The translations under genes were made by a program, and so were the position numbers. A DNA stretch of 64,000 nucleotides from NCBI RefSeq assembly GCF_014645235.1, contig NZ_BMLM01000001.1:1-64000 (forward strand), in the 5' to 3' direction. Source of the DNA: Agrococcus terreus (lineage in GTDB: Bacteria > Actinomycetota > Actinomycetes > Actinomycetales > Microbacteriaceae). The notes beneath the pieces were generated by a model. That model was not told where the DNA came from. It searched no databases and saw only the letters and a list, made by a program, of their open reading frames with translations. The first letter of the stretch is position 1, and each line of letters begins with the position of its first letter. Below are positions 1 through 64,000 of the stretch, in pieces.

Positions 1-23
1 GCCAGGATCAAACTCTCCGTAAA
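1..23 (-). rRNA. 16S rRNA gene, 5' end only (runs out of window)
   Basis: Read on the minus strand, bases 16 to 1 give AGAGTTTGATCCTGGC, the near-universal start of bacterial 16S rRNA (the 27F primer site, E. coli position 8 onward). Counting back seven bases puts the mature 5' end near base 23. The rest of the gene lies left of the window. The TTTACGG preceding the motif is typical of actinobacterial 16S genes. Confidence 0.95.
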
Positions 24-240
24 GAAAAGTTGCATACGAGCCGGGGAAAATACCGGCACGCAGCGAGTTCGATCTTGACAATAAGGATCGTCTACTGACA
101 ATCCGTCATCATCCAAAGGAATCCGCGTGCCCGAAGGCACGACGGGTTCAAAAATATGGCATTTGACATTGTGCACGCTGTTGAGTTCTCAAGGATCAGA
201 CGCTCTCGTGCCTTCCCTGTCAGGTCGGCGCCAAGGCAAC
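24..240 (-). other. rRNA operon leader (transcribed 5' spacer)
   Basis: This stretch lies between the inferred rRNA promoter and the 16S 5' end and is clearly less GC-rich than the protein genes. On the minus strand, 197-178 read GATCCTTGAGAACTCAACAG. The TTGAGAACTCAACAG part recurs upstream of 16S in many Actinobacteria and belongs to the leader elements used for antitermination and processing. A GTGCC-TTCG-GGCAC hairpin is visible around 129-142. No protein gene is credible here. An open frame does run through it into the Nudix gene, but its first ~110 codons do not look protein-like. Confidence 0.7.
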
Positions 241-246
241 TTCTCT

Positions 247-274
247 ATCGTAACCACTTCTCGGACCGTGTCAA
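247..274 (-). promoter_or_regulatory. Likely rRNA operon promoter
   Basis: The minus strand shows a consensus -35 TTGACA (274-269), a 16-base spacer and TACGAT as -10 (252-247), placing the start near base 240 ahead of the conserved leader. It is the best sigma-A-type match in the leader region. A second, weaker TACAGT occurs on the same strand upstream, near 350, and could be an additional rRNA promoter. Confidence 0.7.
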
Positions 275-456
275 ATCGACACGCGGCGGGGAGTGAGATT
301 CACACCCGCTGTCCAGCCCTCTTCGGTGGCAACCTGACTACTGTACAACACGATCGGACCTCCGCGCGACACGGCGTGGCGCGCGCCGGGATCCGCGGAA
401 CGACGCGGATGTCGCGCCTCCGCGAGGGATCGTCAGCTCGGCGTTATCCTCGGCAC

Positions 457-1113
457 GTGAGCGAGATCCCGGCGGCCGCGACCCTCGTGCTCCTGCGCGA
501 CGGCGACGCAGGCGCGATCGAGGTGCTGCTGCTGCAGCGTCCGGACCGAGGCTCCTTCGCGGGCGGCTGGGTGTTCCCCGGCGGCCGCGTCGAGCCGGCA
601 GATGCGGCGCACGCGGAGGGCGACGACCAGGTCGCCGCCCGCCAGGCGGCCGTGCGCGAGACGGAGGAGGAGACCGGGCTCGTCATCGATCCCGGCACCC
701 TCGTGCCGCTCTCGCACTGGACCCCGCCCGAGGGGCTCGCCACGCCCTTCATCACCTGGTTCTTCGTCGCGCCCACGACCTCGGGCGAGCTGCGCCTCCA
801 CGAGGCGGAGGCCGTGGCGGCGGAGTGGCTGAAGCCCGCCGAGGCGCTCAAGCGGCACGGCGCCGGGCAGATGCGCCTCTTCCCGCCCACGTGGATCACG
901 CTCGACTCGCTGCTGGCCTACCCGACGGTCGACGCCGCGCTCGCCGCCATCGGCCGGCGCGAGCCCCGCCGCTACGCGACGAAGCAGGACGCCGAGCGGC
1001 AGCTCGTCCGCTGGCACGGCGACGAGGGCTACGACGGCGCCCCCGACACCGACGAGGGGCCGCGCCACCGCCTGCTCATGCACGTGCGCCCCTGGCGCCT
1101 CGAGCACCGCTGA
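457..1113 (+). CDS. Nudix hydrolase family protein
   Basis: This 218-residue protein is predicted to hydrolyse a nucleoside diphosphate linked to another moiety; the substrate is unknown. A Nudix box is visible with extra residues in its first half: GGRVEP near residues 42-47, then R67-E68-T-E-E-E-T-G74, matching the REUXEEXGU core that binds the catalytic divalent metal. The start is GTG at 457, because TATCCT at 445-450 sits exactly six bases before it (leaderless arrangement) and the protein-like sequence begins there. Upstream in-frame codons lie in the rRNA promoter region and are rejected. It stands alone, divergent from the rRNA operon and convergent with the next gene. Confidence 0.85.
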   Translation: MSEIPAAATLVLLRDGDAGAIEVLLLQRPDRGSFAGGWVFPGGRVEPADAAHAEGDDQVAARQAAVRETEEETGLVIDPGTLVPLSHWTPPEGLATPFITWFFVAPTTSGELRLHEAEAVAAEWLKPAEALKRHGAGQMRLFPPTWITLDSLLAYPTVDAALAAIGRREPRRYATKQDAERQLVRWHGDEGYDGAPDTDEGPRHRLLMHVRPWRLEHR

Positions 1114-1162
1114 ATCGCGCCGCCGCGCATCCCGGATCCGGTGCCGGGGCGGACGGCGGAGG

Positions 1163-1606
1163 CTACGGCCGCTCCCACGACGCGATCGGCCCGGGCACGA
1201 CGACGAAGCCGGGATGCGCGACGGGTCCGGCGGCCCAACGTCCCGGCCCGCGCACCGCGAGCTTGGCGCCGAGGTGGGCCCACTCGAAGGCGAGCTGCCC
1301 CGTGGTGACCTCGATCGGCGGCAGCGCCATCGCGCCGTCGAGCACCGCCTCCGGCGGCTCGGGCACGAGGATCCTCGCCGCGTCGAAGCGGTAGCCGCGC
1401 ACCGAGGCCTCCCGCTGCACGTGGCCGAGGTGCGCACCGATGGCGGCCACCGGATCCGACGTCTCGCGGAAGCGCTCGAGCTGCGGGTGCCGCGTGTAGC
1501 CCTTCGTGCGCCCCGCGAGCACCGCCTGCGCGAGCAACCCCTCGCGCCACCACGCGACGAGGCCCTTCTGGTCGAGGTGCGCCGGGTGCAGGCTCCAGAG
1601 CCTCAC
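1163..1606 (-). CDS. Pyrimidine dimer DNA glycosylase / endonuclease V-like (Pyr_excise family)
   Basis: This 147-residue protein starts MRLWSLHPAHLDQKGL and continues with WREGLLAQAVL and GYTRHPQLERF, the characteristic opening of the family related to phage T4 endonuclease V. Members excise UV-induced pyrimidine dimers and cut at the abasic site. The length is close to normal for bacterial homologues. The start is GTG at 1606. The gene lies just downstream of the carotenoid operon on the same strand, about 35 bases after the SDR-DUF2867 gene, so it may be co-transcribed; both would serve light protection, which is an inference. Activity has not always been shown for bacterial members. Confidence 0.8.
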   Translation of the reverse strand: MRLWSLHPAHLDQKGLVAWWREGLLAQAVLAGRTKGYTRHPQLERFRETSDPVAAIGAHLGHVQREASVRGYRFDAARILVPEPPEAVLDGAMALPPIEVTTGQLAFEWAHLGAKLAVRGPGRWAAGPVAHPGFVVVPGPIASWERP

Positions 1607-1640
1607 GGGATCGTCCCGGCCGAGCGGCGAGGGCCGCGCG

Positions 1641-3212
1641 TCATCGCTTCGCGAGCGCCTCGGCAGCGCCGACGATGCGGGCGGTCATGGTGTCGAAGAT
1701 GACGTGGTGCGCGGGCACGAGCGACCACCAGTACAGGCGGCCGGCGAGCCCGCTCGGCAGGAAGATGGCGCGCTGGCGGTAGCGGGTGCGCCCGGGCTCG
1801 TCGGCCGGATCGACCCGGAACTCGATCCACGCACGCCCGGGCACCTTCATCTCGGCGCGCAGCCGCAGCAGCCGGCCGTGCTCGAGCCGCTCCACGCGCC
1901 AGAAGTCGACGACGTCGCCGGCGCGCAGGCGCTGCGGGTCGCGACGGCCGCGGCGCAGGCCGACGCCGCCGGCCACGCGGTCCATGAGGCCGCGGATGCT
2001 CCAGAGCATCGGCACCGAGTACCAGCCCTTGTCGCCGCCGATCGCCTCGACGACCTCCCACACCGCCTCGGGCGCGGCGTCCGTGATGCGCTCGCGCGCA
2101 TCCTCGAAGACCGTGGACCCCGACCACTGCGGGTCGTTCGGCAGCGGGTCGGAGGGAGCGCCCGCGGCGGAGGCCGAGCGCCAGCTCGACTCGATGTCGC
2201 CGGCGCGCTCGCGCGCGAGCGCGAGCCGCACGGCCTGCCGGTATCCCATGAGCCCGTGGGCGGGCGGCGGGATGACGGCGTCGATGCGGTGCTCGGCCAC
2301 GACGCAGTCGTGCATGAGCGAGCCGATGAGCGGCATCGCGATGGCGCGCGGCACGGGCGTGACGAGGTTCACCCAGTGCGAGGCGAGCCACGGGGTGAGC
2401 ACCGGCAGCGACGCGATGGGGCGCTGCGGGAGCCCGGCCTCCACGGCGTAGCCGTTCATCACCTGGCCGTAGCGCAGCACGTCGGGCCCGCCGATGTCGA
2501 AGGCGCCCTGCACCTCGTCGGGCAGCGTCGCCGCGTGCACGAGGTAGTGCAGCACGTCGCGCACCGCGATGGGCTGCACGAAGTTGCGCACCCACTTGGG
2601 CGCCGGCATGTACGGCAGCACCTCGGTGAGGTGGCGGATCATCTCGAACGACGCGGAGCCCGAGCCGATGACGATGCCGGCCTCGAGCACGATCGTCGGC
2701 ACGCCGCTCGCGAGCAGCGTCTCGCCGACGGCGACGCGCGAGGCCAGGTGCTCCGAGAGCTCCTCGCCCTCGGGGTGGAGGCCCGAGAGGTAGACGATGC
2801 GACGCGCCCCGGCCTCTCGCGCGGCCGCGGCCACGTTGCGGGCCTGCTCGAGCTCCGCCTTCTGGAAGTCGCCGCCCGCGCTCATCGCGTGCACCAGGTG
2901 GTAGACGACCTCCTGGCCCGCGAAGGCCTCGGCGAGGCTGCCGGCGTCCTCGAGGTCGCCGCGCACCACCTCCACCTCGTCGGCCCAGGCGACGTCGGCG
3001 AGGCGGCCGGGGTCGCGTGCGAGGGCGCGCACCCGGTGGCCTGCGTGGGTGAGGCGCGGGATGAGGCGGCCGCCGACGTAGCCGGTGGCGCCGGTGACGA
3101 GGATGCTGCGCCGCTGCTCCTCGGGGAGCGGGCCGACGGGGGCCTCGGGCGAGAGGGGCGCGGCCTCGGGGAGGCCGGCGCTGGACGGGGTGGAGCCGCT
3201 CGGGTCGGTCAT
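1641..3212 (-). CDS. SDR/NmrA-like NAD(P)-binding protein with C-terminal DUF2867 domain
   Basis: This is a 523-residue, two-part protein. Residues ~36-320 form an atypical short-chain dehydrogenase/reductase fold with the nucleotide-binding motif VTGATGYVGGRL at 39-50. Residues ~350-523 match DUF2867, a SRPBCC-like domain, with motifs such as GGDKGWYSVPMLW and the final VPAHHVIFDTM. Its ATG overlaps the crtEb stop as ATGA, so it is translated as the last gene of the carotenoid operon. The position suggests a role in carotenoid modification or membrane lipid chemistry, but no reaction can be assigned. A proline/serine-rich N-terminus of about 35 residues precedes the fold. Confidence 0.85.
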   Translation of the reverse strand: MTDPSGSTPSSAGLPEAAPLSPEAPVGPLPEEQRRSILVTGATGYVGGRLIPRLTHAGHRVRALARDPGRLADVAWADEVEVVRGDLEDAGSLAEAFAGQEVVYHLVHAMSAGGDFQKAELEQARNVAAAAREAGARRIVYLSGLHPEGEELSEHLASRVAVGETLLASGVPTIVLEAGIVIGSGSASFEMIRHLTEVLPYMPAPKWVRNFVQPIAVRDVLHYLVHAATLPDEVQGAFDIGGPDVLRYGQVMNGYAVEAGLPQRPIASLPVLTPWLASHWVNLVTPVPRAIAMPLIGSLMHDCVVAEHRIDAVIPPPAHGLMGYRQAVRLALARERAGDIESSWRSASAAGAPSDPLPNDPQWSGSTVFEDARERITDAAPEAVWEVVEAIGGDKGWYSVPMLWSIRGLMDRVAGGVGLRRGRRDPQRLRAGDVVDFWRVERLEHGRLLRLRAEMKVPGRAWIEFRVDPADEPGRTRYRQRAIFLPSGLAGRLYWWSLVPAHHVIFDTMTARIVGAAEALAKR

Positions 3213-4132
3213 CGGCCCATCATCGCCCACCAGATGCAGAGCATGGTGACGAGGAACCCGCATCCGTAGTTGACCCACAGGAAGCGTCGCCAGCCGCGGT
3301 TCGCGGCGCCGGACGCCGCATCCGTCACGCTCCAGAACGGCGCGGCGAGCCAGATGTACGGCACCGCGACGAGCGCCGCGAGCGGGCCTGGCCACGCGGT
3401 GAGGAGCATGAGCGCGCCGGCGAGCGCCCACAGCGCGATCGCGAGGCGCACCGTGGCGCGCGCGCCGAGCACGGTCGCGACGGAGGCGATGCCGCCCTCG
3501 CGGTCGGGCACGACGTCCTGCACGGCGCCGAAGGCGTGGCTCGCCATGCCCCAGGCGAAGAAGGCGGCGAGGATCGCCCAGAGCTGCGGCGTCCACTCGG
3601 CGCCCGCGAGCACGAGGCCGTAGGCGGCGGGGCTCACGAAGTGCGTGCTCGAGGTGATCGAGTCGAGCACCGGCACCTCCTTGAACCGCAGCCCCTTCGC
3701 CGAGTACGCGACGACCGCGAAGAGGCTGACGGCGAGCACGGTCCACGACAGCGCGCCGCCCATCGCGACGAGCGCGACGACGAACGGCAGCGCGAGCCCG
3801 ATCGACCAGAGGATCGTGGCCCGGTGCGTCGAGGGCGGCAGCAGCGCCCCCTCGACGCCGCCCTTGCGCGGGTTCTGCGCGTCGGACGCGTAGTCGAAGA
3901 CGTCGTTGATGCCGTACATCGCGAGGTTGTACGGCACGAGGAAGAACAGCGTGCCGACGACGAGGCGCGCATCCACCTGCCCGGTCGTGAGCAGCATGGC
4001 GGCCGCGAACGGGAAGGCCGTGTTGATCCAGCTCACCGGCCGGGAGGTGAGCAGCAGCCGACGGGCGAGTCCCGGCCCGTCGGCGCCACGTCCCGCGGGG
4101 CCGGGCACCATCGGCGACGCCGCCTCAGCCAC
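3209..4132 (-). CDS. crtEb: Lycopene elongase / UbiA-family prenyltransferase
   Basis: This 307-residue integral membrane prenyltransferase is expected to add C5 units from DMAPP to lycopene, giving flavuxanthin-type C45/C50 acyclic carotenoids. The UbiA Asp motifs are visible: N76-D77-x-x-D80-x-x-x-D84 and a second D206-x-x-x-D210. About eight to nine hydrophobic helices follow the N-terminal 30 residues. The start is GTG at 4132, overlapping the crtYf stop by eight bases (GTGGCTGA). Its place after the two small cyclase genes is the same as in the Corynebacterium glutamicum decaprenoxanthin operon. Confidence 0.9.
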   Translation of the reverse strand: MAEAASPMVPGPAGRGADGPGLARRLLLTSRPVSWINTAFPFAAAMLLTTGQVDARLVVGTLFFLVPYNLAMYGINDVFDYASDAQNPRKGGVEGALLPPSTHRATILWSIGLALPFVVALVAMGGALSWTVLAVSLFAVVAYSAKGLRFKEVPVLDSITSSTHFVSPAAYGLVLAGAEWTPQLWAILAAFFAWGMASHAFGAVQDVVPDREGGIASVATVLGARATVRLAIALWALAGALMLLTAWPGPLAALVAVPYIWLAAPFWSVTDAASGAANRGWRRFLWVNYGCGFLVTMLCIWWAMMGR

Positions 4133-4457
4133 GGCTGGCCTCCGGCTCGGTGCGGCGCCCCGGCAGCAGGCGCCTCGGCAGCAGACGCCACAGCGCGGCG
4201 ACGACGAGCAGGGCGACGAGCGCGTAGCCGAGGTCCTCGAGCGGCGCGAGGCCGATCCGGATGCCGACGAGCAGCGCGTCGTCGAATCGGAAGAGGTCGG
4301 CGGCGATCATGAGCGAGTCGAAGACGACGGTGAGCACGAGGATGACGGCCGCGGCGATCGCGAGCGCCGCCCAGCCCCGCCGGTCGCGGCGGATCGCGAC
4401 GACCGCGGCGACGATCGCGGCGACGAGGAACGGCGCGAGGACGACGGCGTAGCTCAT
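4125..4457 (-). CDS. crtYf: C50 carotenoid cyclase, small subunit (CrtYf-type)
   Basis: This 110-residue protein has three predicted membrane helices and a loop P72-L-E-D75, the PxE(E/D) signature of heterodimeric CarR-type carotenoid cyclases. Together with CrtYe it should cyclise the ends of the elongated C50 chain. Whether the ring is epsilon, gamma or beta cannot be told from sequence, so the end product (decaprenoxanthin, sarcinaxanthin or C.p.450 type) is open. Its ATG overlaps the crtYe stop (ATGA), consistent with equimolar subunit production. Confidence 0.88.
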   Translation of the reverse strand: MSYAVVLAPFLVAAIVAAVVAIRRDRRGWAALAIAAAVILVLTVVFDSLMIAADLFRFDDALLVGIRIGLAPLEDLGYALVALLVVAALWRLLPRRLLPGRRTEPEASRG

Positions 4458-4789
4458 GCGGCCTCCCTCGCGCGGCGCCGCGCGCCGAGGATCCGCTCGG
4501 CGCCGGTGAGCGCGACGAGCGAGCAGTACGAGAGGAAGAGGATGAAGCCGAGCTCCTCGATGGGCAGGTGCGGCAGCACCTCGAACCCCGTCATCCAGGG
4601 CGAGGCGCCGAGCCGGAAGTTGCCGGTGGCGATGCAGGCGAGGTCGATCGCGAGCAGCACGAGCGCGGTGAGCGCGACGGCGCCGATCGCGCGGCGCGGG
4701 TCGCGGAAGAGCGCAAGCCGCCAGCGCACGTCGATCGCGCCCACACCGAGCGCCGAGACCACGAGCGCCCCGAGGTACGCGAGGCTCAC
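4454..4789 (-). CDS. crtYe: C50 carotenoid cyclase, small subunit (CrtYe-type)
   Basis: This is the partner subunit of the heterodimeric cyclase, 111 residues long with three predicted transmembrane helices and the acidic motif P76-I-E-E79. The chosen GTG start at 4789 overlaps the crtI stop as GTGA. The start is supported because the hydrophobic first helix begins immediately after it (VSLAYLGALVVSAL). Gene order crtI-crtYe-crtYf-crtEb matches the known C50 carotenoid operons of Corynebacterium and Microbacteriaceae. Confidence 0.88.
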   Translation of the reverse strand: MSLAYLGALVVSALGVGAIDVRWRLALFRDPRRAIGAVALTALVLLAIDLACIATGNFRLGASPWMTGFEVLPHLPIEELGFILFLSYCSLVALTGAERILGARRRAREAA

Positions 4790-6396
4790 GGGGCGTCCGC
4801 CCCGGCGCGGCGCCCCGCCCGGTCGCCGGTGCGATCCGCGGTCGGCAGCGGCTGCAGCGGCCCGGTCGTGCGCTCGCCGCGCACGTGCTTCACGACGAGC
4901 TCGGCCGAGATGAGGCACATCGGCACGCCGATGCCCGGCACGGTCGTGGAGCCTGCGAGCAGCAGGCCGCCGATGCGCGGGTGCTTCGTCGAGCCGCGCA
5001 GCATCGCGCTCTGCCGCAGCGTGTGCGCGGGGCCGAGCGCGGTGCCGCGCCACGCGTCGAGGTCCCGCGCGAAGTCGGCGGGGCCGACGGTGCGGCGCAC
5101 GCGGATGCGCTCGGCGAGGTCGGGGATGCCCGTCCAGTCGGCGATCTGCGCGATCGCGCGGTCGGCGATCCGCTCGATGGCCGGGTCGCCCCCGCCGTCG
5201 ACGCCGCCCGCGCCGAGCCGCACGTCGGCGGGCACGGGCACGAGCACGAAGAGCGCCTCGGATCCCTCGGGCGCGACCGAGGGGTCGGTGGCGGAGGTGC
5301 GGCTGAGGTAGAGCGAGGCGGGGTCGGTGACGCCGTCGGCCGGGTCGGCGGCGGGCGCGCCGAAGATGCGGCCGAAGCCCTCCTCCCAGTCCTCCGTGAA
5401 GAGGAGCGTGTGATGCGCGAGCTCGGGCAGCGGGCCGTCGACGCCGAGCATGACGAGCACCGCCGAGGGGCCGGCGACCTTCGTGGCCCAGCGCCGCTCC
5501 GCCTTCGCCGCCATGCCCGGCACGTGGGCGAGCAGGCGCGTGTCGGTCGCGTGGCCGTCGGCGGCCGAGACCACGAAGTCGGCGCCGATGCGCTCGCCGT
5601 CGCCGAGCTCGACGCCGCACGCCTGCCCGTCGCGCACGAGGATCCGCTCGACGCGCGCGCCGGTCCGGATCTCGGCGCCCGCCTCGGCCGTGAGCCGGGC
5701 GAGCGCGTCGACGATGCGGCCGAAGCCGCCCTGCGGGTACCAGACGCCCTCGACGAGGTCGAAGTGGCTCATGAGGTGGTACATCGACGGCGCGGCCTTG
5801 GGCTCGGTGCCGAGGAAGACGGCCGGGTAGCCGAGCGCCTGCTGCAGCCGGCGGTCGGCGAACGAGCGCGCGATGCGCGACTCGAGCGACTCGACGAGCA
5901 GCCGGCCGAGGGTCGGCAGGCGACGCGCGAGGCCGAGGCCGGCGAAGGCGGCGGGCGAGTCGAAGCGGTTCGAGAGCAGGCCGCTCGTGGCGAGCTCCGC
6001 GGTCTCGGTGGCCGAGGCGAGGTAGGCGCGCAGCTTCTCGCCCGCACCCGGCTCGATCGCCTCGACGCGCGCGATGGTCGTCTCGAGGTCGCCGGAGACC
6101 TCGAGCGGCTCGGCCTGACCCTCGTAGTGGACGCGGTAGGCGGGGTCGAGGCGCACGACGTCGACCTCGGCCTCGAGGCTCGACCCGAGCATCCGGAACG
6201 CGTGCTCGTAGGGCTCGCGCATGAGCATCCATGAGGGGCCGGTGTCGAACGTGAAGCCCTCGTGTCGCCACACGCCGGCGCGGCCGCCGAGCGCCTCGCC
6301 CTGCTCGAGCAGCGTGACGTCGTGCCCGTCGCGCGCGAGCAGCCCGGCGGAGGCGATGCCCGCGATGCCGCCGCCGATGACGACGATGCGGCTCAT
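4786..6396 (-). CDS. crtI: Phytoene desaturase
   Basis: This 536-residue FAD-dependent desaturase converts phytoene to lycopene. The N-terminus carries the dinucleotide-binding motif (MSRIVVIGGGIAGIASAG), and the C-terminal CrtI signature reads LLLAGSTTVPGIGVPMCL. Length is normal for the family. The protein is probably peripheral on the membrane, passing lycopene to CrtEb. The ATG overlaps the crtB stop (ATGA). About 30 residues beyond the conserved C-terminus are Arg/Thr/Gly-rich and probably disordered. Confidence 0.93.
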   Translation of the reverse strand: MSRIVVIGGGIAGIASAGLLARDGHDVTLLEQGEALGGRAGVWRHEGFTFDTGPSWMLMREPYEHAFRMLGSSLEAEVDVVRLDPAYRVHYEGQAEPLEVSGDLETTIARVEAIEPGAGEKLRAYLASATETAELATSGLLSNRFDSPAAFAGLGLARRLPTLGRLLVESLESRIARSFADRRLQQALGYPAVFLGTEPKAAPSMYHLMSHFDLVEGVWYPQGGFGRIVDALARLTAEAGAEIRTGARVERILVRDGQACGVELGDGERIGADFVVSAADGHATDTRLLAHVPGMAAKAERRWATKVAGPSAVLVMLGVDGPLPELAHHTLLFTEDWEEGFGRIFGAPAADPADGVTDPASLYLSRTSATDPSVAPEGSEALFVLVPVPADVRLGAGGVDGGGDPAIERIADRAIAQIADWTGIPDLAERIRVRRTVGPADFARDLDAWRGTALGPAHTLRQSAMLRGSTKHPRIGGLLLAGSTTVPGIGVPMCLISAELVVKHVRGERTTGPLQPLPTADRTGDRAGRRAGADAP

Positions 6397-7331
6397 CGGG
6401 CGAGCCCCCGCACCGGCTCGGCGACGACGCCGCGCTGGCGGGCGAGGCCCGCGCGGGCGATGCCGGCGCCGACCGCGGCGCGGGCGACGATCGCGGCCTT
6501 CTCGCCGCGGGGCACGCTGATGCGGCGGCGCGGCAGCTCGTCGGCCGGGGTGGCGCGGATGCGGCGCGCGAGCGCCGCGAAGAGGTCGTGCGCGGCGAGC
6601 ACCGCCGGGCGGGCCTCGGGCGGGAGGCTGGGGATGGTCGCGCGGGCGATGCGCAGCTCGCCCTCGAGGCGGTCGAGCACGCGGCCGACGGCGGCGTCGG
6701 TCGGATGCGCGGGGTCGAGCCCGGGCAGGTACGCGCGGCCGAGGCCGTCGGCGTCGGCGCCGAGGTCGCGGAGGAAGTTGACCACCTGGAAGGCACTGCC
6801 GAGCGCGCGGGCGCCGCGCGCGACGCGGCGCGCCTCGGCGTCGGGCAGGCGGCGGCCGGCGGTGAAGCAGCGCACGCACATGAGGCCGACGACCTCGGCC
6901 GATCCGTACACGTAGTCGCGCAGCTCGCGCTCGTCGGCGAACGCGACCGGGTCGAGGTCGCGGCGCATCGCGGCGAAGAAGGGGGCGGTGTGCTCGGCGC
7001 CGATGCCGACGCGGCGGGCGGTCTCGGCGAAGGCGTGCACGACGAGGTCGGCGCTGAACCCGGTGGCGATCGCCCGCTCGACCTCGCGCTCGAGGGCGTC
7101 GAGCACGTCGCGGCACGCTGCACCGTCGAGCCCCGACTCGGCGCCGGGACCGTCGACGATCTCGTCGGCGACGCGCACGAGCGCGTAGACCGCCTGGATG
7201 TCGCCGCGCATCCCCGACGGCAGCAGCCGGCTCGCCATGCCGAAGGAGGTCGAGTACGCCTCGATGACCGTCGCGCTCGCCCGGCGGGCGGTGGCGGTGT
7301 ACAGGTCGAGGCCGGTGGTGGGCTCGGTCAT
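6393..7331 (-). CDS. crtB: Phytoene synthase
   Basis: This 312-residue trans-isoprenyl diphosphate synthase (head-to-head type) condenses two geranylgeranyl diphosphates to phytoene. Both aspartate motifs that hold the substrate Mg2+ are present: D56-E-I-V-D60 and D189-L-G-A-D193, the second within the typical FQVVNFLRDLGAD context. The conserved YSTSF near residue 26 is also present. The ATG overlaps the crtE stop (ATGA). Confidence 0.93.
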   Translation of the reverse strand: MTEPTTGLDLYTATARRASATVIEAYSTSFGMASRLLPSGMRGDIQAVYALVRVADEIVDGPGAESGLDGAACRDVLDALEREVERAIATGFSADLVVHAFAETARRVGIGAEHTAPFFAAMRRDLDPVAFADERELRDYVYGSAEVVGLMCVRCFTAGRRLPDAEARRVARGARALGSAFQVVNFLRDLGADADGLGRAYLPGLDPAHPTDAAVGRVLDRLEGELRIARATIPSLPPEARPAVLAAHDLFAALARRIRATPADELPRRRISVPRGEKAAIVARAAVGAGIARAGLARQRGVVAEPVRGLAR

Positions 7332-8347
7332 CGTGCACGCTCCACGCAGCGGGTGAGGATGGTGAGCAGCTCGTCGCGGAGCGCCTGCTCGACGGGCGCC
7401 TCGGCGATCGTCGCGCGGAGCGCCGCGGCGCCCTCGGCGATGCGCGCCTCGAGCGCGTCGAGGGCGCCGGTGCCGCGCAGCACGGCCCGGATGCGGGAGG
7501 CGTCGCCGGCGTCGGCGTCCGGCCGGCCGTAGAGGGCGGCGACCGTCGACCACTCGGGCTCGCGCCGCGCGAGCAGCACGAGCATGGTCGGGGCGCCGGC
7601 GCGGATGTCGCTCAGCGCGCTCTTGCCCGTGACGGCCTCGTCGCCGAAGACGCCGAGGACGTCGTCGCGCAGCTGGTAGAGCACGCCCATCCGGGTGCCG
7701 ATCGAGCCGAGGGCCTCGACCGCCTCGGGCTCGCGGCCGCCGAGGATGGCGCCCAGCTCGAGCGGCGCGCGGAACGAGTAGTCGGCCGTCTTCAGCTCGA
7801 GCACCCGCTCGATCGCGAGCTCGTCGGGCTCACCGCCCGCGAGCAGCACGTCGTCGTGCTCGCCCTCGGCGGCGCGCACGAGCGCGCGCTCGACGACGTC
7901 GGCGACGGCGCGCCGCACGTCGAGCGGCACGTCGAGCCGCGCCAGCTCGGCGAGCGCCCGGGCGAGGAGCACGTCGCCCGAGACGACCGCGGTCGTGAGC
8001 CCGAGCCGCTGCGCGTGCTCGGCGCCGAGGCCCGCCTCGGTCGCGGCGGTCACCGCGGCGCCGGCGATCGAGGGCGCGCCGCGCCGCTCGAGGTCGCCGT
8101 CGATGACGTCGTCGTGGACGAGGAGCGCGACGTGGAGCAGCTCGAGCGCCGCGGCGGTCGAGACGAGGGCCGCGTGGTCGGCGCAGCCCCCCGCAGCGGC
8201 GATGAGGAGGCGCGGACGCAGCAGCTTGCCGCCCACGGCGGCGCGCTCGGCCTCCGACTGCACGGGGTGCGGGCCGGTCGGCGCGACGATCCCGTGGATG
8301 CGCGCCTGCACCTCGGCGAGCGCGGTCCGCGCGTCGACGGCGGTCAC
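7328..8347 (-). CDS. crtE: Geranylgeranyl diphosphate synthase (polyprenyl synthetase)
   Basis: This 339-residue all-alpha isoprenyl diphosphate synthase makes GGPP for CrtB. The first aspartate-rich motif D79-D-V-I-D83 and the second near 228-236 (RDDVLGVFGD) are intact, with the substrate-binding GKLLRPRL at 40-47. The GTG start at 8347 overlaps the idi stop (GTGA). Chain length is inferred from the operon rather than measured; the residues before the first motif (LLHVALLV) are compatible with a C20 product. Confidence 0.92.
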   Translation of the reverse strand: MTAVDARTALAEVQARIHGIVAPTGPHPVQSEAERAAVGGKLLRPRLLIAAAGGCADHAALVSTAAALELLHVALLVHDDVIDGDLERRGAPSIAGAAVTAATEAGLGAEHAQRLGLTTAVVSGDVLLARALAELARLDVPLDVRRAVADVVERALVRAAEGEHDDVLLAGGEPDELAIERVLELKTADYSFRAPLELGAILGGREPEAVEALGSIGTRMGVLYQLRDDVLGVFGDEAVTGKSALSDIRAGAPTMLVLLARREPEWSTVAALYGRPDADAGDASRIRAVLRGTGALDALEARIAEGAAALRATIAEAPVEQALRDELLTILTRCVERAR

Positions 8348-8892
8348 GATGCACCTGCCAGCACGGGGAGCTGCTCGGCCTGGAGCACGAGCCAGGGGCT
8401 GAACGCCCAGGGCGTCGCGCGCAGCGCCTGCGCGAGCCGCTCGGGCTCGACCCACTGCCACTCGGCGACCTCGGCCGGGTTCGGCTCGAGCGGGCCGTCG
8501 ATGCGGCCGACGTAGACGGGGCACCGCTCGTGCTCGACGATGCCGCTCGCGTCGACCGCGCGGTACGAGAAGGCGGGCAGCACGAGCTCGAGGTCGACGA
8601 CGCCGGTGCCGAGCTCGTCGCGGAGCCGCCGGCGCACGGCATCCTCCATCGCCTCGCCGGGAGCCGGGTGGCCGCAGCAGGAGTTGGTCCAGACGCCGGG
8701 CCACGCGACCTTCGTGAGCGCGCGGCGCGTGACGAGCATCCGCCCCTCCGCGTCGAGCAGGTGGCACGAGAACGCCAGGTGGAGCGGGGTCGCGTCGGTG
8801 TGGACCGTCGCCTTCGGGGCCGAGCCGATCGCCTCCCCGTCCGCGTCGAGCAGGACGACGAGCTCCTCGTCAGGGACGGCGCGAAGCGACAT
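8344..8892 (-). CDS. idi: Isopentenyl-diphosphate delta-isomerase, type 1
   Basis: This 182-residue type I isomerase interconverts IPP and DMAPP; both are needed here, because CrtE uses IPP and CrtEb uses DMAPP. The Nudix-like fold shows the catalytic Cys in WTNSCCGHP (C73) and the acidic motif EVAEWQWV near residues 146-153. The start is ATG at 8892: TACGCT (8904-8899) sits exactly six bases upstream, the leaderless arrangement. It heads the eight-gene operon idi-crtE-crtB-crtI-crtYe-crtYf-crtEb-SDR, in which every junction overlaps by 4-8 bases. Confidence 0.93.
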   Translation of the reverse strand: MSLRAVPDEELVVLLDADGEAIGSAPKATVHTDATPLHLAFSCHLLDAEGRMLVTRRALTKVAWPGVWTNSCCGHPAPGEAMEDAVRRRLRDELGTGVVDLELVLPAFSYRAVDASGIVEHERCPVYVGRIDGPLEPNPAEVAEWQWVEPERLAQALRATPWAFSPWLVLQAEQLPVLAGAS

Positions 8893-8953
8893 GCCGTGAG
8901 CGTAGCAAATGATTAGCCGTTGCAACTATGAGTCGGGGCCGTACTATGAGCGC
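8893..8953. promoter_or_regulatory. Divergent idi/marR promoters sharing palindromic GTTGCAAC
   Basis: The 61 bases between the two start codons contain the perfect palindrome GTTGCAAC (8919-8926). Rightward, TTGCAA (8920-8925), a 16-base spacer and TACTAT (8942-8947) place the transcript start at the marR ATG. Leftward, the same TTGCAA, a 15-base spacer and TACGCT (8904-8899) place the start at the idi ATG. Both mRNAs would be leaderless, and a repressor on the palindrome would close both promoters. The promoters are read from sequence; MarR binding is inferred. Confidence 0.65.
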
Positions 8954-9553
8954 ATGGCTCTGCCGTCGAACGATCGCGGCGCGGACGATCGGGCGATGCT
9001 CGATCCGCGCCGATTCGACGCATCCGCCGAGCTCGTCGAGCGGGAGGGCCTGGACGAGGACGCCATCGACGAGATCGTCGACCTCTTCCACGCGCTGCGG
9101 CGCTGGCACCGCGCCTCCGAGGCGCACAGCGAGGCGAGCAGGCGGTTCATGAACCTCAACGAGAACGACATGCGCGCCATCCGCTTCGTGCTCGCGACGA
9201 GCCGCGACGGCACCATCGTCACCTCGACGATGCTCGCCGAGCACCTCGGCATCACCGGGCCGTCGGTGACGAAGATGCTCGACCGGCTCGAGCGGGGCGG
9301 CCACATCCGCCGCGAGTCGCACCCCACCGATCGCCGGGCGCTCTCGATCGTCGTGACCGAGACCACGCGGGCCACCGCGCGCGACTCCGTGGGGCGCGAC
9401 CACACCCGCCGGTTCGCGATCGCGGCCCGGATGTCGAGCGAGGAGCGGCGCGCGGCCACGCGCTTCCTCGAGGAGCTCGCCGCGCTGCCGATCCTCGAGC
9501 ACGGCGAGCCGGCCGCGGCGGCTTCGCTGCCCGGCGACGGCCGCGCGGCCTAG
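8954..9553 (+). CDS. MarR family transcriptional regulator (probable carotenoid operon regulator)
   Basis: This 199-residue protein has a MarR winged helix at ~70-165: MLAEHLGITGPSVTKMLDRL is the DNA-recognition helix region and the wing is SHPTDRRALSIVVT. An N-terminal segment of ~35 residues precedes the first helix, longer than minimal MarR proteins. It is divergent from idi, as crtR is beside the crt operon in C. glutamicum, where the effector is GGPP. By analogy it probably represses the carotenoid genes and itself. The ATG at 8954 is preferred over upstream in-frame codons because of the promoter spacing. Its stop shares CTAG with the convergent helicase gene. Confidence 0.85.
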   Translation: MALPSNDRGADDRAMLDPRRFDASAELVEREGLDEDAIDEIVDLFHALRRWHRASEAHSEASRRFMNLNENDMRAIRFVLATSRDGTIVTSTMLAEHLGITGPSVTKMLDRLERGGHIRRESHPTDRRALSIVVTETTRATARDSVGRDHTRRFAIAARMSSEERRAATRFLEELAALPILEHGEPAAAASLPGDGRAA

Positions 9554-10956
9554 AAGGGCGTCGGCGCGTCGGGCGCGTACGCCTCGACCAGGTCGCGCCG
9601 TTCGGCCTCCGCGGCCGTCTCGGTCGGCGGCGCCGCATCCGCCGCGCCCTCGGGCCGCAGGTCGGCGCGCGCGGCCCGCGCCGCGTCCCGCTCGCGGATG
9701 CCGTGGATGAACTGCCGCACCCGCTGGTCGACGATGATGTCGCCCGGCCGCAGCGGCCGCGTCAGGTACAGCCCCTCGAGCGACGTGAGCCGGCTGAGCG
9801 CCACGTACGTCTGCCCCGGCGCGAAGGCGCGCTGGCCGAGGTCGACGACCGCGCGGTCGAACGTCTTGCCCTGCGACTTGTGGATCGTCACCGCCCACGC
9901 GAGCCGGAGCGGGAACTGCGTGAACTCGGCCACGACGTCGCGCTTGATCTCCTTCGTCGTCGGCGAGTACGAGTAGCGGTACTGCTCCCAGACCGCCGGC
10001 TCCACCTCGTGCTGCTCGCCGTCGACCTCGACCCACACGGTGCCGCCGATGTCGACGACCTTGCCGAGCGATCCGTTGACCCAGCGCCCCTCCGAGTCGT
10101 TGCGCAGGAACATCACCTGCGCGCCGAGCTTCAGCTGCAGGTCGGCGTCGGCCGGGTACTGCCGGCCGCCGAAGTCGCCCGTGATCTCGGCCGACGCGGT
10201 CTTCGCGCGGCCGGGGAGGCGCGCGAGCTCGCGGCCGTTGATGCGCGTGACGGTGTCGTTGCGCGTCGCGAGCGTGAGCACGTCGTCGCCCGGGGGCGTG
10301 CGGGCGCCCGCGTCGTTGAGCAGCTGCGCGATCTCGGCCGTGACCGTGCCGTGCCGCACGGCGTTGAGCGCCTGCTTGAACTCGAGGTCGGCCTGGCGAT
10401 GGATGTGCACGAGCTCGACCACCGCGAGCTCGGCCTCCTCGCGCCACACGCGCGCGTCGAAGAACCACATCGAGTCGTAGTGATCGGCGAAGTAGGCGCG
10501 CTCCTCGCCGTCGCCCGGCACGGGCGCCAGCTGGTACGGGTCGCCGAACATGACGACCTGCACGCCGCCGAACGGGACCGCGCGCACACCGCGCGCCTGC
10601 CGCAGCGAGCGGTCGATCGCATCCATGAGGTCGGCGTTCACCATCGAGATCTCGTCGATGACGAGCAGGTCGATCGTGCCCAGCAGCCGCTTGAGCTCGG
10701 CGCTCTGGCGCAGCGGCGCATCGGCGATCACGCCGAGCGGCAGCTTCAGCAGCGAGTGGACGGTCTGCCCGCCCACGTTGAGCGCCGCGACGCCCGTGGG
10801 CGCGCAGACGACGATCTGCCGGTCCGAGCCGTCGACGAGGTGCCGCAGGAGGGTCGACTTGCCGGTGCCGGCGCGGCCCGTGATGAACAGGTGCTCCTGC
10901 CCCGCCTCGATGCGCTCGAGGATCGCCCGCTGCTCCAGGCTCAGCTCGACGCTCAT
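9550..10956 (-). CDS. Pif1/RecD-like AAA family DNA helicase
   Basis: This is a 468-residue superfamily 1B helicase-like ATPase. Walker A GRAGTGKST lies near residues 27-35, Walker B LLVIDEISM near 95-103, a Q-loop-like FGDPYQLAPV follows, and the C-terminal helicase signature TIHKSQGKTFD is present. It probably unwinds DNA 5'-3' during repair or recombination; the precise role is unknown. ATG at 10956 has a GGAGG ribosome binding site eight bases upstream, so it is chosen over the earlier in-frame ATG. The last ~45 residues are Ala/Glu/Arg-rich. It is convergent with marR, the two stop codons overlapping. Confidence 0.88.
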   Translation of the reverse strand: MSVELSLEQRAILERIEAGQEHLFITGRAGTGKSTLLRHLVDGSDRQIVVCAPTGVAALNVGGQTVHSLLKLPLGVIADAPLRQSAELKRLLGTIDLLVIDEISMVNADLMDAIDRSLRQARGVRAVPFGGVQVVMFGDPYQLAPVPGDGEERAYFADHYDSMWFFDARVWREEAELAVVELVHIHRQADLEFKQALNAVRHGTVTAEIAQLLNDAGARTPPGDDVLTLATRNDTVTRINGRELARLPGRAKTASAEITGDFGGRQYPADADLQLKLGAQVMFLRNDSEGRWVNGSLGKVVDIGGTVWVEVDGEQHEVEPAVWEQYRYSYSPTTKEIKRDVVAEFTQFPLRLAWAVTIHKSQGKTFDRAVVDLGQRAFAPGQTYVALSRLTSLEGLYLTRPLRPGDIIVDQRVRQFIHGIRERDAARAARADLRPEGAADAAPPTETAAEAERRDLVEAYAPDAPTPF

Positions 10957-11099
10957 CCCACCATCCTCCCGCACCGGTCGCCGCGATCCGGCTCGGCGCC
11001 GGGCGCGTCCGCGACGCGCGTGACGCAGTATGACGGCACGCCCGGCGCCGCGCCGTCGGATGCGGGATGATGGTGGGAACAGGAAGGAGGGAGAGACCC

Positions 11100-11909
11100 A
11101 TGTGCAGACTGCTCGCGCACGTCTCCCCCGCCCCTGCCACGACGAAGGACGTCATCGGCGACTCGGCAGCGGCCGAGTGGCAGCGGCTCGGCCGACTGCA
11201 CGCCGACGGCTGGGGCACGGCATGGCTCGCCGGCCAGGAGATCCGCCGCTACCGCGACCCCGCGCGCGGCGTCGACAGCCCCGACCTCGCGGGCGCGCTC
11301 GGCGACACGCCCTCGCTGGCGCGCCTGACGCACCTGCGCCTCGCGACCGAGGGCATGGCGAACCGCGTCTCGAACACGCACCCGTTCCGCGTCGACGACA
11401 TCGCGCTCGCCCACAACGGCTCCATCTCGCCCTTCGCGCAGCTGCGCGCCAAGGTGAGCGACGAGGAGCTCGCGCGCGTGGGCGGCAACACCGACACTGC
11501 CGCCGTCTTCGCGCTCATCCTGCGCCGCGTCGACGCCGGCGAGCCGCTCTTCGACGCCGTCACGTCGACCGTCGTCGAGCTGCGCCGCGAGTTCCCGCGA
11601 TCGGCACTCAACCTGCTCGTGCTCTCGCCCGAGGAGCTCATCGCCGTGCACGCGAACGAGGGCGCGCCGATCCCGCACAAGGAGTTCGAGGCGTCCGGCC
11701 TCGGCCCTGACCTCCCGGCCGACCACGTCGACCACTACTACCGCCTGTCGTGGCGGCGCTCGGAGGACGGCGCGATCGCCGTGACCTCGAGCGGCCTCAC
11801 GGGCGACGGCTGGCACGAGATGGCGCCCGAGACCGCGGTGCGCGTCGACCTCGCCACGCTGCAGGTGGAGCGCCGCGAGCTCGGGGCGAGGGCCGCGGTC
11901 GCGGCCTAG
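11100..11909 (+). CDS. Class II glutamine amidotransferase
   Basis: This 269-residue Ntn-hydrolase starts M-C-R-L-L-A-H, so Cys2 becomes the N-terminal nucleophile once Met is removed. The fold markers GRLHADGWGTAW, THLRLATEG, NTHPF and LAHNGSI fit the YafJ/EgtC-type stand-alone glutaminase domain. The acceptor reaction is unknown. A ribosome binding site, GGAGGG, precedes the ATG by about nine bases, and an upstream in-frame ATG is rejected because the catalytic Cys must be residue 2. Its stop overlaps the convergent PPOX stop (CTAG). Confidence 0.85.
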   Translation: MCRLLAHVSPAPATTKDVIGDSAAAEWQRLGRLHADGWGTAWLAGQEIRRYRDPARGVDSPDLAGALGDTPSLARLTHLRLATEGMANRVSNTHPFRVDDIALAHNGSISPFAQLRAKVSDEELARVGGNTDTAAVFALILRRVDAGEPLFDAVTSTVVELRREFPRSALNLLVLSPEELIAVHANEGAPIPHKEFEASGLGPDLPADHVDHYYRLSWRRSEDGAIAVTSSGLTGDGWHEMAPETAVRVDLATLQVERRELGARAAVAA

Positions 11910-12313
11910 GCCTCGAGCAGGCCGCGGGAGCCCATCGCGCGCTCGACCGCGATGCGGACGACGACCCGCGTCGGGTTCTCGCGCGGCTGCCGGTAGCGGC
12001 GCGCGTACCGGGCGACCGCGTCCGCCACGTCCTCGGGCTCGTCGGACACGGTCGCCGTGCCCGAGAACGAGATCCACCGGGCGCCGTCGACGTGCGCGAC
12101 GCTCGCGCGCGGGTCGCGAAGCACGTTGCGCACCTTCTGGGAGGCGCCGTCGGTGATGATGCGGACGACGAGGCAGCCATGCGCCTCCTCGACCGTGAAC
12201 CCGACGGCCGTCACGTGGATGGATCCGTCGCGCCGCATCGTCGAGAGCGTGGCGAGGTGCCGCTCCTCGACGAAGGCGCGGCCCTCGTCGGTGAGCGCGG
12301 CGGGCGCGCTCAG
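11906..12313 (-). CDS. PPOX-class flavin/F420-dependent oxidoreductase, probable CTG start
   Basis: This is a split-barrel protein of the pyridoxamine 5'-phosphate oxidase superfamily, similar to F420- or flavin-dependent reductases of ~135 residues. Family-like sequence (ALTDEGRAFVEERHLATLST) extends upstream of the first in-frame ATG at 12238, so that ATG would delete the first strand. No ATG, GTG or TTG is available further up, but CTG at 12313 overlaps the DUF3618 stop as CTGA, exactly the layout of neighbouring ATGA junctions, and gives 135 residues. The start is therefore inferred as CTG; a sequencing error is the alternative. Substrate unknown. Confidence 0.7.
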   Translation of the reverse strand: MSAPAALTDEGRAFVEERHLATLSTMRRDGSIHVTAVGFTVEEAHGCLVVRIITDGASQKVRNVLRDPRASVAHVDGARWISFSGTATVSDEPEDVADAVARYARRYRQPRENPTRVVVRIAVERAMGSRGLLEA

Positions 12314-12528
12314 CGGCGGACGATCGCGAGCACGATGCCGCCCACGACCAGCACGGCGGCGCCGGCGGCCGCGGCGAGCCAGGGCGTCGGGTCGTCGTTG
12401 TACGAGTCCTGCGCGCGGCCGATGACGCGGTCGGCGACCTTGCGCGGGTTCACCCGGGACTCGATCTCGTCGAGGTGCTGGCGCACCTCCTCGCGCTTGC
12501 GGTCGATCTCGCGCTGCGGGTCGCTCAT
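12310..12528 (-). CDS. DUF3618-like small membrane protein
   Basis: This 72-residue protein begins with a charged helix (MSDPQREIDRKREEVRQHL, then a segment ending NPRKVADRV) and ends with one transmembrane segment (WLAAAAGAAVLVVGGIVLAIV) and a short basic tail. It matches the DUF3618 pattern found next to phage-holin-like and YtxH-like genes in Actinobacteria, where the group is thought to act in envelope stress. It overlaps the upstream holin-like gene by four bases (ATGA). Confidence 0.75.
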   Translation of the reverse strand: MSDPQREIDRKREEVRQHLDEIESRVNPRKVADRVIGRAQDSYNDDPTPWLAAAAGAAVLVVGGIVLAIVRR

Positions 12529-12983
12529 CGCGCGCCTCCGTCGGTCGTCGTGGTCGTCGTCGTCCGGGCGGGCAGGTCGTCGAGCGGGCTCGTGCCGTCG
12601 CCCGCGTGGCCGAGGCCCTTCACCATGTTGACGTCGTCCTTGAGGGAGTCGACGGTCTCGAAGCCGCCCTTGCTGCGGTTGATCGACGCGAGCCCCACGG
12701 CCGCGAGGATGCCCACGAGCAGCAGCAGGAAGGCCGACACGAGCAGCGCCGAGAGCCACGGTGCGAAGGCCTCGTTGAGGCCCTCGAACGCGGCGACGAG
12801 GAGCCAGCCGAAGAGGAAGACGGCGAAGAATCCGGCGCCCGCGAGGAGCCCCGCGCCGATGCCGTAGCCCTTCGCCTTGGCCGCGGCCTCGGCCTTCAGG
12901 TGGTCGACCTCCGCCTTGATGAGGTCGACGATGAGCCCTGGCGTCTCGGCCAGGAGCTCACCGAGCGACTTGCGCACGGGCAT
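12525..12983 (-). CDS. Phage holin-like family membrane protein (Actinobacteria holin-X type)
   Basis: This 152-residue protein has an N-terminal amphipathic helix (SLGELLAETPGLIVDLIKAE), two transmembrane segments around residues 40-64 and 75-97, and a polar C-terminal tail ending in a run of seven threonines. It belongs to the chromosomal holin-superfamily group (DUF1469-like), which is not phage-derived in this setting: no phage gene is nearby. The start touches the preceding stop as TGATG. It probably acts with the DUF3618 and YtxH-like partners at the membrane; the function is unproven. Confidence 0.75.
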   Translation of the reverse strand: MPVRKSLGELLAETPGLIVDLIKAEVDHLKAEAAAKAKGYGIGAGLLAGAGFFAVFLFGWLLVAAFEGLNEAFAPWLSALLVSAFLLLLVGILAAVGLASINRSKGGFETVDSLKDDVNMVKGLGHAGDGTSPLDDLPARTTTTTTTDGGAR

Positions 12984-13264
12984 CAGGCGCTCCCAGCGCC
13001 GTTCGAGCCAGCGCCGCCGCGGCGCGCGCCACGGCGCGTCACCTTGTCGATCGCGCCGCCGGCCGCGTCGGTGGCGGCCTCCACGAGCTTGGGCGCCTTC
13101 GTCTCGACGAAGTGCTGCACCTCGTGCCGCTGCTTCGCGACCGACTGCGAGTTCCAGACCTTGTCGGCCGCGCTCGCGATCTGCTCGTACCGCTGGCGTC
13201 CGGCCTTCGCGCCGAGCACGTAGCCGGCGCCGAGACCGATCACGAAGAGGATCCTGCCGCGCAT
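12983..13264 (-). CDS. YtxH-like small membrane-anchored protein
   Basis: This 93-residue protein opens with a glycine-rich membrane segment (ILFVIGLGAGYVLGAKAG) followed by RQRYEQI and a helical, charged tail ending in Arg/Gly-rich sequence. This is the architecture of YtxH-type envelope proteins. A ribosome binding site (GGAGCG) lies before the ATG. It is the first gene of the unit YtxH - holin-like - DUF3618 - PPOX, in which each junction overlaps. Confidence 0.7.
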   Translation of the reverse strand: MRGRILFVIGLGAGYVLGAKAGRQRYEQIASAADKVWNSQSVAKQRHEVQHFVETKAPKLVEAATDAAGGAIDKVTRRGARRGGAGSNGAGSA

Positions 13265-13382
13265 GTTCGCTCCTGCCGTCGGGGTGCCGGCAGCAGCCGG
13301 CCTGTCCGGTGCCCACGATACCGACGGGCGGCCTGTGCACCCTCCCAGGTTGCTGGGGGACGCCCGCCCGTCGGCGCCGCGG

Positions 13383-15323
13383 TCACCAGATGGTGACGCG
13401 GGCCTCGGGGTCGAGCCAGAGGCCGTCGCCGGGGCGCACGTCGAACGCCTCGACGAACGCGTCGATGTTCTTCACGACCTGGTTCGTGCGGTGCTCGTTG
13501 GGCGAGTGCGGGTCGACCGAGACGAGGCGCACGGCCTCGGCGGGCCGGATCTTCAGCTGCCACGCGTACGCCCAGGAGAGGAAGAAGCGCTGCGCGCCCG
13601 TGAGGCCGTCGATCACGGGCGGCTCCTCGCCCTCCAGCGAGGCCACGTACGCCCGCCACGCGATGCCGACGCCGCCGAGGTCACCGATGTTCTCGCCGAT
13701 CGTCAGCGCGCCGTTCACCTTGTGGCCCGGCGCCGCGGCCGGCTCGAGCGCGTCGTACTGCGCGATGAGCGAGCCCGTCCGCTCGTCGAACGCACGGCGA
13801 TCGTCCTCGGTCCACCAGTCGTGGAGGCGGCCGTCGCCGTCGAACTTCGAGCCCTGGTCGTCGAAGCCGTGGCCGATCTCGTGGCCGATGACGGCGCCGA
13901 TCGCGCCGAAGTTGGCCGCCGCATCCCGGTGCGCGTCGAAGAACGGCGGCTGCAGGATGGCCGCGGGGAAGACGATCTCGTTGAAGCCCGGATTGTAGTA
14001 GGCGTTGACCGTCTGCGGGTTCATGAACCACTCGTCGCGGTCGATGGGCTTGCCGACCTTCGCGAGCTCGCGGTCGTGCTCGAAGCGCGTCGCGGCCTGC
14101 ACGTTCGCGACGAGGTCGTCGCCGATCTCGAGCGAGCCGTAGTCCTTCCAGTGCTTCGGGTAGCCGATCTTCGGCGTGAACGCGTCGAGCTTCGCGAGCG
14201 CGCGCTCACGGGTCTCGGCGCCCATCCACTCGAGGTCGACGATCGAGGCGCGGTACGCCTCCACGAGCCGGTCGATGAGCGCGTCCATCGCCTCCTTCGC
14301 GTCCGGCGGGAAGTGGCGCTCGACGTAGATGCGGCCGACGGCGTCGCCGAGCAGCCCCTCGACGAGCGAGACGCCGCGCTTCCAGCGCTCGCGCTGCACG
14401 GTGGCGCCGGTGAGCACGGTGCCCTGGAACGCGAAGAGGTCGCGCGAGATCTGCGTGGTCAGGTACGGGGCGTAGCCGCGGATGAGCGCGGCGCGCGCCC
14501 AGGCGCGCCACTCGTCGAGGCGCTCGTCGACGAGCATGGAGGCCAGCCCCTCGAGGTAGCTCGGCTGGCGCACGACGACCTCGTCGTACGTGCCCTCCGG
14601 CGCGTGGACGGCGCGGATCCACGGCGCGAGGCGCGGGTGGTCGGCGAGCGGGCGCTGCAGGTTGTAGGTCTTCTCGTCGTCGCGCGAGTCGACGCGGTTC
14701 CAGTGGTGGAGCGCGAGCTCGGTCTCGAGCGCGAACACCGTGGCCGCATCCGCCTGCGCCGTCTCCGGGTCGAGGTGGCCGAGCATGGTCTCGAGGTGCG
14801 CGAGGTAGGCCTCGCGGATCTCGGCGAACGCCTCCTCGCGGTAGTACGACTCGTCGGGCATGCCGAGGCCGCCCTGCGTCATGTGCACGAGGTAGCGCGA
14901 GGGGTCGCCCGGGTCGGTGTCGACCCACTGGCCGACGAAGCCGGGGCCGCCCTCCGCCTCGAGGTCGCCGAGCAGCTCGAGCAGCTCGTCGATCGACGAC
15001 ACCGCCTCGATGCGCTCGAGCATGGGGCGGATCGGGTCGATGCCCTTCGCGTCGGCGGCGGCCTCGTCGAGGAACGACGCGTAGAGGTCGCCGACCTTGC
15101 GCGCATCCGTGCCCGGCTCGGCCTGCTGCATCTCGACGACGATCTCGCGCACGGCCTCCTCGGCCGCCTCGGCGAGCACCGCGAACGAGCCCCAGCGGGC
15201 CTTGTCGTCGGGGATCTCGGTGCGCTCGAGCCAGCGCTCGTGCACGTGCAGGAACAGGTCGTCCTGCGGGCGGATGCGGTCGGAGAAGTCGTCGACGGGG
15301 AGGCCGGAGGGCAGGGTCGTCAT
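13383..15323 (-). CDS. M13 (neprilysin-family) zinc metallopeptidase
   Basis: This is a 646-residue peptidase. H481-E-I-G-H485 binds zinc, and the family motif GENIGDLGGV (the ENxxD-type third-ligand region) lies further on; the C-terminus ends VTIW, close to the CxxW end typical of M13 enzymes. No signal peptide or membrane anchor is visible, so it is probably a cytoplasmic PepO-like oligopeptidase. ATG at 15323 has TAGGAT exactly six bases before it (leaderless). It is divergent from the MATE gene, which has the same arrangement. Confidence 0.92.
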   Translation of the reverse strand: MTTLPSGLPVDDFSDRIRPQDDLFLHVHERWLERTEIPDDKARWGSFAVLAEAAEEAVREIVVEMQQAEPGTDARKVGDLYASFLDEAAADAKGIDPIRPMLERIEAVSSIDELLELLGDLEAEGGPGFVGQWVDTDPGDPSRYLVHMTQGGLGMPDESYYREEAFAEIREAYLAHLETMLGHLDPETAQADAATVFALETELALHHWNRVDSRDDEKTYNLQRPLADHPRLAPWIRAVHAPEGTYDEVVVRQPSYLEGLASMLVDERLDEWRAWARAALIRGYAPYLTTQISRDLFAFQGTVLTGATVQRERWKRGVSLVEGLLGDAVGRIYVERHFPPDAKEAMDALIDRLVEAYRASIVDLEWMGAETRERALAKLDAFTPKIGYPKHWKDYGSLEIGDDLVANVQAATRFEHDRELAKVGKPIDRDEWFMNPQTVNAYYNPGFNEIVFPAAILQPPFFDAHRDAAANFGAIGAVIGHEIGHGFDDQGSKFDGDGRLHDWWTEDDRRAFDERTGSLIAQYDALEPAAAPGHKVNGALTIGENIGDLGGVGIAWRAYVASLEGEEPPVIDGLTGAQRFFLSWAYAWQLKIRPAEAVRLVSVDPHSPNEHRTNQVVKNIDAFVEAFDVRPGDGLWLDPEARVTIW

Positions 15324-15462
15324 GTCCCGATCCTAGGTGCGCGCCGCCGTGCGGCGGCAGGACGGCGCCGACGCGCGCTCGCGGCCCCGTCGCACGGCAT
15401 CCACGGGGCGGACGCCGCATCGCATGGGCGGCCGCGTGGGCGGCGACGGCTAGCGTGATCGG

Positions 15463-16782
15463 GTGCGGGTGCGGACGGATGCGCGGGATCGGGAGATCCT
15501 GCGCCTCGCCCTCCCCGCGCTCGGGGCGCTCGTCGCGGAGCCCGCGTTCCTGCTCGTCGACACCGCGCTCGTCGGCCACCTGGGCGCCGAGGAGCTCGCG
15601 GGCGTCGGCATCGGCGCCTCGGTGCTCCACACGGCCGTCGGCCTGCTCATCTTCCTCGCCTACGGCACCACGCCCGCCGTCGCGCGGCTGCTCGGCGCGG
15701 GCGACCGGCCGGCCGCCATCCGCGCCGGCGTCGACGGCATCTGGCTCGCGCTCGTCGTCGGGGCCGCGCTGCTGCTCGCGACGCCCTTCGCGCACCCGCT
15801 CGTGGCGCTCTTCGGCGCCGAGGCAGCGGTGACCGAGCACGCAGCGACGTTCCTCGGCATCTCGATCCTCGGCCTGCCCGCGATGCTCGTCATGCTCGCC
15901 GCGACCGGCCTGCTGCGCGGGCTGCAGGACACACGCACGCCGCTGCTCGTGGCGGGCGTCGGCTTCGGCGCGAACGCGGCGCTCAACGTGCTGCTGATCT
16001 ACGGGATGGGCCTCGGCGTCGCCGGCTCGGCGACCGGCACCGTCATCGCCCAGTGGGGCATGGCGCTGTGGCTCGGCTGGATCGCGGTGCGCGAGGCCCG
16101 GCGCGAGGGCGTGGGTCTCGGGCTGCGGCTCGAGAGCCTCGGCCGCACCGCCTCGACGGGCGGCTGGCTGTTCGTGCGCACGCTCTCGCTGCGCGCGGGC
16201 CTGCTCGCGACGACCGCGGTGGCGACGCAGGCGGGCACGGCGACGCTCGCCGCCACCCAGATCGCCTTCGCGATCTTCTCGACCCTGGCCTTCGCGCTCG
16301 ACGCGCTCGCGATCGCCGGGCAGGCGATGGTCGGCAAGGCGCTCGGCGCGCACGACGTGGCGGAGGCGCGCGCCGTCACGCGTCGCCTGCAGGGCTGGGG
16401 CATCGGCTTCGGCGTCGTCGTGGGCGGCGTGCTGCTCGGGCTCGCGTGGAACGCCGGTGCTGCCTTCACCACGGATGCGGAGGTGCTCGCGGCGCTGCCT
16501 GCGGCGCTCGTGCTGCTCGCCCTCGCGCAGCCGATCGCCGGCTTCGTGTTCGTGCTCGACGGCGTGCTCATCGGCGCCGGCGACGCTCGCTACCTGGCCT
16601 GGACCGGCATCCTCAACCTGCTCGTCTACCTGCCGCTGCTGCTGGTCGCTCTCGTGCCGGGCTGGCCGTCGCTCGCGATCGTCTGGGCCGCCTTCGGCTT
16701 CGGCTACCTTGGGGCGCGCGCCACGACGCTCGGACTGCGGGCCCGCGGCGACGCGTGGCTGCGGCCGGGGCGGGTGCGCTGA
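15463..16782 (+). CDS. MATE family efflux transporter (DinF-like)
   Basis: This 439-residue protein with twelve predicted helices exchanges cations for drugs or other compounds. The N-terminal half shows LPALGALVAEPAFLLVDTAL and VGHLG, typical of the DinF branch. GTG at 15463 lies six bases after TAGCGT (15451-15456), so the transcript is probably leaderless; an in-frame GTG two codons later is an alternative start. The substrate is unknown. No regulator gene is adjacent. Confidence 0.88.
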   Translation: MRVRTDARDREILRLALPALGALVAEPAFLLVDTALVGHLGAEELAGVGIGASVLHTAVGLLIFLAYGTTPAVARLLGAGDRPAAIRAGVDGIWLALVVGAALLLATPFAHPLVALFGAEAAVTEHAATFLGISILGLPAMLVMLAATGLLRGLQDTRTPLLVAGVGFGANAALNVLLIYGMGLGVAGSATGTVIAQWGMALWLGWIAVREARREGVGLGLRLESLGRTASTGGWLFVRTLSLRAGLLATTAVATQAGTATLAATQIAFAIFSTLAFALDALAIAGQAMVGKALGAHDVAEARAVTRRLQGWGIGFGVVVGGVLLGLAWNAGAAFTTDAEVLAALPAALVLLALAQPIAGFVFVLDGVLIGAGDARYLAWTGILNLLVYLPLLLVALVPGWPSLAIVWAAFGFGYLGARATTLGLRARGDAWLRPGRVR

Positions 16783-16904
16783 GCGCGTCCCTCGTCTGAC
16801 GGAGCGTGGTTCCGCCTCGCGACGGAGGCGGCCCGGCGGCCGTCCTGCTTGCGTGGAGGGGTCGGTGCGGCAGCGCGCCGGCTCGGATCGACGAGGAGGC
16901 ACGG

Positions 16905-18146
16905 ATGCGCACGAGGACGACCCTGACGACCGCCGCGGCCATCGCCGCGGCGATGGCGCTCACGGGAGGTGCGGCGCAGCCGGTGCCGGATCCCGTGCCC
17001 GACCCCACGGCGCTGCACCAGCAGCTCTGGCAGCAGGCGGCGCCGCAGGCGCGCATCCAGCAGGCGCCCGGAGCGCCGCAGGCCGTGCCCGGCGAGGGCG
17101 GGCTCGACGCCCGCGGCCTCGACGCCGCCGTCGAGCGGCTCGTCGACGACGGCGCGATCGCCGTCACCGCCCGCGTCGAGGTGGGCGACGACGCCTGGGC
17201 GGGCGCCGCGGGCGATCGCACGCAGGACCGCCGGCCGCCGGCCCTCCCCCACAGCCCGTTCCGCGCCGCGAGCAACACGAAGATGCTCGTCGCGACGCTC
17301 GTGCTGCAGGAGGTCGAGCGCGGCACCTGGACGCTCGACACCCGCATCGGCGACGTCGACCCGACGATCCTGCCGACGCATCCGGAGGTCACGCTGCGGC
17401 AGCTGCTGAGCCACACCTCCGGCATGCCGTACGGCAGCGACCAGCTGCTGCTCGGCCACGTCGACGACCCGACCTCGTGGGAGCAGACCATCGCGGCGCT
17501 CGGCGACCGCTACCCCGACGAGGAGCACCTCGCCGTCGCGGAGGCCGGCCCGTGGACCGCGCCCGGCGGCTTCGTCTACTCCAACGTCGGCTACACGACG
17601 CTCGGCGTCGCGCTCGAGGCCGCCACCGGCCGCAGCGTCGCCGACCTGCTGGAGGAGCGCATCCTCGACCCGCTCGGCATGGACCGCACCCGCTACCCCG
17701 ACGAGCCGGGCCTGCGCGGCACGGAGCTGCGGGAGGCGATGTGGGACGGCGCGGCCTGGCACGACCTGCAGCACTTCGACCCCACCTACTTCTCGCACGC
17801 GGGCGCGGTCGTGTCGACCACCGAGGACCTCGCGACCTTCACCGAGGCGCTCGTGACGGGCGAGCTGGTGTCGCAGCCGCTGCTCGACGAGATGCTCGCG
17901 CCCGTGTCGACCGACGTGCTGGAGTACGGGCTCGGCGTGTACCGGGTGCCGGACCCGTGCCTGCCCGGCCAGTACCTGTACGGCCACGACGGCGCGTCGC
18001 TCGGCACGCTGAGCGTGGCGTACACGTCGGCCGACGGCGAGCGGCAGGTGACGCTGGGTGTGACGGGGCGGGACTCGTCGGGCCAGGTGCCGGGGCTCTA
18101 CGACCTGAACGGGCTGCTCGTGCCGATGCTGCTGGCGACCTGCTGA
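16905..18146 (+). CDS. Exported serine hydrolase (class C beta-lactamase / D-alanyl carboxypeptidase family)
   Basis: This 413-residue protein begins with a signal-peptide-like segment (RTRTTLTTAAAIAAAMALTG), then a Pro/Gln/Ala-rich linker to about residue 70. The catalytic motifs of the penicillin-recognising fold are present: S-x-x-K in ASNTKM, Tyr motif Y-S-N in FVYSNVGY, and H-D-G in YGHDGASLG. It probably acts outside the membrane on peptidoglycan peptides or other esters/amides; a true beta-lactamase role is not implied. The ribosome binding site GAGGAGG precedes ATG 16905. A terminal VPMLLATC carries an unpaired cysteine. Confidence 0.85.
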   Translation: MRTRTTLTTAAAIAAAMALTGGAAQPVPDPVPDPTALHQQLWQQAAPQARIQQAPGAPQAVPGEGGLDARGLDAAVERLVDDGAIAVTARVEVGDDAWAGAAGDRTQDRRPPALPHSPFRAASNTKMLVATLVLQEVERGTWTLDTRIGDVDPTILPTHPEVTLRQLLSHTSGMPYGSDQLLLGHVDDPTSWEQTIAALGDRYPDEEHLAVAEAGPWTAPGGFVYSNVGYTTLGVALEAATGRSVADLLEERILDPLGMDRTRYPDEPGLRGTELREAMWDGAAWHDLQHFDPTYFSHAGAVVSTTEDLATFTEALVTGELVSQPLLDEMLAPVSTDVLEYGLGVYRVPDPCLPGQYLYGHDGASLGTLSVAYTSADGERQVTLGVTGRDSSGQVPGLYDLNGLLVPMLLATC

Positions 18147-18158
18147 GGTGTGCCGCCG

Positions 18159-18484
18159 CCGGTCGAGCCGCTCCGCGGCCGCAGGCCGCTGAGCGAGTCG
18201 AGACCACAGCGCGGCGGGCGGTTCGCCACGTGGATGGTCTCGAGACGCGGGCGGCCTGCGGCCGCGCGCTCCTCGACCAGCGCGCTGGAGCTGAAAGCGG
18301 AGGCGCGTGTGCGCCTCTGCCGCGACGCCAGACCGGGGGCGCCAGCCGCTCCTCATCCCGCCGGTCGAGCCGCTCCGCGGCCGCAGGCCGCTGAGCGAGT
18401 CGAGACCACAGCATGGCGGACGGTTCGCCGCGCTGTGGTCTCGAGACGCGGGCGGCCTGCGCCCGCGCGCTCCTCGACCAGCGG
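18159..18484. repeat. Two copies of a ~124-bp inverted-repeat element plus a small hairpin module
   Basis: The 484-base gap between the serine hydrolase and the ABC permease holds two direct copies (18159-18282 and 18361-18484) of the same element. Each copy is itself a large imperfect palindrome: the left half starts GGTCGAGC, contains GGCCGCAGGCC and ends CGAGACCACAGC; the right half is its reverse complement (GGTCTCGAGACG, GGCCTGCGGCC, CTCCTCGACC). Between them, 18281-18332 is a second module (GCTGGAGCTGAAAGCGG, a GC hairpin, GACGCCAG). Related copies occur at 21349, 23408 and 41448. No gene is seen in the rest of the gap. Confidence 0.85.
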
Positions 18485-18630
18485 AGAGGGCGAAGCCCGG
18501 AGGAATCTGCCGTCAGCGGGCACATGGCTGCGATATGCGGTCATGCGGCCGTTGCGGACCGAATCCTCCGGGCGGGAGGCACCGACCCGAGGGGGGCACC
18601 GACCCTAGGGCGGCATCGTGCCGAGCACGG

Positions 18631-20268
18631 CTAGACGGTGACGTCGCGGCGGGAGAAGCGGACGAACGCGGCGGCCAGCAGGACGGCCGCGATGCCGAGC
18701 ATCCACCACGACCCCGTCCAGTCGGGGTCCGCGTCGAGCGGGTTCGCGACCCAGTGGAACGGGCTGCCGTCCTGCACCCACTCCCAGTCCTCGCCGAACA
18801 GCGGCGCGAACTCCCCGACGAGCATGAGCCCGATGAGCAGCAGCCAGCCGAGCCACAGCACCGCCGCCGGCACGAACGCGACGATCGCCGCCGCGACCGC
18901 GAGGTAGACGGCGACCAGCGGCAGGTGCGTCACCTGGATCTCCACCAGCTGCGACCAGCGGTCGTCGCCCGAGGAGGCGAGCGAGAGGCCGACGACGGCC
19001 GCGAACACCGCGAGCGTCAGCAGCGCTGCGACCACCCCGGGCACGAGGTGGCTCGCGAGCCAGCCGCTGCGGCGCACCGAGGCCGCGAGCACCGCCTCGC
19101 CGTGCGCGAGCTCCTCGTGCCGCAGCCGCAGCACCGGCTGCATCGCCGCCGCGCACGCGAGCACCCCGACGATGCCCGCGAGCGCCGTGAGGAAGATGCC
19201 CTCGGTGTCGGTGCCGGACTCCTGCCCGAGCGTCTGCACGAGGCGCCGCAGCGCCGGGTTGTCGTCGAGCGCGCTCGCCACCGCCGGCGCGAGCCGGCCG
19301 GCCACGGCGCCCAGCACCGCCGCCACCACCACCCACACGACGAGTCCGCCGCGCGTCGTGCGCAGCGCGAGCCCGAGCGGCGCGCCGAGCGGGTTCGCGC
19401 CGAGCGCCGCCGACCCCGTGCCGCGACCCCGCCGCGAGCGCAGCAGCGACTCGCCCAGCTCGCGCCGCGACTCCACGAGCGCGACCGCGGCCCCGAGCAC
19501 CGCCAGCAGCGGCACCAGCAGCAGCAGCGGGGTCGGGTCCGGCTCCCACGGCGGATCGGCGTACGGATGCGCGAGCCCGACCCAGCCGATCGGCGACAGC
19601 CACGCCGGCCACGCGGGCGTCACGCGCGTGAGGTCGGCGCTCGCCTCGCCCAGCGCGTCGCCCACGCCGCGCACGAGGAACCACGCGCTTACGACGACCG
19701 CCGCCGCGCCGTTGGCGCCGCGCGAGGTCGGCAGCGCCTGCGCCGCGAGCAGCCCGACGAGCATCGCCGCGGCACCGACGCCCGCGAGGCCGACGGCCGC
19801 GAGCGCCGAGGGGCCCGCCGGCAGCCCGAGGGCGACGGACACCGCGAGGAAGAGCGCGGCCACGATCGCGATCTCGATCGCACCCGCCACGAGGATCGCG
19901 GCGAGCGGCGCCCAGCGGCCCACCGCGGCGCCGCGCACCAGCTCGGCGCGGCCGGCATCCTCGTCGCCGCGGGAGTGCCGCACGGCGAAGAACGTCATCA
20001 TGAGCCCGAGCATCACGGCGAGGTAGTTGAAGGTCGACACGAACATGACGGCGCCGAGCTCGGTGCCGGCGGGCGCGCCGCGGAGCAGCAGCAGCGCGGG
20101 CTGGGCGGCGAGCAGCGCGACGAGCGCCTGCCTCGCCTGCTCGTCGAAGGCCGCGCCGAGGCCCGCCGTGCCCGCAGCCCACAGCCCGACGATGCCGACC
20201 ACCCAGATCACGACGAGCCCGCGGTCGCGGCGGAGGATCGTCGCGAGCAGCAGGCCTGCGCCGCTCAT
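18631..20268 (-). CDS. ABC exporter permease (polyketide/antibiotic exporter type)
   Basis: This 545-residue membrane protein has about twelve hydrophobic segments arranged as two six-helix halves, each opening with a similar charged-then-hydrophobic segment, as in the fused permeases annotated as polyketide or multidrug ABC exporters. It lies four bases downstream of the ATPase stop and must work with it. The substrate cannot be assigned, and no biosynthetic genes are beside it. The stop at 18631 faces the repeat-rich gap. Confidence 0.82.
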   Translation of the reverse strand: MSGAGLLLATILRRDRGLVVIWVVGIVGLWAAGTAGLGAAFDEQARQALVALLAAQPALLLLRGAPAGTELGAVMFVSTFNYLAVMLGLMMTFFAVRHSRGDEDAGRAELVRGAAVGRWAPLAAILVAGAIEIAIVAALFLAVSVALGLPAGPSALAAVGLAGVGAAAMLVGLLAAQALPTSRGANGAAAVVVSAWFLVRGVGDALGEASADLTRVTPAWPAWLSPIGWVGLAHPYADPPWEPDPTPLLLLVPLLAVLGAAVALVESRRELGESLLRSRRGRGTGSAALGANPLGAPLGLALRTTRGGLVVWVVVAAVLGAVAGRLAPAVASALDDNPALRRLVQTLGQESGTDTEGIFLTALAGIVGVLACAAAMQPVLRLRHEELAHGEAVLAASVRRSGWLASHLVPGVVAALLTLAVFAAVVGLSLASSGDDRWSQLVEIQVTHLPLVAVYLAVAAAIVAFVPAAVLWLGWLLLIGLMLVGEFAPLFGEDWEWVQDGSPFHWVANPLDADPDWTGSWWMLGIAAVLLAAAFVRFSRRDVTV

Positions 20269-20272
20269 CGCG

Positions 20273-21286
20273 TCACCCGTGCCGCGCGCGGCGGCCGTGC
20301 TCGGGCTCGGCCGCCGGGGGCGACGCCGGCGCAGGCCTCCCGGCTGCGGCTGCGGCCCTGTGGCCCGCAACGTCGCCCGCCGCGCCTTCGGCAGCGGCGG
20401 CCGGCGCATCCGCATCCGGCCCGTAGTGGCGCAGGAACAGCTCCTCGAGGCTCGGTGGCTGCATCGTCACCGCCGTCGCGCCGCGCTCGGCGAGGAACGC
20501 GAGCACCGGCGCGAGGTGGTCGGGTGCGACGCTCATGCGCACCCGATCGCCGTCGACGACGACATCCGCGACCGGCAGCCCGGTCGGCGCCGGCCCCGTG
20601 TACGCGACCGCGGTGTGCTGCAGGTGCCGCAGCTGCTCGAGCGTGCCGGACTCCACGATCCGCCCCGCCCGAATGATCGAGACGTGCGAGCAGAGCCGCT
20701 CGACCTCGCTGAGGATGTGGCTCGAGAGCAGCACCGTCGCGCCGCGGTCGGCGATGCGCCGCACCTCCTCGGTGAACACCGACTCCATGAGCGGATCGAG
20801 GCCGCTCGTGGGCTCGTCGAGGATGTAGAGGTCGGCCGGCGAGGCGAGCGCGGCGATGAGCGCGACCTTCTGGCGGTTGCCCTTCGAGTACGTCTTCGCC
20901 CTGCGGCGCGGATCGAAGTCGAACGCCTCGACGAGCCGCTGCCGCTCCGGCGCCGGAGCGCGGAGGCCGCGGAGGCGCGTGATCGTGTCGATCGCCTCGC
21001 CGCCCGTGACGTTCGGCCACAGCGTGACGTCGCCCGGCACCGCGGCGACCCGGCGATGGATGGCGACCGCGTCGCGCCACGGATGCATGCCGAGCACGCT
21101 CGCCTCGCCGCCCGTTGCTCGAAGCATGCCGAGGAGGACGCGGATGGTGGTCGACTTGCCGGCGCCGTTCGGGCCGAGGAAGCCGTGCACCTGCCCTGCG
21201 GCGACCTCGAGGTCGAGGCCGTCGAGCGCGCGCACCCTGCCGAACCGCTTCTCGAGCCGGCGGGTGACGATCACCGGATCGCCCAT
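20273..21286 (-). CDS. ABC transporter ATP-binding protein (exporter)
   Basis: This 337-residue nucleotide-binding domain shows Walker A GPNGAGKST (near 38-46), a signature region YSKGNRQKV in place of LSGGQ (normal for this drug-exporter branch), Walker B LYILDEPTSGLD and the switch His in LLSSHIL. The C-terminal ~45 residues after the conserved domain are Ala/Pro-rich. TACCGT lies six bases before ATG 21286, so a leaderless start is likely. It forms an exporter with the following permease. Confidence 0.87.
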   Translation of the reverse strand: MGDPVIVTRRLEKRFGRVRALDGLDLEVAAGQVHGFLGPNGAGKSTTIRVLLGMLRATGGEASVLGMHPWRDAVAIHRRVAAVPGDVTLWPNVTGGEAIDTITRLRGLRAPAPERQRLVEAFDFDPRRRAKTYSKGNRQKVALIAALASPADLYILDEPTSGLDPLMESVFTEEVRRIADRGATVLLSSHILSEVERLCSHVSIIRAGRIVESGTLEQLRHLQHTAVAYTGPAPTGLPVADVVVDGDRVRMSVAPDHLAPVLAFLAERGATAVTMQPPSLEELFLRHYGPDADAPAAAAEGAAGDVAGHRAAAAAGRPAPASPPAAEPEHGRRARHG

Positions 21287-21348
21287 GGGGTGACGGTACT
21301 CCCGCGGGGCCCGGATGCGGCGCTCGGTCGGCCGAGGGTTCGCTGAGC

Positions 21349-21470
21349 GCGCTGGAGCTGGAAGCGGAGGCGCTTTCGCGCCTCCGCCGCGACGCCAGCG
21401 CCGACGGCCGTCCCGGCCGTCGTGGTCTCGAGACGCGTGCAGCCTGCGGCCGCGCGCTCCTCGACCAGCG
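21349..21470. repeat. Intergenic repeat, module A hairpin plus half of module B
   Basis: This repeat lies between the divergent ABC ATPase and MFS genes. Module A contains a perfect 10-bp stem GCGGAGGCGC with loop TTTC (21364-21387), flanked by GCTGGAGCTGGAAGCGG and CGACGCCAG. Module B (21422-21470) starts GTGGTCTCGAGACG and ends CTCCTCGACCAGCG. The same modules in the same order occur at 41448-41590. Because both flanking genes read away from it, a simple terminator role does not fit this copy. Confidence 0.8.
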
Positions 21471-21524
21471 GCAGGGGCGGGCGCGGCGGCGCGGTCAGGG
21501 CAGGCCGTGCGGCAGGATGTCCTG

Positions 21525-22712
21525 GTGCCCCAGCCCCAGCTCGCCGCATGGCGGAACGCCGTCTTCGCGGCCTTCTTCACCGTCGGCATGGGCTTCGCCT
21601 CGTGGCTGGCCCGCGTGCCGCACGTGCGCGACTCCCTCGGCGCCTCCACGGGCGAGATGGGCCTGCTGCTGCTCGGCATCTCGATCGGCTCGATCTCGGG
21701 CCTCCTCGTCGCCAGCCACGTCGTGCACGCGTTCGGCACGCGCCGCGTGGTCGGCATCGGCCTCGTCGCCACCGCGCTCGGCCTCGCGATCGCCGGCTAC
21801 GCCGCCGAGGCGGGCCTCGCCTGGCTGCTCGTCGTCGGCTTCATCGTCGGCGGCAGCCTCACCGGCATCACCGACGTCGCCATGAACATCACGGGCGCCG
21901 CGAACGAGCGCGCCCTCGGCCGCTCGATCATGCCGATCTTCCACGCCTTCTTCTCGCTCGGCACGGTCGCCGGCGCGGGCCTCGGCGGCCTCTTCGAGCT
22001 GCTCGGCATCGGGCTCGACGTGCAGGCGCTCGTCGTGCTCGTCGCCACCGCCGTCATCGCCGTGCTCGTGCACCGCCACCTGCCCGAGGACCAGGTGGAG
22101 GAGCACGAGGAGCCCGTGACGCTCGCCGAGCGCCTGCGCGTCTGGAAGGACCCGCGCACGCTGCTGCTCGGCCTCATGGTGCTCGGCATGGCCCTCACCG
22201 AGGGCAGCGCCAACGACTGGCTCGCGCTCGTCATGGTCGACGGCCACGGCTTCACGAAGGAGGGCGGCGCGTTCATGCTCGCGCTGTTCCTCACCTCGAT
22301 GACGGGCGGCCGACTCCTCGGCGTCTGGCTGCTCGACCGCTTCGGGCGCGTGCCCGTGCTGCGCGCCACCGCCGTCATCGCCGCCGTCGGCCTCCTGCTC
22401 GTGATCGTCGCCGAGCATCCGGCCCTCGTCGTCGGCGGCGTCATGCTGTGGGGCTTCGGCGCCAGCCTCGGCTTCCCCGTGGGCATGAGCGCCGCCGCCG
22501 ACGAGCCGCGCCTCGCCGCCGCCCGCGTCGGCACCGTCTCGGCGATCGGCTACGTCGCGTTCCTCGCCGGGCCGCCGCTGCTCGGCCTGCTCGGCGAGTC
22601 GTTCGGCATCCGCAACGCACTGCTCGCGGTGCTCGCGTTCGTGCTGCTCTCGCTCGTCACCGCCCACGTCGCGCGCGAGCGCGGCACCGCCGTCAAGGAG
22701 GCATCCGCATGA
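21525..22712 (+). CDS. MFS transporter (FucP/YfkF-like)
   Basis: This 395-residue protein with twelve predicted helices begins [20 protein letters not shown]. Transporters with [11 protein letters not shown] and the glycine-rich helices seen here are annotated as sugar or drug MFS proteins; the substrate is unknown. GTG 21525 is six bases after CAGGAT, a one-base departure from the TANNNT leaderless element seen elsewhere. The next gene, nucS, overlaps by ATGA, so the two are co-translated. Confidence 0.82.
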
Positions 22713-23404
22713 GGCTCGTCGTGGCCACCTGCTCCGTCGACTACGCAGGCCGGCTCTCGGCCCACCTGCCGCTCGCGCCGCGCGTGCTCATGCTGAAGGC
22801 CGACGGCTCGATCCTCGTGCACTCCGACGGCGGCTCCTACAAGCCGCTCAACTGGATGAGCCCGCCCGCCACCTTCGAGGCGTCCGAGCCCGACGAGGAG
22901 CAGCGGAGCGTCGGCGTCACCGAGGTGTGGACCGTCAAGCACAAGAAGACGGGCGACTCGCTCATCGTCTCGGTGCACGAGGTGCACGCCGACTCCTCGC
23001 ACGAGCTGGGCGTCGATCCGGGCCTCGTGAAGGACGGCGTGGAGGCGCACCTGCAGGTGCTGCTCGCCGAGCAGATCGAGCGGCTCGGCGACGGCTACGA
23101 GCTGTGGCGGCGCGAGTACATGACGGCGATCGGGCCGGTCGACATCCTCGCGCGGGATGCGGGCGGGGCGACCGTCGCGGTCGAGATCAAGCGGCGCGGC
23201 GAGATCGACGGCGTCGAGCAGCTCACCCGGTACCTCGAGCTGCTGAACCGCGACCCGCGGATCGCGCCCGTGACGGGCGTGTTCGCGGCGCAGGAGATCA
23301 AGCCGCAGGCGCGCACGCTCGCCGAGGACCGCGGCATCCGCTGCGTCGTGCTCGACTACGACGAGATGCGCGGCATCGACTCGGGGCACGCGCGGCTGTT
23401 CTGA
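22709..23404 (+). CDS. nucS: Mismatch-specific endonuclease NucS (EndoMS)
   Basis: This 231-residue protein carries out non-canonical mismatch repair in Actinobacteria lacking MutS/MutL by cutting both strands at mismatches. The C-terminal nuclease domain has the conserved D145 (GPVDILA), E159-I-K161 and E170-Q171. The protein ends HARLF, resembling the short C-terminal motif by which NucS binds the sliding clamp. The N-terminal DNA-binding domain opens [16 protein letters not shown]. It is translationally coupled to the MFS gene by ATGA, which looks like a genome arrangement rather than a functional pair. Confidence 0.92.
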
Positions 23405-23407
23405 CGT

Positions 23408-23535
23408 CGTCGGTCGAGGAGCGGGCGGCCGGGGGCCGCACGCGTCTCGAGACCGCTCGCCTGTGGAGCTGCCTGCCGCGCTGATGGTCTCGACTCGGGC
23501 GGCGCCCGCGGCGCCGTCCGGCTCGACCAGCGGAG
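23408..23535. repeat. Divergent copy of the TCTCGAGAC inverted repeat
   Basis: It starts four bases after the nucS stop with CGGTCGAGGAGCGGGCGGCC, continues through GTCTCGAGACC, and ends GGCTCGACCAGCGG. Compared with the copies at 18159 and 21422 it is reoriented and diverged, but both ends and the central CTCGAGAC remain. It lies between convergent genes and may act as a bidirectional terminator. Nothing else is seen up to 23605. Confidence 0.65.
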
Positions 23536-23605
23536 TGGCTCGACCCGCTGAGGGGCGGCCCGACCGGCTGGGGTCGCGGAGCGGGTGGACCGGATGCGGC
23601 GGCGC

Positions 23606-24478
23606 TCAGTCGGCGCGGCCCGGGGGCCAGCCCTCCTCCTCGGCGTCCGAGAAGCGGTCGTCATCGGCGCCCCGGTTGTGCTCGGCGATCGCGTCCACCG
23701 AGCCGTGGACGACCTCCGTCTGCTCCGCGTCCGCCTGCGGATCGTCGGCTGACGCATCCGTGTACTCGCCGGGCGCCTCGACGCCCGCCTGCGGGTCGTC
23801 GGCCGCCGCGTCCAGCGGCACGTCCGCGTCGCCGGACGCTCCCCCGTCGAACGGCGCGATCCGCTCCTGCCACGACCCCTCGACGCGCGGCGGGTCGTCC
23901 TGCTCGCGCGACGCGTACGGCTCGACCCGATCGACGGAGGCGCCCGGCGCCCCGGGGATGTCGTCGGATCGCGACGCGTACGGCTCGACGTGATCGGGCA
24001 TCGGCGCCGACGGCGGCGGCGTCTCGCCGGAGCGCGAGCTGTACGGCTCCACGTGGTCGGGGGCCGCGGCCGATGCGGCCGGGATCTCGTCGTCGCGCGA
24101 CGAGTACGGCGTCGCCTGGCCCGGCCAGCTGCCCTCGCCGACGGCGGCGCCGAAGTCGTCGCCCGAGAACTGCTGCTGCGATGCATCCGACATGCTGACC
24201 TCCTGCTGGACCGGTGCCGGCGAGGCGCCGACGCTGAACGGGTGCTCGACGACCGCGACGACCGGCTCGGGCTGCTCGAGCGCGAAGCCGCCGTCGTCGG
24301 CGCGCGTGCCGCACGCGGGGCACTGGAACGCGGCGACGCGGCCCACCTCGTCGACGTCGACGACGCAGCCGCCGATCACGACGTCGCCGGCATCCGCCAC
24401 GTCGGCGATGGTGCCGTAGCCCCAGACGATCGGGCGCATGGCGGTGCCGCAGCTGGGGCATGCCTGCGCGCTCGCCAT
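23606..24478 (-). CDS. Uncharacterised zinc-ribbon protein with 21-residue tandem repeats
   Basis: I do not recognise this 290-residue protein as a known family. The N-terminal ~60 residues look like a zinc ribbon: C7-P-S-C10 and C53-P-A-C56, with C38 between. Residues ~121-207 hold four copies of a repeat with exact 21-residue period: PYSSR at 124 and 145, PYASR at 166 and 187, usually preceded by HVE or RVE. The block is bounded by GSW at 117 and 201. The C-terminus is very acidic and low in complexity. No signal peptide or membrane segment is seen, so it is probably cytoplasmic. ATG 24478 is six bases after TAGCGT (leaderless). It is convergent with nucS. Confidence 0.7.
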   Translation of the reverse strand: MASAQACPSCGTAMRPIVWGYGTIADVADAGDVVIGGCVVDVDEVGRVAAFQCPACGTRADDGGFALEQPEPVVAVVEHPFSVGASPAPVQQEVSMSDASQQQFSGDDFGAAVGEGSWPGQATPYSSRDDEIPAASAAAPDHVEPYSSRSGETPPPSAPMPDHVEPYASRSDDIPGAPGASVDRVEPYASREQDDPPRVEGSWQERIAPFDGGASGDADVPLDAAADDPQAGVEAPGEYTDASADDPQADAEQTEVVHGSVDAIAEHNRGADDDRFSDAEEEGWPPGRAD

Positions 24479-24583
24479 GCGCACACGCTACGCCCGCCGG
24501 GGGCCGCGGTCGAGGGTTCCCAGGGGTCGCTCAGCGGCGGCCGCTGACGACCACGACCGGCGCCCGCGCAGGGCGGCGGTGCC

Positions 24584-25885
24584 TCAGGCGGTGGCAGCCG
24601 CCGCCGCGCGCGCGGCCCTCGGCAGCGCGTCCACGATCCGGCCGAGCGCCGCCTCGTCGTGCGCCGCCGTGACGAACCACGCCTCGAACACGCTCGGCGG
24701 CAGGCTCACGCCCGCGTCGAGCATCGCGTGGAAGAACGGCGGGTAGCGGAAGGCGTCCTGCGCCTTCGCCTCCTCGAACGAGCGCGGGGCCTCCTCGCGG
24801 AACGCGACCGAGAACAGGCTCCCGACCCGGCTGATCGCGTGCGCGACGCCCTCGGCGGCGAGCGCCTCCGTGAGCGCCCCCTCGATGACGTCGGCCGCGT
24901 GCTCCATCCGGTCGTAGACGCCCGGCGTCGCGAGCCGCAGGGTCGTGAGGCCCGCCGCGACCGCGACCGGGTTCCCCGACAGCGTGCCCGCCTGGTAGAC
25001 GGGGCCGAGCGGCGCGAGCAGCTCCATGAGCTCGCGGCGGCCCCCGAGCGCGGCGAGCGGCATGCCGCCGCCGATGACCTTGCCGAACGTGAGGAGGTCG
25101 GGGGCGTCGTCGCCCGTCCAGCCCTCGAGGCCCCACATGCCGGCGCGCGAGACGCGGAAGCCCGTGAGCACCTCGTCGCTGATGAGCAGCGCACCGTGGG
25201 CGTGCGCCGTGCGGGCGAGGAAGGCGTTGAAGTCGCCGTCCGGCAGCACGACGCCCATGTTGGCGGCCGCGGCCTCGACGATGACGGCGGCGATGCGGTC
25301 GCCGTGCTCGGCGAAGACCGCCTCGATCGCGGCGCGGTCGTTGTACGGCACCACGAGCGTCGTGCCGGCCACGGCCTCCGGGATGCCGGCCGAGCCGGGC
25401 ATCGCGAGCGTGGCGAGGCCGGAGCCCGCCGCGACGAGGAGGCCGTCGGAGTGCCCGTGGTAGTGCCCGTCGAACTTCACGAGCAGGTCGCGGCCGGTCG
25501 CGCCGCGCGCGAGCCGGATCGCCGTCATCGTCGCCTCGGTGCCGGTCGAGACGAGGCGCAGCCGCTCGACGGGGCCGACGCGCGCCTCCACCTCCTCGGC
25601 GAGCAGCGCCTCGGCGGGCGTCGAGGCGCCGAACGAGAGGCCGTGGGCCGCGGCGTCCTGCACGGCCTGCACCACCTCCGGATGCGCGTGCCCCAGGATC
25701 GCGGGGCCCCAGCTGGCGACGAGGTCGACGAGCTCGCGGCCCTCCGCGTCGGTGACGTGCGGACCCTTGGCCGCCACGAGGAAGCGGGGCGTGCCGCCGA
25801 CCGATCCGAAGGCGCGGACCGGGCTGTTCACGCCGCCGGGGATGGCGCGCTTGGCGCGCTCGAAGAGCTCTGCGTTCGTGCTCAT
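24584..25885 (-). CDS. hemL: Glutamate-1-semialdehyde 2,1-aminomutase
   Basis: This 433-residue PLP enzyme makes 5-aminolevulinate from glutamate-1-semialdehyde, the second step of the C5 haem pathway. The Schiff-base lysine is K269 in [13 protein letters not shown]; the class III aminotransferase signature [12 protein letters not shown] and the N-terminal [13 protein letters not shown] are diagnostic. It overlaps hemB by ATGA. Its substrate comes from HemA, encoded 26 kb away at 51.5 kb. The final residues are Ala/Arg-rich. Confidence 0.95.
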
Positions 25886-26862
25886 GCCCGTGCCCCGATC
25901 CACTCGGCCTGCTCGATCGCCCAGTACGTGAGCACCGCATCCGCGCCCGCGCGCACGATGCTCGTGAGGCTCTCGGCGATGAGGCGGTCGCGGTCGATCC
26001 AGCCGTTCGCGGCGGCCGCCTCGACCATCGCGTACTCGCCCGACACCTGGTAGGCCCACACGGGCACGTCGGCGACGGCCGCGACGTCGGCGAGCACGTC
26101 GAGGTAGAGGCTCGCGGGCTTCACCATGACGATGTCGGCGCCCTCGGCGAGGTCGAGGATCGCCTCGCGCAGGCCCTCGCGGCGGTTGGCCGGATCCTGC
26201 TGGTACGTCTTGCGGTCGCCCGTGAGGCTCGAGTCGACGGCCTCGCGGAAGGGGCCGTAGAGCGCGGAGGCGTACTTGGCCGAGTAGGCGAGGATCGCGG
26301 TGGTCTCGTGGCCGGCGGCGTCGAGCGCCGCGCGCACGTGCGCGACCTGGCCGTCCATCATGCCGCTGAGGCCGAGCAGCTGGCTGCCCGCCTCGGCCTG
26401 CGCGACCGCCATGGCGGCGTAGCGCTCGAGCGTGAGGTCGTTGTCGACCTCGCCGGCCGCCGTGAGCACGCCGCAGTGGCCGTGGTCGGTGAACTCGTCG
26501 AGGCACAGGTCGGTCTGCACGACCGTCTGGTCGCCGAAGCGCTCGGCGAGGAAGGCGGCGGCGCGGTTGAGGATGCCGTCGGGCGCGTCGGCGCCGGAGC
26601 CCACCGCATCCTTGTGCTCGGGGACGCCGAAGAGCATGACGCCGCCGACGCCGGCGGCGATCGCGCGCTCGACCTCGCGGGCTGCCGAGTCGAGCGTGTG
26701 CTGCACCTGGCCGGGCATCGACGAGATCGGCTTCGGCTCGTCGATCCCCTCCGCCACGAACATCGGCAGCACGAGCTGCGCGGGGTGGATGCGGGTCTCG
26801 GCCACGAGGCGGCGCATGGGCGCGCTCTGCCGCAGCCGGCGGGGGCGGAGGGTGGGGTTCAT
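25882..26862 (-). CDS. hemB: Delta-aminolevulinic acid dehydratase (porphobilinogen synthase)
   Basis: This 326-residue enzyme condenses two aminolevulinates to porphobilinogen. The metal-binding region [14 protein letters not shown] has cysteines C120 and C130, and the active-site lysines lie in SAKYAS and DIVMVKPA. Start ATG 26862 follows GGAGGG closely; TACCCT lies eight bases before the ATG, so the mRNA leader is very short. It forms the two-gene unit hemB-hemL. Confidence 0.95.
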
Positions 26863-27088
26863 GTCCCTCCAGGGTACTCTCGCGCGCCCACCCGGTCCGG
26901 GGCGCCGGCCGCGCCCAGCGGTCGACCGCGCATCCGGACCTGATCGCGCGAACCGGACCCGGTGTGCGGGGTCCCGTTCGGGGGGTGGGGTCCGCGAACG
27001 CGTCCAGCCGGAGCGAAGCGGGCGCTCCTAGGCTTGGACAACAGGTGTCGCCCAGACCGGGGCGGCCGGGAGGTCGAAGGAGACTGAC

Positions 27089-27859
27089 ATGACGGATCAC
27101 CGCGGACGCGGCGTGCTCATCACCGGCGGTGCGGGCGGCATCGGCGCCGAGACGGCGAAGGCGTTCCTCGAGCAGGGCGCCAAGGTCGCGATCGTCGACA
27201 TCTCGAGTGAGGCGCTCGAGCGGACGAAGGCCGAGCTCGACGGCCTGGGCGAGGTGCTGACGATCACGGCGAACGTGACCGACGAGGCCGACGTGCAGCG
27301 CTACGTGCAGGAGACGCTCGACGCCTTCGGCCGCATCGACGTGTTCTTCAACAACGCCGGCATCGAGGGCCGCATGGGACCGTTCACCGACCTCTCCGTC
27401 GACGACTTCGACCGCACCTTCGCGATCAACGCGAAGGGCGTCTTCCTCGGCCTCAAGCACGTGGCGCCCGTGATGGCCGCGGCAGGCGGCGGCGCGATCA
27501 TCAACACCTCGAGCGAGGCGGGCCTCGACGGCAGCCCCAACGTGCTCGCCTACATCGGCTCGAAGCACGCCGTCACCGGCATCACGAAGGCAGCGGCGCT
27601 CGAGATGGCCGGCACGGGCGTGCGCATCAACTCCGTGCACCCCTCGGGCGTCAGCACGGAGATGGTCAAGCGCATCGCCGCGGGCTTCGCGGGCCCCGAC
27701 GGCGACCCGGACGCGATCGACTTCTCGGCCGCGATCCCGGCGGGGCGCCTCGCCACCCCGCGTGACATCGCGAACGTCGTGGTCTTCCTCGGCAGCGACG
27801 AGGCGGAGTTCGTCACGGGCGCGCAGTGGCGCGTGGACGGCGGCGTCGGCGCGCGCTGA
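27089..27859 (+). CDS. Short-chain dehydrogenase/reductase
   Basis: This 256-residue classical SDR has cofactor motif TGGAGGIG (near residues 13-20), NNAG at ~88, catalytic serine in INTSSEAG and the Y-x-x-x-K pair in AYIGSKHA. The C-terminal DGGVGAR is typical. It is probably an NAD(P)-dependent alcohol or sugar dehydrogenase; substrate unknown. A strong ribosome binding site (GAAGGAG) precedes the ATG. It is monocistronic, ended by a perfect 17-bp hairpin. Confidence 0.85.
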
Positions 27860-27930
27860 CGCTCGCAGCGGGCCTCGATGCGGGCCGCGCGGGCCGCGTC
27901 CCGGTGCCAGGCCCGGGTCCGGGACCCCGT

Positions 27931-27970
27931 CGCGCATCCGGGACCCGTTCGAGCGGGTCCCGGATGCGCG
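27931..27970 (+). terminator. Perfect 17-bp hairpin after SDR gene
   Basis: CGCGCATCCGGGACCCG (27931-27947) pairs perfectly with 27954-27970 across the six-base loop TTCGAG. It lies about 70 bases after the SDR stop and 140 before the next start. There is no T-tract, as is common for actinobacterial terminators. The GGACCC/GGGTCC theme recurs in hairpins near 26930 and 29850. Confidence 0.7.
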
Positions 27971-28108
27971 GAGGGGTCCAGGGCGCGAGGCGGCGACGGC
28001 GATCCCGGCGGCGCGCGCGGCCTGCACGACAGGCGTAGCCTTGGGTGCGCAGCGAGGCTCCGGCACGCCAGACGTGCGCGACCGCCCTCCCGAGAACGGA
28101 GCGACTCC

Positions 28109-29158
28109 ATGCGCGACACGACGCAGACGCAGACCATGCAGGCAGTCCGGTACACGACCTTCGGCGAGCGGCCCGAGCTCGTCGAGGTCGAGCGGCCCGA
28201 GCCCGGACCCGGCGAGGTGCTACTGCGCATCACCGCATCCGGCCTCTGCCACTCCGACGAGGTCGTCATGTCGTTCCCCGAGGAGGGCTACCCGTACCCG
28301 ATGCCGATGACGCTCGGGCACGAGCCCGCGGGCGTCGTCGAGGCGCTCGGCGAGGGCGCTACCGGTGTCGAGGTGGGCGATGCCGTCATCGTCTACGGCT
28401 GCTGGGGCTGCGGCGTGTGCGCCATGTGCGCGAGCGGCCGCGAGCAGCTGTGCCTGCGCGGCATGGTCTCCCCCGGCCTCGGCCGCGACGGCGCCATGGC
28501 GGAGTACATGGTCGTCGACACCGCCCGCCACCTCGTGCCGATCGGCGACCTCGACCCGGTGCGCGCCGCATCCCTCACCGACGCCGCGCTCACGCCCTAC
28601 GAGGCGATCAAGAAGGTGCTGCCGCACCTGACCGGCGGGTCGACGGCCGTCGTGATCGGCGCCGGCGGCCTCGGCCACGTGGCCATCCAGCTGCTGCGCC
28701 AGCTGACCTCGGCGAAGGTGATCGCGCTCGACGTGGGCGAGGAGAAGCTCGCCTTCGCGCGCGAGATGGGCGCGCACGAGACGGTCGAGTCGAACGCGGA
28801 CGCGGCGGCGCGCGTGCGCGAGCTGACGGACGGGATCGGCGCGGAGGTCGTGCTCGACTTCGTCGGCATCGACGCCACGGGCGCGACCGCGATGGCGGCC
28901 GTGCAGGTGGGCGGCGCCGTGGTCTGCGTGGGCGCCGGCGGCGGCTCGGCGAAGGTGGGGCTGCTCGCCGCGCCGTACGACGTCGAGGTGCGCACCTCGC
29001 TGTGGGGCACGCGCGCGTCGCTGCTCGAGCTGGTCGGGATGGCGAAGCGCGGCGAGATCCGCATCGAGACGCAGACCTACCCGATCTCGCAGGCGCTCCA
29101 GGCGTACGCCGACCTGCACGACGGGAACGTGCGCGGGCGCGCCGTCGTGGTGCCGTGA
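28109..29158 (+). CDS. Zinc-dependent medium-chain alcohol dehydrogenase
   Basis: This 349-residue enzyme has catalytic zinc ligands in SGLCHSDE and GHEPAG, structural zinc cysteines in the [18 protein letters not shown] segment, and the NAD-binding turn GAGGLGHVA followed by an acidic residue (LDVG), favouring NAD+. It is expected to oxidise primary or secondary alcohols reversibly. A GGAG motif precedes ATG 28109; upstream in-frame sequence is the SDR terminator region and is rejected. The next gene follows after 71 bases. Confidence 0.88.
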
Positions 29159-29229
29159 GCGGCGTCACGCGGCGCAACATGGGGCCGGATGCGGGCCGCG
29201 GCCCCGCGCCGATCGCTAGCGTCGGGAGC

Positions 29230-29802
29230 ATGCACCACGTCGCCGCGACCGCCGCCTCCGCCCCCGAGCCGGGCGACGCGGCCGCGCGGCTGCAGGCTGG
29301 ATCGCTCTCGGCCGACGCCTTCAAGGGCCTGTTCCGCGGGCACGCGGGCGGCGTCGCCGTGATCGCCGCGGATGCGGGCGACGGCCCCGTCGCGCTCACC
29401 GCCACCTCGGTGTCGTCGGTGAGCGCCGAGCCGCCGCTGCTGATCTTCTCGGTGTCGACGCAGTCGTCCGCCGCCGCTTCGATCGTGCGGGCCGAGACGG
29501 TCGTCGTGCACCTGCTCGACGCCGACGACCTCGCCCTCGCGCGCCTCGGCGCCGAGCGGGGCGCCGACCGCTTCGCCGACCGCTCGTCGTGGCGCCGGCT
29601 GGCGACGGGCGAGCCCGCGTTCCACGGGGTCCGGGCCTGGGTGCGCTGCGCCGTCATCTCCCGCATGGAGGCCGGCTCGTCGACCGTCGTCGCTGCGCAT
29701 GCGCTCGAGGCGCACGTCGAGCGCGAGCCGGGCGCCGCCGACGGGCTCGTGCACCACGACCGCACCTGGCACCGGCTCGGCGAGCACTCGCGGATCGGCT
29801 GA
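29230..29802 (+). CDS. Flavin reductase-like FMN-binding protein
   Basis: This 190-residue split-barrel protein matches the flavin_reduct domain: FKGLFRGHAGGVAVIAA, ALTATSVSSVSAEPPLL, FSVSTQSSA and the C-terminal GLVHHDRTWHRLG. Members reduce FMN/FAD with NAD(P)H, often for a separate monooxygenase, which is not encoded nearby. ATG 29230 lies seven bases after TAGCGT (29217-29222), so a leaderless start is likely. The first ~30 residues are Ala/Pro-rich and precede the fold. Confidence 0.82.
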   Translation: MHHVAATAASAPEPGDAAARLQAGSLSADAFKGLFRGHAGGVAVIAADAGDGPVALTATSVSSVSAEPPLLIFSVSTQSSAAASIVRAETVVVHLLDADDLALARLGAERGADRFADRSSWRRLATGEPAFHGVRAWVRCAVISRMEAGSSTVVAAHALEAHVEREPGAADGLVHHDRTWHRLGEHSRIG

Positions 29803-29849
29803 ACGCGCCCGTCGCGCCCGCGGCGCAGCGCCGTCGACCGGCGCGCCTC

Positions 29850-29911
29850 GTGGACCCGATCCTGATCGGCGGACCCGAAGGTTCGGGTCCACGCCGCAGG
29901 ATGGGGTCCAC
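29850..29911. terminator. Nested hairpins between convergent genes
   Basis: The inner pair GGACCCGAA (29871-29879) and TTCGGGTCC (29882-29890) is perfect. An outer pair joins GTGGACCCGATCCTG (29850-29864) with CAGGATGGGGTCCAC (29897-29911) with one mismatch. It lies between the convergent flavin reductase and the hypothetical gene, so it probably terminates both. Confidence 0.65.
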
Positions 29912-29938
29912 CGGGCGGCGACGGGGTGCGGGCGGGCG

Positions 29939-30394
29939 TCAGCGGATCGCGACGACCTCTACGAGCGCGCCGCCCGCGGCGTACCGCAGCGGCATCCCGG
30001 GATGCTCGATGGCGAACAAGAAGGTGCTCGTTCCCTCCTCGGACGCCACCTCGTAGCGGAGGCAGTCGCGCTCGCCGATCGCGAGCGCCACGCGCTCGGC
30101 GACGATCGTCGTGCGGTCGGCGGGGAACGCGGCGTGGGCCTGCAGCTCGAGCCACGTCGCGCGCGCCCGAGCCGGCTCGCCGAGCCAGGCCCCGTCGGGA
30201 TCGGCGGCGCCGGCCGCGATCGTCGCGCCCTCCGCATCCCCGTCCTCGAAGCGGTTCGCCCGCAGGGTCGCGGCACCGTCGGCGTCCACGGCGCGGATCA
30301 CGAGCAGGTGCCCGTCGGGGCAGCCGGCGCGGATCTCGTCGGCGGTGAACGGCGTCGGCGCGAGGCCGGGTCCGAGCACGTGCGGGTCGCTCAT
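29939..30394 (-). CDS. Conserved hypothetical protein
   Basis: This 151-residue protein belongs to no family I recognise. It is a soluble alpha/beta-type sequence with no signal peptide or membrane segment. A few motifs stand out: CPDGHLLVIR near residue 25, GDAEGATIAAGAADPDG near 52-68 and RDCLRYEVASEEGTSTFLF near 110-128. Start ATG 30394 is preceded six bases earlier by CATCAT, a weak version of the leaderless promoter element. It is convergent with the flavin reductase and downstream of a large hairpin, so it is a separate transcription unit. Confidence 0.6.
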   Translation of the reverse strand: MSDPHVLGPGLAPTPFTADEIRAGCPDGHLLVIRAVDADGAATLRANRFEDGDAEGATIAAGAADPDGAWLGEPARARATWLELQAHAAFPADRTTIVAERVALAIGERDCLRYEVASEEGTSTFLFAIEHPGMPLRYAAGGALVEVVAIR

Positions 30395-30472
30395 GGGGCG
30401 ATGATGCCACCGGGCGATGCGCACCGTGCGATGCGCACCGTGCGACGCGCATCCGAGCCGGACGCACACGCG

Positions 30473-30543
30473 TCGACAGGTGCGCCTCCGCCTCCCGGGT
30501 GCGGGTGGACCGGCACCCGGGAGGTCGGAGCGCACCTGTCGGC
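30473..30543 (-). terminator. Large hairpin after the TctA gene (GCGCCGACAGGTGC family)
   Basis: The two arms of about 29 bases (GACAGGTGCGC and CCTCCCGGGTGC are the conserved parts) pair almost perfectly around a loop of ~10 bases. Read in the direction of tctA transcription it begins GCGCCGACAGGTGC, starting 16 bases after the stop. The same opening with a different stem occurs after the genes ending at 36594 and 63111, with a related form at 40520. Confidence 0.75.
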
Positions 30544-30558
30544 GCGGTCCGGAGGCGG

Positions 30559-31941
30559 TCAGGCCACGAGCGCCATGATCGCCGGCACCGACAGCGCCGC
30601 GACGTAGAAGCCCATGAACTGCACGCCCGTGTGCATGTTGAACATGCGGTTGAGCAGGCCGCCGACGAGGCCGACCGTGAGCGCCACGAGGATCGCGACC
30701 AGGCCGCGCTCGTAGAGGCAGATCACCACGATGAGCGCCGCGAAGGCGCCGATGATCGCCTCGTGCGAGACCTTCCGCATCACCCAGCGAGCCGCGCGGT
30801 GCGCCTGCGTCATCGCGAACGGGTAGCTGATCACGACGGCGACGATGACCGCGAGGAGGCCGAACACCAGGAACTGCCACGGCTCGAGCATGTCGTGCAG
30901 GTTGTTCGTCGTGCCCGCCTCGGCGTCGATCGTGTAGACGGGCGGGGCGTTGAACAGCGGGTTGGCCGGACCGGCGGCCATCGGCGAGAGCGGCAGGCCG
31001 ATCGCGATGAGCGGGATGAGCGTCTCGGCGATGTACGTCGACTCGGTCGTGCCGTTGCGGATCGACATCGTCGACGTGAGGCGGTGGTAGCCGTTCTTGA
31101 AGCGGGTGCCGAAGAGCTCACCCATGAGCACCGTCATCGCCACGGGCGAGAACACGAACGTCGCGCTCGACACGGTGGCCGCCGCGGTCGTGTAGCCGAG
31201 CTGCTTCCGGTCGAGGACCCGCAGCGGGTTCGGGATGCGCCCCTTCCAGGTGCGCGTGTCGGCGGCGAGCTCGAACGTGCGCTGGTCGTCGCGCCCGATG
31301 AGCTTGCGGCCCGCGGGGCTCGAGGCCAGGAAGAGGTCGGCGATGAGCGGACCGGTCGCGATGCCGAGGAAGAACGAGATCGACAGGCCGCTGCCGGTCG
31401 TCGAGGTCGCGAACGCCTGCAGGCCGACGACGAGCAGCACGAACGGCACGAGCGCGAACAGCGCCGCCCAGCGGCCCTTCGAGAGGAAGGCGATGAGCAT
31501 CGCGGCGCCGAGGAAGAGCCACGGCGCCACCGAGCTGATGGCGTCGGCGAACGGCGTGAGCACGAGCGCGAAGAGCACGGCGAGGGGCACCGCGATGATC
31601 GCCGCGACGACGCCGCCGGAGATGGCCTTCCGGAGCGCGATGTGCGGCACGCCGAGCTCGCGGAGCATCTGCGCGTCGCGCAGGAGCGGCGCGGCCATGG
31701 TGTCGCCGGGGATGCCGAGCAGCGTGGTGGGCACCGCATGGGTGATGTGCTTCGACGCGATCGCCGCCATGAAGAAGGCGAACACGCCGGCCGGCGGGAC
31801 GCCGAGGAGGATGACGAGCAGCGTCACGGGGGCGATGGTCGCCGTCTCGTCGGTGCCCGAGACGAGGCCGAGGAGGCCGAACACGATGGCGCCGATGAGC
31901 GCCATCCCGAGGGCCCAGAGGGTGAGGTCGAGGAGCTCCAT
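30559..31941 (-). CDS. TctA-family permease (tripartite tricarboxylate transporter large subunit)
   Basis: This 460-residue, ~11-helix membrane protein has the TctA core features: VPTTLLGIPGDTMAAPLL with its conserved Gly-Ile-Pro-Gly loop, and LRKAISGGVVAAIIAVPLA. Length is slightly under the usual ~500. It starts one base into the stop of the preceding gene (TGATG). No TctC periplasmic binding protein is encoded nearby, which is unusual for a three-part system. Its operon with HMG-CoA reductase and lyase suggests uptake of mevalonate or a similar hydroxy-acid; the substrate is an inference. Confidence 0.82.
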   Translation of the reverse strand: MELLDLTLWALGMALIGAIVFGLLGLVSGTDETATIAPVTLLVILLGVPPAGVFAFFMAAIASKHITHAVPTTLLGIPGDTMAAPLLRDAQMLRELGVPHIALRKAISGGVVAAIIAVPLAVLFALVLTPFADAISSVAPWLFLGAAMLIAFLSKGRWAALFALVPFVLLVVGLQAFATSTTGSGLSISFFLGIATGPLIADLFLASSPAGRKLIGRDDQRTFELAADTRTWKGRIPNPLRVLDRKQLGYTTAAATVSSATFVFSPVAMTVLMGELFGTRFKNGYHRLTSTMSIRNGTTESTYIAETLIPLIAIGLPLSPMAAGPANPLFNAPPVYTIDAEAGTTNNLHDMLEPWQFLVFGLLAVIVAVVISYPFAMTQAHRAARWVMRKVSHEAIIGAFAALIVVICLYERGLVAILVALTVGLVGGLLNRMFNMHTGVQFMGFYVAALSVPAIMALVA

Positions 31942-32399
31942 CAGCGGTTCGCCTCCTGCTCGGAGCGCGGGTCGGCGGGCGCGGCGGCCTCACGGGCGGC
32001 GCGCTTGGCGTGCTGGCGGGCGAGGTCCTCGTAGAGGCCGAGCTCCTGCACCTCGCGCAGCACGGCGGCGGGCAGCTCGTCGGGGTCGCCGAGCGGGCCG
32101 TACTCGGCCTCGATCGCGTCCATCGCCTCCTCGCGCGAGCCCGCATCCGCGGCCGCGTCGACGAGGACGCGCTTGGGCGGGAAGATGCGCGCCGCGAGCA
32201 CGCCCGTGAGCACGCAGGCGCCGAGCCCGACGAGCAGCGCGTACGACTTCGCGAGCGCCGGCTCGACGTCGGTCTGCGAGAAGCCCCACGCGGCCAGCAG
32301 GTACGCGGGGGTCGCGAGGCCCACGCCGAGCAGGATGGACAGGAGCAGGTGGCGGCCGTCGACCGTGTCGCCCCACACCTCCAGGTACGAGCGCTTCAT
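31941..32399 (-). CDS. Two-helix membrane protein in TctB position
   Basis: This 152-residue protein has only two clear membrane helices (HLLLSILLGVGLATPAYLLAAW and ALLVGLGACVLTGVLAARI), followed by ~75 cytoplasmic, charged residues. TctB subunits normally have four helices, so this is either a reduced or a different small subunit. It sits directly between HMG-CoA lyase and TctA with overlaps on both sides (ATGA, TGATG), which argues for function with the permease. I do not recognise a named family. Confidence 0.7.
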   Translation of the reverse strand: MKRSYLEVWGDTVDGRHLLLSILLGVGLATPAYLLAAWGFSQTDVEPALAKSYALLVGLGACVLTGVLAARIFPPKRVLVDAAADAGSREEAMDAIEAEYGPLGDPDELPAAVLREVQELGLYEDLARQHAKRAAREAAAPADPRSEQEANR

Positions 32400-33352
32400 C
32401 GCGCCTCCCTTCCGCCCGCGAGCGCCTTCGCCACGCGGGATGTCGTGGCGCGGCCGAGCGCGTCGCTCAGCCATGCGCCGGTGCCGGCGAGCGCCGGCAG
32501 GTCGATGCCGTGCTCGATGCCGAGGCCGTCGAGCATCCAGACGAGGTCCTCGGTGGCGAGGTTGCCCGTCGCCGAGCGCGCGAACGGGCAGCCGCCGGTG
32601 CCCGCGACGGCGCTGTCGAAGACAGTGACGCCCGCCTGGAGACCGGCGAGCACGTTCGCGAGCGCCTGGCCGTAGGTGTCGTGGAGGTGCAGGCCGAGCT
32701 GCTCGACCGGCACCCCGCCCTCCTGCAGCGCGTCGACGAGCGCGCGCACGGCACCCGGGGTGCCGACGCCGATCGTGTCGCCGAGCGAGACCTCGTCGAC
32801 GCCCCAGTCGAGGAGGCGCTGCGCGAGCTCGACGGTCGGGGCGGCCTCGACGGCGCCCTCCCACGGGTCGCCGAAGACCATGGAGACGTAGCCGCGCACG
32901 CGCACGCCGCGCTCGACCGCGGCGCGGACGACGGCCTCGGCCGCCGCCTCCGACCGGGCCTTCGGCGCGCCCAGGTTGGCCTCGGAGAACGACTCGGTAG
33001 CGCTGAGGAAGACGGCGACCTCGCGCGCGCCCGCGGCGAGCGCGTCGTCGAGCCCGCGGAGGTTCGGGGTCAGGACGGGGAGGCGCGCCTCGACGTCGGC
33101 GAGCTCGCGCAGCACCGCGTCGGAGCCGGCCATCTGCGGCACGCGGTCGGCGCGGACGAAGCTGCCGGCCTCGATCACGGAGGCGCCGGCGGCCGCGAGG
33201 CGGCGCACGAGCTCGGCGCGGCGTGCGGGCTCGAGCGACACGGCCTCGGCCTGGAGGCCGTCGCGGGCGCCCACCTCCCAGATCGTGACGCGCTCGGGGA
33301 GGCCCTCGGCTCGGACGCGCATCGGCAGCCCGAGCGCGAGCGGGTCGCTCAT
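32396..33352 (-). CDS. mvaB: Hydroxymethylglutaryl-CoA lyase
   Basis: This 318-residue TIM-barrel lyase splits HMG-CoA to acetoacetate and acetyl-CoA. It shows the N-terminal EVGARDGLQ with catalytic Arg-Asp, HLHDTYGQALANV with metal-binding His pair, and the HMG-lyase active-site loop GTGGCPFARSATGNLATED with the catalytic Cys. The ATG overlaps the HMG-CoA reductase stop (ATGA). Pairing with a class II reductase is the organisation of the Pseudomonas mevalonii mvaAB operon for growth on mevalonate. Confidence 0.9.
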   Translation of the reverse strand: MSDPLALGLPMRVRAEGLPERVTIWEVGARDGLQAEAVSLEPARRAELVRRLAAAGASVIEAGSFVRADRVPQMAGSDAVLRELADVEARLPVLTPNLRGLDDALAAGAREVAVFLSATESFSEANLGAPKARSEAAAEAVVRAAVERGVRVRGYVSMVFGDPWEGAVEAAPTVELAQRLLDWGVDEVSLGDTIGVGTPGAVRALVDALQEGGVPVEQLGLHLHDTYGQALANVLAGLQAGVTVFDSAVAGTGGCPFARSATGNLATEDLVWMLDGLGIEHGIDLPALAGTGAWLSDALGRATTSRVAKALAGGREAR

Positions 33353-34614
33353 GCGCCCGACCGCAGCGCCACGAGCTCGCGCTCGGCGACGTCGGCGCGC
33401 ACGGCGCGCTGCTCGACGAGCCGCGCCGCGACCGCCTCGATCTCGTCGCCCTCCGCGCCCGCGGCGACCGCCACGTTGCGCGCGTGCAGCGCCATGTGGC
33501 CCTGCTGGATGCCCTCGGCGGCGAGCGCGCGCACCGCTGCCACGTTCTGCGCGAGGCCGACCGCGCAGATGAGCTGCGCGAGCTCCTGCGCCGTGCGCAC
33601 CTCGGTGAGCGCGACCGCCGCCTGCGCCGCGGGGTGCGAGCGGGTCGCGCCGCCCACGAGGCCCACCGCGATCGGCAGCTCGAGCGTGGCGACGAGGTCG
33701 CCGCCTTCGCCGCGCTCGAACCGCGAGAGCGAGCCGTAGTGGCCGTCCTGCACCGCGTGCGAGTGCGCGCCCGCCTCGACGGCGCGGGTGTCGTTGCCGG
33801 TCGCGAGCACGACGGCGCTGATGCCGTTCATGATGCCCTTGTTGTGCGTCGCGGCGCGGTACGGGTCGTCGGCCGCGAGCTGCGCGCCCGCGACCATGCG
33901 GTCGACGACGTCGGCGCCGCCGAGCACCTCGGCGGGGATGACCACGCGGGCGCGGCTGAGGCGGCGGTCGGCCTTGTTCGTGAGGATGCGCAGCAGCGGC
34001 TCGCCGCCCGCGAGCTCCGCGACGCGGCCCGAGATGGCCTCGGCCATCGTGTTCACCGCGTTCGCGCCCATCGCGTCGCGCACGTCGACGTGGAGGTGCG
34101 CGACGAGGTGCCTGCGTCCCTCCCGCTCCACGATCCGCACGTCGAGGTCGCGCACGCCGCCGCCGTGCTCGAGGAGCTTCGGGTCCTGCTCGTCGGCGAG
34201 CGCCATGAGCGCCTCGCGCTGCTCCAGGATGCGCAGGCGCGCGCCGTGCACGTCGGCGACGCCGATCACGTGGATCTGGGCCTGCATGATGGGCGCGGTG
34301 CTCGAGGTCGTGAAGCCGCCGCGCTCGCGCGCCATGCGGGCGATGTTGCTCGCCGCGGCGACGACGGAGGGCTCCTCGGTCGCCATCGGCACGAGCACCT
34401 CGCGGCCGTCGACGACGAAGTTCGTGGCGACGCCGACGGGGATGCCGATGCGGCCGACGACGTGCTCGATCATGCGGTCGGCGCGGGCCTCGTCGAGGCC
34501 GCCGTCCACGAGCGCCGCGAGCGCCTGCTCGTCGCCGACGGCGTCGGCGACGATCGCCCGCCGCTCCTCGATCGTGCGATTGCGCAGCCCGCTGAGCCTG
34601 CTCGTCCGTGCCAT
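33349..34614 (-). CDS. mvaA: HMG-CoA reductase, class II (probably degradative)
   Basis: This 421-residue enzyme interconverts mevalonate and HMG-CoA with NAD(P). Class II hallmarks are EHVVGRIGIPVGVATNF, the catalytic Glu in ATEEPSVVAAASN (80-81), the catalytic Lys in THNKGIMNGI, the cofactor-side DVRDAMGANAVNTMAE and the catalytic His in QGHMALHARN. ATG 34614 has a clear GGAGGAG site; an upstream in-frame ATG is rejected. No other mevalonate-pathway gene (mvaK, mvaD, mvaS) is in the window, whereas HMG-CoA lyase follows directly, favouring catabolism. Confidence 0.92.
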   Translation of the reverse strand: MARTSRLSGLRNRTIEERRAIVADAVGDEQALAALVDGGLDEARADRMIEHVVGRIGIPVGVATNFVVDGREVLVPMATEEPSVVAAASNIARMARERGGFTTSSTAPIMQAQIHVIGVADVHGARLRILEQREALMALADEQDPKLLEHGGGVRDLDVRIVEREGRRHLVAHLHVDVRDAMGANAVNTMAEAISGRVAELAGGEPLLRILTNKADRRLSRARVVIPAEVLGGADVVDRMVAGAQLAADDPYRAATHNKGIMNGISAVVLATGNDTRAVEAGAHSHAVQDGHYGSLSRFERGEGGDLVATLELPIAVGLVGGATRSHPAAQAAVALTEVRTAQELAQLICAVGLAQNVAAVRALAAEGIQQGHMALHARNVAVAAGAEGDEIEAVAARLVEQRAVRADVAERELVALRSGA

Positions 34615-34684
34615 CGTCGCCACTCCTCCGTGCTGCTCCGTCGTCAGCGGCACCAGTCAAGCGGCCGAGGGCGACCGCGCAGGT

Positions 34685-34697
34685 GTCCGATCCGGAC
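34685..34697. promoter_or_regulatory. Dyad GTCCG-ATC-CGGAC before the HMG-CoA reductase gene
   Basis: GTCCG (34685-34689) and CGGAC (34693-34697) form a 5-bp inverted repeat with a three-base centre, in the 87 bases between the PucR stop and the reductase start. A similar CGGA-TGTG-TCCG dyad occurs about 20 bases away inside the end of the PucR gene. These are candidate binding sites for the adjacent regulator. Function is inferred. Confidence 0.4.
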
Positions 34698-34701
34698 GCA
34701 A

Positions 34702-36447
34702 TCAGGCGGTCGGATGTGTCCGTTCGAGCGCGCGAAGCGCGAGGTGGAGGCGCACCGCGACCTCGACGCGGAAGCGCGGCTCCGGCTCGTCCCAGCCCTC
34801 GCCGAGGACGGCGCGGATGCGGGCGGCACGCTGCTTCACCGTGCTCACGTGCAGCTGCAGGGCACGCGCTGCGGCGACCGACGATCCCTGGGCGGCGAGC
34901 AGCGCCGCGAGCGTCGCGACGAGGTCGGTGCGTCGGTGGGCGTCCCAGGCGATGAGCCCGCCGATCGCGGCGTCGACGAACGCGCGGGCACGGCCTCCGT
35001 CGTCGTCGAACATCGCGGCGTAGGGGCCGAGGGACGCGGCGGTCGTCGTCGCCCGCTCGAGGCCGAGGCCGCGCAGCAGTCGAGCCGCCCGACCCGCGCC
35101 GCGCATCCCCTCGCCCGCGCCGCCCAGCGTCGCCACGGCATCCGCCACCACGAGCGCCGGCACCGGGCCGAGCACCTCGCCGGTGCGGTCCGCCGCCGCC
35201 TGGGCGTCGCCGCCGGGCAGCAGCACCGCGCACCCCTCGGGCACCGTCGCGACGAGCGCGCCGCGCAGCTGGCGCACGCGGGCCGCGGCCCGGGCGCGAT
35301 CGCCCTCCGCGACGCGCACCGCCACCGCGCACCACGGGTCCTCGACCGCGAGACCCCGCTGCCGGGCGCGACGGACTGCTGCCGCGGGGTCGGCGCTCTC
35401 GAGGAGGTCGAGCACGAGCTCGCCGCGCACGCGCTCCTCGGCGTCCGAGACGGCGCTCCGCTGCATCGTGACGAGCGCCAGGATCTGCGCCGAGCGCTCG
35501 AGCGTGCGCCGCTGCAGGTCGCTGAGCGGCGTGCCGCCGCCCACGAGCAGCGCCCCGATCCGCTCCCCCGCCGCCTGCACCGCGATCGCCGCGCGCGCGA
35601 CACCCCGCTCGAGCACGGCCGCACGGCCCGTCCCCGCGCTGCGCACGACCGCGCGCGCGAGGTCGCCCCGGCCCGCCTCGGGCACGGGCGCGGTGCCCCA
35701 GATCGCCTCACCCTGTACGCCGACCGCCCACACGGGGCGCTGCAGCGCCGTCGCGAGCGCCGCGACGACGTCGTCGGGACCGCCGCCGTCGACGATGAGC
35801 TCGGTGAGCTCGCCGTGCAGCCGGGAGGCCGAGAGCGTCTCGGCCGCGAGCCGCTCGGCGCGCTCGCGGGCGGCATCCGCCTCGCGACGGCTCGCGGTGA
35901 GCTCGTCGAGCACGGCCGCGATCCGCAGCACGATCGCCGCGTGGCTCGCGAACGCGGTGAGGAGCGCCGCGTCGTCGTCGTCGAATCGCCGGGCGGCCCG
36001 GTTGGCGGCGAAGAGCACGCCGAGCACCTCGCCGCCGGCCAGCAGCGGTGCGCCGAGGATGGCGTGGATGCCCTCGGCGCGCACGATCGCGTCGATCTCG
36101 GGATCGCGCGGCAGCGCGCCGATCTGCTCGTAGTCGGCCACCGACCGGGCGGCACGGGTACGCACCACCTCGCTCGCGACGCCGACGCCGGCCGGCACGC
36201 GCATCCCGAGGAACCGACCCGTCTCGGAGCCGCGCACCGCCCGCACGAAGAGCTGGTCGGTCGGCGCGTCGTACGCGGAGAGGTAGGTGACGTCGGCGCC
36301 CGCGAGGTCGTGCACGCGGTCGACGATGCGCTGCAGCATCGCGGTCGCGTCCTCGACGTCGAGCAGGTCGTGGGTGGTGCTCGCGATCGCGGCGAGCTGC
36401 GCCTCGGCGCGCTCGAGCCGCTCGCGATCGCCCTCGCCCGTCGTCAC
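34702..36447 (-). CDS. GAF-domain PucR/CdaR-type transcriptional regulator
   Basis: This 581-residue regulator has a GAF sensory domain at ~20-170 (VTYLSAYDAPTDQLFVRAV, ASHAAIVLRIAAVLDELT), a central degenerate region, and a C-terminal PucR-type helix-turn-helix near 505-575 (LQLHVSTVKQRAARIRAVLG). GTG 36447 follows GGAGGC closely. PucR-type proteins usually control a neighbouring catabolic operon in response to its substrate. Here the HMG-CoA reductase/lyase/TctA genes follow on the same strand after 87 bases, so it is the likely regulator of that unit. The probable -10 is TAGCCT at 36488-36483. Confidence 0.85.
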   Translation of the reverse strand: MTTGEGDRERLERAEAQLAAIASTTHDLLDVEDATAMLQRIVDRVHDLAGADVTYLSAYDAPTDQLFVRAVRGSETGRFLGMRVPAGVGVASEVVRTRAARSVADYEQIGALPRDPEIDAIVRAEGIHAILGAPLLAGGEVLGVLFAANRAARRFDDDDAALLTAFASHAAIVLRIAAVLDELTASRREADAARERAERLAAETLSASRLHGELTELIVDGGGPDDVVAALATALQRPVWAVGVQGEAIWGTAPVPEAGRGDLARAVVRSAGTGRAAVLERGVARAAIAVQAAGERIGALLVGGGTPLSDLQRRTLERSAQILALVTMQRSAVSDAEERVRGELVLDLLESADPAAAVRRARQRGLAVEDPWCAVAVRVAEGDRARAAARVRQLRGALVATVPEGCAVLLPGGDAQAAADRTGEVLGPVPALVVADAVATLGGAGEGMRGAGRAARLLRGLGLERATTTAASLGPYAAMFDDDGGRARAFVDAAIGGLIAWDAHRRTDLVATLAALLAAQGSSVAAARALQLHVSTVKQRAARIRAVLGEGWDEPEPRFRVEVAVRLHLALRALERTHPTA

Positions 36448-36518
36448 GCCGCCTCCGCTCGTCCGCCCTCGCACCGCCGTCCAGGCTACTGATGCGCCAG
36501 GGCGGGCTCGGCGAGCAG

Positions 36519-36582
36519 TGCCCCGCGGGGCGGGAGGTGCCGGTGCACCGGCACCCGCCGTCCCGCGGGGCACCTGTCGGCG
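36519..36582 (-). terminator. Large hairpin after serine hydrolase gene
   Basis: GTGCCCCGCGGGG at 36519 pairs with CCCGCGGGGCAC ending at 36573, with a perfectly palindromic 20-base centre built on GGTGCCGGTG. Read leftward it begins GCGCCGACAGGTGC, the same entry sequence as the hairpins at 30473 and 63045, and starts about ten bases after the stop at 36594. Confidence 0.7.
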
Positions 36583-36593
36583 CTGCTGTCGCC

Positions 36594-37640
36594 TCAGGCT
36601 GCGGGTGAGCTCCCGCCTCCCGCCGCGCCGTCGAGCGCCGCGTCGACCGCATCCGCGAGCGCGCCGATGACGGGCCAGCCGCCGTCGGAGGAGTTGCCGA
36701 GCACGCTCACCGTCGTGCGCGCCGTGACCAGGTGCGTCGAGCGGAACGACGCCCCCGCATCCCAGCCCTCCACGATGAGCGCCTCGTGCTCGCCGTGCAG
36801 GAACAAGCCGAGGCCGGCGCGCTTGCCCTCGTCGGGCACCTCGTGGCGCGGCGCCATCATCGTCGCGAGCGTGTCGCGCCGCACGATGCGGCCGTCGAGC
36901 AGCGCGAGCCAGAAGCGGTGGAGGTCGGCAGCCGTCGTGAAGGCGCCGCCGTCGCCGGCGCCCAGCACCGGCAGCCGCAGCACCGCATCCTCGTCGCCCT
37001 CGTCGAAGACGTAAGGGCGCGCCGCGTCGCCCGGCAGCGCGTCGAGGCGGATGTGGTCGGTCGCCTCGAGGCCCGCGGGCTCGAGCACGAGGCGGCGCAC
37101 GACCGCCTGGAACGGCTCCCCCGCGACGCGCTCGAGCACGATCGCGAGCACCGCGTAGCCGCCGTTGCAGTACGCGAAGCCGCTGCCGGGCGCGAACTTC
37201 TGCGGGAAGCCCTCGAGCAGCGGCAGGAACGCCTCCGCGGTCGTGAGCACGTGCGGCGGCACCGTGAGCGGGAACTCGGAGGGCTCCCAGTCGCCCTCCT
37301 CGTCGAGGTAGTCGCCGATGCCGGAGGTGTGGCCGAGCAGGTGCTCGATCGTCACCGCGTCGTCGATGAGCGGCAGGTCGTCGCCGAGCAGCTCGCGCAC
37401 CGGCTGGTCGAGCCGCAGCGCGCCGTCCTCGACGAGCCGCATGACCGCGAGCGCCGTGAACGCCTTGCTGCCGCTCGCGACCGCGATGCGCGCATCCGCC
37501 CGCATCGGCACGCGGTAGCCGCGGTGCATCCACCCCTCGGCGCGCTCGAGCACGCGCTCCCCGCCCACGTCGATCGCGACGACGCCCGAGAAGGGCCCCT
37601 CCGCGATCGCCTCGTCGAGCTCCTGCTGGTCCCAGTGCAT
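36594..37640 (-). CDS. Serine hydrolase (beta-lactamase-related family), cytoplasmic
   Basis: This 348-residue protein of the penicillin-binding/beta-lactamase fold has S-x-x-K in ASGSKAF, Y-C-N in FAYCNGGY, and TIEHLLGHTSGI. No signal peptide is present: the sequence begins MHWDQQELDEAI, so it is probably an intracellular esterase or peptidase rather than an antibiotic-resistance enzyme. GGGGAGC precedes the ATG. It is isolated between two hairpin terminators. Confidence 0.83.
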   Translation of the reverse strand: MHWDQQELDEAIAEGPFSGVVAIDVGGERVLERAEGWMHRGYRVPMRADARIAVASGSKAFTALAVMRLVEDGALRLDQPVRELLGDDLPLIDDAVTIEHLLGHTSGIGDYLDEEGDWEPSEFPLTVPPHVLTTAEAFLPLLEGFPQKFAPGSGFAYCNGGYAVLAIVLERVAGEPFQAVVRRLVLEPAGLEATDHIRLDALPGDAARPYVFDEGDEDAVLRLPVLGAGDGGAFTTAADLHRFWLALLDGRIVRRDTLATMMAPRHEVPDEGKRAGLGLFLHGEHEALIVEGWDAGASFRSTHLVTARTTVSVLGNSSDGGWPVIGALADAVDAALDGAAGGGSSPAA

Positions 37641-37768
37641 CGTGCGCTCCCCTGTCGTCGTCGACCGTGTCGTGTCGTGTCCTGTGCGGCTGCCATGGCC
37701 GTCGGGCGCACAGCCGAGCGACGCTACCGGTCGACCTTGGATGTGGGCTGGATCCGGGGTGCGGTGCC

Positions 37769-37826
37769 GGTGTGGTCACACATGGCCGCTTCCTGAGGCG
37801 CTGCGGGGGCCGTCTGTGACCACACC
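37769..37826 (-). terminator. Hairpin after ABC-F gene (GGTGTGGTCACA type)
   Basis: GGTGTGGTCACA (37769-37780) pairs with TGTGACCACACC (37815-37826), continuing inward as GGCCGC against GCGGGGGCC. It lies 40-100 bases after the ABC-F stop and before the promoter region of the serine hydrolase gene. It has different sequence from the GCGCCGACAGGTGC hairpins. Confidence 0.6.
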
Positions 37827-37864
37827 TCGAGCCGCGAGCAGGCTGCGGAGGCGGCCCGCGCGCC

Positions 37865-39484
37865 TCAGGCGGGGCGGTCCTGCAGGGCGCCGTCCTCGAT
37901 CGACCAGCGGCGGGTGAGGCCGAGCCGATCGAGGAACGGCTCGTCGTGGCTCACCACGACGAGGGCGCCCTCGAACGCGCCCAGCGCCTCCACGAGCCGG
38001 TCGATGGAGTCGAGGTCGAGCGAGTTCGTCGGCTCGTCGAGCAGCAGGAGGCGCGGCGCCGGATCCGCGAGGAGCAGCCGCGCGAGCGCGAGCCGGAACC
38101 GCTCGCCGCCCGAGAGCTCGGCCACCTGCTGGTCGCCGCGCGCGCCCCGGAACAGGAAGCGCGCGAGCTGCGCCCGCACCTCCCCCGGCGTGCGGTCCGG
38201 CGCCGTCTCGCGCACCGCCTCGACGAGCGTCGCCGCCTCGTCCGAGAATCGGATGCGCTGCGGCAGCACCCCGAGCTCGGCGATCCGATGCACCACCCGC
38301 GCAGCCGGCTCCGGCGCACCCGGCGGCGCCTCGGCCGCCGAGCCCCAGCGCGCGACGGCCCCGAGCAGCGCCGACTTCCCGGCGCCGTTGCGGCCGGTGA
38401 GCGCTATGCGCTCGCGGCCGCGCACGTCCAGCCGCCGGCCGTCGGGCAGCGCGAGCGCGAGCACGTCGCGGCCGGCCGGCACGCGGGTGTCAGGGAGGGC
38501 GATGCGGATCGCACCCTCGTCGCGCACCTTCGCCCGCGCGGACTCCAGCGCGGCCTCCGCCGATGCCTCACGGCCCTCGTGGAGCGCCTTCGAGCGCGCC
38601 GAGGTGCGCTCCGACGCGTTCTGCAGCCCGTTCGCGACGATCCTCGGGATGCCGCCCGCGAGCTGCGCGCGACGACCGGCGGCCTCCGCCCGCTGCCGCT
38701 GCTCGTTCGCCTCGATGCGGTCGCGGCGCTCGCGCCGCACGACGGCTTCCGCATCCCGCACGTGCTGCGCTGCCGCCGCCTGCTCGACCGCGATCGCGGC
38801 GCGGTAGGCGGAGTACGGGCCCTCGAACGCCCGCAGCGTCGAGCCGTGCAGCTCGGCGATGCGATCGACCCGCTCGAGCAGCGCCACGTCGTGGCTGACG
38901 ACCACGAGGGTGCCGCGCCAGTCCGCGACCGCCTCGTGCAGGCGCGCGCGGGCATCGGCGTCGAGGTCGTTCGTGGGCTCGTCGAGCAGCGCGATGTCGG
39001 CGCGCTGCAGCCGGATGGCCGCGAGTCCGACGAGCACCGCCTCGCCGCCCGAGAGCGACGCGACGGGCCGGCGCAGCAGGTCGGCGTCGCCGGACAGGCC
39101 GAGCGCGGCGAGCGCGCCGAGCGCCTCCGCCTCGACGCCCCATCGGTCGCCGACGGCGTCGAAGCGGGCCTGCGCGACGTCGCCGCGCTCGATCGCCGCG
39201 ATGGCGTCGAGCACAGGCGCGATGCCGAGCGCGTCGGCGACCGTGCCCGGTCCGAGCGCGAGCCGCTGCGGCAGCGTCGCGACGGTGCCCTGGACGGCGA
39301 CCTCGCCGTCGGTCGGCCGCAGCTCGCCCGCGATGAGGCGGAGCAGGGTGGTCTTGCCGGCGCCGTTGCGGCCGACGAGGCCCGTGGTGCCGTGGCCGAG
39401 GGCGCCGGTGACGCCGTCGAGCGCGACGGTGCCGTCGGGCCATGCGAGATGGACGCGCGAGAGCGCGATGGCGTGATGTGCCAA
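37865..39484 (-). CDS. ABC-F family ribosome-associated ATPase (candidate antibiotic resistance factor)
   Basis: This 539-residue protein has two ABC domains and no membrane part. Domain 1: Walker [10 protein letters not shown], signature SLSGGEAVL, Walker [11 protein letters not shown]. Domain 2: [30 protein letters not shown]. The ~95-residue charged linker ([20 protein letters not shown] and onward) is the P-site tRNA-interacting region; its length and basic charge fit antibiotic-protecting ABC-F proteins. The start is TTG 39484 with GGAGGATC eight bases upstream. A 5' leader with an 11-codon peptide and an anti-ribosome-binding-site element precedes it, supporting drug-inducible expression. 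Confidence 0.85.
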
Positions 39485-39645
39485 GAGAGATCCTCCGAGA
39501 GCGTGGGGAGGCGCTGACGGATGCGTCGACGATGCGTGGTCGTCGGGTCAGCGCGCGGTCGCGGCTCCGTGGATCTCGGTCATCTCGCTGCTCTCGGGAG
39601 GAGTGCGCCGGTGCTGACACCACCGGCGAGGGCTCGGCAACGCTA
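39485..39645 (-). promoter_or_regulatory. Attenuator-like leader of the ABC-F gene
   Basis: The -10 is TAGCGT (39645-39640), giving a leader of about 150 nt. In order it holds a perfect 8-bp hairpin (39628-39606), the element TCCTCCCGAGAGC (39602-39590), the leader peptide (39583-39548) and the ABC-F ribosome binding site within GCTCTCGGAGGA (39502-39491). The second and last elements are complementary over 12 bp with one bulge, so the site would be sequestered. A ribosome held on the early leader codons would cover 39590-39602 and free it. An inner pair, GCGCTGAC with GTCAGCGC (39554-39547 and 39518-39511), is also possible. Confidence 0.65.
39548..39583 (-). CDS. Leader peptide MTEIHGAATAR upstream of ABC-F gene
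   Basis: This 11-codon open frame, ATG to TGA, ends 63 bases before the ABC-F TTG start. Purine-rich GAGAGCAGCGAG immediately before the ATG could serve as ribosome binding site. Its position inside a self-complementary leader is what suggests it is real; length alone would not. A ribosome stalled here by an antibiotic is the expected trigger. The peptide sequence is not one I know. Confidence 0.55.
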   Translation of the reverse strand: MTEIHGAATAR

Positions 39646-39708
39646 CCTCACCGCCCGCTCATCCGGAACCCCTGCGCGCCTGCACGTCGAGGGTGCGAGA
39701 GTGAGGGA

Positions 39709-39981
39709 GTGGAGGGCGAGGAGCTGGATGCGCTCGTCGCGCGGGTGCCGGAGGGCTGGTCGCGGCAGGTGGTCGACGGGCGCGCCTGGGGGCTGACCCG
39801 CGTCGAGCACGGCGGCGGGCGGTCGGCGACGATCGCGGGCGAGGAGCTCGGCGGCACCGGGCGGATGGACGCGAACGTGTGGCGCACGAGCGCCGGCACG
39901 GTGCTGCGGCCGTGCGAGATGCCGGAGGAGCAGGTGCTCGCGGTGCTGCGGGCGCTGCCGGAGGATCACCGGGCCGACTGA
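39709..39981 (+). CDS. Small hypothetical protein
   Basis: This 90-residue soluble protein contains RVPEGWSRQVVDGRAWGLTR and GRMDANVWRTSAGTVLRPCEMP. No family is recognised. GTG 39709 is the likely start; a GGGAG-like purine run lies just before it. It is divergent from the ABC-F gene and convergent with ybaK, whose stop is ten bases away. The composition is protein-like, and the opposite strand offers nothing better. Confidence 0.55.
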   Translation: MEGEELDALVARVPEGWSRQVVDGRAWGLTRVEHGGGRSATIAGEELGGTGRMDANVWRTSAGTVLRPCEMPEEQVLAVLRALPEDHRAD

Positions 39982-39991
39982 GCGGGTCGGC

Positions 39992-40468
39992 TCAGCGCTC
40001 CGGCTCGGGCTCCGTCACGTCGGCGACCTGCGCGCCCAGGTGCGCGACGAGCGCATCGCCGTCGACCGTCGCCGCGACGCCGTGGTCGCCGCCGCCGATC
40101 GACACGCGCCGGCCGAGCACGCGCTCGTCGGCCACGACCGGCAGCGGCGTGGTCGTGCCGAACGGCGTGATCGTGCCGCGCCGGAAGCCGGTGACCGCAT
40201 AGGCAGCATCCGCATCCGGCATCGACAGGCGACTGACGCCGAGGAGCGCGCGCAGCTTCGGCCACGCGATCGTGCGGTCGCCCGGCACGAGGACGAGCAG
40301 GTGGTCGCCCTCGCCGCGGCGCACGACCATCGTCTTGATGAGGTCGCGCGGCTCGACGCCGCGGGCGACCGCGGCCTCGGCGAGCGAGCCGACGCGGCCG
40401 TGGCGCGTCACCTCGTGGTCGAGGCCGGATGCGGCGAGCGCCTCGAGCGCCCGGTTGGTCTCGCTCAT
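39992..40468 (-). CDS. YbaK/EbsC family aminoacyl-tRNA deacylase-like protein
   Basis: This 158-residue YbaK-domain protein is expected to hydrolyse mischarged aminoacyl-tRNA (Cys-tRNAPro in YbaK). Family features are the early IKTMVVRRGEG, with the conserved Lys in LIKTM, followed by LVLVPGDRTIAWPKLRALLG and GFRRGTITPFG near residues 93-104. ATG 40468 is exactly six bases after TAGCCT (40480-40475), so the mRNA is probably leaderless. Confidence 0.85.
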   Translation of the reverse strand: MSETNRALEALAASGLDHEVTRHGRVGSLAEAAVARGVEPRDLIKTMVVRRGEGDHLLVLVPGDRTIAWPKLRALLGVSRLSMPDADAAYAVTGFRRGTITPFGTTTPLPVVADERVLGRRVSIGGGDHGVAATVDGDALVAHLGAQVADVTEPEPER

Positions 40469-40519
40469 GCGCTCAGGCTACGCCCGCGGACAGCGGCCTC
40501 CGCGAGGAGGAGCAGCGAC

Positions 40520-40582
40520 AGGTACCGCTCCGCCCCAGAGGTACGGGTCGACCTGTACCTCTCGGGCGGACGCGTACCTCTC
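40520..40582 (-). terminator. Large hairpin after hemD
   Basis: The left arm AGGTACCGCTCCGCCCC..AGAGGTAC (40520-40544) pairs with 40555-40582 around a 10-base loop, with a few mismatches. It lies 25-87 bases past the hemD stop, and its GACAGGTAC head resembles the GACAGGTGC of three other hairpins. It probably ends hemD transcription. Confidence 0.6.
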
Positions 40583-40606
40583 GCGGCAGGGTGCGCGGAA
40601 ACGCCA

Positions 40607-41410
40607 TCAGGCGGCGGCGACGAGCGCGGCGACCAGAGCCTCGGCGCTCGGGCGCGCGGCCACCGCCGCGACGCGCAGGCCGTGCTTGCGGCAGTCCTCG
40701 GCGGTCTGCTCGCCGATCGCGATCACGCGCGTCTCAGTCGAGAGGCCGAGCCGCGCGACCTGCTTCGCGACCGAGCCCGAGGTGACGAGCACCGCGTCGA
40801 TCGGCGTCTCGGCCGGCTCGAGGGCCGTGAGCACCTCATCCGCATCATGGCCCGACGCCTGCAGCTCGCGCTGCAGCCGCTGCGCATCGACGACCGGCAG
40901 CGGGCCGGTCTGCTCGGTGACCGCGTCGAGCAGCTCGTCGCTCGAGTCGAACACCGGCACCGTGCGGTACGCGACGACCTCGCTCACCTGCATGCCGTGG
41001 CGGCGGAGGCCCTCGGCGATCGTGGGGCGCGCGTCGAGCGCGTGCGGCCACAGCACGCGGCCCTCGCGGATCGGCCACTCGTCGACCAGGCCCGCGGCCG
41101 ACTGCCGCGTCGGGATGAACGCCACCGGCACGCCGCGCTCGCGCAGCGACGCCGCCGTCACCGATCCGACCGCCGCGACCTTCACGGATGCGGGGATGCG
41201 CGGTAGCACCCGCACCGTCGACTGGCTCGTCACGACCAGCCAGTCGACGCGGCCGGCCGCGAGCAGGTCGAGGGATGCGCGCAGGCGCTCCTGGTCCTCG
41301 GCGGGCTCGATGGTGACGAGCGGCAGCACGAGGGGCTCGAAGCCGGCATCGGCGACGCGTCGGGCGACGTCGTCGCCCCAGGTGCCTCCGCGGGGGATCA
41401 GGACGCGCAT
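40607..41410 (-). CDS. hemD: Uroporphyrinogen-III synthase
   Basis: This 267-residue protein of the two-lobed HemD fold cyclises hydroxymethylbilane with inversion of ring D. Recognisable segments are MRVLIPRGGTWGDDVARRV at the start, VDWLVVTSQSTVRVL, the AYRTVPVF linker strand and DAVLVTSGSVAKQVA. Sequence is poorly conserved in this family, so identification rests on these motifs plus its place next to hemC. GGAGG precedes the ATG; TACACT about 40 bases upstream may be the -10. It is separated from hemC by a repeat element and probably has its own promoter. Confidence 0.88.
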   Translation of the reverse strand: MRVLIPRGGTWGDDVARRVADAGFEPLVLPLVTIEPAEDQERLRASLDLLAAGRVDWLVVTSQSTVRVLPRIPASVKVAAVGSVTAASLRERGVPVAFIPTRQSAAGLVDEWPIREGRVLWPHALDARPTIAEGLRRHGMQVSEVVAYRTVPVFDSSDELLDAVTEQTGPLPVVDAQRLQRELQASGHDADEVLTALEPAETPIDAVLVTSGSVAKQVARLGLSTETRVIAIGEQTAEDCRKHGLRVAAVAARPSAEALVAALVAAA

Positions 41411-41447
41411 GGCTCCTCCGGGGTCGGGGAAGGGTTCAGTGTAGGAC

Positions 41448-41590
41448 GCTGGAGCTGGGCGCTGGAGCTCTGGGCGGAGGCGCTTTCGCGCCTCCGCCGC
41501 GACGCCAGTCCCGGCCGTCGGCAGCTTCGCGCTCGGTGCATGGTCTCGAGACGGCCGCGCCCTGCGGGCGGGGCCTCCTCGACCAACGGG
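41448..41590. repeat. Intergenic repeat, modules A and B, between hemC and hemD
   Basis: Module A (41460-41512) holds the same 10-bp stem GCGGAGGCGC with TTTC loop (41474-41497) as the copy at 21364. Module B (41540-41588) starts TGGTCTCGAGACG and ends CTCCTCGACCAACG. The element fills almost the whole gap after the hemC stop and could stop transcription between the two haem genes. Confidence 0.75.
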
Positions 41591-41593
41591 TGG

Positions 41594-42537
<944 letters not shown>

Positions 42538-42541
<4 letters not shown>

Positions 42542-43854
42542 GGCTGCAGCCCCGCGATCGCGGGCCGGAAGCCCAGCCGCGGGTTCTCGCAGCAGCCGGG
42601 ACGGCACACGTCGTACCAGGTGTGGATCGACGTGACGGCCTTCCGCTCCGCGACCGGCCGGCCCTCGAGCCGCTCCTGCACGAGGTCGACGAGCGCGCCC
42701 ACGTACTGCGGGTCGATGCCCGGCGTCGGCGTGCGGCGCACCCACAGGCCCGCCTCGGTGGCCGTCTCGATGGCCTCCTCGTCGAGGTCCCACATGACCT
42801 CCATGTGGTCGCTCACGAAGCCGAGCGGCACGATCACGACGGCCTTGCGGGCGCCCGCGCCGTCGGTGCGGAGCGCCTCGATGGCGTCGTTGATGTCGGG
42901 CTCGAGCCACGGCTGCGAGGGCGGCCCGGAGCGCGACTGGTAGACGAGCTGCCAGGCGACCTCGGGGGCCGACTGCTCCATGACCCACTCGGCGGCCGCG
43001 AGGTGCTGCGCGGCGTAGCCGCCGCCCTCGCCCCACTCGTGCAGGTCGGGCGCGCCGGAGCGCTCCGCGTCGGCCGTGGGGATCGAGTGCGTCGCGAACA
43101 GCACCTCGATCTCGGCGTCGGCGAGGCCTGCGTCGTGCGCCTCGGCCACCGCGGCGCGCACGCCGTCGACGAACGGCGCGAGGAAGCCGGGGTGGTTGAA
43201 GAACTGCCGCACCTTGTCGATCTGCATAGACCCCTGCAGGCCCGTCGCCTCGAGCGCATCCGCCCAGTCCTCGCGGTACTGGCGGCACGACGAGTACGAC
43301 GAGTAGGCGGACGTGGGGATCGCGAGGAGCCGCTGCGCGCCGGCCGCGGAGGCCTCCTGCAGCGCCTCGTCGAGGTAGGGCGCCCAGTTGCGGTTGCCCC
43401 AGTAGATCGGCAGGTCGATGCCGGCCGCGTCGAGCGCCGCGCGGAGCGCCGAGACGAGCTCGCGGTTCTGCTCGTTGATGGGGCTGACGCCGCCGAAGTG
43501 GCGGTAGTGCGTCGAGACCTCCTCGAGCCGCTCGTCGGGGATGCCGCGGCCGCGCGTGACGTTGCGGAGGAACGGGATGACGTCGTCCTGGCCCTCGGGA
43601 CCGCCGAAGCCGGAGAGCAGGATGCCGTCGTACGCGACGGGCTCCTCGACGTGCTCGGGGCCCGCCTGGGCGGCCGGGGTCGCGCTCGGCACCGCGGCGC
43701 CCTCGGCGAGGAAGACGCCGGTCGCGGCCGCGGGCTTCGTCTCGCGGCGCGCGGGCGCCTGCTCCTGCTGCGCCTGCAGCTCCTCCTGCTGCTGCAGCGG
43801 CGCCCCGCCGCAGCATCCGCCGCCGCAGCAGCCGCCGGTGGTCTGCTCGCTCAT
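42538..43854 (-). CDS. cpfC: Coproporphyrin III ferrochelatase with Cys-rich N-terminal extension
   Basis: This 438-residue enzyme inserts iron into coproporphyrin III. The catalytic His is H256 in LFATHSIP; SGFGGPEG and HYRHFGGVSP mark the fold. C190 and the C-terminal C417-R-P-G-C421-C422 fit the ligands of the [2Fe-2S] cluster known in actinobacterial ferrochelatases. Unusually, ~73 residues precede the normal start: GGCCGGGCCGG at 7-17, then a Gln/Glu-rich stretch. The ATG overlaps the chdC stop (ATGA), so the extension is genuinely in frame; no alternative start near residue 74 has a ribosome binding site. Confidence 0.92.
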
Positions 43855-44567
43855 GCGAGCACCTCCTCGATCTCGTGGGTCTCGATGCGGCGCCCGGTGA
43901 AGAAGGGCACCTCCTCGCGCACGTGCAGGCGCGCCTCGGTGTTGCGCAGCTCGCGCATCATGTCGACGAGCTCGGTGAGGTCGTCGGCCTCGAGCGGCAG
44001 CAGCCACTCGTAGTCGCCGAGCGCGAACGCCGACACGGTGTTCGCGAGCACGCCGCGGTAGGCGGCGCCGGCGCGGCCGTGCTCGGCGAGCATGCGGCTG
44101 CGGTCCTCGGGCGGCAGCAGGTACCAGTCGTAGGAGCGGTTGAAGGGGTAGACCGTCATCCAGCCCTTGGCGTCGATGCCGCGCAGGAAGCCCGGCACGT
44201 GCGACTTGTTGAACTCGGCGTCGCGGTGCACGCCCATCGCGCTCCAGGTGAGCGTCGTGCCCGAGAGCTCCGCGGAGCGGCGGATGCGGCGCGCGGCCGC
44301 CTGCAGCGCCTGCGGGTCCTCGCCGTGCGTCCACACCATGATGTCGGCGTCGGCGCGGAGGCCCGAGACGTCGTAGACGCCCCGGACGACGACGCCCGTC
44401 GCCTCGACAGCGGCGAGCTCGTCGGCGATCGGCGCGCCGGCAGCGGCGCCGACGGCCGTCCCGCGGCGGTGCACGGTGAAGAGCGTGTAGCCGTCGTGCG
44501 ACGCCTGCGCGTCGGTGCCGGCGCCCGCGTCGTGGGCCGCGTCGTGGTGGTGGGCGTGGTCGGTCAT
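43851..44567 (-). CDS. chdC: Coproheme decarboxylase (HemQ) with His-rich N-terminus
   Basis: This 238-residue chlorite-dismutase-family enzyme converts coproheme to haem b with H2O2, the final step of the coproporphyrin-dependent pathway. The radical-forming Tyr is Y140 in WMTVYPFNRSYDWY, and the proximal His is H163 in MLAEHGRAG. The first 24 residues contain six histidines (DHAHHHDAAHD and H24), a possible metal-binding tail not needed for the fold. The ATG overlaps the cgoX stop (ATGA). Confidence 0.93.
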   Translation of the reverse strand: MTDHAHHHDAAHDAGAGTDAQASHDGYTLFTVHRRGTAVGAAAGAPIADELAAVEATGVVVRGVYDVSGLRADADIMVWTHGEDPQALQAAARRIRRSAELSGTTLTWSAMGVHRDAEFNKSHVPGFLRGIDAKGWMTVYPFNRSYDWYLLPPEDRSRMLAEHGRAGAAYRGVLANTVSAFALGDYEWLLPLEADDLTELVDMMRELRNTEARLHVREEVPFFTGRRIETHEIEEVLA

Positions 44568-46204
44568 GCCTCTCCTCGGTGGGTGCCCGTCTCGGTGGAG
44601 CGGGGCTCGGATGCGGCGTCCTCCGCCGCGTGGGTCTGCTGGGCGGCGGCGTCCTGCGCGGCGACCTCGGCCTCGTGGGCGGCGAGCTCGGCCTCGACGT
44701 CGGCGGTCCAGGGCGTGCCGGGCACCGCGAACGCCTCGCGGCGGATGCCGGTGGCGGCCTGCCGCGCATCCGGCACGACCTGCGCGAGGCCGGTGCCGGC
44801 GACGGCGGCGCCGACGAGCACGAGGTTCGCCTGCGCGGCCGCGGCGGCGCGGAGCGCCTGCTGGCGGGCACGGGCGCCGACGACGCTCGACGGCTGGCCC
44901 TGCTCCCAGCGCACCCGGGCGCTCGCGAGCGGCGCGGGCAGGGTCGTGCCGAGGATGGCGCTCGCGTCGGCGAGCGCGAGCTCGGCCGCCTCCGCGTCGC
45001 TGAGCCCCTCGGTCGCGGGCGCGCCCGCGCCCGAGCCGTACGAGAGCCGCACGACCTCGCGGCCGGCGGCCGCCTCGCGCAGCCACGACCACTTGGCGCT
45101 CGAGTGGGTCATCGCCTTGGCACGGATGCGCGTGACGTCGGCCGCGACGAGCACGCCGGTGCCCCGCGGGTCGCCCTGCACGGCGCCCTCGGGCAGCACG
45201 AGCGTGACGAGCTCGACGGTCACGCCGCCGGCGCCGCCCGCCGCGGGCGAGCCTGCGAGCTCGCGGAAGCCGTCGAGGCCGCCGAGCACGCGCAGCGCCT
45301 GCGCCTCGGGCATCGCGACGACGAGCGACGAGGCCTCGAGGGCCTCCCCCGCCTCCGTCACCACGCGCCAGCCTGCCTCGACCGGCTCGGCGGTCGCGAC
45401 GCGGACGCCGGTGCGCAGCTCGGCGCGGTGCTCGCGGGCGCGCTCGACGAGCCGCTCGGCGATGCGGTGGACGCCGCCGCGGATGCCGAGCACGGCCGAG
45501 CCGGGCTTCGACGCGTTCGACGGCGCGGCGTCGCCGCGCGCGACGGCCGCCGCGCGCTCCTCGAGCACGAGCGCGACGCCGCCGGAGAGCGAGCCGGCGC
45601 GGGTGATGGCGTTGTTGAGCCCGGGCGCGACGGTGCCGACGTCGAGCACCTCGGGGTCGGCCGAGTACACGCCGCCGGCGAGCGGAGCCACGAGCCGGTC
45701 GAGCACGCGGGCGCCCATGCGCCGGCGGACGAGCGGGCCGAGCGCGTCGTCCTTGCCGAGCTTCAGCACCGGCATGAGGCGGTCGGCGTAGGCGCGCAGC
45801 GCCCCGCCCCAGCCGACCGCGTCGATGACGTCCTGCGACAGCGGCGAGGAGGGGATGCCGAGCAGCGTCGCCTTCGGCAGCGGCACGGCGCGGTCCTCGA
45901 GCTGCAACCAGGCGCCCGCGACGTTCGGGGCGACGATGTCGCCGTCGAGGCCGAGCTCGGCAGCGAGCTCGGCGACGGCGCCACCGCGGGTCGCGAACGA
46001 CTCGGCGCCGGCGTCGAGCGCGAGGCCGTCGAGCTCGAGGCGGGAGGCGACGCCGCCCAGGTGGTCGGCCGCGTCGAGCACGAGCACGCGGTAGCCGCGG
46101 CCGGCGAGCTCGTGCGCGACGACGAGGCCGCCCATGCCCGCGCCGGCGACGATCGTGTCCCAGCGCGGCGCGGCGGCGTCTGCCGCCTGCGCGGGCTCGG
46201 TCAT
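44564..46204 (-). CDS. cgoX: Coproporphyrinogen III oxidase (HemY/CgoX)
   Basis: This 546-residue FAD enzyme oxidises coproporphyrinogen III to coproporphyrin III. The N-terminal dinucleotide motif VAGAGMGGLVVAHELAGRG and LAPLAGGVYSADP are typical, and the C-terminal FAD-contact region reads LVLVGAAVAGTGLAQVV. About 45 extra residues at the end are Ala/Glu/Gln-rich and probably disordered. The ATG overlaps the hemE stop (ATGA). In a pathway with chdC and cpfC the product is coproporphyrin, not protoporphyrin. Confidence 0.9.
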   Translation of the reverse strand: MTEPAQAADAAAPRWDTIVAGAGMGGLVVAHELAGRGYRVLVLDAADHLGGVASRLELDGLALDAGAESFATRGGAVAELAAELGLDGDIVAPNVAGAWLQLEDRAVPLPKATLLGIPSSPLSQDVIDAVGWGGALRAYADRLMPVLKLGKDDALGPLVRRRMGARVLDRLVAPLAGGVYSADPEVLDVGTVAPGLNNAITRAGSLSGGVALVLEERAAAVARGDAAPSNASKPGSAVLGIRGGVHRIAERLVERAREHRAELRTGVRVATAEPVEAGWRVVTEAGEALEASSLVVAMPEAQALRVLGGLDGFRELAGSPAAGGAGGVTVELVTLVLPEGAVQGDPRGTGVLVAADVTRIRAKAMTHSSAKWSWLREAAAGREVVRLSYGSGAGAPATEGLSDAEAAELALADASAILGTTLPAPLASARVRWEQGQPSSVVGARARQQALRAAAAAQANLVLVGAAVAGTGLAQVVPDARQAATGIRREAFAVPGTPWTADVEAELAAHEAEVAAQDAAAQQTHAAEDAASEPRSTETGTHRGEA

Positions 46205-47298
46205 CGGGCGTGCACCGCCTGCACGATGCGGGTCAGCACCGCCGGGTCGGTCTCGGGCGGCACGCCGTGGCCGAGGTTGAACACGTGCGCGCGGGCGACG
46301 GAGGCGGCGACGAGCACGTGGTCGATCGCGGCCTCGATGGTCTCCCAGTCGGCGCCGAGCACCGCCGGGTCGAGGTTGCCCTGGACGGTGACGTCGCTGT
46401 CCATGCGCTCGAGCGCGACGTCGAGCGGCACGCGCCAGTCGACGCCGATGCAGTCGACGTCGAGGTCCATCGCGCCGTACAGCTCGCCCGCGCCGACGCC
46501 GAAGTGCACGAGCGGCACGCGGCGGCCGGTGGCGTCGACGAGGTCGCGCACGGCGTCGAGCGCGCGACGGCTCGCGGGGGCGACGTGCTCGCGGTACTGC
46601 TCGAGCGGCAGCGAGCCGGCCCACGAGTCGAACAGCTGCGCGGCGCTCGCGCCCTCCTCGACCTGGGCGCGCAGGAAGCGGCCCGTGACGTCGGCCGCCC
46701 AGCGCATGAGCGCATCCCACGACTCGGGGTGCGCGCGCATGAGGCGGCGCGCCTCGAGGTGGTCCTTCGAGGGCCGCCCGGCGACGAGGTAGGCGGCGAG
46801 CGTGAAGGGGGCGCCCGCGAAGCCGATGAGCGGGGTCGTGCCGTCGCCGAGCTCGGCGAGGCCCGCGACGGTGCGCCGCACGCCCTCGCGCACGGGCTCG
46901 AGCGTCTCGTCGAGCACCGCGGGGTCGAGCGCCGTGATGCGCTCCACGTCGGCGGGCGTGCGCACGGGCTCGGCCACGACGGGGCCGATGCCGGGCTCGA
47001 TCGTCACGTCGACGCCCGCGAGGCGCAGCGGGATCATGATGTCGCTGAAGAAGATGGCGGCGTCGACCCCGTGGCGGCGCACCGGCTGGAGCGTGATCTC
47101 GCTGGCGAGCTCGGGGTCGAGGCAGGTGTCGAGCATGTCGCGGCCCACGCGCAGGGCGCGGTACTCGGGCAGCGAGCGCCCGGCCTGGCGCATGAACCAC
47201 ACCGGGGTGACGTCGGGGCGGTCGCCTCGGTAGGCGCGCACCAGGCGGGCGGCGCCGGTGCGGGTGTTCAGCGGGTGGTCGTCGCGCAGCGCAGGCAT
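46201..47298 (-). CDS. hemE: Uroporphyrinogen decarboxylase
   Basis: This 365-residue TIM-barrel enzyme removes four carboxyls from uroporphyrinogen III. PVWFMRQAGRSLPEY near the N-terminus, AAIFFSDIMIPL and GFAGAPFTLAAYLV are family signatures. GGAGG lies five bases before ATG 47298. It is the first gene of the five-gene haem operon, and the ~85 bases upstream to the next gene must contain its promoter. Confidence 0.95.
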   Translation of the reverse strand: MPALRDDHPLNTRTGAARLVRAYRGDRPDVTPVWFMRQAGRSLPEYRALRVGRDMLDTCLDPELASEITLQPVRRHGVDAAIFFSDIMIPLRLAGVDVTIEPGIGPVVAEPVRTPADVERITALDPAVLDETLEPVREGVRRTVAGLAELGDGTTPLIGFAGAPFTLAAYLVAGRPSKDHLEARRLMRAHPESWDALMRWAADVTGRFLRAQVEEGASAAQLFDSWAGSLPLEQYREHVAPASRRALDAVRDLVDATGRRVPLVHFGVGAGELYGAMDLDVDCIGVDWRVPLDVALERMDSDVTVQGNLDPAVLGADWETIEAAIDHVLVAASVARAHVFNLGHGVPPETDPAVLTRIVQAVHAR

Positions 47299-47384
47299 CG
47301 TGCCTCCATCATCCCACCTGCGGCTATGAGCCGCCCACTCGGTCGTGCGCCCGCATGGCACGGCTGCTGCGCGGCGGATCGGCC

Positions 47385-47759
47385 TCAGGCCGCGGGCAGC
47401 TCGGGGGCCGCGGCCTCGGCGGCCTCGATCCGCCGCACCTGCACGCGGACGCGCACGTCGGCCCAGTCGGCCGGCATGGCGGCCCGCACGGCGGCGGCCA
47501 CCGCCGCGGCCACCTCGCGGGAGTCGGCGCCCTCGTCGACGCCGATGCTCACGACGACGCTGCGCGCGGGCACGAGCGAGACGTGGGCGAGCACGGGCGA
47601 GGGCGCGAGACCGCCGGCGATCGCGGGCGCGGCGCGGTAGCCGCGCACGACGCCGGGCGTCGCGACGACCGCGGCGTCGGCGCGCTCGGCCACCTCCTGG
47701 GGCGGCGTCGCGCCGCCCTCCGGCTCGCGGCGGTCGGCTGCGATGGAGCTGTCAGCCAT
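47385..47759 (-). CDS. Asp23-related small protein
   Basis: This 124-residue protein has an Asp23/Gls24-like core: AAVVATPGVVRGY, LAHVSLVPARSVVVSIGVDEG and VAAAVAAAVRAAMPADWADVRVRV follow the usual beta-alpha pattern. Both ends are Ala/Glu/Pro-rich. It starts two bases after the preceding Asp23-like stop, third in the sigma factor operon. It probably takes part in envelope-stress response with AmaP and Asp23 of the divergent arm; the molecular role is unknown. Confidence 0.65.
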   Translation of the reverse strand: MADSSIAADRREPEGGATPPQEVAERADAAVVATPGVVRGYRAAPAIAGGLAPSPVLAHVSLVPARSVVVSIGVDEGADSREVAAAVAAAVRAAMPADWADVRVRVQVRRIEAAEAAAPELPAA

Positions 47760-47761
47760 GG

Positions 47762-48307
47762 TCACTCCTCGATCTCGAACACGTCGTCGACGACGACGTC
47801 CACCTGGCGCAGCGGCGCCGGCGTGTGGGGCGCGAGCGCCGCGTGCACGGCGGCGCGCACCTCGTCGGCGCGGGTGCGCATCGGGGCGCCGAAGCGCACG
47901 CCGAGGGTGAGCCGCACGTCGAGCGCGCCGTCGTCGAGCCGCAGCGCCACGCGGCCCACGAGCACGCCCTCGACGCCGTCGCCCGCGCGCCGCACGAGCT
48001 CGCGCAGAGCGCCCTCGGTGACCGTCGTCTCGGTGCGCTCGTCGATCGCGCGGATCGGCAGGTCGCGCCCGGCGCGCACCTCGCTGCGCACGACCGAGAG
48101 CACCCGCTCGACCCAGGGCGCGTCCACGGGACGGGCGTCCTCGTCGGTCATCTCGCGCGTGAGGCGCGAGAGCCGCTCCATCGAGGCCAGCACCGCACGG
48201 CACTCCGCATCCTCCTCGATCGCCGCGATGCGCGGCACGCGCCCGGCGTCGAAGTAGGCGGAGAGCTGCTCGAGCGTGTGCCCGGAGTCGCCGATCGTCT
48301 CGTCCAT
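47762..48307 (-). CDS. Asp23/Gls24-like protein with N-terminal anti-sigma-like segment
   Basis: In this 181-residue protein, residues 1-60 (GHTLEQLSAYFDAGRVPRIAA, then EEDAECRAVLASMERLSRLT) look like the short zinc-binding anti-sigma helices but lack the HxxxCxxC motif. Residues ~75-180 resemble the Asp23 fold (ALRELVRRAGDGVEGVLVGRV). It starts one base after the sigma-factor stop. The position next to an ECF sigma gene suggests regulation of that sigma; this is inferred. Confidence 0.65.
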   Translation of the reverse strand: MDETIGDSGHTLEQLSAYFDAGRVPRIAAIEEDAECRAVLASMERLSRLTREMTDEDARPVDAPWVERVLSVVRSEVRAGRDLPIRAIDERTETTVTEGALRELVRRAGDGVEGVLVGRVALRLDDGALDVRLTLGVRFGAPMRTRADEVRAAVHAALAPHTPAPLRQVDVVVDDVFEIEE

Positions 48308-48308
48308 G

Positions 48309-48866
48309 TCACCTCCACCCTTCCATCGCCGCGAGCACGGCGCTGCGGGCCCGCGAGAGCCGTCCGCGCACCGTCGCCGGGCTCGTGCCCAGGCGCTCCG
48401 CGATCTCGTCGTACGAGAGCTCCGCCATCTCGCGCAGCAGCCACACCTCGCGCTGGTCCTCCGGCAGGCGCGCGAGCGCCTCGCGCAGCGCGGTCGTCGC
48501 GAGCCGGCCCTCGGCCACGCGCTCGGGCGCCGGCGAGCGGTCGTCCTCCTGCTCGACCTCCGGCATCGGCTGCACGTCGCGCCGGGCGCGCGTGCGGAGC
48601 ACGTCGGTGGCCCGCCGCGCCACGGCGGTCGCGAGCCACGAGCGGACGCGCTCGGGCTCGCGCAGCTCGTCGAGCCTCCGCCATGCCGTGATGAGCGCCT
48701 CCTGCACCACGTCGTCCGCGTCGCTCGAGCTGCGCATGTAGCGCGTGGCGAAGGCGACGAGGAAGGGCGAGTGCCGCCGGACGAGCACGGCGAACGCGCG
48801 ATCGTCGCCGTCCTGCGCGCGCTGCGCGAGGAGGGCGTCGGGCGCTGCGTCGAGTGCGGGGCTCAT
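48309..48866 (-). CDS. ECF-type RNA polymerase sigma factor
   Basis: This 185-residue protein has sigma region 2 at ~20-85 (SDADDVVQEALITAWRRL) and region 4 at ~125-180 (LPEDQREVWLLREMAEL, then YDEIAERLGTSPATVRGRLS). ATG 48866 is preferred to an upstream GTG in the control region. Its two downstream partners are Asp23-like, and a second Asp23 arm diverges, so the sigma factor probably drives this envelope-stress locus. Confidence 0.88.
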   Translation of the reverse strand: MSPALDAAPDALLAQRAQDGDDRAFAVLVRRHSPFLVAFATRYMRSSSDADDVVQEALITAWRRLDELREPERVRSWLATAVARRATDVLRTRARRDVQPMPEVEQEDDRSPAPERVAEGRLATTALREALARLPEDQREVWLLREMAELSYDEIAERLGTSPATVRGRLSRARSAVLAAMEGWR

Positions 48867-48934
48867 CTCGCGCCGACCGTAGCCATCGAGCCCATCCACT
48901 CCCCTGGGCTTCCGCTGAAGGACAGCCGAACGGA

Positions 48935-48953
48935 AGATCCGTGCGACGGATCT
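48935..48953. promoter_or_regulatory. Perfect dyad AGATCCGT-GCG-ACGGATCT in sigma/Asp23 intergenic region
   Basis: An 8-bp perfect inverted repeat with a three-base centre lies in the 167 bases between the divergent sigma factor and Asp23 genes. It is a candidate operator for a dimeric regulator or a pair of overlapping sigma-specific promoter elements. No sigma-A consensus is convincing nearby. Confidence 0.45.
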
Positions 48954-49033
48954 GTGACGAATGCCGAGCGCATGACGTCCCAGTCGTGAAGGCCCCGCCA
49001 CCGAGGCGGGCCGCAGACCTGGAGGAGACAGAG

Positions 49034-49441
49034 ATGGCTGTGAGCACCACCCAGCAGACCGAGGCGATCAAGGGCACGACGACCGTCGTCGACCCGGTGG
49101 TCGCGAAGATCGCCGGCATCGCGGCGCGGGAGGTCCCCGGCGTGCACGCGCTCGGCGGCGGCGCCGCCCGCGTCGTCGGCGCGGTCCGCGACGCCATCGG
49201 CCAGACGGACCTGGGCCAGGGCGTCCACGTCGAGGTCGGCGAGACGGAGGTCGCGGCCGACGTGACCATCGTGGTCGCCTACCCCGAGCAGCTGCAGGTC
49301 GTCGCGGAGGGCGTTCGCCGCGCGGTCGGCCGAGCGATCACCGAGCTCGTGGGGATGCAGGTCGCCGAGGTCAACGTGACCGTGAGCGACGTCCACATCC
49401 CGGGCGACGAGCCCGAGCCCGAGGAGTCGCGAGTCGCATGA
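49034..49441 (+). CDS. Asp23/Gls24 family envelope stress response protein
   Basis: This 135-residue protein has the Asp23 domain clear across ~18-120: VVDPVVAKIAGIAAREVPGV, then VHVEVGETEVAADVTIVVAY and the end AEVNVTVSDVHI. In Gram-positives such proteins are held at the membrane by AmaP, which is encoded 1.1 kb downstream. A strong GGAGGAGA site precedes the ATG. It leads the rightward stress arm, with ATGA coupling to the next gene. Confidence 0.88.
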   Translation: MAVSTTQQTEAIKGTTTVVDPVVAKIAGIAAREVPGVHALGGGAARVVGAVRDAIGQTDLGQGVHVEVGETEVAADVTIVVAYPEQLQVVAEGVRRAVGRAITELVGMQVAEVNVTVSDVHIPGDEPEPEESRVA

Positions 49442-49626
49442 GCGCCGTGACGATCGGCCTGCTGACCGGCCTCGCCCTCGCGGCGATCGGCCTGGCCTGG
49501 GGCTTCTGGGGCTTCCTGCTCGCGATCGTGCTCGGCGCGATCGGCGCCCTCGTGGGCGCCGTCGCGACGCGCCGGATCGACCTGCGAGCCGCGGTCGACG
49601 CGGCGCGCGGCCGGAGCGCGGGATGA
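49438..49626 (+). CDS. DUF2273-like small membrane protein
   Basis: This 62-residue protein consists of two hydrophobic helices (VTIGLLTGLALAAIGLAWGF and FLLAIVLGAIGALVGAVA) and a basic tail (RRIDLRAAVDAARGR). Such two-helix proteins are standard companions of Asp23/AmaP genes. The ATG overlaps the asp23 stop, and its own stop overlaps the next start (ATGA). Confidence 0.78.
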   Translation: MSAVTIGLLTGLALAAIGLAWGFWGFLLAIVLGAIGALVGAVATRRIDLRAAVDAARGRSAG

Positions 49627-49934
49627 CCCTCGAGCTGCCCGGCTCGGTCCGCATCGCGCCCCGCGCGCTGCGCCAGGCGGTGCGAGCCGTCGCCGCCGAG
49701 ACCCTCGGCGCCCCGCCCTCCGAGGTGCGGGCCGAGGTGCTCGAGCGCGGCGGCTCGCTCGCCCTGCGCATCGCGGGGCCGATGCGGCGGACTCACCAGC
49801 CGCTGCTCGTCGCGGCGGAGGACGCCCGCCGGCACCTGCTCGAGCGGGCGGGCGCCATCACCGGCGCAGCGCTCGCGGGATGCGAGCTGCGCATCACCGC
49901 GTGCATCGCCCACGAGGCGCCGCGCGCCCGCTGA
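49623..49934 (+). CDS. Small Asp23-locus protein, function unknown
   Basis: This 103-residue soluble protein has an alpha/beta pattern resembling a truncated Asp23 fold: VRIAPRALRQAVRAVAAETLG, then SEVRAEVLERGGSLALRIAG and a final CELRITACIAHEAP. I cannot assign a family with confidence. It is coupled to the DUF2273-like gene by ATGA and followed after 19 bases by the next membrane protein, so it belongs to the stress unit. Confidence 0.6.
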   Translation: MTLELPGSVRIAPRALRQAVRAVAAETLGAPPSEVRAEVLERGGSLALRIAGPMRRTHQPLLVAAEDARRHLLERAGAITGAALAGCELRITACIAHEAPRAR

Positions 49935-49953
49935 TCACCCACGGAGGACCACC

Positions 49954-50553
49954 ATGATCGAGACCGACCCCGCCGAGCGCACGGCGCTGCCGACGCGCGA
50001 TGCCCGGGCGCTGCGCCGCCTCGAGCGCCGCGAGCTGCACCGCTCGCGCTCGCTCTCGGCGAGCGTCGCGCTGTGGGCGACCGCGCTCGCCCTCGCGGCG
50101 CCCGGCGCCCTCGTGCTCGCCGATCGCGCGGGCCTCGCGATCCCCGGCGTGCAGCTGCCCGGCGCCGACGCCGTCGCGTCGCTCGCCGGCGCCGCGGGCC
50201 CGGTCGGCATCGCCATCGGCGGCGCCGCGGCCGCGATCGGCCTCGTCCTGCTCGTGCTCGCGCTCGCCCCGGGGCGCCGCCAGCGCCACGCGCTGAAGCG
50301 CGACGGCATCGCCGTGATCGTGGACGACCGCGTGCTCGCGAACGCCATCTCCCGCACGGCCGCACGCGCCGCGCGCGCCACCCCCGACCGCGCCCGCACC
50401 GTCGTGGGGCGCGGCAGCGCCGCCATCACCCTGCGGCCCGCCACCGGCTTCCGGCTCGACGCCGCCGCCGCCCGCGAGGCCGGCACCACCCTCGTCGAGC
50501 ACCTGCGCCCCCGCGGCGCGATGCGCGTCGTCGCGAAGGAGGAGCGGGCATGA
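49954..50553 (+). CDS. DUF6286-like membrane protein of the Asp23/AmaP locus
   Basis: This 199-residue protein has two membrane helices (SASVALWATALALAAPGALVL and a second near residues 82-110), then a soluble domain (IAVIVDDRVLANAISRTAAR, TVVGRGSAAITLRPATGF), the arrangement of DUF6286 proteins. GGAGGACC precedes the ATG. The soluble part resembles the extra domain of AmaP, encoded next with ATGA overlap. Confidence 0.72.
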   Translation: MIETDPAERTALPTRDARALRRLERRELHRSRSLSASVALWATALALAAPGALVLADRAGLAIPGVQLPGADAVASLAGAAGPVGIAIGGAAAAIGLVLLVLALAPGRRQRHALKRDGIAVIVDDRVLANAISRTAARAARATPDRARTVVGRGSAAITLRPATGFRLDAAAAREAGTTLVEHLRPRGAMRVVAKEERA

Positions 50554-51113
50554 GCCGCTCGAGCCGACCCCTCAACCGCATCCTGCTGCTCGTGCTCGGC
50601 ATCGCGTGGCTCGCCGCCGGAGCGTGGCTCGTGCTGCGGCAGGCGCTGCCCGACGCCCTCGCACCGGTGCAGCCCGCGCTCGACGCTGCTGCGGCCCTCC
50701 AGCCGCTCGGGATCCCGCTCGACTGGGCGATCGCGTCGGCTGCGGCCGGTGGCGCCCTCCTCGTGCTGGCGATCGTCCACACGGCGACCCGAGGCCGGGG
50801 CCGCACGGGCGACGCGGCGGTCGCCGGCTCGGTGGTCGTCGACCGCGCCGCCGTCCGCGACGTGCTCCGCCAGGAGCTCGGCGACCACCCCGACGTGCTC
50901 GACGTGTCGGTGCAGCCCTGGCGGCGCCGCCGCGCGGCCGCGTGGCGGGTCGTGGTGCACACCCGCACCGGCGCCGCGCTCGACCGCGTCGTCGACCGCG
51001 CGGCCGAGGCCGCGCGCGCCACCCGCGACGCGCTCGGCACGGACGCCCCGATCCTGGTCCACATCGCAGGCGGCCTCCGCGCCGCCGTCGCGTCGGACCG
51101 CCGGGCGGCCTGA
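50550..51113 (+). CDS. Alkaline shock response membrane anchor AmaP-like protein
   Basis: This 187-residue protein has two membrane helices (RILLLVLGIAWLAAGAWLVL and AIASAAAGGALLVLAIVH), followed by ~110 cytoplasmic residues with GSVVVDRAAVRDVLRQELG and DVLDVSVQPWRRRRAAAW. This is AmaP architecture: the protein anchors Asp23 to the membrane. The ATG overlaps the previous stop. Confidence 0.75.
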   Translation: MSRSSRPLNRILLLVLGIAWLAAGAWLVLRQALPDALAPVQPALDAAAALQPLGIPLDWAIASAAAGGALLVLAIVHTATRGRGRTGDAAVAGSVVVDRAAVRDVLRQELGDHPDVLDVSVQPWRRRRAAAWRVVVHTRTGAALDRVVDRAAEAARATRDALGTDAPILVHIAGGLRAAVASDRRAA

Positions 51114-51201
51114 CGCCGATCCGAACCCAGACCCCGCGCCGGCCGCCCGGCCGGCGCACCACCCACCGCGGTCGACGACCGCATCCGAGAGGAGGCCCGA
51201 C

Positions 51202-51390
51202 ATGGGCATGGACGACAAGATCCGCAACAAGGCCGAGGAGCTCAGCGGCAAGGCCAAGGAGGTCCTGGGCGCCGCGACGAACAACGAGCGCCTGGAGGCC
51301 GAGGGCAAGGCCGACCAGACGCAGGCCAAGGCCAAGCAGGCCGGCGAGCACGTCAAGGACGCCGCGAAGGACGCCTTCGGCAAGCAGTGA
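51202..51390 (+). CDS. CsbD family stress protein
   Basis: This 62-residue hydrophilic protein starts MGMDDKIRNKAEELSGKAKE and is rich in Lys, Ala and Glu, matching CsbD proteins, which are abundant and sigma-B-controlled in Bacillus. A GGAGG site lies seven to eight bases before the ATG. The 88-base gap from amaP may contain its own promoter. It completes the rightward arm of the stress locus. Confidence 0.88.
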   Translation: MGMDDKIRNKAEELSGKAKEVLGAATNNERLEAEGKADQTQAKAKQAGEHVKDAAKDAFGKQ

Positions 51391-51526
51391 CGATCCACAC
51401 GGCGCCCGGCCTCCGCAGCACCGCGAGCGCCGGGCGTCGTCGTGCGAGCCCGACGTGCGAGCTCGATCGCCGAGGGCGGACGAGCCCGTGTTGGGGGACA
51501 GATGCCTCGGCCGGTAGGCTGGGTCG

Positions 51527-52894
51527 GTGCTGATCTGCCTCACGGCGAGTCACAAGAACGCCGACTTCACCGCCCTCGAGGCGCTGGCGACGGCGGACGC
51601 CAAGGCGATGCCCTCCTCGCTCGCCTCCCACCCCGCCGTCGACGGGGCGGTCGTGATCTCGACCTGCAACCGCTTCGAGGTGTACCTCGACGTCGACGCA
51701 GACGAGCACCGCGCCCCCGAGATCGCCCTCTCGGCCGCCGCCGCCGCGCTCGGCGAGCACCACCCGGAGGCCATGGCGCCGCTCGCCGACGGCGACGCCG
51801 CCGAGCACCTCTTCGCCGTCGCCGCGGGCCTCGAGTCGGTCGTCGTCGGCGAGGGCGAGATCGCCGGGCAGGTGCGCCGCGCGCTCGCGTCCGCCCAGCG
51901 CGCTGGCACCACCTCGCCGCAGCTCGAGCGCCTGTTCCAGCGCGCCTCCGAGACCCAGCGCGGCATCAAGAACCGCACGGGCCTCGGCGAGGCCGGCCGC
52001 TCGATCGTGCGGCTGGGCCTCGACCTCGCGAGCGCGAGGGTCGACTGGTCGCAGGCGCGCGTGCTGCTCGTGGGCACCGGCCGCTTCGCCGCCGTCTCGC
52101 TCGCCGAGCTCCGCCGCCGCGGCGCCGAGCGCATCGAGGTCTGGAGCCCCTCCGGCCGCGAGCGCTTCGCGCGCAGCCACGGCATCCCCGCCGTCGACGG
52201 CCGCGACGCCGCGCTGGCCGTCGCGATGGCCGACGTCGTCGTCACGTGCACGAGCGCCGACCACCACGTCGTCGACGCCGCGCTCATCCGCGAGGGCCGC
52301 GCGCGCCTCGCCGCCACCCACGCGCACCCCGGCGCCGAGCCGGCCGCCGCGCACGCCGGCTGCCCCATCGGCCTCGGCGCCGGCGGCGACGCCGCCACCT
52401 GCCCGCTGCACCACGGCGGCCACGAGGCCGCCTGCCCGGTCGACCACGGCCGCCCCGCGCAGGTCGTCGTCGACATGGGCCTGCCGCGCAACGTCGACCC
52501 CGACGTGCGCGACGTGCACGGCATCGAGCTCCTCGACCTCGAGACCATCCGCCTCCACGCACCGCTCGAGCACCTCACCGCCACCGACGACGCCCGCGCG
52601 ATCGTGCAGAAGGCCGCTCGCCGCTTCGAGCGCGGCACCGAGGAGCGCCGCGTCGCGCCCGCGATCACGGCGCTGCGCCAGCACGTCGAGGAGGCGCTCG
52701 AGGCCGAGCTGGCGCGCGTCGCCAAGCGCGGCACCGAGGAGGAGCGCAAGGTCGCCGAGCAGGCGCTGCGCCACTTCGCGGGCGTGCTGCTCCACAAGCC
52801 GACCGTCCGCGCGCGCGAGCTCGCCGCCGACGGCCGCCACGACGACTTCCTCGCCGCGGTCGACGCCCTCTTCGGCATCGACGACGTCGCGTGA
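51527..52894 (+). CDS. hemA: Glutamyl-tRNA reductase with Cys-Pro/His-rich insertion
   Basis: This 455-residue enzyme reduces glutamyl-tRNA to glutamate-1-semialdehyde, the first committed haem step. The catalytic cysteine is C47 in STCNRFEVY; the substrate region AAGLESVVVGEGEI and NADPH-binding LLVGTGRFAAVS are intact. Between ALIREGRARLAA and VVVDMGLPRNVDP, where other GluTRs have a short loop, ~45 residues (264-309) are inserted with three Cys-Pro pairs (C279, C292, C303) and seven histidines. This may be a haem- or metal-sensing element. GTG 51527 is six bases after TAGGCT, with TTGGGG 18 bases further up, so it is leaderless. Confidence 0.93.
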   Translation: MLICLTASHKNADFTALEALATADAKAMPSSLASHPAVDGAVVISTCNRFEVYLDVDADEHRAPEIALSAAAAALGEHHPEAMAPLADGDAAEHLFAVAAGLESVVVGEGEIAGQVRRALASAQRAGTTSPQLERLFQRASETQRGIKNRTGLGEAGRSIVRLGLDLASARVDWSQARVLLVGTGRFAAVSLAELRRRGAERIEVWSPSGRERFARSHGIPAVDGRDAALAVAMADVVVTCTSADHHVVDAALIREGRARLAATHAHPGAEPAAAHAGCPIGLGAGGDAATCPLHHGGHEAACPVDHGRPAQVVVDMGLPRNVDPDVRDVHGIELLDLETIRLHAPLEHLTATDDARAIVQKAARRFERGTEERRVAPAITALRQHVEEALEAELARVAKRGTEEERKVAEQALRHFAGVLLHKPTVRARELAADGRHDDFLAAVDALFGIDDVA

Positions 52895-54315
52895 CGTCGT
52901 CGGGGTCCGAGCCGACCACCGGCGCGCACGGCATCCTGCCGCCCGCCGGCGTCGAGGTCGACCCGGCTGACGTCCCCGACGGGCACGCCCCCGCGAAGCG
53001 CCGCCGGCTCGTCGACCTCACGCCGCTGCGCGCCTCCCCCGCGTTCGCGCGCCTGTGGTTCGGGAGCGCCATCAGCGGCATCGGCGCGCAGATGACGATC
53101 GTCGCCGTGGGCCTGCAGCTCTACGACATGACGGCGAGCACGATGGCCGTCGCGCTCGTCGGCGGCATCGCCCTGCTGCCGATGATCGTCGCGGGGCTGT
53201 GGGGCGGCATGCTCGCCGACGCCTTCGACCGCCGCCGCGTGCTGCTCGTCTCGAGCACCGTCGGCTGGGCGTCGGTGCTGGGCCTCGTCGCGCTCTCGAC
53301 ATGGGACGCAGCGCTGCTCGCCGAGGGCGAGCGCGCGCTCGTGTGGCCGTTCTACGTGCTCACGACGCTCAACGCCGTCGCGTCCACCATCTCGGGCGCG
53401 ACACGCAGCGCCGTGACCCCGCGCATCCTGCCCGCGCACCTCATCTCGCGCGCGACGGCGCTCAACGGCATCGCCATCGGCATCATGCTCACCACCGGGC
53501 CGGCCCTGGCGGGCGTCCTCGTCGCATCCGTCGGCCTGCCGATCACCTTCGCGATCGACGCCGTGCTCTTCACCGCCGGCTTCCTCGGCATCCTCGGCCT
53601 GCCGAAGCTGCCGCCGCTCGGCGAGGTGGCGAAGCCGGGCCTCGAGTCGCTGCGCGACGGGATGCGGTTCCTGCGGCACGCCCCGAACATCCGCATGTCG
53701 TTCGCGGTCGACATCATCGCGATGAGCCTCGGCCGGCCCTTCGCGCTGCTGCCCGCCGTCGGCGCGGTCGTCATCGGCGGCGGCCCCGTGACGGTGGGCG
53801 TGCTCACGGCCGCCGCCGCGGTCGGCACGCTGCTGGCGAGCCTGTTCTCGGGGCCGGTCGCGCACGTGCACCGCCACGGGGTGGCCGTGGCGCGCTCGAT
53901 CATGGTCTACGGCGGATGCTCGGCGCTGTTCGGCGTCGTCCTGCTCGGCATGCAGCTCGGCCTCGGCGGCGAGGTCGGCGCCTCGCTCGAGGACGTGTCG
54001 TGGCCCGCGCTCGCGCTCGGAGCCCTCGCGCTCGCGGGCATGGGCGCGAGCGACGAGATCAGCGCGATCTTCCGCTCGACGATGCTCCTCACCGCCGCGC
54101 CCGACGACATGCGCGGCCGCACCCAGGGCATCTTCACCGTCGTCGTCGCGGGCGGGCCCCGCATCGGCGACCTCTACGCCGGCGCCGCCGCCTCGCTCGT
54201 GGCGCTCTGGTGCCCGCCGCTCGTGGGCGGCCTCCTCATCGTCGCGCTCATCGCCGTCGTCACCCGTGCGCAGCGCACCTTCCTCGCGTACGACGCCCGC
54301 ACGCCCACCCCGTAG
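52891..54315 (+). CDS. MFS transporter (EntS/MFS_3-like)
   Basis: This 474-residue protein has a ~45-residue hydrophilic N-terminus and about twelve helices. FARLWFGSAISGIGAQMTIV and the loop ADAFDRRRVLL after helix 2-3 match the enterobactin-exporter-like MFS_3 group. The substrate is unknown; linkage to iron/haem is suggested only by GTGA overlap with hemA. Export of a siderophore or porphyrin intermediate is possible but unproven. Confidence 0.82.
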   Translation: MTSSGSEPTTGAHGILPPAGVEVDPADVPDGHAPAKRRRLVDLTPLRASPAFARLWFGSAISGIGAQMTIVAVGLQLYDMTASTMAVALVGGIALLPMIVAGLWGGMLADAFDRRRVLLVSSTVGWASVLGLVALSTWDAALLAEGERALVWPFYVLTTLNAVASTISGATRSAVTPRILPAHLISRATALNGIAIGIMLTTGPALAGVLVASVGLPITFAIDAVLFTAGFLGILGLPKLPPLGEVAKPGLESLRDGMRFLRHAPNIRMSFAVDIIAMSLGRPFALLPAVGAVVIGGGPVTVGVLTAAAAVGTLLASLFSGPVAHVHRHGVAVARSIMVYGGCSALFGVVLLGMQLGLGGEVGASLEDVSWPALALGALALAGMGASDEISAIFRSTMLLTAAPDDMRGRTQGIFTVVVAGGPRIGDLYAGAAASLVALWCPPLVGGLLIVALIAVVTRAQRTFLAYDARTPTP

Positions 54316-54467
54316 CGCACCCGATGCGCGCCGTAGCGGGCGGCTCACGACGCGCTGAGCGCGCCGCGCGGGCGCTTCGGCTCTCGTGCGGCATTGCTGA
54401 GGCGGCCTTGCGCGGCGCCCGCGGTCGCCCGGCATAGCGTTCCCAGCACGAGGGCGAGGAGGTCACG

Positions 54468-56402
54468 ATGCGCGAGGTGCAGCCCCTCCCGATGGTGCGG
54501 CCGGCACTGCTGCACGGCAGCCGGACGGCCCTGTGCGCGCCCACCCTGCTCTGCTCGGCGGAGGACGGATCGATGCCGGACCCGGCCGCGCACGGCGTCT
54601 CGCACGGCGACTGGCGCTGGATCCGCTCGATCGACGTGCACGTCGACGGCGGCGAGATCGAGCACATCGCGACGAGCGACGACGAGGATCGCGTGGTCTT
54701 CCACGGCATCGCACGGCAGCTCGACGGGCACGAGCCGGTCGCGCAGGTGGTCGTCGAGCGCGCCCGCCACGCCACGCCCGACGGCTTCTCCGAGCGCGTG
54801 ACGTTGGTGAACGGCCGCGACGTGCCGCTCGCGGCGCGACTCGACCTGACCATCGAGGTCGAGCTCGCCCCGCTCGCCGACGTGCGCGCCGCCGACGCCG
54901 CGCCGTCGCCGGTCGAGCTGCGGCGCGACGGCGACGCCGTCGTCGTCGACGGCGGAGCGCGGTCGATGCGGCTCTCGGTGCGCGGCGGATCGCTCGAGGT
55001 GGAGGAGGACGGCCGCATCGTCGCGACGCGGCACGAGATCGTGCGGCCGGGCGACTGGTCGGGGCTCACGGTGGAGGCGACGTTCGTCGACGCCTCCCTG
55101 CACGCCCGTGCGGCCATCGCGCCGCCGCGGGTCATCGCCCTCCCGCACACGCGTCGGCCCGCGCTCGATCGCTGGGTCGAGCGCGCCTCCGGCGACCTCG
55201 CCGACCTCCTGCTCGACGCCGGGCACGGTCCCTACCTCGCGGCCGGGGCGCCCTGGGACCTCACGCTCGTCGCGCGCGACGCGCTCATCGCGGCCCGGCT
55301 CCTGCTGCCCTCCGGCGGCGGCTTCGCAGAGGGCACCCTCCGGAGCCTCGCGGCGCTCCAGGGCACGGCGCACGACCCCTCGACCGGGGAGCAGCCCGGC
55401 AGGATCCCGCACCGCCTCCGCCGCGCAGGGGACGGCGAGGGCGCCGCGCGCATCTTCGAGGCGATGGACGCGACCCCGCTGTGGATGGTGCTGCTGCACG
55501 ACGCCTGGCGGGCGGGGATGCCCGCCGAGGCGGCGGAGCCGCTCGTGCCGGCGCTCGAGGCCGCCCTCGGGTGGCTCGCGCGCGCCGTCGGCGACGACTT
55601 CCTGCGGCTCGAGCCCGCGCGGCAGGACCACGACTGGCGCGGCACCCTCGGCGCGGTGCGGCACCACGACGGCTCGCTCGCCGACGAACCCGTCGCCCCC
55701 GTCGAGCTGCAGGGACTCGCGTGCCTCGCCGCGGCGTCCGCCGCCTCGATGCTCGAGGCCTTCGGCCGCGACGGCGAGCCGGGCCGCGCCCTCGCCGCCG
55801 GCATCCGCGAGCGCTTCCGGGCGTCGTTCTGGGTGTGGCGCGGCGACACCGAGTTCCCGGCGATGGCGCTCGACGGCGCCGGCGTCCCGGTCGACGCGCT
55901 GTGCTCCTCGATCGGCCAGCTCGTCGGCACGACGCTGCTGACGCTGCGGGAGGAGCGGAAGATCGCGGCGCTGCTGCTCGACGACCGGCTCTCGTCGGGC
56001 TTCGGCCTGCGCTCCCTCGCCACGGACGCGGCCGCCTACTGGCCCCTCGCCCCCTACGCGGGCGCGGTGTGGCCGCACGAGACCGCGATCGCGATCGAGG
56101 GGCTGCTGCGGCGCCGGATGCTGGCGCCCGCTCGCGCCCTCGCCGCGCAGCTCGAGCGAGCCGCGGGCGCGCTCGGCGGCCAGCTGCCCGAGTGCTTCGC
56201 CGGCTACGGCCTCGACGAGGTCCCGGGCCCGCTCCCCATCCCCGGCGCCGCGGGGCCGCGGGCGGCGAGCGCGGCGTCGGTCGTGCCGGTGCACGCCGGG
56301 CTCGTCGCGCCGCGCGCGTCCGCGCGCGCGGTCGCGCCGATGGCCGAGGACATCGGCGCCTTCCCGCTGCTGCGCCGGGCGGATCCCCGCGGCGGCGCCT
56401 GA
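54468..56402 (+). CDS. Degenerate glycogen-debranching/MGH1-type glycosidase paralogue
   Basis: This 644-residue protein is clearly homologous along its length to the intact enzyme at 60871-62742, with GDE_N-type N-domain and (alpha/alpha)6 C-domain. Key active-site stretches differ: LVARDALIAARLLLP replaces LFGRDSIIAARLLLP, DWRGTLGAVRHHDGS replaces GWKDSGDSIRYRDGS (loss of the K-D-S-G-D acids), and AYWPLAPYAGAVWPHE replaces GYWPLSYHCGSVWPHD. The frame is intact, so it is a likely pseudoenzyme or an enzyme of changed specificity rather than a pseudogene. GGAGG precedes ATG 54468. It is convergent with the MalG-type gene. Confidence 0.8.
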   Translation: MREVQPLPMVRPALLHGSRTALCAPTLLCSAEDGSMPDPAAHGVSHGDWRWIRSIDVHVDGGEIEHIATSDDEDRVVFHGIARQLDGHEPVAQVVVERARHATPDGFSERVTLVNGRDVPLAARLDLTIEVELAPLADVRAADAAPSPVELRRDGDAVVVDGGARSMRLSVRGGSLEVEEDGRIVATRHEIVRPGDWSGLTVEATFVDASLHARAAIAPPRVIALPHTRRPALDRWVERASGDLADLLLDAGHGPYLAAGAPWDLTLVARDALIAARLLLPSGGGFAEGTLRSLAALQGTAHDPSTGEQPGRIPHRLRRAGDGEGAARIFEAMDATPLWMVLLHDAWRAGMPAEAAEPLVPALEAALGWLARAVGDDFLRLEPARQDHDWRGTLGAVRHHDGSLADEPVAPVELQGLACLAAASAASMLEAFGRDGEPGRALAAGIRERFRASFWVWRGDTEFPAMALDGAGVPVDALCSSIGQLVGTTLLTLREERKIAALLLDDRLSSGFGLRSLATDAAAYWPLAPYAGAVWPHETAIAIEGLLRRRMLAPARALAAQLERAAGALGGQLPECFAGYGLDEVPGPLPIPGAAGPRAASAASVVPVHAGLVAPRASARAVAPMAEDIGAFPLLRRADPRGGA

Positions 56403-56423
56403 CCCGCAGGCACCGCCGCGGGC

Positions 56424-57257
56424 TCAGCCCTTCTCGGCGCCCTCCGTCGTCGACATGATCCGCCGCTGGAAGATGAAGAACACGACCGCGACGGGGATCG
56501 TCATGAGCACGGCCGCCGCGAGCTTCAGCGGGAACTGGTTGCCCGATCCCAGCTGCCCCGACACGAGCGCGCCGACGCCCGTGGTGAGCGTGTTGAGCTC
56601 GGGGCTTTGGCGCGAGACCACGAAGTGCGCGAACTCGTTCCACGATCCCTGGAACGACAGGATCGTGAGCGTGATGAGCGCGGGCGTCGCCATCGGCAGC
56701 GTCACCGACCAGAAGGTGCGGAACACGCCCGCGCCGTCGATCCGGGCGGCCTCCTCGATGGAGGCGGGGATCGAGTCGAAGAACTGCTTCATGATGAAGA
56801 TGCCTGCCGCATCGGCCAGGAGCGGGATGATCATGCCGCCGTACGTGTCGAACAGCCCGAGCTCCTTGATGACGAGGAAGCGCGGGATGAGCAGCACGAC
56901 CGACGGCACCGCGAGCACCGCGATGAAGAGCGCGAAGATCGCGCTCCTGCCGCGGAACCGCAGGCGCGACAGCGCGTACGCCGCGAGCGAGTCGAAGAAC
57001 ACCCGGAAGACCGTGACGACGACGGTGATGAAGACCGAGTTCGCCGCCCACAGCGGCAGGGCGGTGTCGAAGAACAGCCGCTCGTACGCCGCGAACGTGA
57101 AGGTCTGCGGGATGAGGCCCATCGGGTCCTGCGTCGCCTCGGCGTCGGTCTTGAAGGAGTCGACGATCGCGATGACGAAGGGGTAGATGTAGACCGTCGC
57201 GAGCACGACGAGGACGACGTAGCCGGCGATCAGCCCGCCGGTGACGCGCTGCTTCAT
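56424..57257 (-). CDS. Sugar ABC transporter permease, MalG type
   Basis: This 277-residue protein has six helices and the EAA loop EEAARIDGAGVFRTFWSVTLP, which docks the ATPase. It pairs with the MalF-type permease just upstream (ATGA overlap). No ATPase gene is in the operon, as is usual for such actinobacterial transporters that share one MsiK-like ATPase. The substrate is probably an alpha-glucan oligosaccharide given the flanking hydrolases; that is inferred. Confidence 0.9.
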   Translation of the reverse strand: MKQRVTGGLIAGYVVLVVLATVYIYPFVIAIVDSFKTDAEATQDPMGLIPQTFTFAAYERLFFDTALPLWAANSVFITVVVTVFRVFFDSLAAYALSRLRFRGRSAIFALFIAVLAVPSVVLLIPRFLVIKELGLFDTYGGMIIPLLADAAGIFIMKQFFDSIPASIEEAARIDGAGVFRTFWSVTLPMATPALITLTILSFQGSWNEFAHFVVSRQSPELNTLTTGVGALVSGQLGSGNQFPLKLAAAVLMTIPVAVVFFIFQRRIMSTTEGAEKG

Positions 57258-58450
57258 GTCAGTCCTCCGCCCGTGCCCGACTGCGGCCCCGCCTGGACCC
57301 GCGCTGCCCCTTGCGCCATCCCGCCGTCGCCGCGGCCGCCGTCGACCGCCCTGCGGTTCCGGCGGTCGCGCCCGAACCCGCTCGGGTCGCGGTCGGCGAG
57401 CGCGAAGCGCTGGATGAGCGTCATGGCGATGATGATGAGGAAGAGGATGAACGCGATCGCCGCGGCGATGCCCGGCTCGTTGCCCTCGAACGCCTGGTTG
57501 TACGCGAGGTACGCGGGACTGGTCAGCGTCGGCGCCGCCGGCGTCCCGCGCGTCAGGTACACCTGGTCGAAGACCTGCCACGTGCCGATCAGGCCGAGCG
57601 TGAGCACCGTGAAGAGCGTCGGCTTCAGCATCGGCAGCGTCACCGAGAAGAAGGTGCGCACGGGGCCGGCGCCGTCCATGACGGCCGCCTCGCCGACCTC
57701 CGCCCCGATGTTCTGGAGCCCTGCCAGGAACAGCAGCATGAAGGTGCCGGAGGTCGTGAAGATCGCGAGCATGATGAGCACCGACTGCGCCACCGAGGGC
57801 CCGGCGATCCACTGCCACGCGCTCACGCCGAGGAAGCCCGGTGCGTCCCACCCGGCGGGCGCTCCGCCGACGCCGACGGCGCCGAGCGCGATGTGGACGA
57901 GCCCGCGCGGGTCGGCGAACCAGTTCGGCCCCTGCACCGAGAAGAAGGCGAGGATGCGGTTGACGACGCCCGTGGCCGAGAAGAGGAAGAGGAAGACGCC
58001 CGTGATCGCGATCGACGAGGTCACCGACGGGAAGTAGAAGGCGGTGCGGAAGAAGCCCTTCGCCCGCAGCAGCCGCCGGTTGACCTGCACCGCGAGGAAG
58101 AGCGCGAGCGCCGTCTGCAGCGGCACGACGAGCAGCACGTAGTAGACGTTGTTGCGGATCGAGCGCCCGAAGAGCTCGCGCAGCAGGGAGTCCTCGGTCG
58201 TGATGGCGGCGTAGTTGTCGAGGCCGACGACGTCGACCCGATCGTTGAACAGCGGCGAGTTGCGGCCGTTCCAGTCGGTGAACGAGACCCAGAGCGCGAG
58301 CGCGATCGGCGCGATGAGGAAGACGCCGATGATGAGGAGCGCTGGCAGCGTGAAGAGCCAGCCGGCGACCGCCTCGCCGCGATTCCCCGCGGGGCCCCGC
58401 CCGCCCCGGCGCCGCGTCCGCGGCGCCGGGGCGTTCGAGGTGGTGGTCAT
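57254..58450 (-). CDS. Sugar ABC transporter permease, MalF type
   Basis: This 398-residue protein is longer than usual because of an insertion of ~50 residues between helices (around GPNWFADPRGLVHIALG and GAPAGWDAPGF) and a ~40-residue Gly/Arg-rich tail. The EAA loop reads VGEAAVMDGAGPVRTFFSVTLP. The N-terminus before helix 1 is basic. It starts two bases after the malE-like stop. Confidence 0.9.
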   Translation of the reverse strand: MTTTSNAPAPRTRRRGGRGPAGNRGEAVAGWLFTLPALLIIGVFLIAPIALALWVSFTDWNGRNSPLFNDRVDVVGLDNYAAITTEDSLLRELFGRSIRNNVYYVLLVVPLQTALALFLAVQVNRRLLRAKGFFRTAFYFPSVTSSIAITGVFLFLFSATGVVNRILAFFSVQGPNWFADPRGLVHIALGAVGVGGAPAGWDAPGFLGVSAWQWIAGPSVAQSVLIMLAIFTTSGTFMLLFLAGLQNIGAEVGEAAVMDGAGPVRTFFSVTLPMLKPTLFTVLTLGLIGTWQVFDQVYLTRGTPAAPTLTSPAYLAYNQAFEGNEPGIAAAIAFILFLIIIAMTLIQRFALADRDPSGFGRDRRNRRAVDGGRGDGGMAQGAARVQAGPQSGTGGGLT

Positions 58451-58452
58451 GC

Positions 58453-59700
58453 TCAGCCCTGCGAGGCCTCGTAGGCCGCCTCCAGCTGCGTCTGCAGCTG
58501 GTCGAGCACGGCCTGCGCGTCGGCGCCGTCGAGCGTGGTGATCGCGTTGTTGAACTCGGTCACGACGTCGGCCGCGCCCGCGAAGGCGACGGGGCTCTCG
58601 GCGTAGTCGGCGCCGGCCACGAAGGCCTCGTTCTCGGGGTAGGTCTCGGCGTAGGTGGCCGCGGCCGACTGCGTCGAGGGGATCACGCCGAAGGCGTCCG
58701 AGAACGCGAGCTGCTGCTCGTCGCTCGTGAGGAACTCGACGAGGCTCTGCGCGGTCTCGGCCGTGTCCTGGCCCTCCGGGATGCCCCAGCAGTTCGAGAA
58801 CGTGAACGTGCCCTGGCCGGCGGGGCCGGCGGGCAGCTCGGCGACCTGGAACTCGACGTCCGGGAAGTCGTTCTCGAGCGCGCCGTTGATCCACGGGCCC
58901 TCGATCACCATCGCGGCGCGCTGGTTGCCGAAGGCCTCCCCGCCCCAGCCGGCGCCGAGGTCGGCCGGCCACTGCAGGGCGCCGCTGGAGAGCAGGCCCT
59001 GCACGTACTCGAGCGCCTCGAGGTTCTCGGGCGAGTTCGCCGTGACGGTCTCGCCGTCCATGAGGCCTCCGCCGGCCTGCTGCATGAACGTGCCGACGCG
59101 CGCGTACTCGGCGCCCATCGACAGGCCGACGACGTCGCCCTCGGTGAGGGTCTCGGCGACGGTCTGCAGCTCCTCCCACGTGGTGGGGACGTCGTCGTCG
59201 GTGAGGCCGGCGGCCTCCCACAGCTGCGTGTTGATGACGAGCCCGAGGGTCGAGAAGTCCTTCGGCGCGCAGACGAACTCGCCGTCGAACGAGAAGGTGT
59301 CGACGAGCGCGGGGTAGAAGTCGCCCGCGTTCGGGAGGTCGCCGGCGTAGGGCTCGAGGAAGCCGTCGTTCGCGTAGGTCTGGAACTGGTCCCAGCCCAT
59401 GTAGAAGACGTCGGGCGCCTGGTCGCCGGCGAAGCCCTGCGCGAGCTCCTGGTTGAGGTCGGAGGCCGCGACGACCTGGACCGTGTTGCCCGTCTCCTCG
59501 CCCCAGGCGTCGGCGGCCGCCTGCACGGCCTGCGTCTCGGCGTCGCCGGACGAGCCGATGAGCATCCGCAGCTCGAGCCCGGTCTCGGGCTCGGCCGTCT
59601 CTCCGTCGCCGGCGCCGCCACCGCCGCCGGCGCAGGAGGCGAGGGCGAGGGCCAGCGCGCCCGCGAGGGCGACGCTGCCCAGCTTGGTGCTGTGTCGCAT
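58453..59700 (-). CDS. Sugar ABC transporter substrate-binding lipoprotein, MalE type
   Basis: This 415-residue protein has a lipoprotein signal peptide ending in LASC with lipidated C23, then a Gly-rich linker and the type I solute-binding fold: DLNQELAQGFAGDQAPDVFY, FSTLGLVINTQLWEAAGL and TTWEEL are typical MalE-family motifs. AAGGAAG precedes the ATG. It is second in the operon lacI-malE-malF-malG and 14 bases from lacI. Confidence 0.92.
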   Translation of the reverse strand: MRHSTKLGSVALAGALALALASCAGGGGGAGDGETAEPETGLELRMLIGSSGDAETQAVQAAADAWGEETGNTVQVVAASDLNQELAQGFAGDQAPDVFYMGWDQFQTYANDGFLEPYAGDLPNAGDFYPALVDTFSFDGEFVCAPKDFSTLGLVINTQLWEAAGLTDDDVPTTWEELQTVAETLTEGDVVGLSMGAEYARVGTFMQQAGGGLMDGETVTANSPENLEALEYVQGLLSSGALQWPADLGAGWGGEAFGNQRAAMVIEGPWINGALENDFPDVEFQVAELPAGPAGQGTFTFSNCWGIPEGQDTAETAQSLVEFLTSDEQQLAFSDAFGVIPSTQSAAATYAETYPENEAFVAGADYAESPVAFAGAADVVTEFNNAITTLDGADAQAVLDQLQTQLEAAYEASQG

Positions 59701-59714
59701 GGTGCTGCTTCCTT

Positions 59715-60728
59715 TCAGGATGGGGCGGAGCCCCGGTCGGCGACGGGGGCGATCCCCCACCGCGTGTCGTCGCGCCGCACGAGCCGCGGGCGCACGAGGG
59801 TGGTCGAGGTCGGGTCGGCGAACGCCGCGTGCACGGCGCGCGCGACCTCGTCGAGGCTCTGGTCGATGCTCGGGAAGCCGAGGCCGGCCGCGAGCGAGGT
59901 GTTGTCGAACCCGATGACGGGCAGGCGGCGGCCGCTCGGCGCCGCGGCGGCGATCGCGCCGGCGGCGAGGGAGTCGGAGGCGCAGACGAGCGCGTCGACG
60001 TGCGGCAGCAGGTGCGCGGTGGCGTCGACGGCCTCGCCGACGCGGTCGTCGCTGCGGGCGGTGAGGCGCTCGAGCCCTGCGTCGTCGATCCCGAGCCGCT
60101 CGCGCATCGCGTCGGCCCAGCCGGCGCGCCGGTCGTCGCCGGAGCCGGATCCGGCCGGCCAGCCGACGAAGCCGATCCGTCGGTGGCCAGCGTCGAGGAG
60201 CGCCTCGGTGGCCTCGCGCGTGCCCGCGGCGCCGTCCACGTCGACCCACGCGTGCGGCGCGCTCGCGTCCCACGGCCGGCCGAAGGCGACGAACGGCAGG
60301 CCCGCCTCGAGCAGCGCGTCGACGCGCGCGTCCCCGGGGTGCGTGCCCGAGAGCACGAACTGGTCGGCGGCGCGCTCCGACTGCAGGCGGCGGATCTTAC
60401 GCACCTCCTCCTCGTCGCTCGTGGCGGTGAAGAGCAGCACGTGGCGCCCGAGCTCGTCGGCCTGTGCCGTGAGCTCGTGGAGGAAGCGGTCGAGGAGGCT
60501 CGAGGCGATGTTGTCGACGACGGGCTCGATGCGGAGGCCGATGGTCGAGACGGTGCGCTGGCGCAGGCGGCGGGCCTGGATGTTGGGCGCGTAGCCGAGC
60601 GCATCGACGGACGCGAGCACGCGCTCGAGCGTCGTGGGCTTGAGGAGCGCGGGGTTGTTGAGGGCGTTCGAGACGGTCTGCACCGAGACACCCGCGTGGG
60701 CGGCGACGTCGGCGAGCCTCGTGCCCAT
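59715..60728 (-). CDS. LacI family transcriptional regulator
   Basis: This 337-residue regulator has the helix-turn-helix at residues 4-25 (RLADVAAHAGVSVQTVSNAL), the hinge (PNIQARRLRQ), then a periplasmic-binding-type sensor domain (PVIGFDNTSLAAGLGFPSIDQ). It is the first gene of the transport operon and divergent from the debranching-type hydrolase, so it probably controls both, with a sugar as inducer. The operator candidate is at 60804-60817. Confidence 0.92.
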   Translation of the reverse strand: MGTRLADVAAHAGVSVQTVSNALNNPALLKPTTLERVLASVDALGYAPNIQARRLRQRTVSTIGLRIEPVVDNIASSLLDRFLHELTAQADELGRHVLLFTATSDEEEVRKIRRLQSERAADQFVLSGTHPGDARVDALLEAGLPFVAFGRPWDASAPHAWVDVDGAAGTREATEALLDAGHRRIGFVGWPAGSGSGDDRRAGWADAMRERLGIDDAGLERLTARSDDRVGEAVDATAHLLPHVDALVCASDSLAAGAIAAAAPSGRRLPVIGFDNTSLAAGLGFPSIDQSLDEVARAVHAAFADPTSTTLVRPRLVRRDDTRWGIAPVADRGSAPS

Positions 60729-60803
60729 CGCTGCCCCACTTCCTCGTGCGGTCCGGCGCGGTCGCTGCCGGTCGGTGCGGATCCGATCCGATCGGATGCC
60801 TGG

Positions 60804-60832
60804 TTGGATCGTTCCAATCTTGACGGTAGCGT
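60804..60832 (+). promoter_or_regulatory. LacI operator overlapping promoter of the debranching-type gene
   Basis: TTGGATCGTTCCAA (60804-60817) is a 14-base inverted repeat with central CG and a single mismatched pair, the form typical of LacI-family operators. Its first six bases TTGGAT also serve as -35, with TAGCGT (60827-60832) as -10 after 17 bases, so repressor binding would block the promoter of the rightward hydrolase. TTGGAA on the other strand could be -35 of the leftward operon. A second palindrome, ATCCGATCGGAT, lies at 60786-60797. Confidence 0.65.
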
Positions 60833-60870
60833 AAGGCTCGCCCGATGTGAACCACCTGGAAGGCAGCACC

Positions 60871-62742
60871 ATGAGCGATGAGGCTCCCCCGATCCGGCAC
60901 GGTCGCCAGCCCCTGCTCAACGACGCGCTCGTCGTGCTCCAGGCGCCGACCCAGGCGTGGTCGGCGGCCGACGGCGACGTCGGCGCGGCCCCGATCCACG
61001 GCGTCTTCCACGGCGACTGGCGCTACGTGCGCGCGCTGACGCTGCGCGTGGCGGGCGAGCCCGTCGAGGCCACCGGCACCGCCCGCGACGCCGCGAGCGC
61101 CGCCTTCCACGGCCTGGCCCGCGCCATCGACGACGGGACGCCCGACCCGCGCGTGCTCGTCGAGCGCGTGCGCCGCGTCGCGCCCGGCGCGCTCGCCGAG
61201 CACGTCGCGGTGCGCAACGGGCTCGAGCACCCGGTCGTCGCCGAGATCGAGGTGCGCGTCGAGGTCTCGATCGCCGAGCTCTCGACCGTGAAGGCGGGCC
61301 TCCCATCCCCAGTCGCGCTCTCGTGGGACGGGCTGCGCGCGGGCGACGGCACGCGCTCGGTCGCGATCGTCGCCCCCGGCGCCGAGGTCGAGCGGCAGGG
61401 CGACGCCGTCGTCGCGCGCTGGCGGCTCGAGGTGCCGCCCGGGGGCGCGGCCGAGGCCGCGCTCGAGCTGGCGATCGACGACCCGTCGATCGTCGTGGGG
61501 CCTGCCGCCTCGCGCCGCATCGACGAGCTCCCCGCATCCGGCGACGCCTCGCTCGACCGCTGGGCCGCGCGCGCGGCCGACGACCTCCGGGCGCTGCTGC
61601 TCGACGCCGGACAGGGCCCCTTCGCCGCCGCGGGAGCCCCGTGGTTCATGACGCTCTTCGGCCGCGACTCCATCATCGCGGCGCGCCTGCTGCTGCCGCT
61701 CTCGCTCGAGCTGGCCGAGGGCACCCTGCGCACGCTCGCCGCGCGCCAGGGCGTCGTCGTCGATTCCGCGACGGCCGAGCAGCCCGGCAAGATCCTGCAC
61801 GAGGTGCGGCAGGCGACGTTCACGATGCCGGGCGAGGGGATCGTGCTGCCCCCCGTCTACTACGGCACCGTCGACGCGACGCCGCTGTGGATCTCGCTCC
61901 TCCACGACGCCTGGCGCGCGGGCCTCCCGCTGCAGGCGGTGCGCGAGCTGCGCCCCGCGCTCGAGGCGGCGCTCGGCTGGATGCGCGACCACGGCAGCCC
62001 CGACGGCTCGGGCTTCCTCAAGTACGTCGACGAGACCGGCACGGGCCTCGCCAACCAGGGCTGGAAGGACTCCGGCGACTCGATCCGCTACCGCGACGGC
62101 TCGATCGCCGAGGGCCCGATCGCGCTGTGCGAGGTGCAGGCGCAGGCGTGCCAGGCGGCCGAGGGCGGCGCGGCGCTGCTCGACGCGATCGGCGCCGACG
62201 GCACCGAGTGGCGCGCCTGGGCGGAGGCCATGCGCGAGCGCTTCCGCGCCGCGTTCTGGGTGGAGCGCGGCGGCGAGCGCTACCCGGCGATCGCCCTCGA
62301 CGGCGACGGCGAGCCGGTCGACTCGAAGACCTCGAACATGGGCCAGCTGCTCGGCACGACGCTGCTCTCGCCCGAGGAGGAGGCGCACGTGGCCTCGCTG
62401 CTCGTCGCGCCGACCTTCGCCTCCGGCTGGGGCCTCCGCACGATGTCGGACGACCAGGGCGGCTACTGGCCGCTGTCGTACCACTGCGGCTCGGTGTGGC
62501 CGCACGACACCGGGATCGTCATCGAGGGGATGCTGCGCGCCGGCCTGGTCGACGAGGCGCGGATCCTCGCGGCGCAGCTCGTGCGCACCGCCGACGCCTT
62601 CGACGGCCGGCTGCCGGAGCTGTTCGCCGGCCTGTCGACCGAGGAGTCGTCGTCGCCCGTCGCCTACCCGGCCTCCTGCCGGCCGCAGGCGTGGAGCGCG
62701 GCCGCGGTCGTGCCGGTGCACGCGGCGCTCACGGCGGGCTGA
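60871..62742 (+). CDS. Glycogen debranching-type enzyme (amylo-alpha-1,6-glucosidase / MGH1 family)
   Basis: This 623-residue protein has an N-terminal GDE_N-bis-type beta domain to ~230 and a C-terminal (alpha/alpha)6 barrel. Conserved active-site stretches LFGRDSIIAARLLLP, TPLWISLLHDAWR, GWKDSGDSIRYRDGS and SVWPHDTGIVIEGM are all present, so activity on alpha-glucosidic bonds is likely. No signal peptide is visible; it would act inside the cell on imported sugars. ATG 60871 has GGAAGG upstream and is preferred to an in-frame GTG eight codons earlier. Confidence 0.85.
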   Translation: MSDEAPPIRHGRQPLLNDALVVLQAPTQAWSAADGDVGAAPIHGVFHGDWRYVRALTLRVAGEPVEATGTARDAASAAFHGLARAIDDGTPDPRVLVERVRRVAPGALAEHVAVRNGLEHPVVAEIEVRVEVSIAELSTVKAGLPSPVALSWDGLRAGDGTRSVAIVAPGAEVERQGDAVVARWRLEVPPGGAAEAALELAIDDPSIVVGPAASRRIDELPASGDASLDRWAARAADDLRALLLDAGQGPFAAAGAPWFMTLFGRDSIIAARLLLPLSLELAEGTLRTLAARQGVVVDSATAEQPGKILHEVRQATFTMPGEGIVLPPVYYGTVDATPLWISLLHDAWRAGLPLQAVRELRPALEAALGWMRDHGSPDGSGFLKYVDETGTGLANQGWKDSGDSIRYRDGSIAEGPIALCEVQAQACQAAEGGAALLDAIGADGTEWRAWAEAMRERFRAAFWVERGGERYPAIALDGDGEPVDSKTSNMGQLLGTTLLSPEEEAHVASLLVAPTFASGWGLRTMSDDQGGYWPLSYHCGSVWPHDTGIVIEGMLRAGLVDEARILAAQLVRTADAFDGRLPELFAGLSTEESSSPVAYPASCRPQAWSAAAVVPVHAALTAG

Positions 62743-62776
62743 GCCGCCCGGGAGGGCACCGCGATAGCGTCGACGC

Positions 62777-63013
62777 ATGCCGCTGACGGTGAACCCGCTC
62801 CTGCCGGCCCACTACGACCTCCTGTGGACGGCGGCCATGGTGGGCGTCGTGGTGCTGGGCGTCTCCGCGTTCATCAGCATCTCGCGCCGCGCTCGCCAGA
62901 CGCCGCTCGCGGTCTCGCTCGCGTGGATCGGCGTCGTGCTGCTCATCCCCGTGCTCGGTCCGCTCCTCTGGTTCGCGGCGGGCCGCCGCGCCGCGCCGTC
63001 GCTCGACCGCTGA
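62777..63013 (+). CDS. PLDc_N-type small membrane protein
   Basis: This 78-residue protein has two helices (LLWTAAMVGVVVLGVSAFI and LAVSLAWIGVVLLIPVLGPLLWF), matching the PLDc_N two-helix domain seen in many small actinobacterial membrane proteins. ATG 62777 lies six bases after TAGCGT (62765-62770), so it is probably leaderless and separate from the hydrolase gene. Function unknown. Confidence 0.75.
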   Translation: MPLTVNPLLPAHYDLLWTAAMVGVVVLGVSAFISISRRARQTPLAVSLAWIGVVLLIPVLGPLLWFAAGRRAAPSLDR

Positions 63014-63044
63014 GCGGGACCGCGGCGCCGCATCCTCGCCGAGC

Positions 63045-63102
63045 GGTGCCCGCGCGGATGAGGGGTGCCGGTCCACCAGCACCCCTCATCCGTGCGAGCA
63101 CC
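63045..63102. terminator. Large hairpin between convergent genes
   Basis: The arms (core GGATGAGGGGTGC, 63056-63068, with GCACCCCTCATCC, 63079-63091) extend outward to GGTGC and GCACC. On the minus strand it begins GCGCCGACAGGTGC eight bases after the permease stop, the same entry as the hairpins at 30473 and 36519 but with another stem sequence. It probably terminates both flanking genes. Confidence 0.72.
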
Positions 63103-63110
63103 TGTCGGCG

Positions 63111-64000
63111 CTAGCCCTTCGCCGAGCCGGCCAGCAGGCCGCGCACGAAGAAGCGCTGGAGGCCGAAGAACACGAGCAGCGGCACGACGAGCGAGACGAA
63201 CGCTCCCGCCGTCAGGCGCTCCCAGTTCTCGCCGCGGGAGCCCGCGAGCTCGGCCAATCGCTGTGTCAATGGCGCTGTGTCCGGCGTGCCGGACGAGAAC
63301 ACCAGCGCGACGAGCAGGTCGTTCCAGACCCAGAGGAACTGGAAGATCGCGAACGACGCGATCGCGGGCATCGCGAGCGGCAGCACGATCCGGAAGAAGA
63401 TCTGGCCGTGCCCTGCACCGTCGACCCGCGCGGCCTCGATGACCTCGCCGGGGATCTCCGAGATGAAGTTGTGCAGCAGGAAGATCGCGAGCGGCAGCGC
63501 GAAGATCGTGTGCGCGATCCAGACCGGCAGGAACTGCCGCTCCGAGATGAACGGCACGGCGTCGTGCAACGCGTTCTGGAACGGCTGCAGGAACGTCACG
63601 AACAGCTGCAGCAGCGGGATGAGCGCCATCTGCAGCGGCACGATCTGCAGCGCGAAGACGACGACGAACAGCGTGCCCGAGCCCTTGAACTTCACCCACG
63701 CGAACGCGTACGCCGCGAGGGAGGCGAGCACGAGCGGCAGGATCGTGCCCGGGATCGCGATGAGCAGCGAGTTCACGAAGTACTCGCCGAGCTGGGGTGA
63801 GCTCGCCGAGCCCGAGAAGAGCACGTCGCCGTAGTTCGCGAGCGTCAGCTGCGGGTCGGAGAAGAACGTCCACCAGCCGCTCGTCGAGATCTGCTCGGCC
63901 GGTCGGAACGACGAGAGCAGCAGCCCGAAGGTCGGGATGGTCCACAGCACTGCGATCACGATCGCCGCCGCGGTGGCCCACGGGCTCGTCAGCCGGCGCT
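63111..64000 (-). CDS. Carbohydrate ABC transporter permease, AglG/MalG type (5' end outside window)
   Basis: This permease is seen for 296 residues up to the right edge; the frame stays open (RRLTSPWATAAAIVIAV precedes the internal GTG at 63959), so the true start lies beyond 64000. It has about six helices and the EAA loop IEAARVDGAGHGQIFFRIVLP. SSFRPAEQISTSGWW and the sequence after it are typical of alpha-glucoside (AglG-like) permeases. It belongs to a second transporter, separate from the MalFG pair at 56-58 kb. Confidence 0.88.
   Translation of the reverse strand, partial: RRLTSPWATAAAIVIAVLWTIPTFGLLLSSFRPAEQISTSGWWTFFSDPQLTLANYGDVLFSGSASSPQLGEYFVNSLLIAIPGTILPLVLASLAAYAFAWVKFKGSGTLFVVVFALQIVPLQMALIPLLQLFVTFLQPFQNALHDAVPFISERQFLPVWIAHTIFALPLAIFLLHNFISEIPGEVIEAARVDGAGHGQIFFRIVLPLAMPAIASFAIFQFLWVWNDLLVALVFSSGTPDTAPLTQRLAELAGSRGENWERLTAGAFVSLVVPLLVFFGLQRFFVRGLLAGSAKG

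Follow-up and report, generated by a model that had tools for sequence, protein, structure and literature searches.

A candidate mevalonate utilisation operon with a divergent TctA-family permease and a two-helix partner protein in Agrococcus terreus

The DNA analysed in this study (the window) is a stretch of 64,000 nucleotides from the genome of Agrococcus terreus. It contains a cluster of five genes, all on the minus strand and all with intact reading frames, extending from position 36447 to 30559 (Table 1). The genes of the regulator and the reductase are separated by a gap of 87 nt, and the following junctions are overlaps of 4 nt (reductase-lyase), 4 nt (lyase-small gene) and 1 nt (small gene-TctA). 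The five frames, their coordinates and the overlapping of the last four genes had been described in the same way in a first-pass annotation of this DNA. Two similar palindromes flank the cluster, and repeats are also present near the starts of its genes. The region 30300-36700 was scanned for sigma-70-like sites, of which none was detected, and for terminators; the only terminator-like site was located inside the reductase gene on the opposite strand, and the palindrome downstream of the TctA gene was not among the sites returned. Both scans are uninformative for a high-GC actinobacterium.

Table 1. Position and predicted identity of the genes and palindromes of the cluster (numbering according to the window).
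Feature	Position	Strand	Size	Remarks
GAF + PucR-type HTH regulator	34702..36447	-	581 aa	GTG start; leads the cluster; GAF PF01590 (63.2 bits), HTH_30 PF13556 (49 bits)
Class II NAD-type (degradative) HMG-CoA reductase	33349..34614	-	421 aa	TIGR00532, PF00368
HMG-CoA lyase	32396..33352	-	318 aa	NF004283, PF00682
Two-helix membrane protein with hydrophilic C-terminal tail	31941..32399	-	152 aa	Conserved partner of the permease; without family match
Divergent TctA-family permease, proposed mevalonate importer	30559..31941	-	460 aa	PF01970
Palindrome	30469..30546	no strand	38-nt arms	Directly past the TctA stop codon; possible terminator without T run
Similar palindrome	36509..36582	no strand		Between the PucR gene and the upstream gene (36594-37640, -)

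The reductase gene is the sole HMG-CoA reductase match found in the genome. Its product scores 381 bits against TIGR00532 (cut-off 260) and 342 bits against HMG-CoA_red (PF00368), and the closest solved chains are 6dio, 9v7y, 1qax and 6p7k (402-425 bits). The residues aligned to E83, D146, K267, D283 and H381 of the Pseudomonas mevalonii enzyme are all identical, i.e. the catalytic residues are kept together with the Asp at the D146 position. On the basis of this Asp and the TIGR00532 score, the protein is predicted to be an NAD-type class II reductase. The product of the adjoining gene matches HMG-CoA lyase models (NF004283, 325 bits, cut-off 246; HMGL-like PF00682, 148.6 bits) and human lyase 2cw6 (268 bits), so the reductase operon includes a lyase gene, as expected of an mvaAB-type operon.

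The mvaAB genes of P. mevalonii, with the LysR-type regulator MvaR, are responsible for mevalonate catabolism, and it is established that a reductase of this type oxidises mevalonate with CoA and 2 NAD+ to HMG-CoA. The cluster of A. terreus resembles mvaAB in that (i) an NAD-type class II reductase with the catalytic residues kept adjoins an HMG-CoA lyase and (ii) the predicted route to acetoacetate and acetyl-CoA is the same. It differs in having a GAF/PucR regulator instead of MvaR, and in the presence of the TctA permease and the two-helix protein.

A match to TIGR00532 is in itself no proof of catabolism, because one gammaproteobacterial protein matching this model (422 bits) is fused to mevalonate kinase; some members of the family are thus biosynthetic. 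Moreover, class II HMG-CoA reductases are described as working in both directions (PMC12292504). The enzyme could therefore supply mevalonate for isoprenoids, with the TctA protein exporting or balancing this compound. Such a role is highly improbable in view of the genomic background. A search of the genome for HMG-CoA synthase (PF08540) gave no match, and its three GHMP-kinase matches are galK, ispE and thrB, each over the curated cut-off, with no mevalonate kinase among them. Genes of the MEP pathway are present (dxr, 371.5 bits, cut-off 315.7; ispE), and the lyase gene shares the operon with the reductase gene. Taken together, the lack of a synthase match, the identity of the GHMP kinases and the MEP genes indicate that the reductase should run in the direction of mevalonate oxidation. 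No biosynthetic pathway accounting for the reductase was apparent in the searches for HMG-CoA synthase and GHMP kinases. The first-pass annotation had named mvaS, mvaK and mvaD elsewhere in the genome as signs of a biosynthetic role; of these, the synthase and the mevalonate kinase were covered by the searches, and neither was found. Its assignment of the reductase and lyase to mevalonate catabolism agrees with the enzyme family, the kept catalytic residues and the lack of matches to the synthase and the mevalonate kinase. The acetoacetate formed would probably be activated by a 3-oxoacid CoA-transferase pair encoded elsewhere in the genome (TIGR02428, 333 bits; TIGR02429, 225 bits; both over cut-off), which adjoins a 3-hydroxybutyrate-dehydrogenase-like gene.

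The permease belongs to the TctA family (PF01970), with a score of 69.5 bits (cut-off 28.9). The genome encodes four other TctAs, which score 447-510 bits and to which it shows 18-21% identity. Sequence searches gave no solved relative at E 1 or better. With regard to the tripartite tricarboxylate transporters (TTT; TctABC) (PMC5812351), the cluster shares the PF01970 permease; it differs in the divergence of this permease, in the two-helix protein encoded in place of a four- to five-helix TctB, and in TctC, which was not found within the window. A TctA permease without TctC is what had been noted earlier for this locus.

It was considered whether the protein is an ordinary TTT permease which takes its TctC from one of the four canonical systems, or uses another binding protein. 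The genome encodes four TctC proteins, and binding proteins of other systems have been discussed as possible partners (PMC5812351). With these four proteins as queries, a TctC-like gene was detected in 5 of 80 related loci, i.e. the closest 80 of 386 relatives of the permease obtained in a scan of named genomes. However, every TctC match of A. terreus has a canonical TctA match of its own at a distance of no more than about 0.8 kb, and 75 of the loci have no TctC-like gene. The five exceptions are from Achromobacter or Bordetella, with the gene on the opposite strand in four and 4.6 kb away in one. In addition, the permease departs from the canonical TctAs at the position of their first P-G motif, where its own sequence reads S-G-T-D. 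Borrowing is therefore unlikely, and a permease operating without a binding protein is the preferred reading.

The small protein encoded upstream of the permease gave no match in Pfam or NCBIfam at E 0.001. It contains two hydrophobic segments (residues 18-36 and 55-73), which are shared by 73 of the 79 copies extracted from related loci. An alignment of 52 sequences revealed ten invariant columns (E7, W9, D11, V13, Y53, G58, P75, R77, E116 and L120). A homologue is present in 79 of the 80 loci, with its end 3-144 nt upstream of the TctA match. Homology of this protein to TctB was sought and not found: comparison with the TctBs of the same genome (hhalign) gave a probability of 0.5%, the TctB profile consisting of four sequences, so that a remote homology could have been missed. 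The family (56 members) had no consistent match in Pfam, and TctB was not in the best 25 of 43 weakly matching families. The earlier label of a "reduced small subunit" is thus better replaced by that of a distinct two-helix partner.

A neighbourhood survey, which the first-pass annotation had proposed for Actinobacteria, was performed on the 80 related loci; these come from Actinomycetota as well as from Alpha-, Beta- and Gammaproteobacteria. An HMG-CoA reductase gene was found near the TctA relative in 78 of them, at a distance of 479-2691 nt. This linkage, which counts related genomes and not independent events, is the key new evidence. A clear HMG-CoA lyase was present in only 48 loci. Homologues of the PucR-type regulator (at least 100 bits) also occurred in 48, and in 26 loci, of Proteobacterial genera, the corresponding slot is occupied by a MocR-like regulator, annotated as a PLP-dependent aminotransferase family protein. 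The identical five-gene order recurs in 40 of the 80 loci, which rules out a chance arrangement. The layout had been reported as unfamiliar; the permease arrangement is indeed unusual, but recurs across several classes and is not peculiar to A. terreus. In Brevibacterium oceani (locus L097) the small gene and TctA have no reductase within 7-kb flanks, and none was found in a search of this genome, carried out without a positive control. The distances between the reductase, permease and small-protein genes are correlated (r 0.88-0.94 in the 78 loci with all three; r 0.89-0.94 in 74 loci, with L097 and L116, which do not have all three genes, and L069, L074, L088 and L111 left out). This evidence is weak, since shared descent would by itself produce such a correlation.

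The survey also bears on the transported compound. If the permease imported 3-hydroxy-3-methylglutarate or another branched hydroxy-acid, a CoA-transferase would convert this compound to HMG-CoA for cleavage by the lyase, with the reductase being secondary. The position of the lyase gene, between the reductase and small genes, fits this scheme, and carboxylates are carried by members of the TctA family (PMC5812351). Nevertheless, the permease is linked to the reductase more often than to the lyase, and no match to a CoA-transferase or ligase was obtained in Pfam or NCBIfam for any of the five genes, which makes import of this kind quite improbable. The difference in linkage makes mevalonate a likelier substrate than HMG, and thereby supports the dedicated importer suggested earlier.

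The permease clade is sparse in a sample of its phylum: the profile was found in 2 of 396 genomes, A. terreus included, with at most four candidates scored per genome. In plasmid records, members of the clade lay near a reductase in 6 of 6 cases, and the small protein was present in the same 6 records only; the permease was annotated as a "tripartite tricarboxylate transporter permease" in four of these and had no listed gene in two. At other reductase loci, the permease slot is often taken by a TRAP, MHS, SSS or ABC transporter. The 18 reductase regions examined, of 37 plasmid records, contained TctA with the small protein (4), TRAP (8), ABC-type (2), a nearby SSS (1) or no transporter seen (3). 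Among 15 reductase loci at the order level (from 13 of 20 genomes, those with a reductase match), 9 had TctA with the small protein, 3 MHS-type and 1 SSS transporters, and 2 were near peptide-type ABC genes. The TRAP-type loci (Ruegeria pomeroyi, Tistrella, Sulfitobacter and others) likewise combine a degradative-type reductase with a carboxylate-type transporter, but carry DctPQM, including a binding protein. A search with the Ruegeria DctP for a solved mevalonate-binding TRAP protein returned DctP-type proteins in general (best 2zzv) and was uninformative on mevalonate.

From these sequence comparisons, the cluster is very probably a mevalonate utilisation operon with an importer composed of the TctA permease and the two-helix protein, and without a binding protein. 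External mevalonate would enter through these two proteins with no periplasmic binding protein involved, probably by cation-coupled carboxylate symport, as in the TTT family, and would then be converted by the predicted NAD-type reductase, with CoA and 2 NAD+, to HMG-CoA. The two-helix protein probably takes the place of TctB, as a subunit for assembly or stability. The GAF/PucR protein may be the mevalonate sensor, probably activating the operon when mevalonate or a product of the pathway is present. Such an importer, dedicated to mevalonate, would be a variant TTT system. It is also reasonably probable that the whole bacterial TctA clade has lost the binding protein and TctB, and constitutes a binary carrier with a two-helix, cytoplasmic-tailed partner, acting as a natural mevalonate-specific importer across Actinomycetota and Proteobacteria.

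The archaeal TctA proteins are similar in that they are thought to work without TctC; they are described mostly as stand-alone genes (PMC5898192, PMC5812351), whereas the bacterial loci described here conserve both a dedicated two-helix partner and a catabolic operon. Among the open-licence PMC titles and abstract openings retrieved, none indicated a TctA linked to mevalonate or a mevalonate permease in bacteria, although the full texts could mention one. Bacterial TctAs without a binding protein are discussed as rare orphans in a 2018 review of the TTT family (PMC5812351). If the proposed function is correct, the question raised there, whether a bacterial TctA works without a binding protein, would become testable. 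A substrate would be assigned to a permease clade which in plasmid records is annotated as a tripartite tricarboxylate transporter permease or left without a gene call, and a function to a family of small proteins outside the Pfam and NCBIfam models. For metabolic engineering, in which a yeast carrier has been evolved for mevalonate import (PMC12405511), a natural mevalonate importer would become available.

The five genes that the first-pass annotation had placed in a row were all recovered, each with an intact frame on the minus strand. The last four overlap by 4, 4 and 1 nt, following an 87-nt gap after the regulator gene. Pfam assigned four of the five products; for the small protein, encoded directly upstream of tctA, searches of Pfam and NCBIfam at E 0.001 gave no match.

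Genes of the operon in the window
Gene product	Position	Strand	Frame
PucR/GAF regulator	34702-36447	-	intact
HMG-CoA reductase (HMGR)	33349-34614	-	intact
HMG-CoA lyase (HMGL)	32396-33352	-	intact
Small protein	31941-32399	-	intact
TctA permease	30559-31941	-	intact

The window also contains three palindromes of about 75 nt (30469-30546, 36509-36582 and 63037-63110) with the common end GCACCTGTCGGCG, which look like a repeated element or a terminator family; the first two bracket the operon. Upstream, on the same strand, 36594-37640 encodes a beta-lactamase-fold protein (160 bits on PF00144) and 37865-39484 an ABC-F-like one, both scoring under the curated NCBIfam cut-offs of the listed resistance models.

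On TIGR00532 the reductase reaches 381 bits, above the cut-off of 260; on TIGR00533, the NADPH model, it reaches 49 bits against a cut-off of 442. Among solved structures, four chains including 1qax stand closest, at 402-425 bits, followed by a group at 276 bits; 6dio, 1qax and 6p7k come from Delftia, P. mevalonii and Burkholderia, respectively. The window reductase is identical at the positions aligned to E83, D146, K267, D283 and H381 of the P. mevalonii enzyme, residues that presumably have a functional role. For the lyase, the NF004283 score is 325 bits, and comparison with the human enzyme gives 268 bits. This enzymatic route of mevalonate catabolism is known from P. mevalonii. NAD use by the Ruegeria reductase is set by an Asp (PMC12292504).

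The first-pass annotation named an alternative, a reductase serving isoprenoid biosynthesis with partner genes elsewhere. The window's genome, 99.95% complete, comprises 2.83 Mb in 8 contigs. It contains one reductase match and no match to HMG-CoA synthase, and its three GHMP kinases, each over the curated cut-off, are galactokinase, ispE and the homoserine kinase thrB (214 bits vs 168); the search for HMG-CoA synthase and GHMP kinases thus yielded no biosynthetic partner. Since dxr was found in addition to ispE, isoprenoids should be supplied by the MEP pathway. Acetoacetate could plausibly be passed on by a 3-oxoacid CoA-transferase pair encoded elsewhere (TIGR02428, 333 bits; TIGR02429, 225 bits); a nearby gene falls below the cut-off of a 3-hydroxybutyrate dehydrogenase model (299 bits vs 307). 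We infer that the pathway operates as catabolism in the cell.

In a class sample around a Paraburkholderia genome, TIGR00532 matched in 39 of 321 genomes, 24 over the cut-off. Nine loci from this sample were examined for the permease and the small protein, and neither occurred in any; TRAP genes adjoin the reductase in one, and several are fusions of reductase and kinase domains. Four loci of this Gammaproteobacterial class sample (L158, L161, L164 and L165) carry such fusions in a single frame of 749-763 codons, the second part of that in L158 matching the mevalonate kinase model TIGR00549 (240 bits, cut-off 163). The label 'degradative' does not fit these four fusions, and because of them the TIGR00532 name alone is no proof of catabolism. 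For the window, catabolism is argued from the operon and from the biosynthetic genes that gave no match.

TctA is an already known permease family, with five matches in the window's genome, four at 447-510 bits and that of the operon at 67 bits. The latter shares 18-21% identity with the four canonical permeases, whose first P-G motif is replaced in it by S-G-T-D. Each canonical TctA has a TctC (binding protein) match within about 0.8 kb and, by eye, a TctB-like sequence between the two. The 64-kb window gave no match to the genome's four TctCs or one DctP.

A TctA alignment of nine rows was used to seek relatives of the window permease, in a single genome for each species and among proteins carrying at least one of two conserved peptide patterns; 386 were confirmed and the best 80 examined. 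The fetched flanks contain a reductase in 78 of these 80, 479-2691 nt from TctA, and the small protein ends 3-144 nt ahead of the TctA match in 79. The exceptions are L116, from a fragmented MAG, where the contig leaves 74 bases before the TctA gene, and L097 (Brevibacterium oceani), with small protein and TctA only; a reductase search of both genomes, run without a positive control, found none. With score floors of 200 (MocR), 100 (PucR) and 230 bits (HMGL), the arrangement first noticed in the window proved recurrent: the full order PucR-HMGR-HMGL-small-TctA occurs in 40 of the best 80, followed by HMGR-small-TctA with an opposite MocR (21), PucR-HMGR-small-TctA (7) and 8 other orders (12 loci). 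By genus names, the hosts of the 80 are Actinomycetota, Beta- and Alphaproteobacteria, one Gammaproteobacterium and one MAG labelled Acidobacteria. The PucR protein probably senses the substrate. At one locus (L036:4545-8879) the match to this regulator is split, its two parts separated by about 2.7 kb, as though an insertion had disrupted the gene. Among plasmids, 37 records have a reductase match, including all 6 with a close TctA, and in each of the 6 no more than about 0.6 kb separates TctA from the reductase; the small protein occurs in exactly these 6.

Queried with the genome's own four TctCs, 5 of the best 80 loci, all from Achromobacter or Bordetella, contain a TctC-like gene. Four are on the opposite strand, one of them (L135) about 0.2 kb after TctA; the fifth (L101) is on the same strand, 4.6 kb away. 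The five are probably not TctA partners, since orphan TctC genes are numerous in Bordetella and some relatives (PMC5812351).

In the small protein, two hydrophobic segments are accompanied by a hydrophilic tail. Among 79 copies from related loci, 73 have two such segments, five have one and one has none, presumably the L128 copy, only 5 residues long as extracted. Positive charges flank both segments, which suggests that both ends lie inside the cell. A profile of 56 small proteins matched none of the genome's own TctBs and no Pfam family consistently. The protein is probably a subunit of TctA. Another locus (L043:10458-14021) has a PucR-reductase pair and, after it, genes for a 130-aa protein, an SSS symporter and an acyl-CoA ligase; here a different transporter, again with a small unnamed partner, fills the role.

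A clear lyase is present in only 48 of the best 80 loci (51 with a looser cut, three of these weak and on the other strand), so the permease appears to travel with the reductase, which acts on mevalonate. The looser cut left 29 loci with no lyase match at all; 26 of them had their genomes searched (all but L074, L119 and L129), and each contained a lyase-like match (weakest best match, E 1.3e-49). Loci without TctA often carry another transporter in the same slot. The order-level set, 15 loci from 13 of 20 genomes with a match (counting neither the window nor six genomes of low or other type), comprises nine with TctA and small protein, three with MHS-type carriers (one at only 34% identity), one with an SSS symporter and two near peptide-type ABC genes (one at a contig edge). 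Among 18 plasmid regions from the 37 records, four have TctA and small protein, eight TRAP, two ABC-type genes, one an SSS symporter nearby and three none seen. A catabolic operon that depends on an importer would be expected to show just such an exchange of unrelated transporters at a single position. On the Salinigranum marinum plasmid (L055), an AtuA-family gene and two small hypothetical genes come after a haloarchaeal reductase gene; a sodium/proline-type symporter and a further small hypothetical gene lie opposite.

The analysis establishes the genes, their families, their conserved order and the lack of matches for the tested biosynthetic genes; the TctA permease would move mevalonate, with a presumed coupling ion. 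PMC5812351 and PMC5898192 discuss archaeal stand-alone TctA and rare bacterial cases without a binding protein. Among the papers listed from the open literature, no title or abstract start describes a TctA clade that lacks a binding protein and combines a two-helix partner with a mevalonate pathway.
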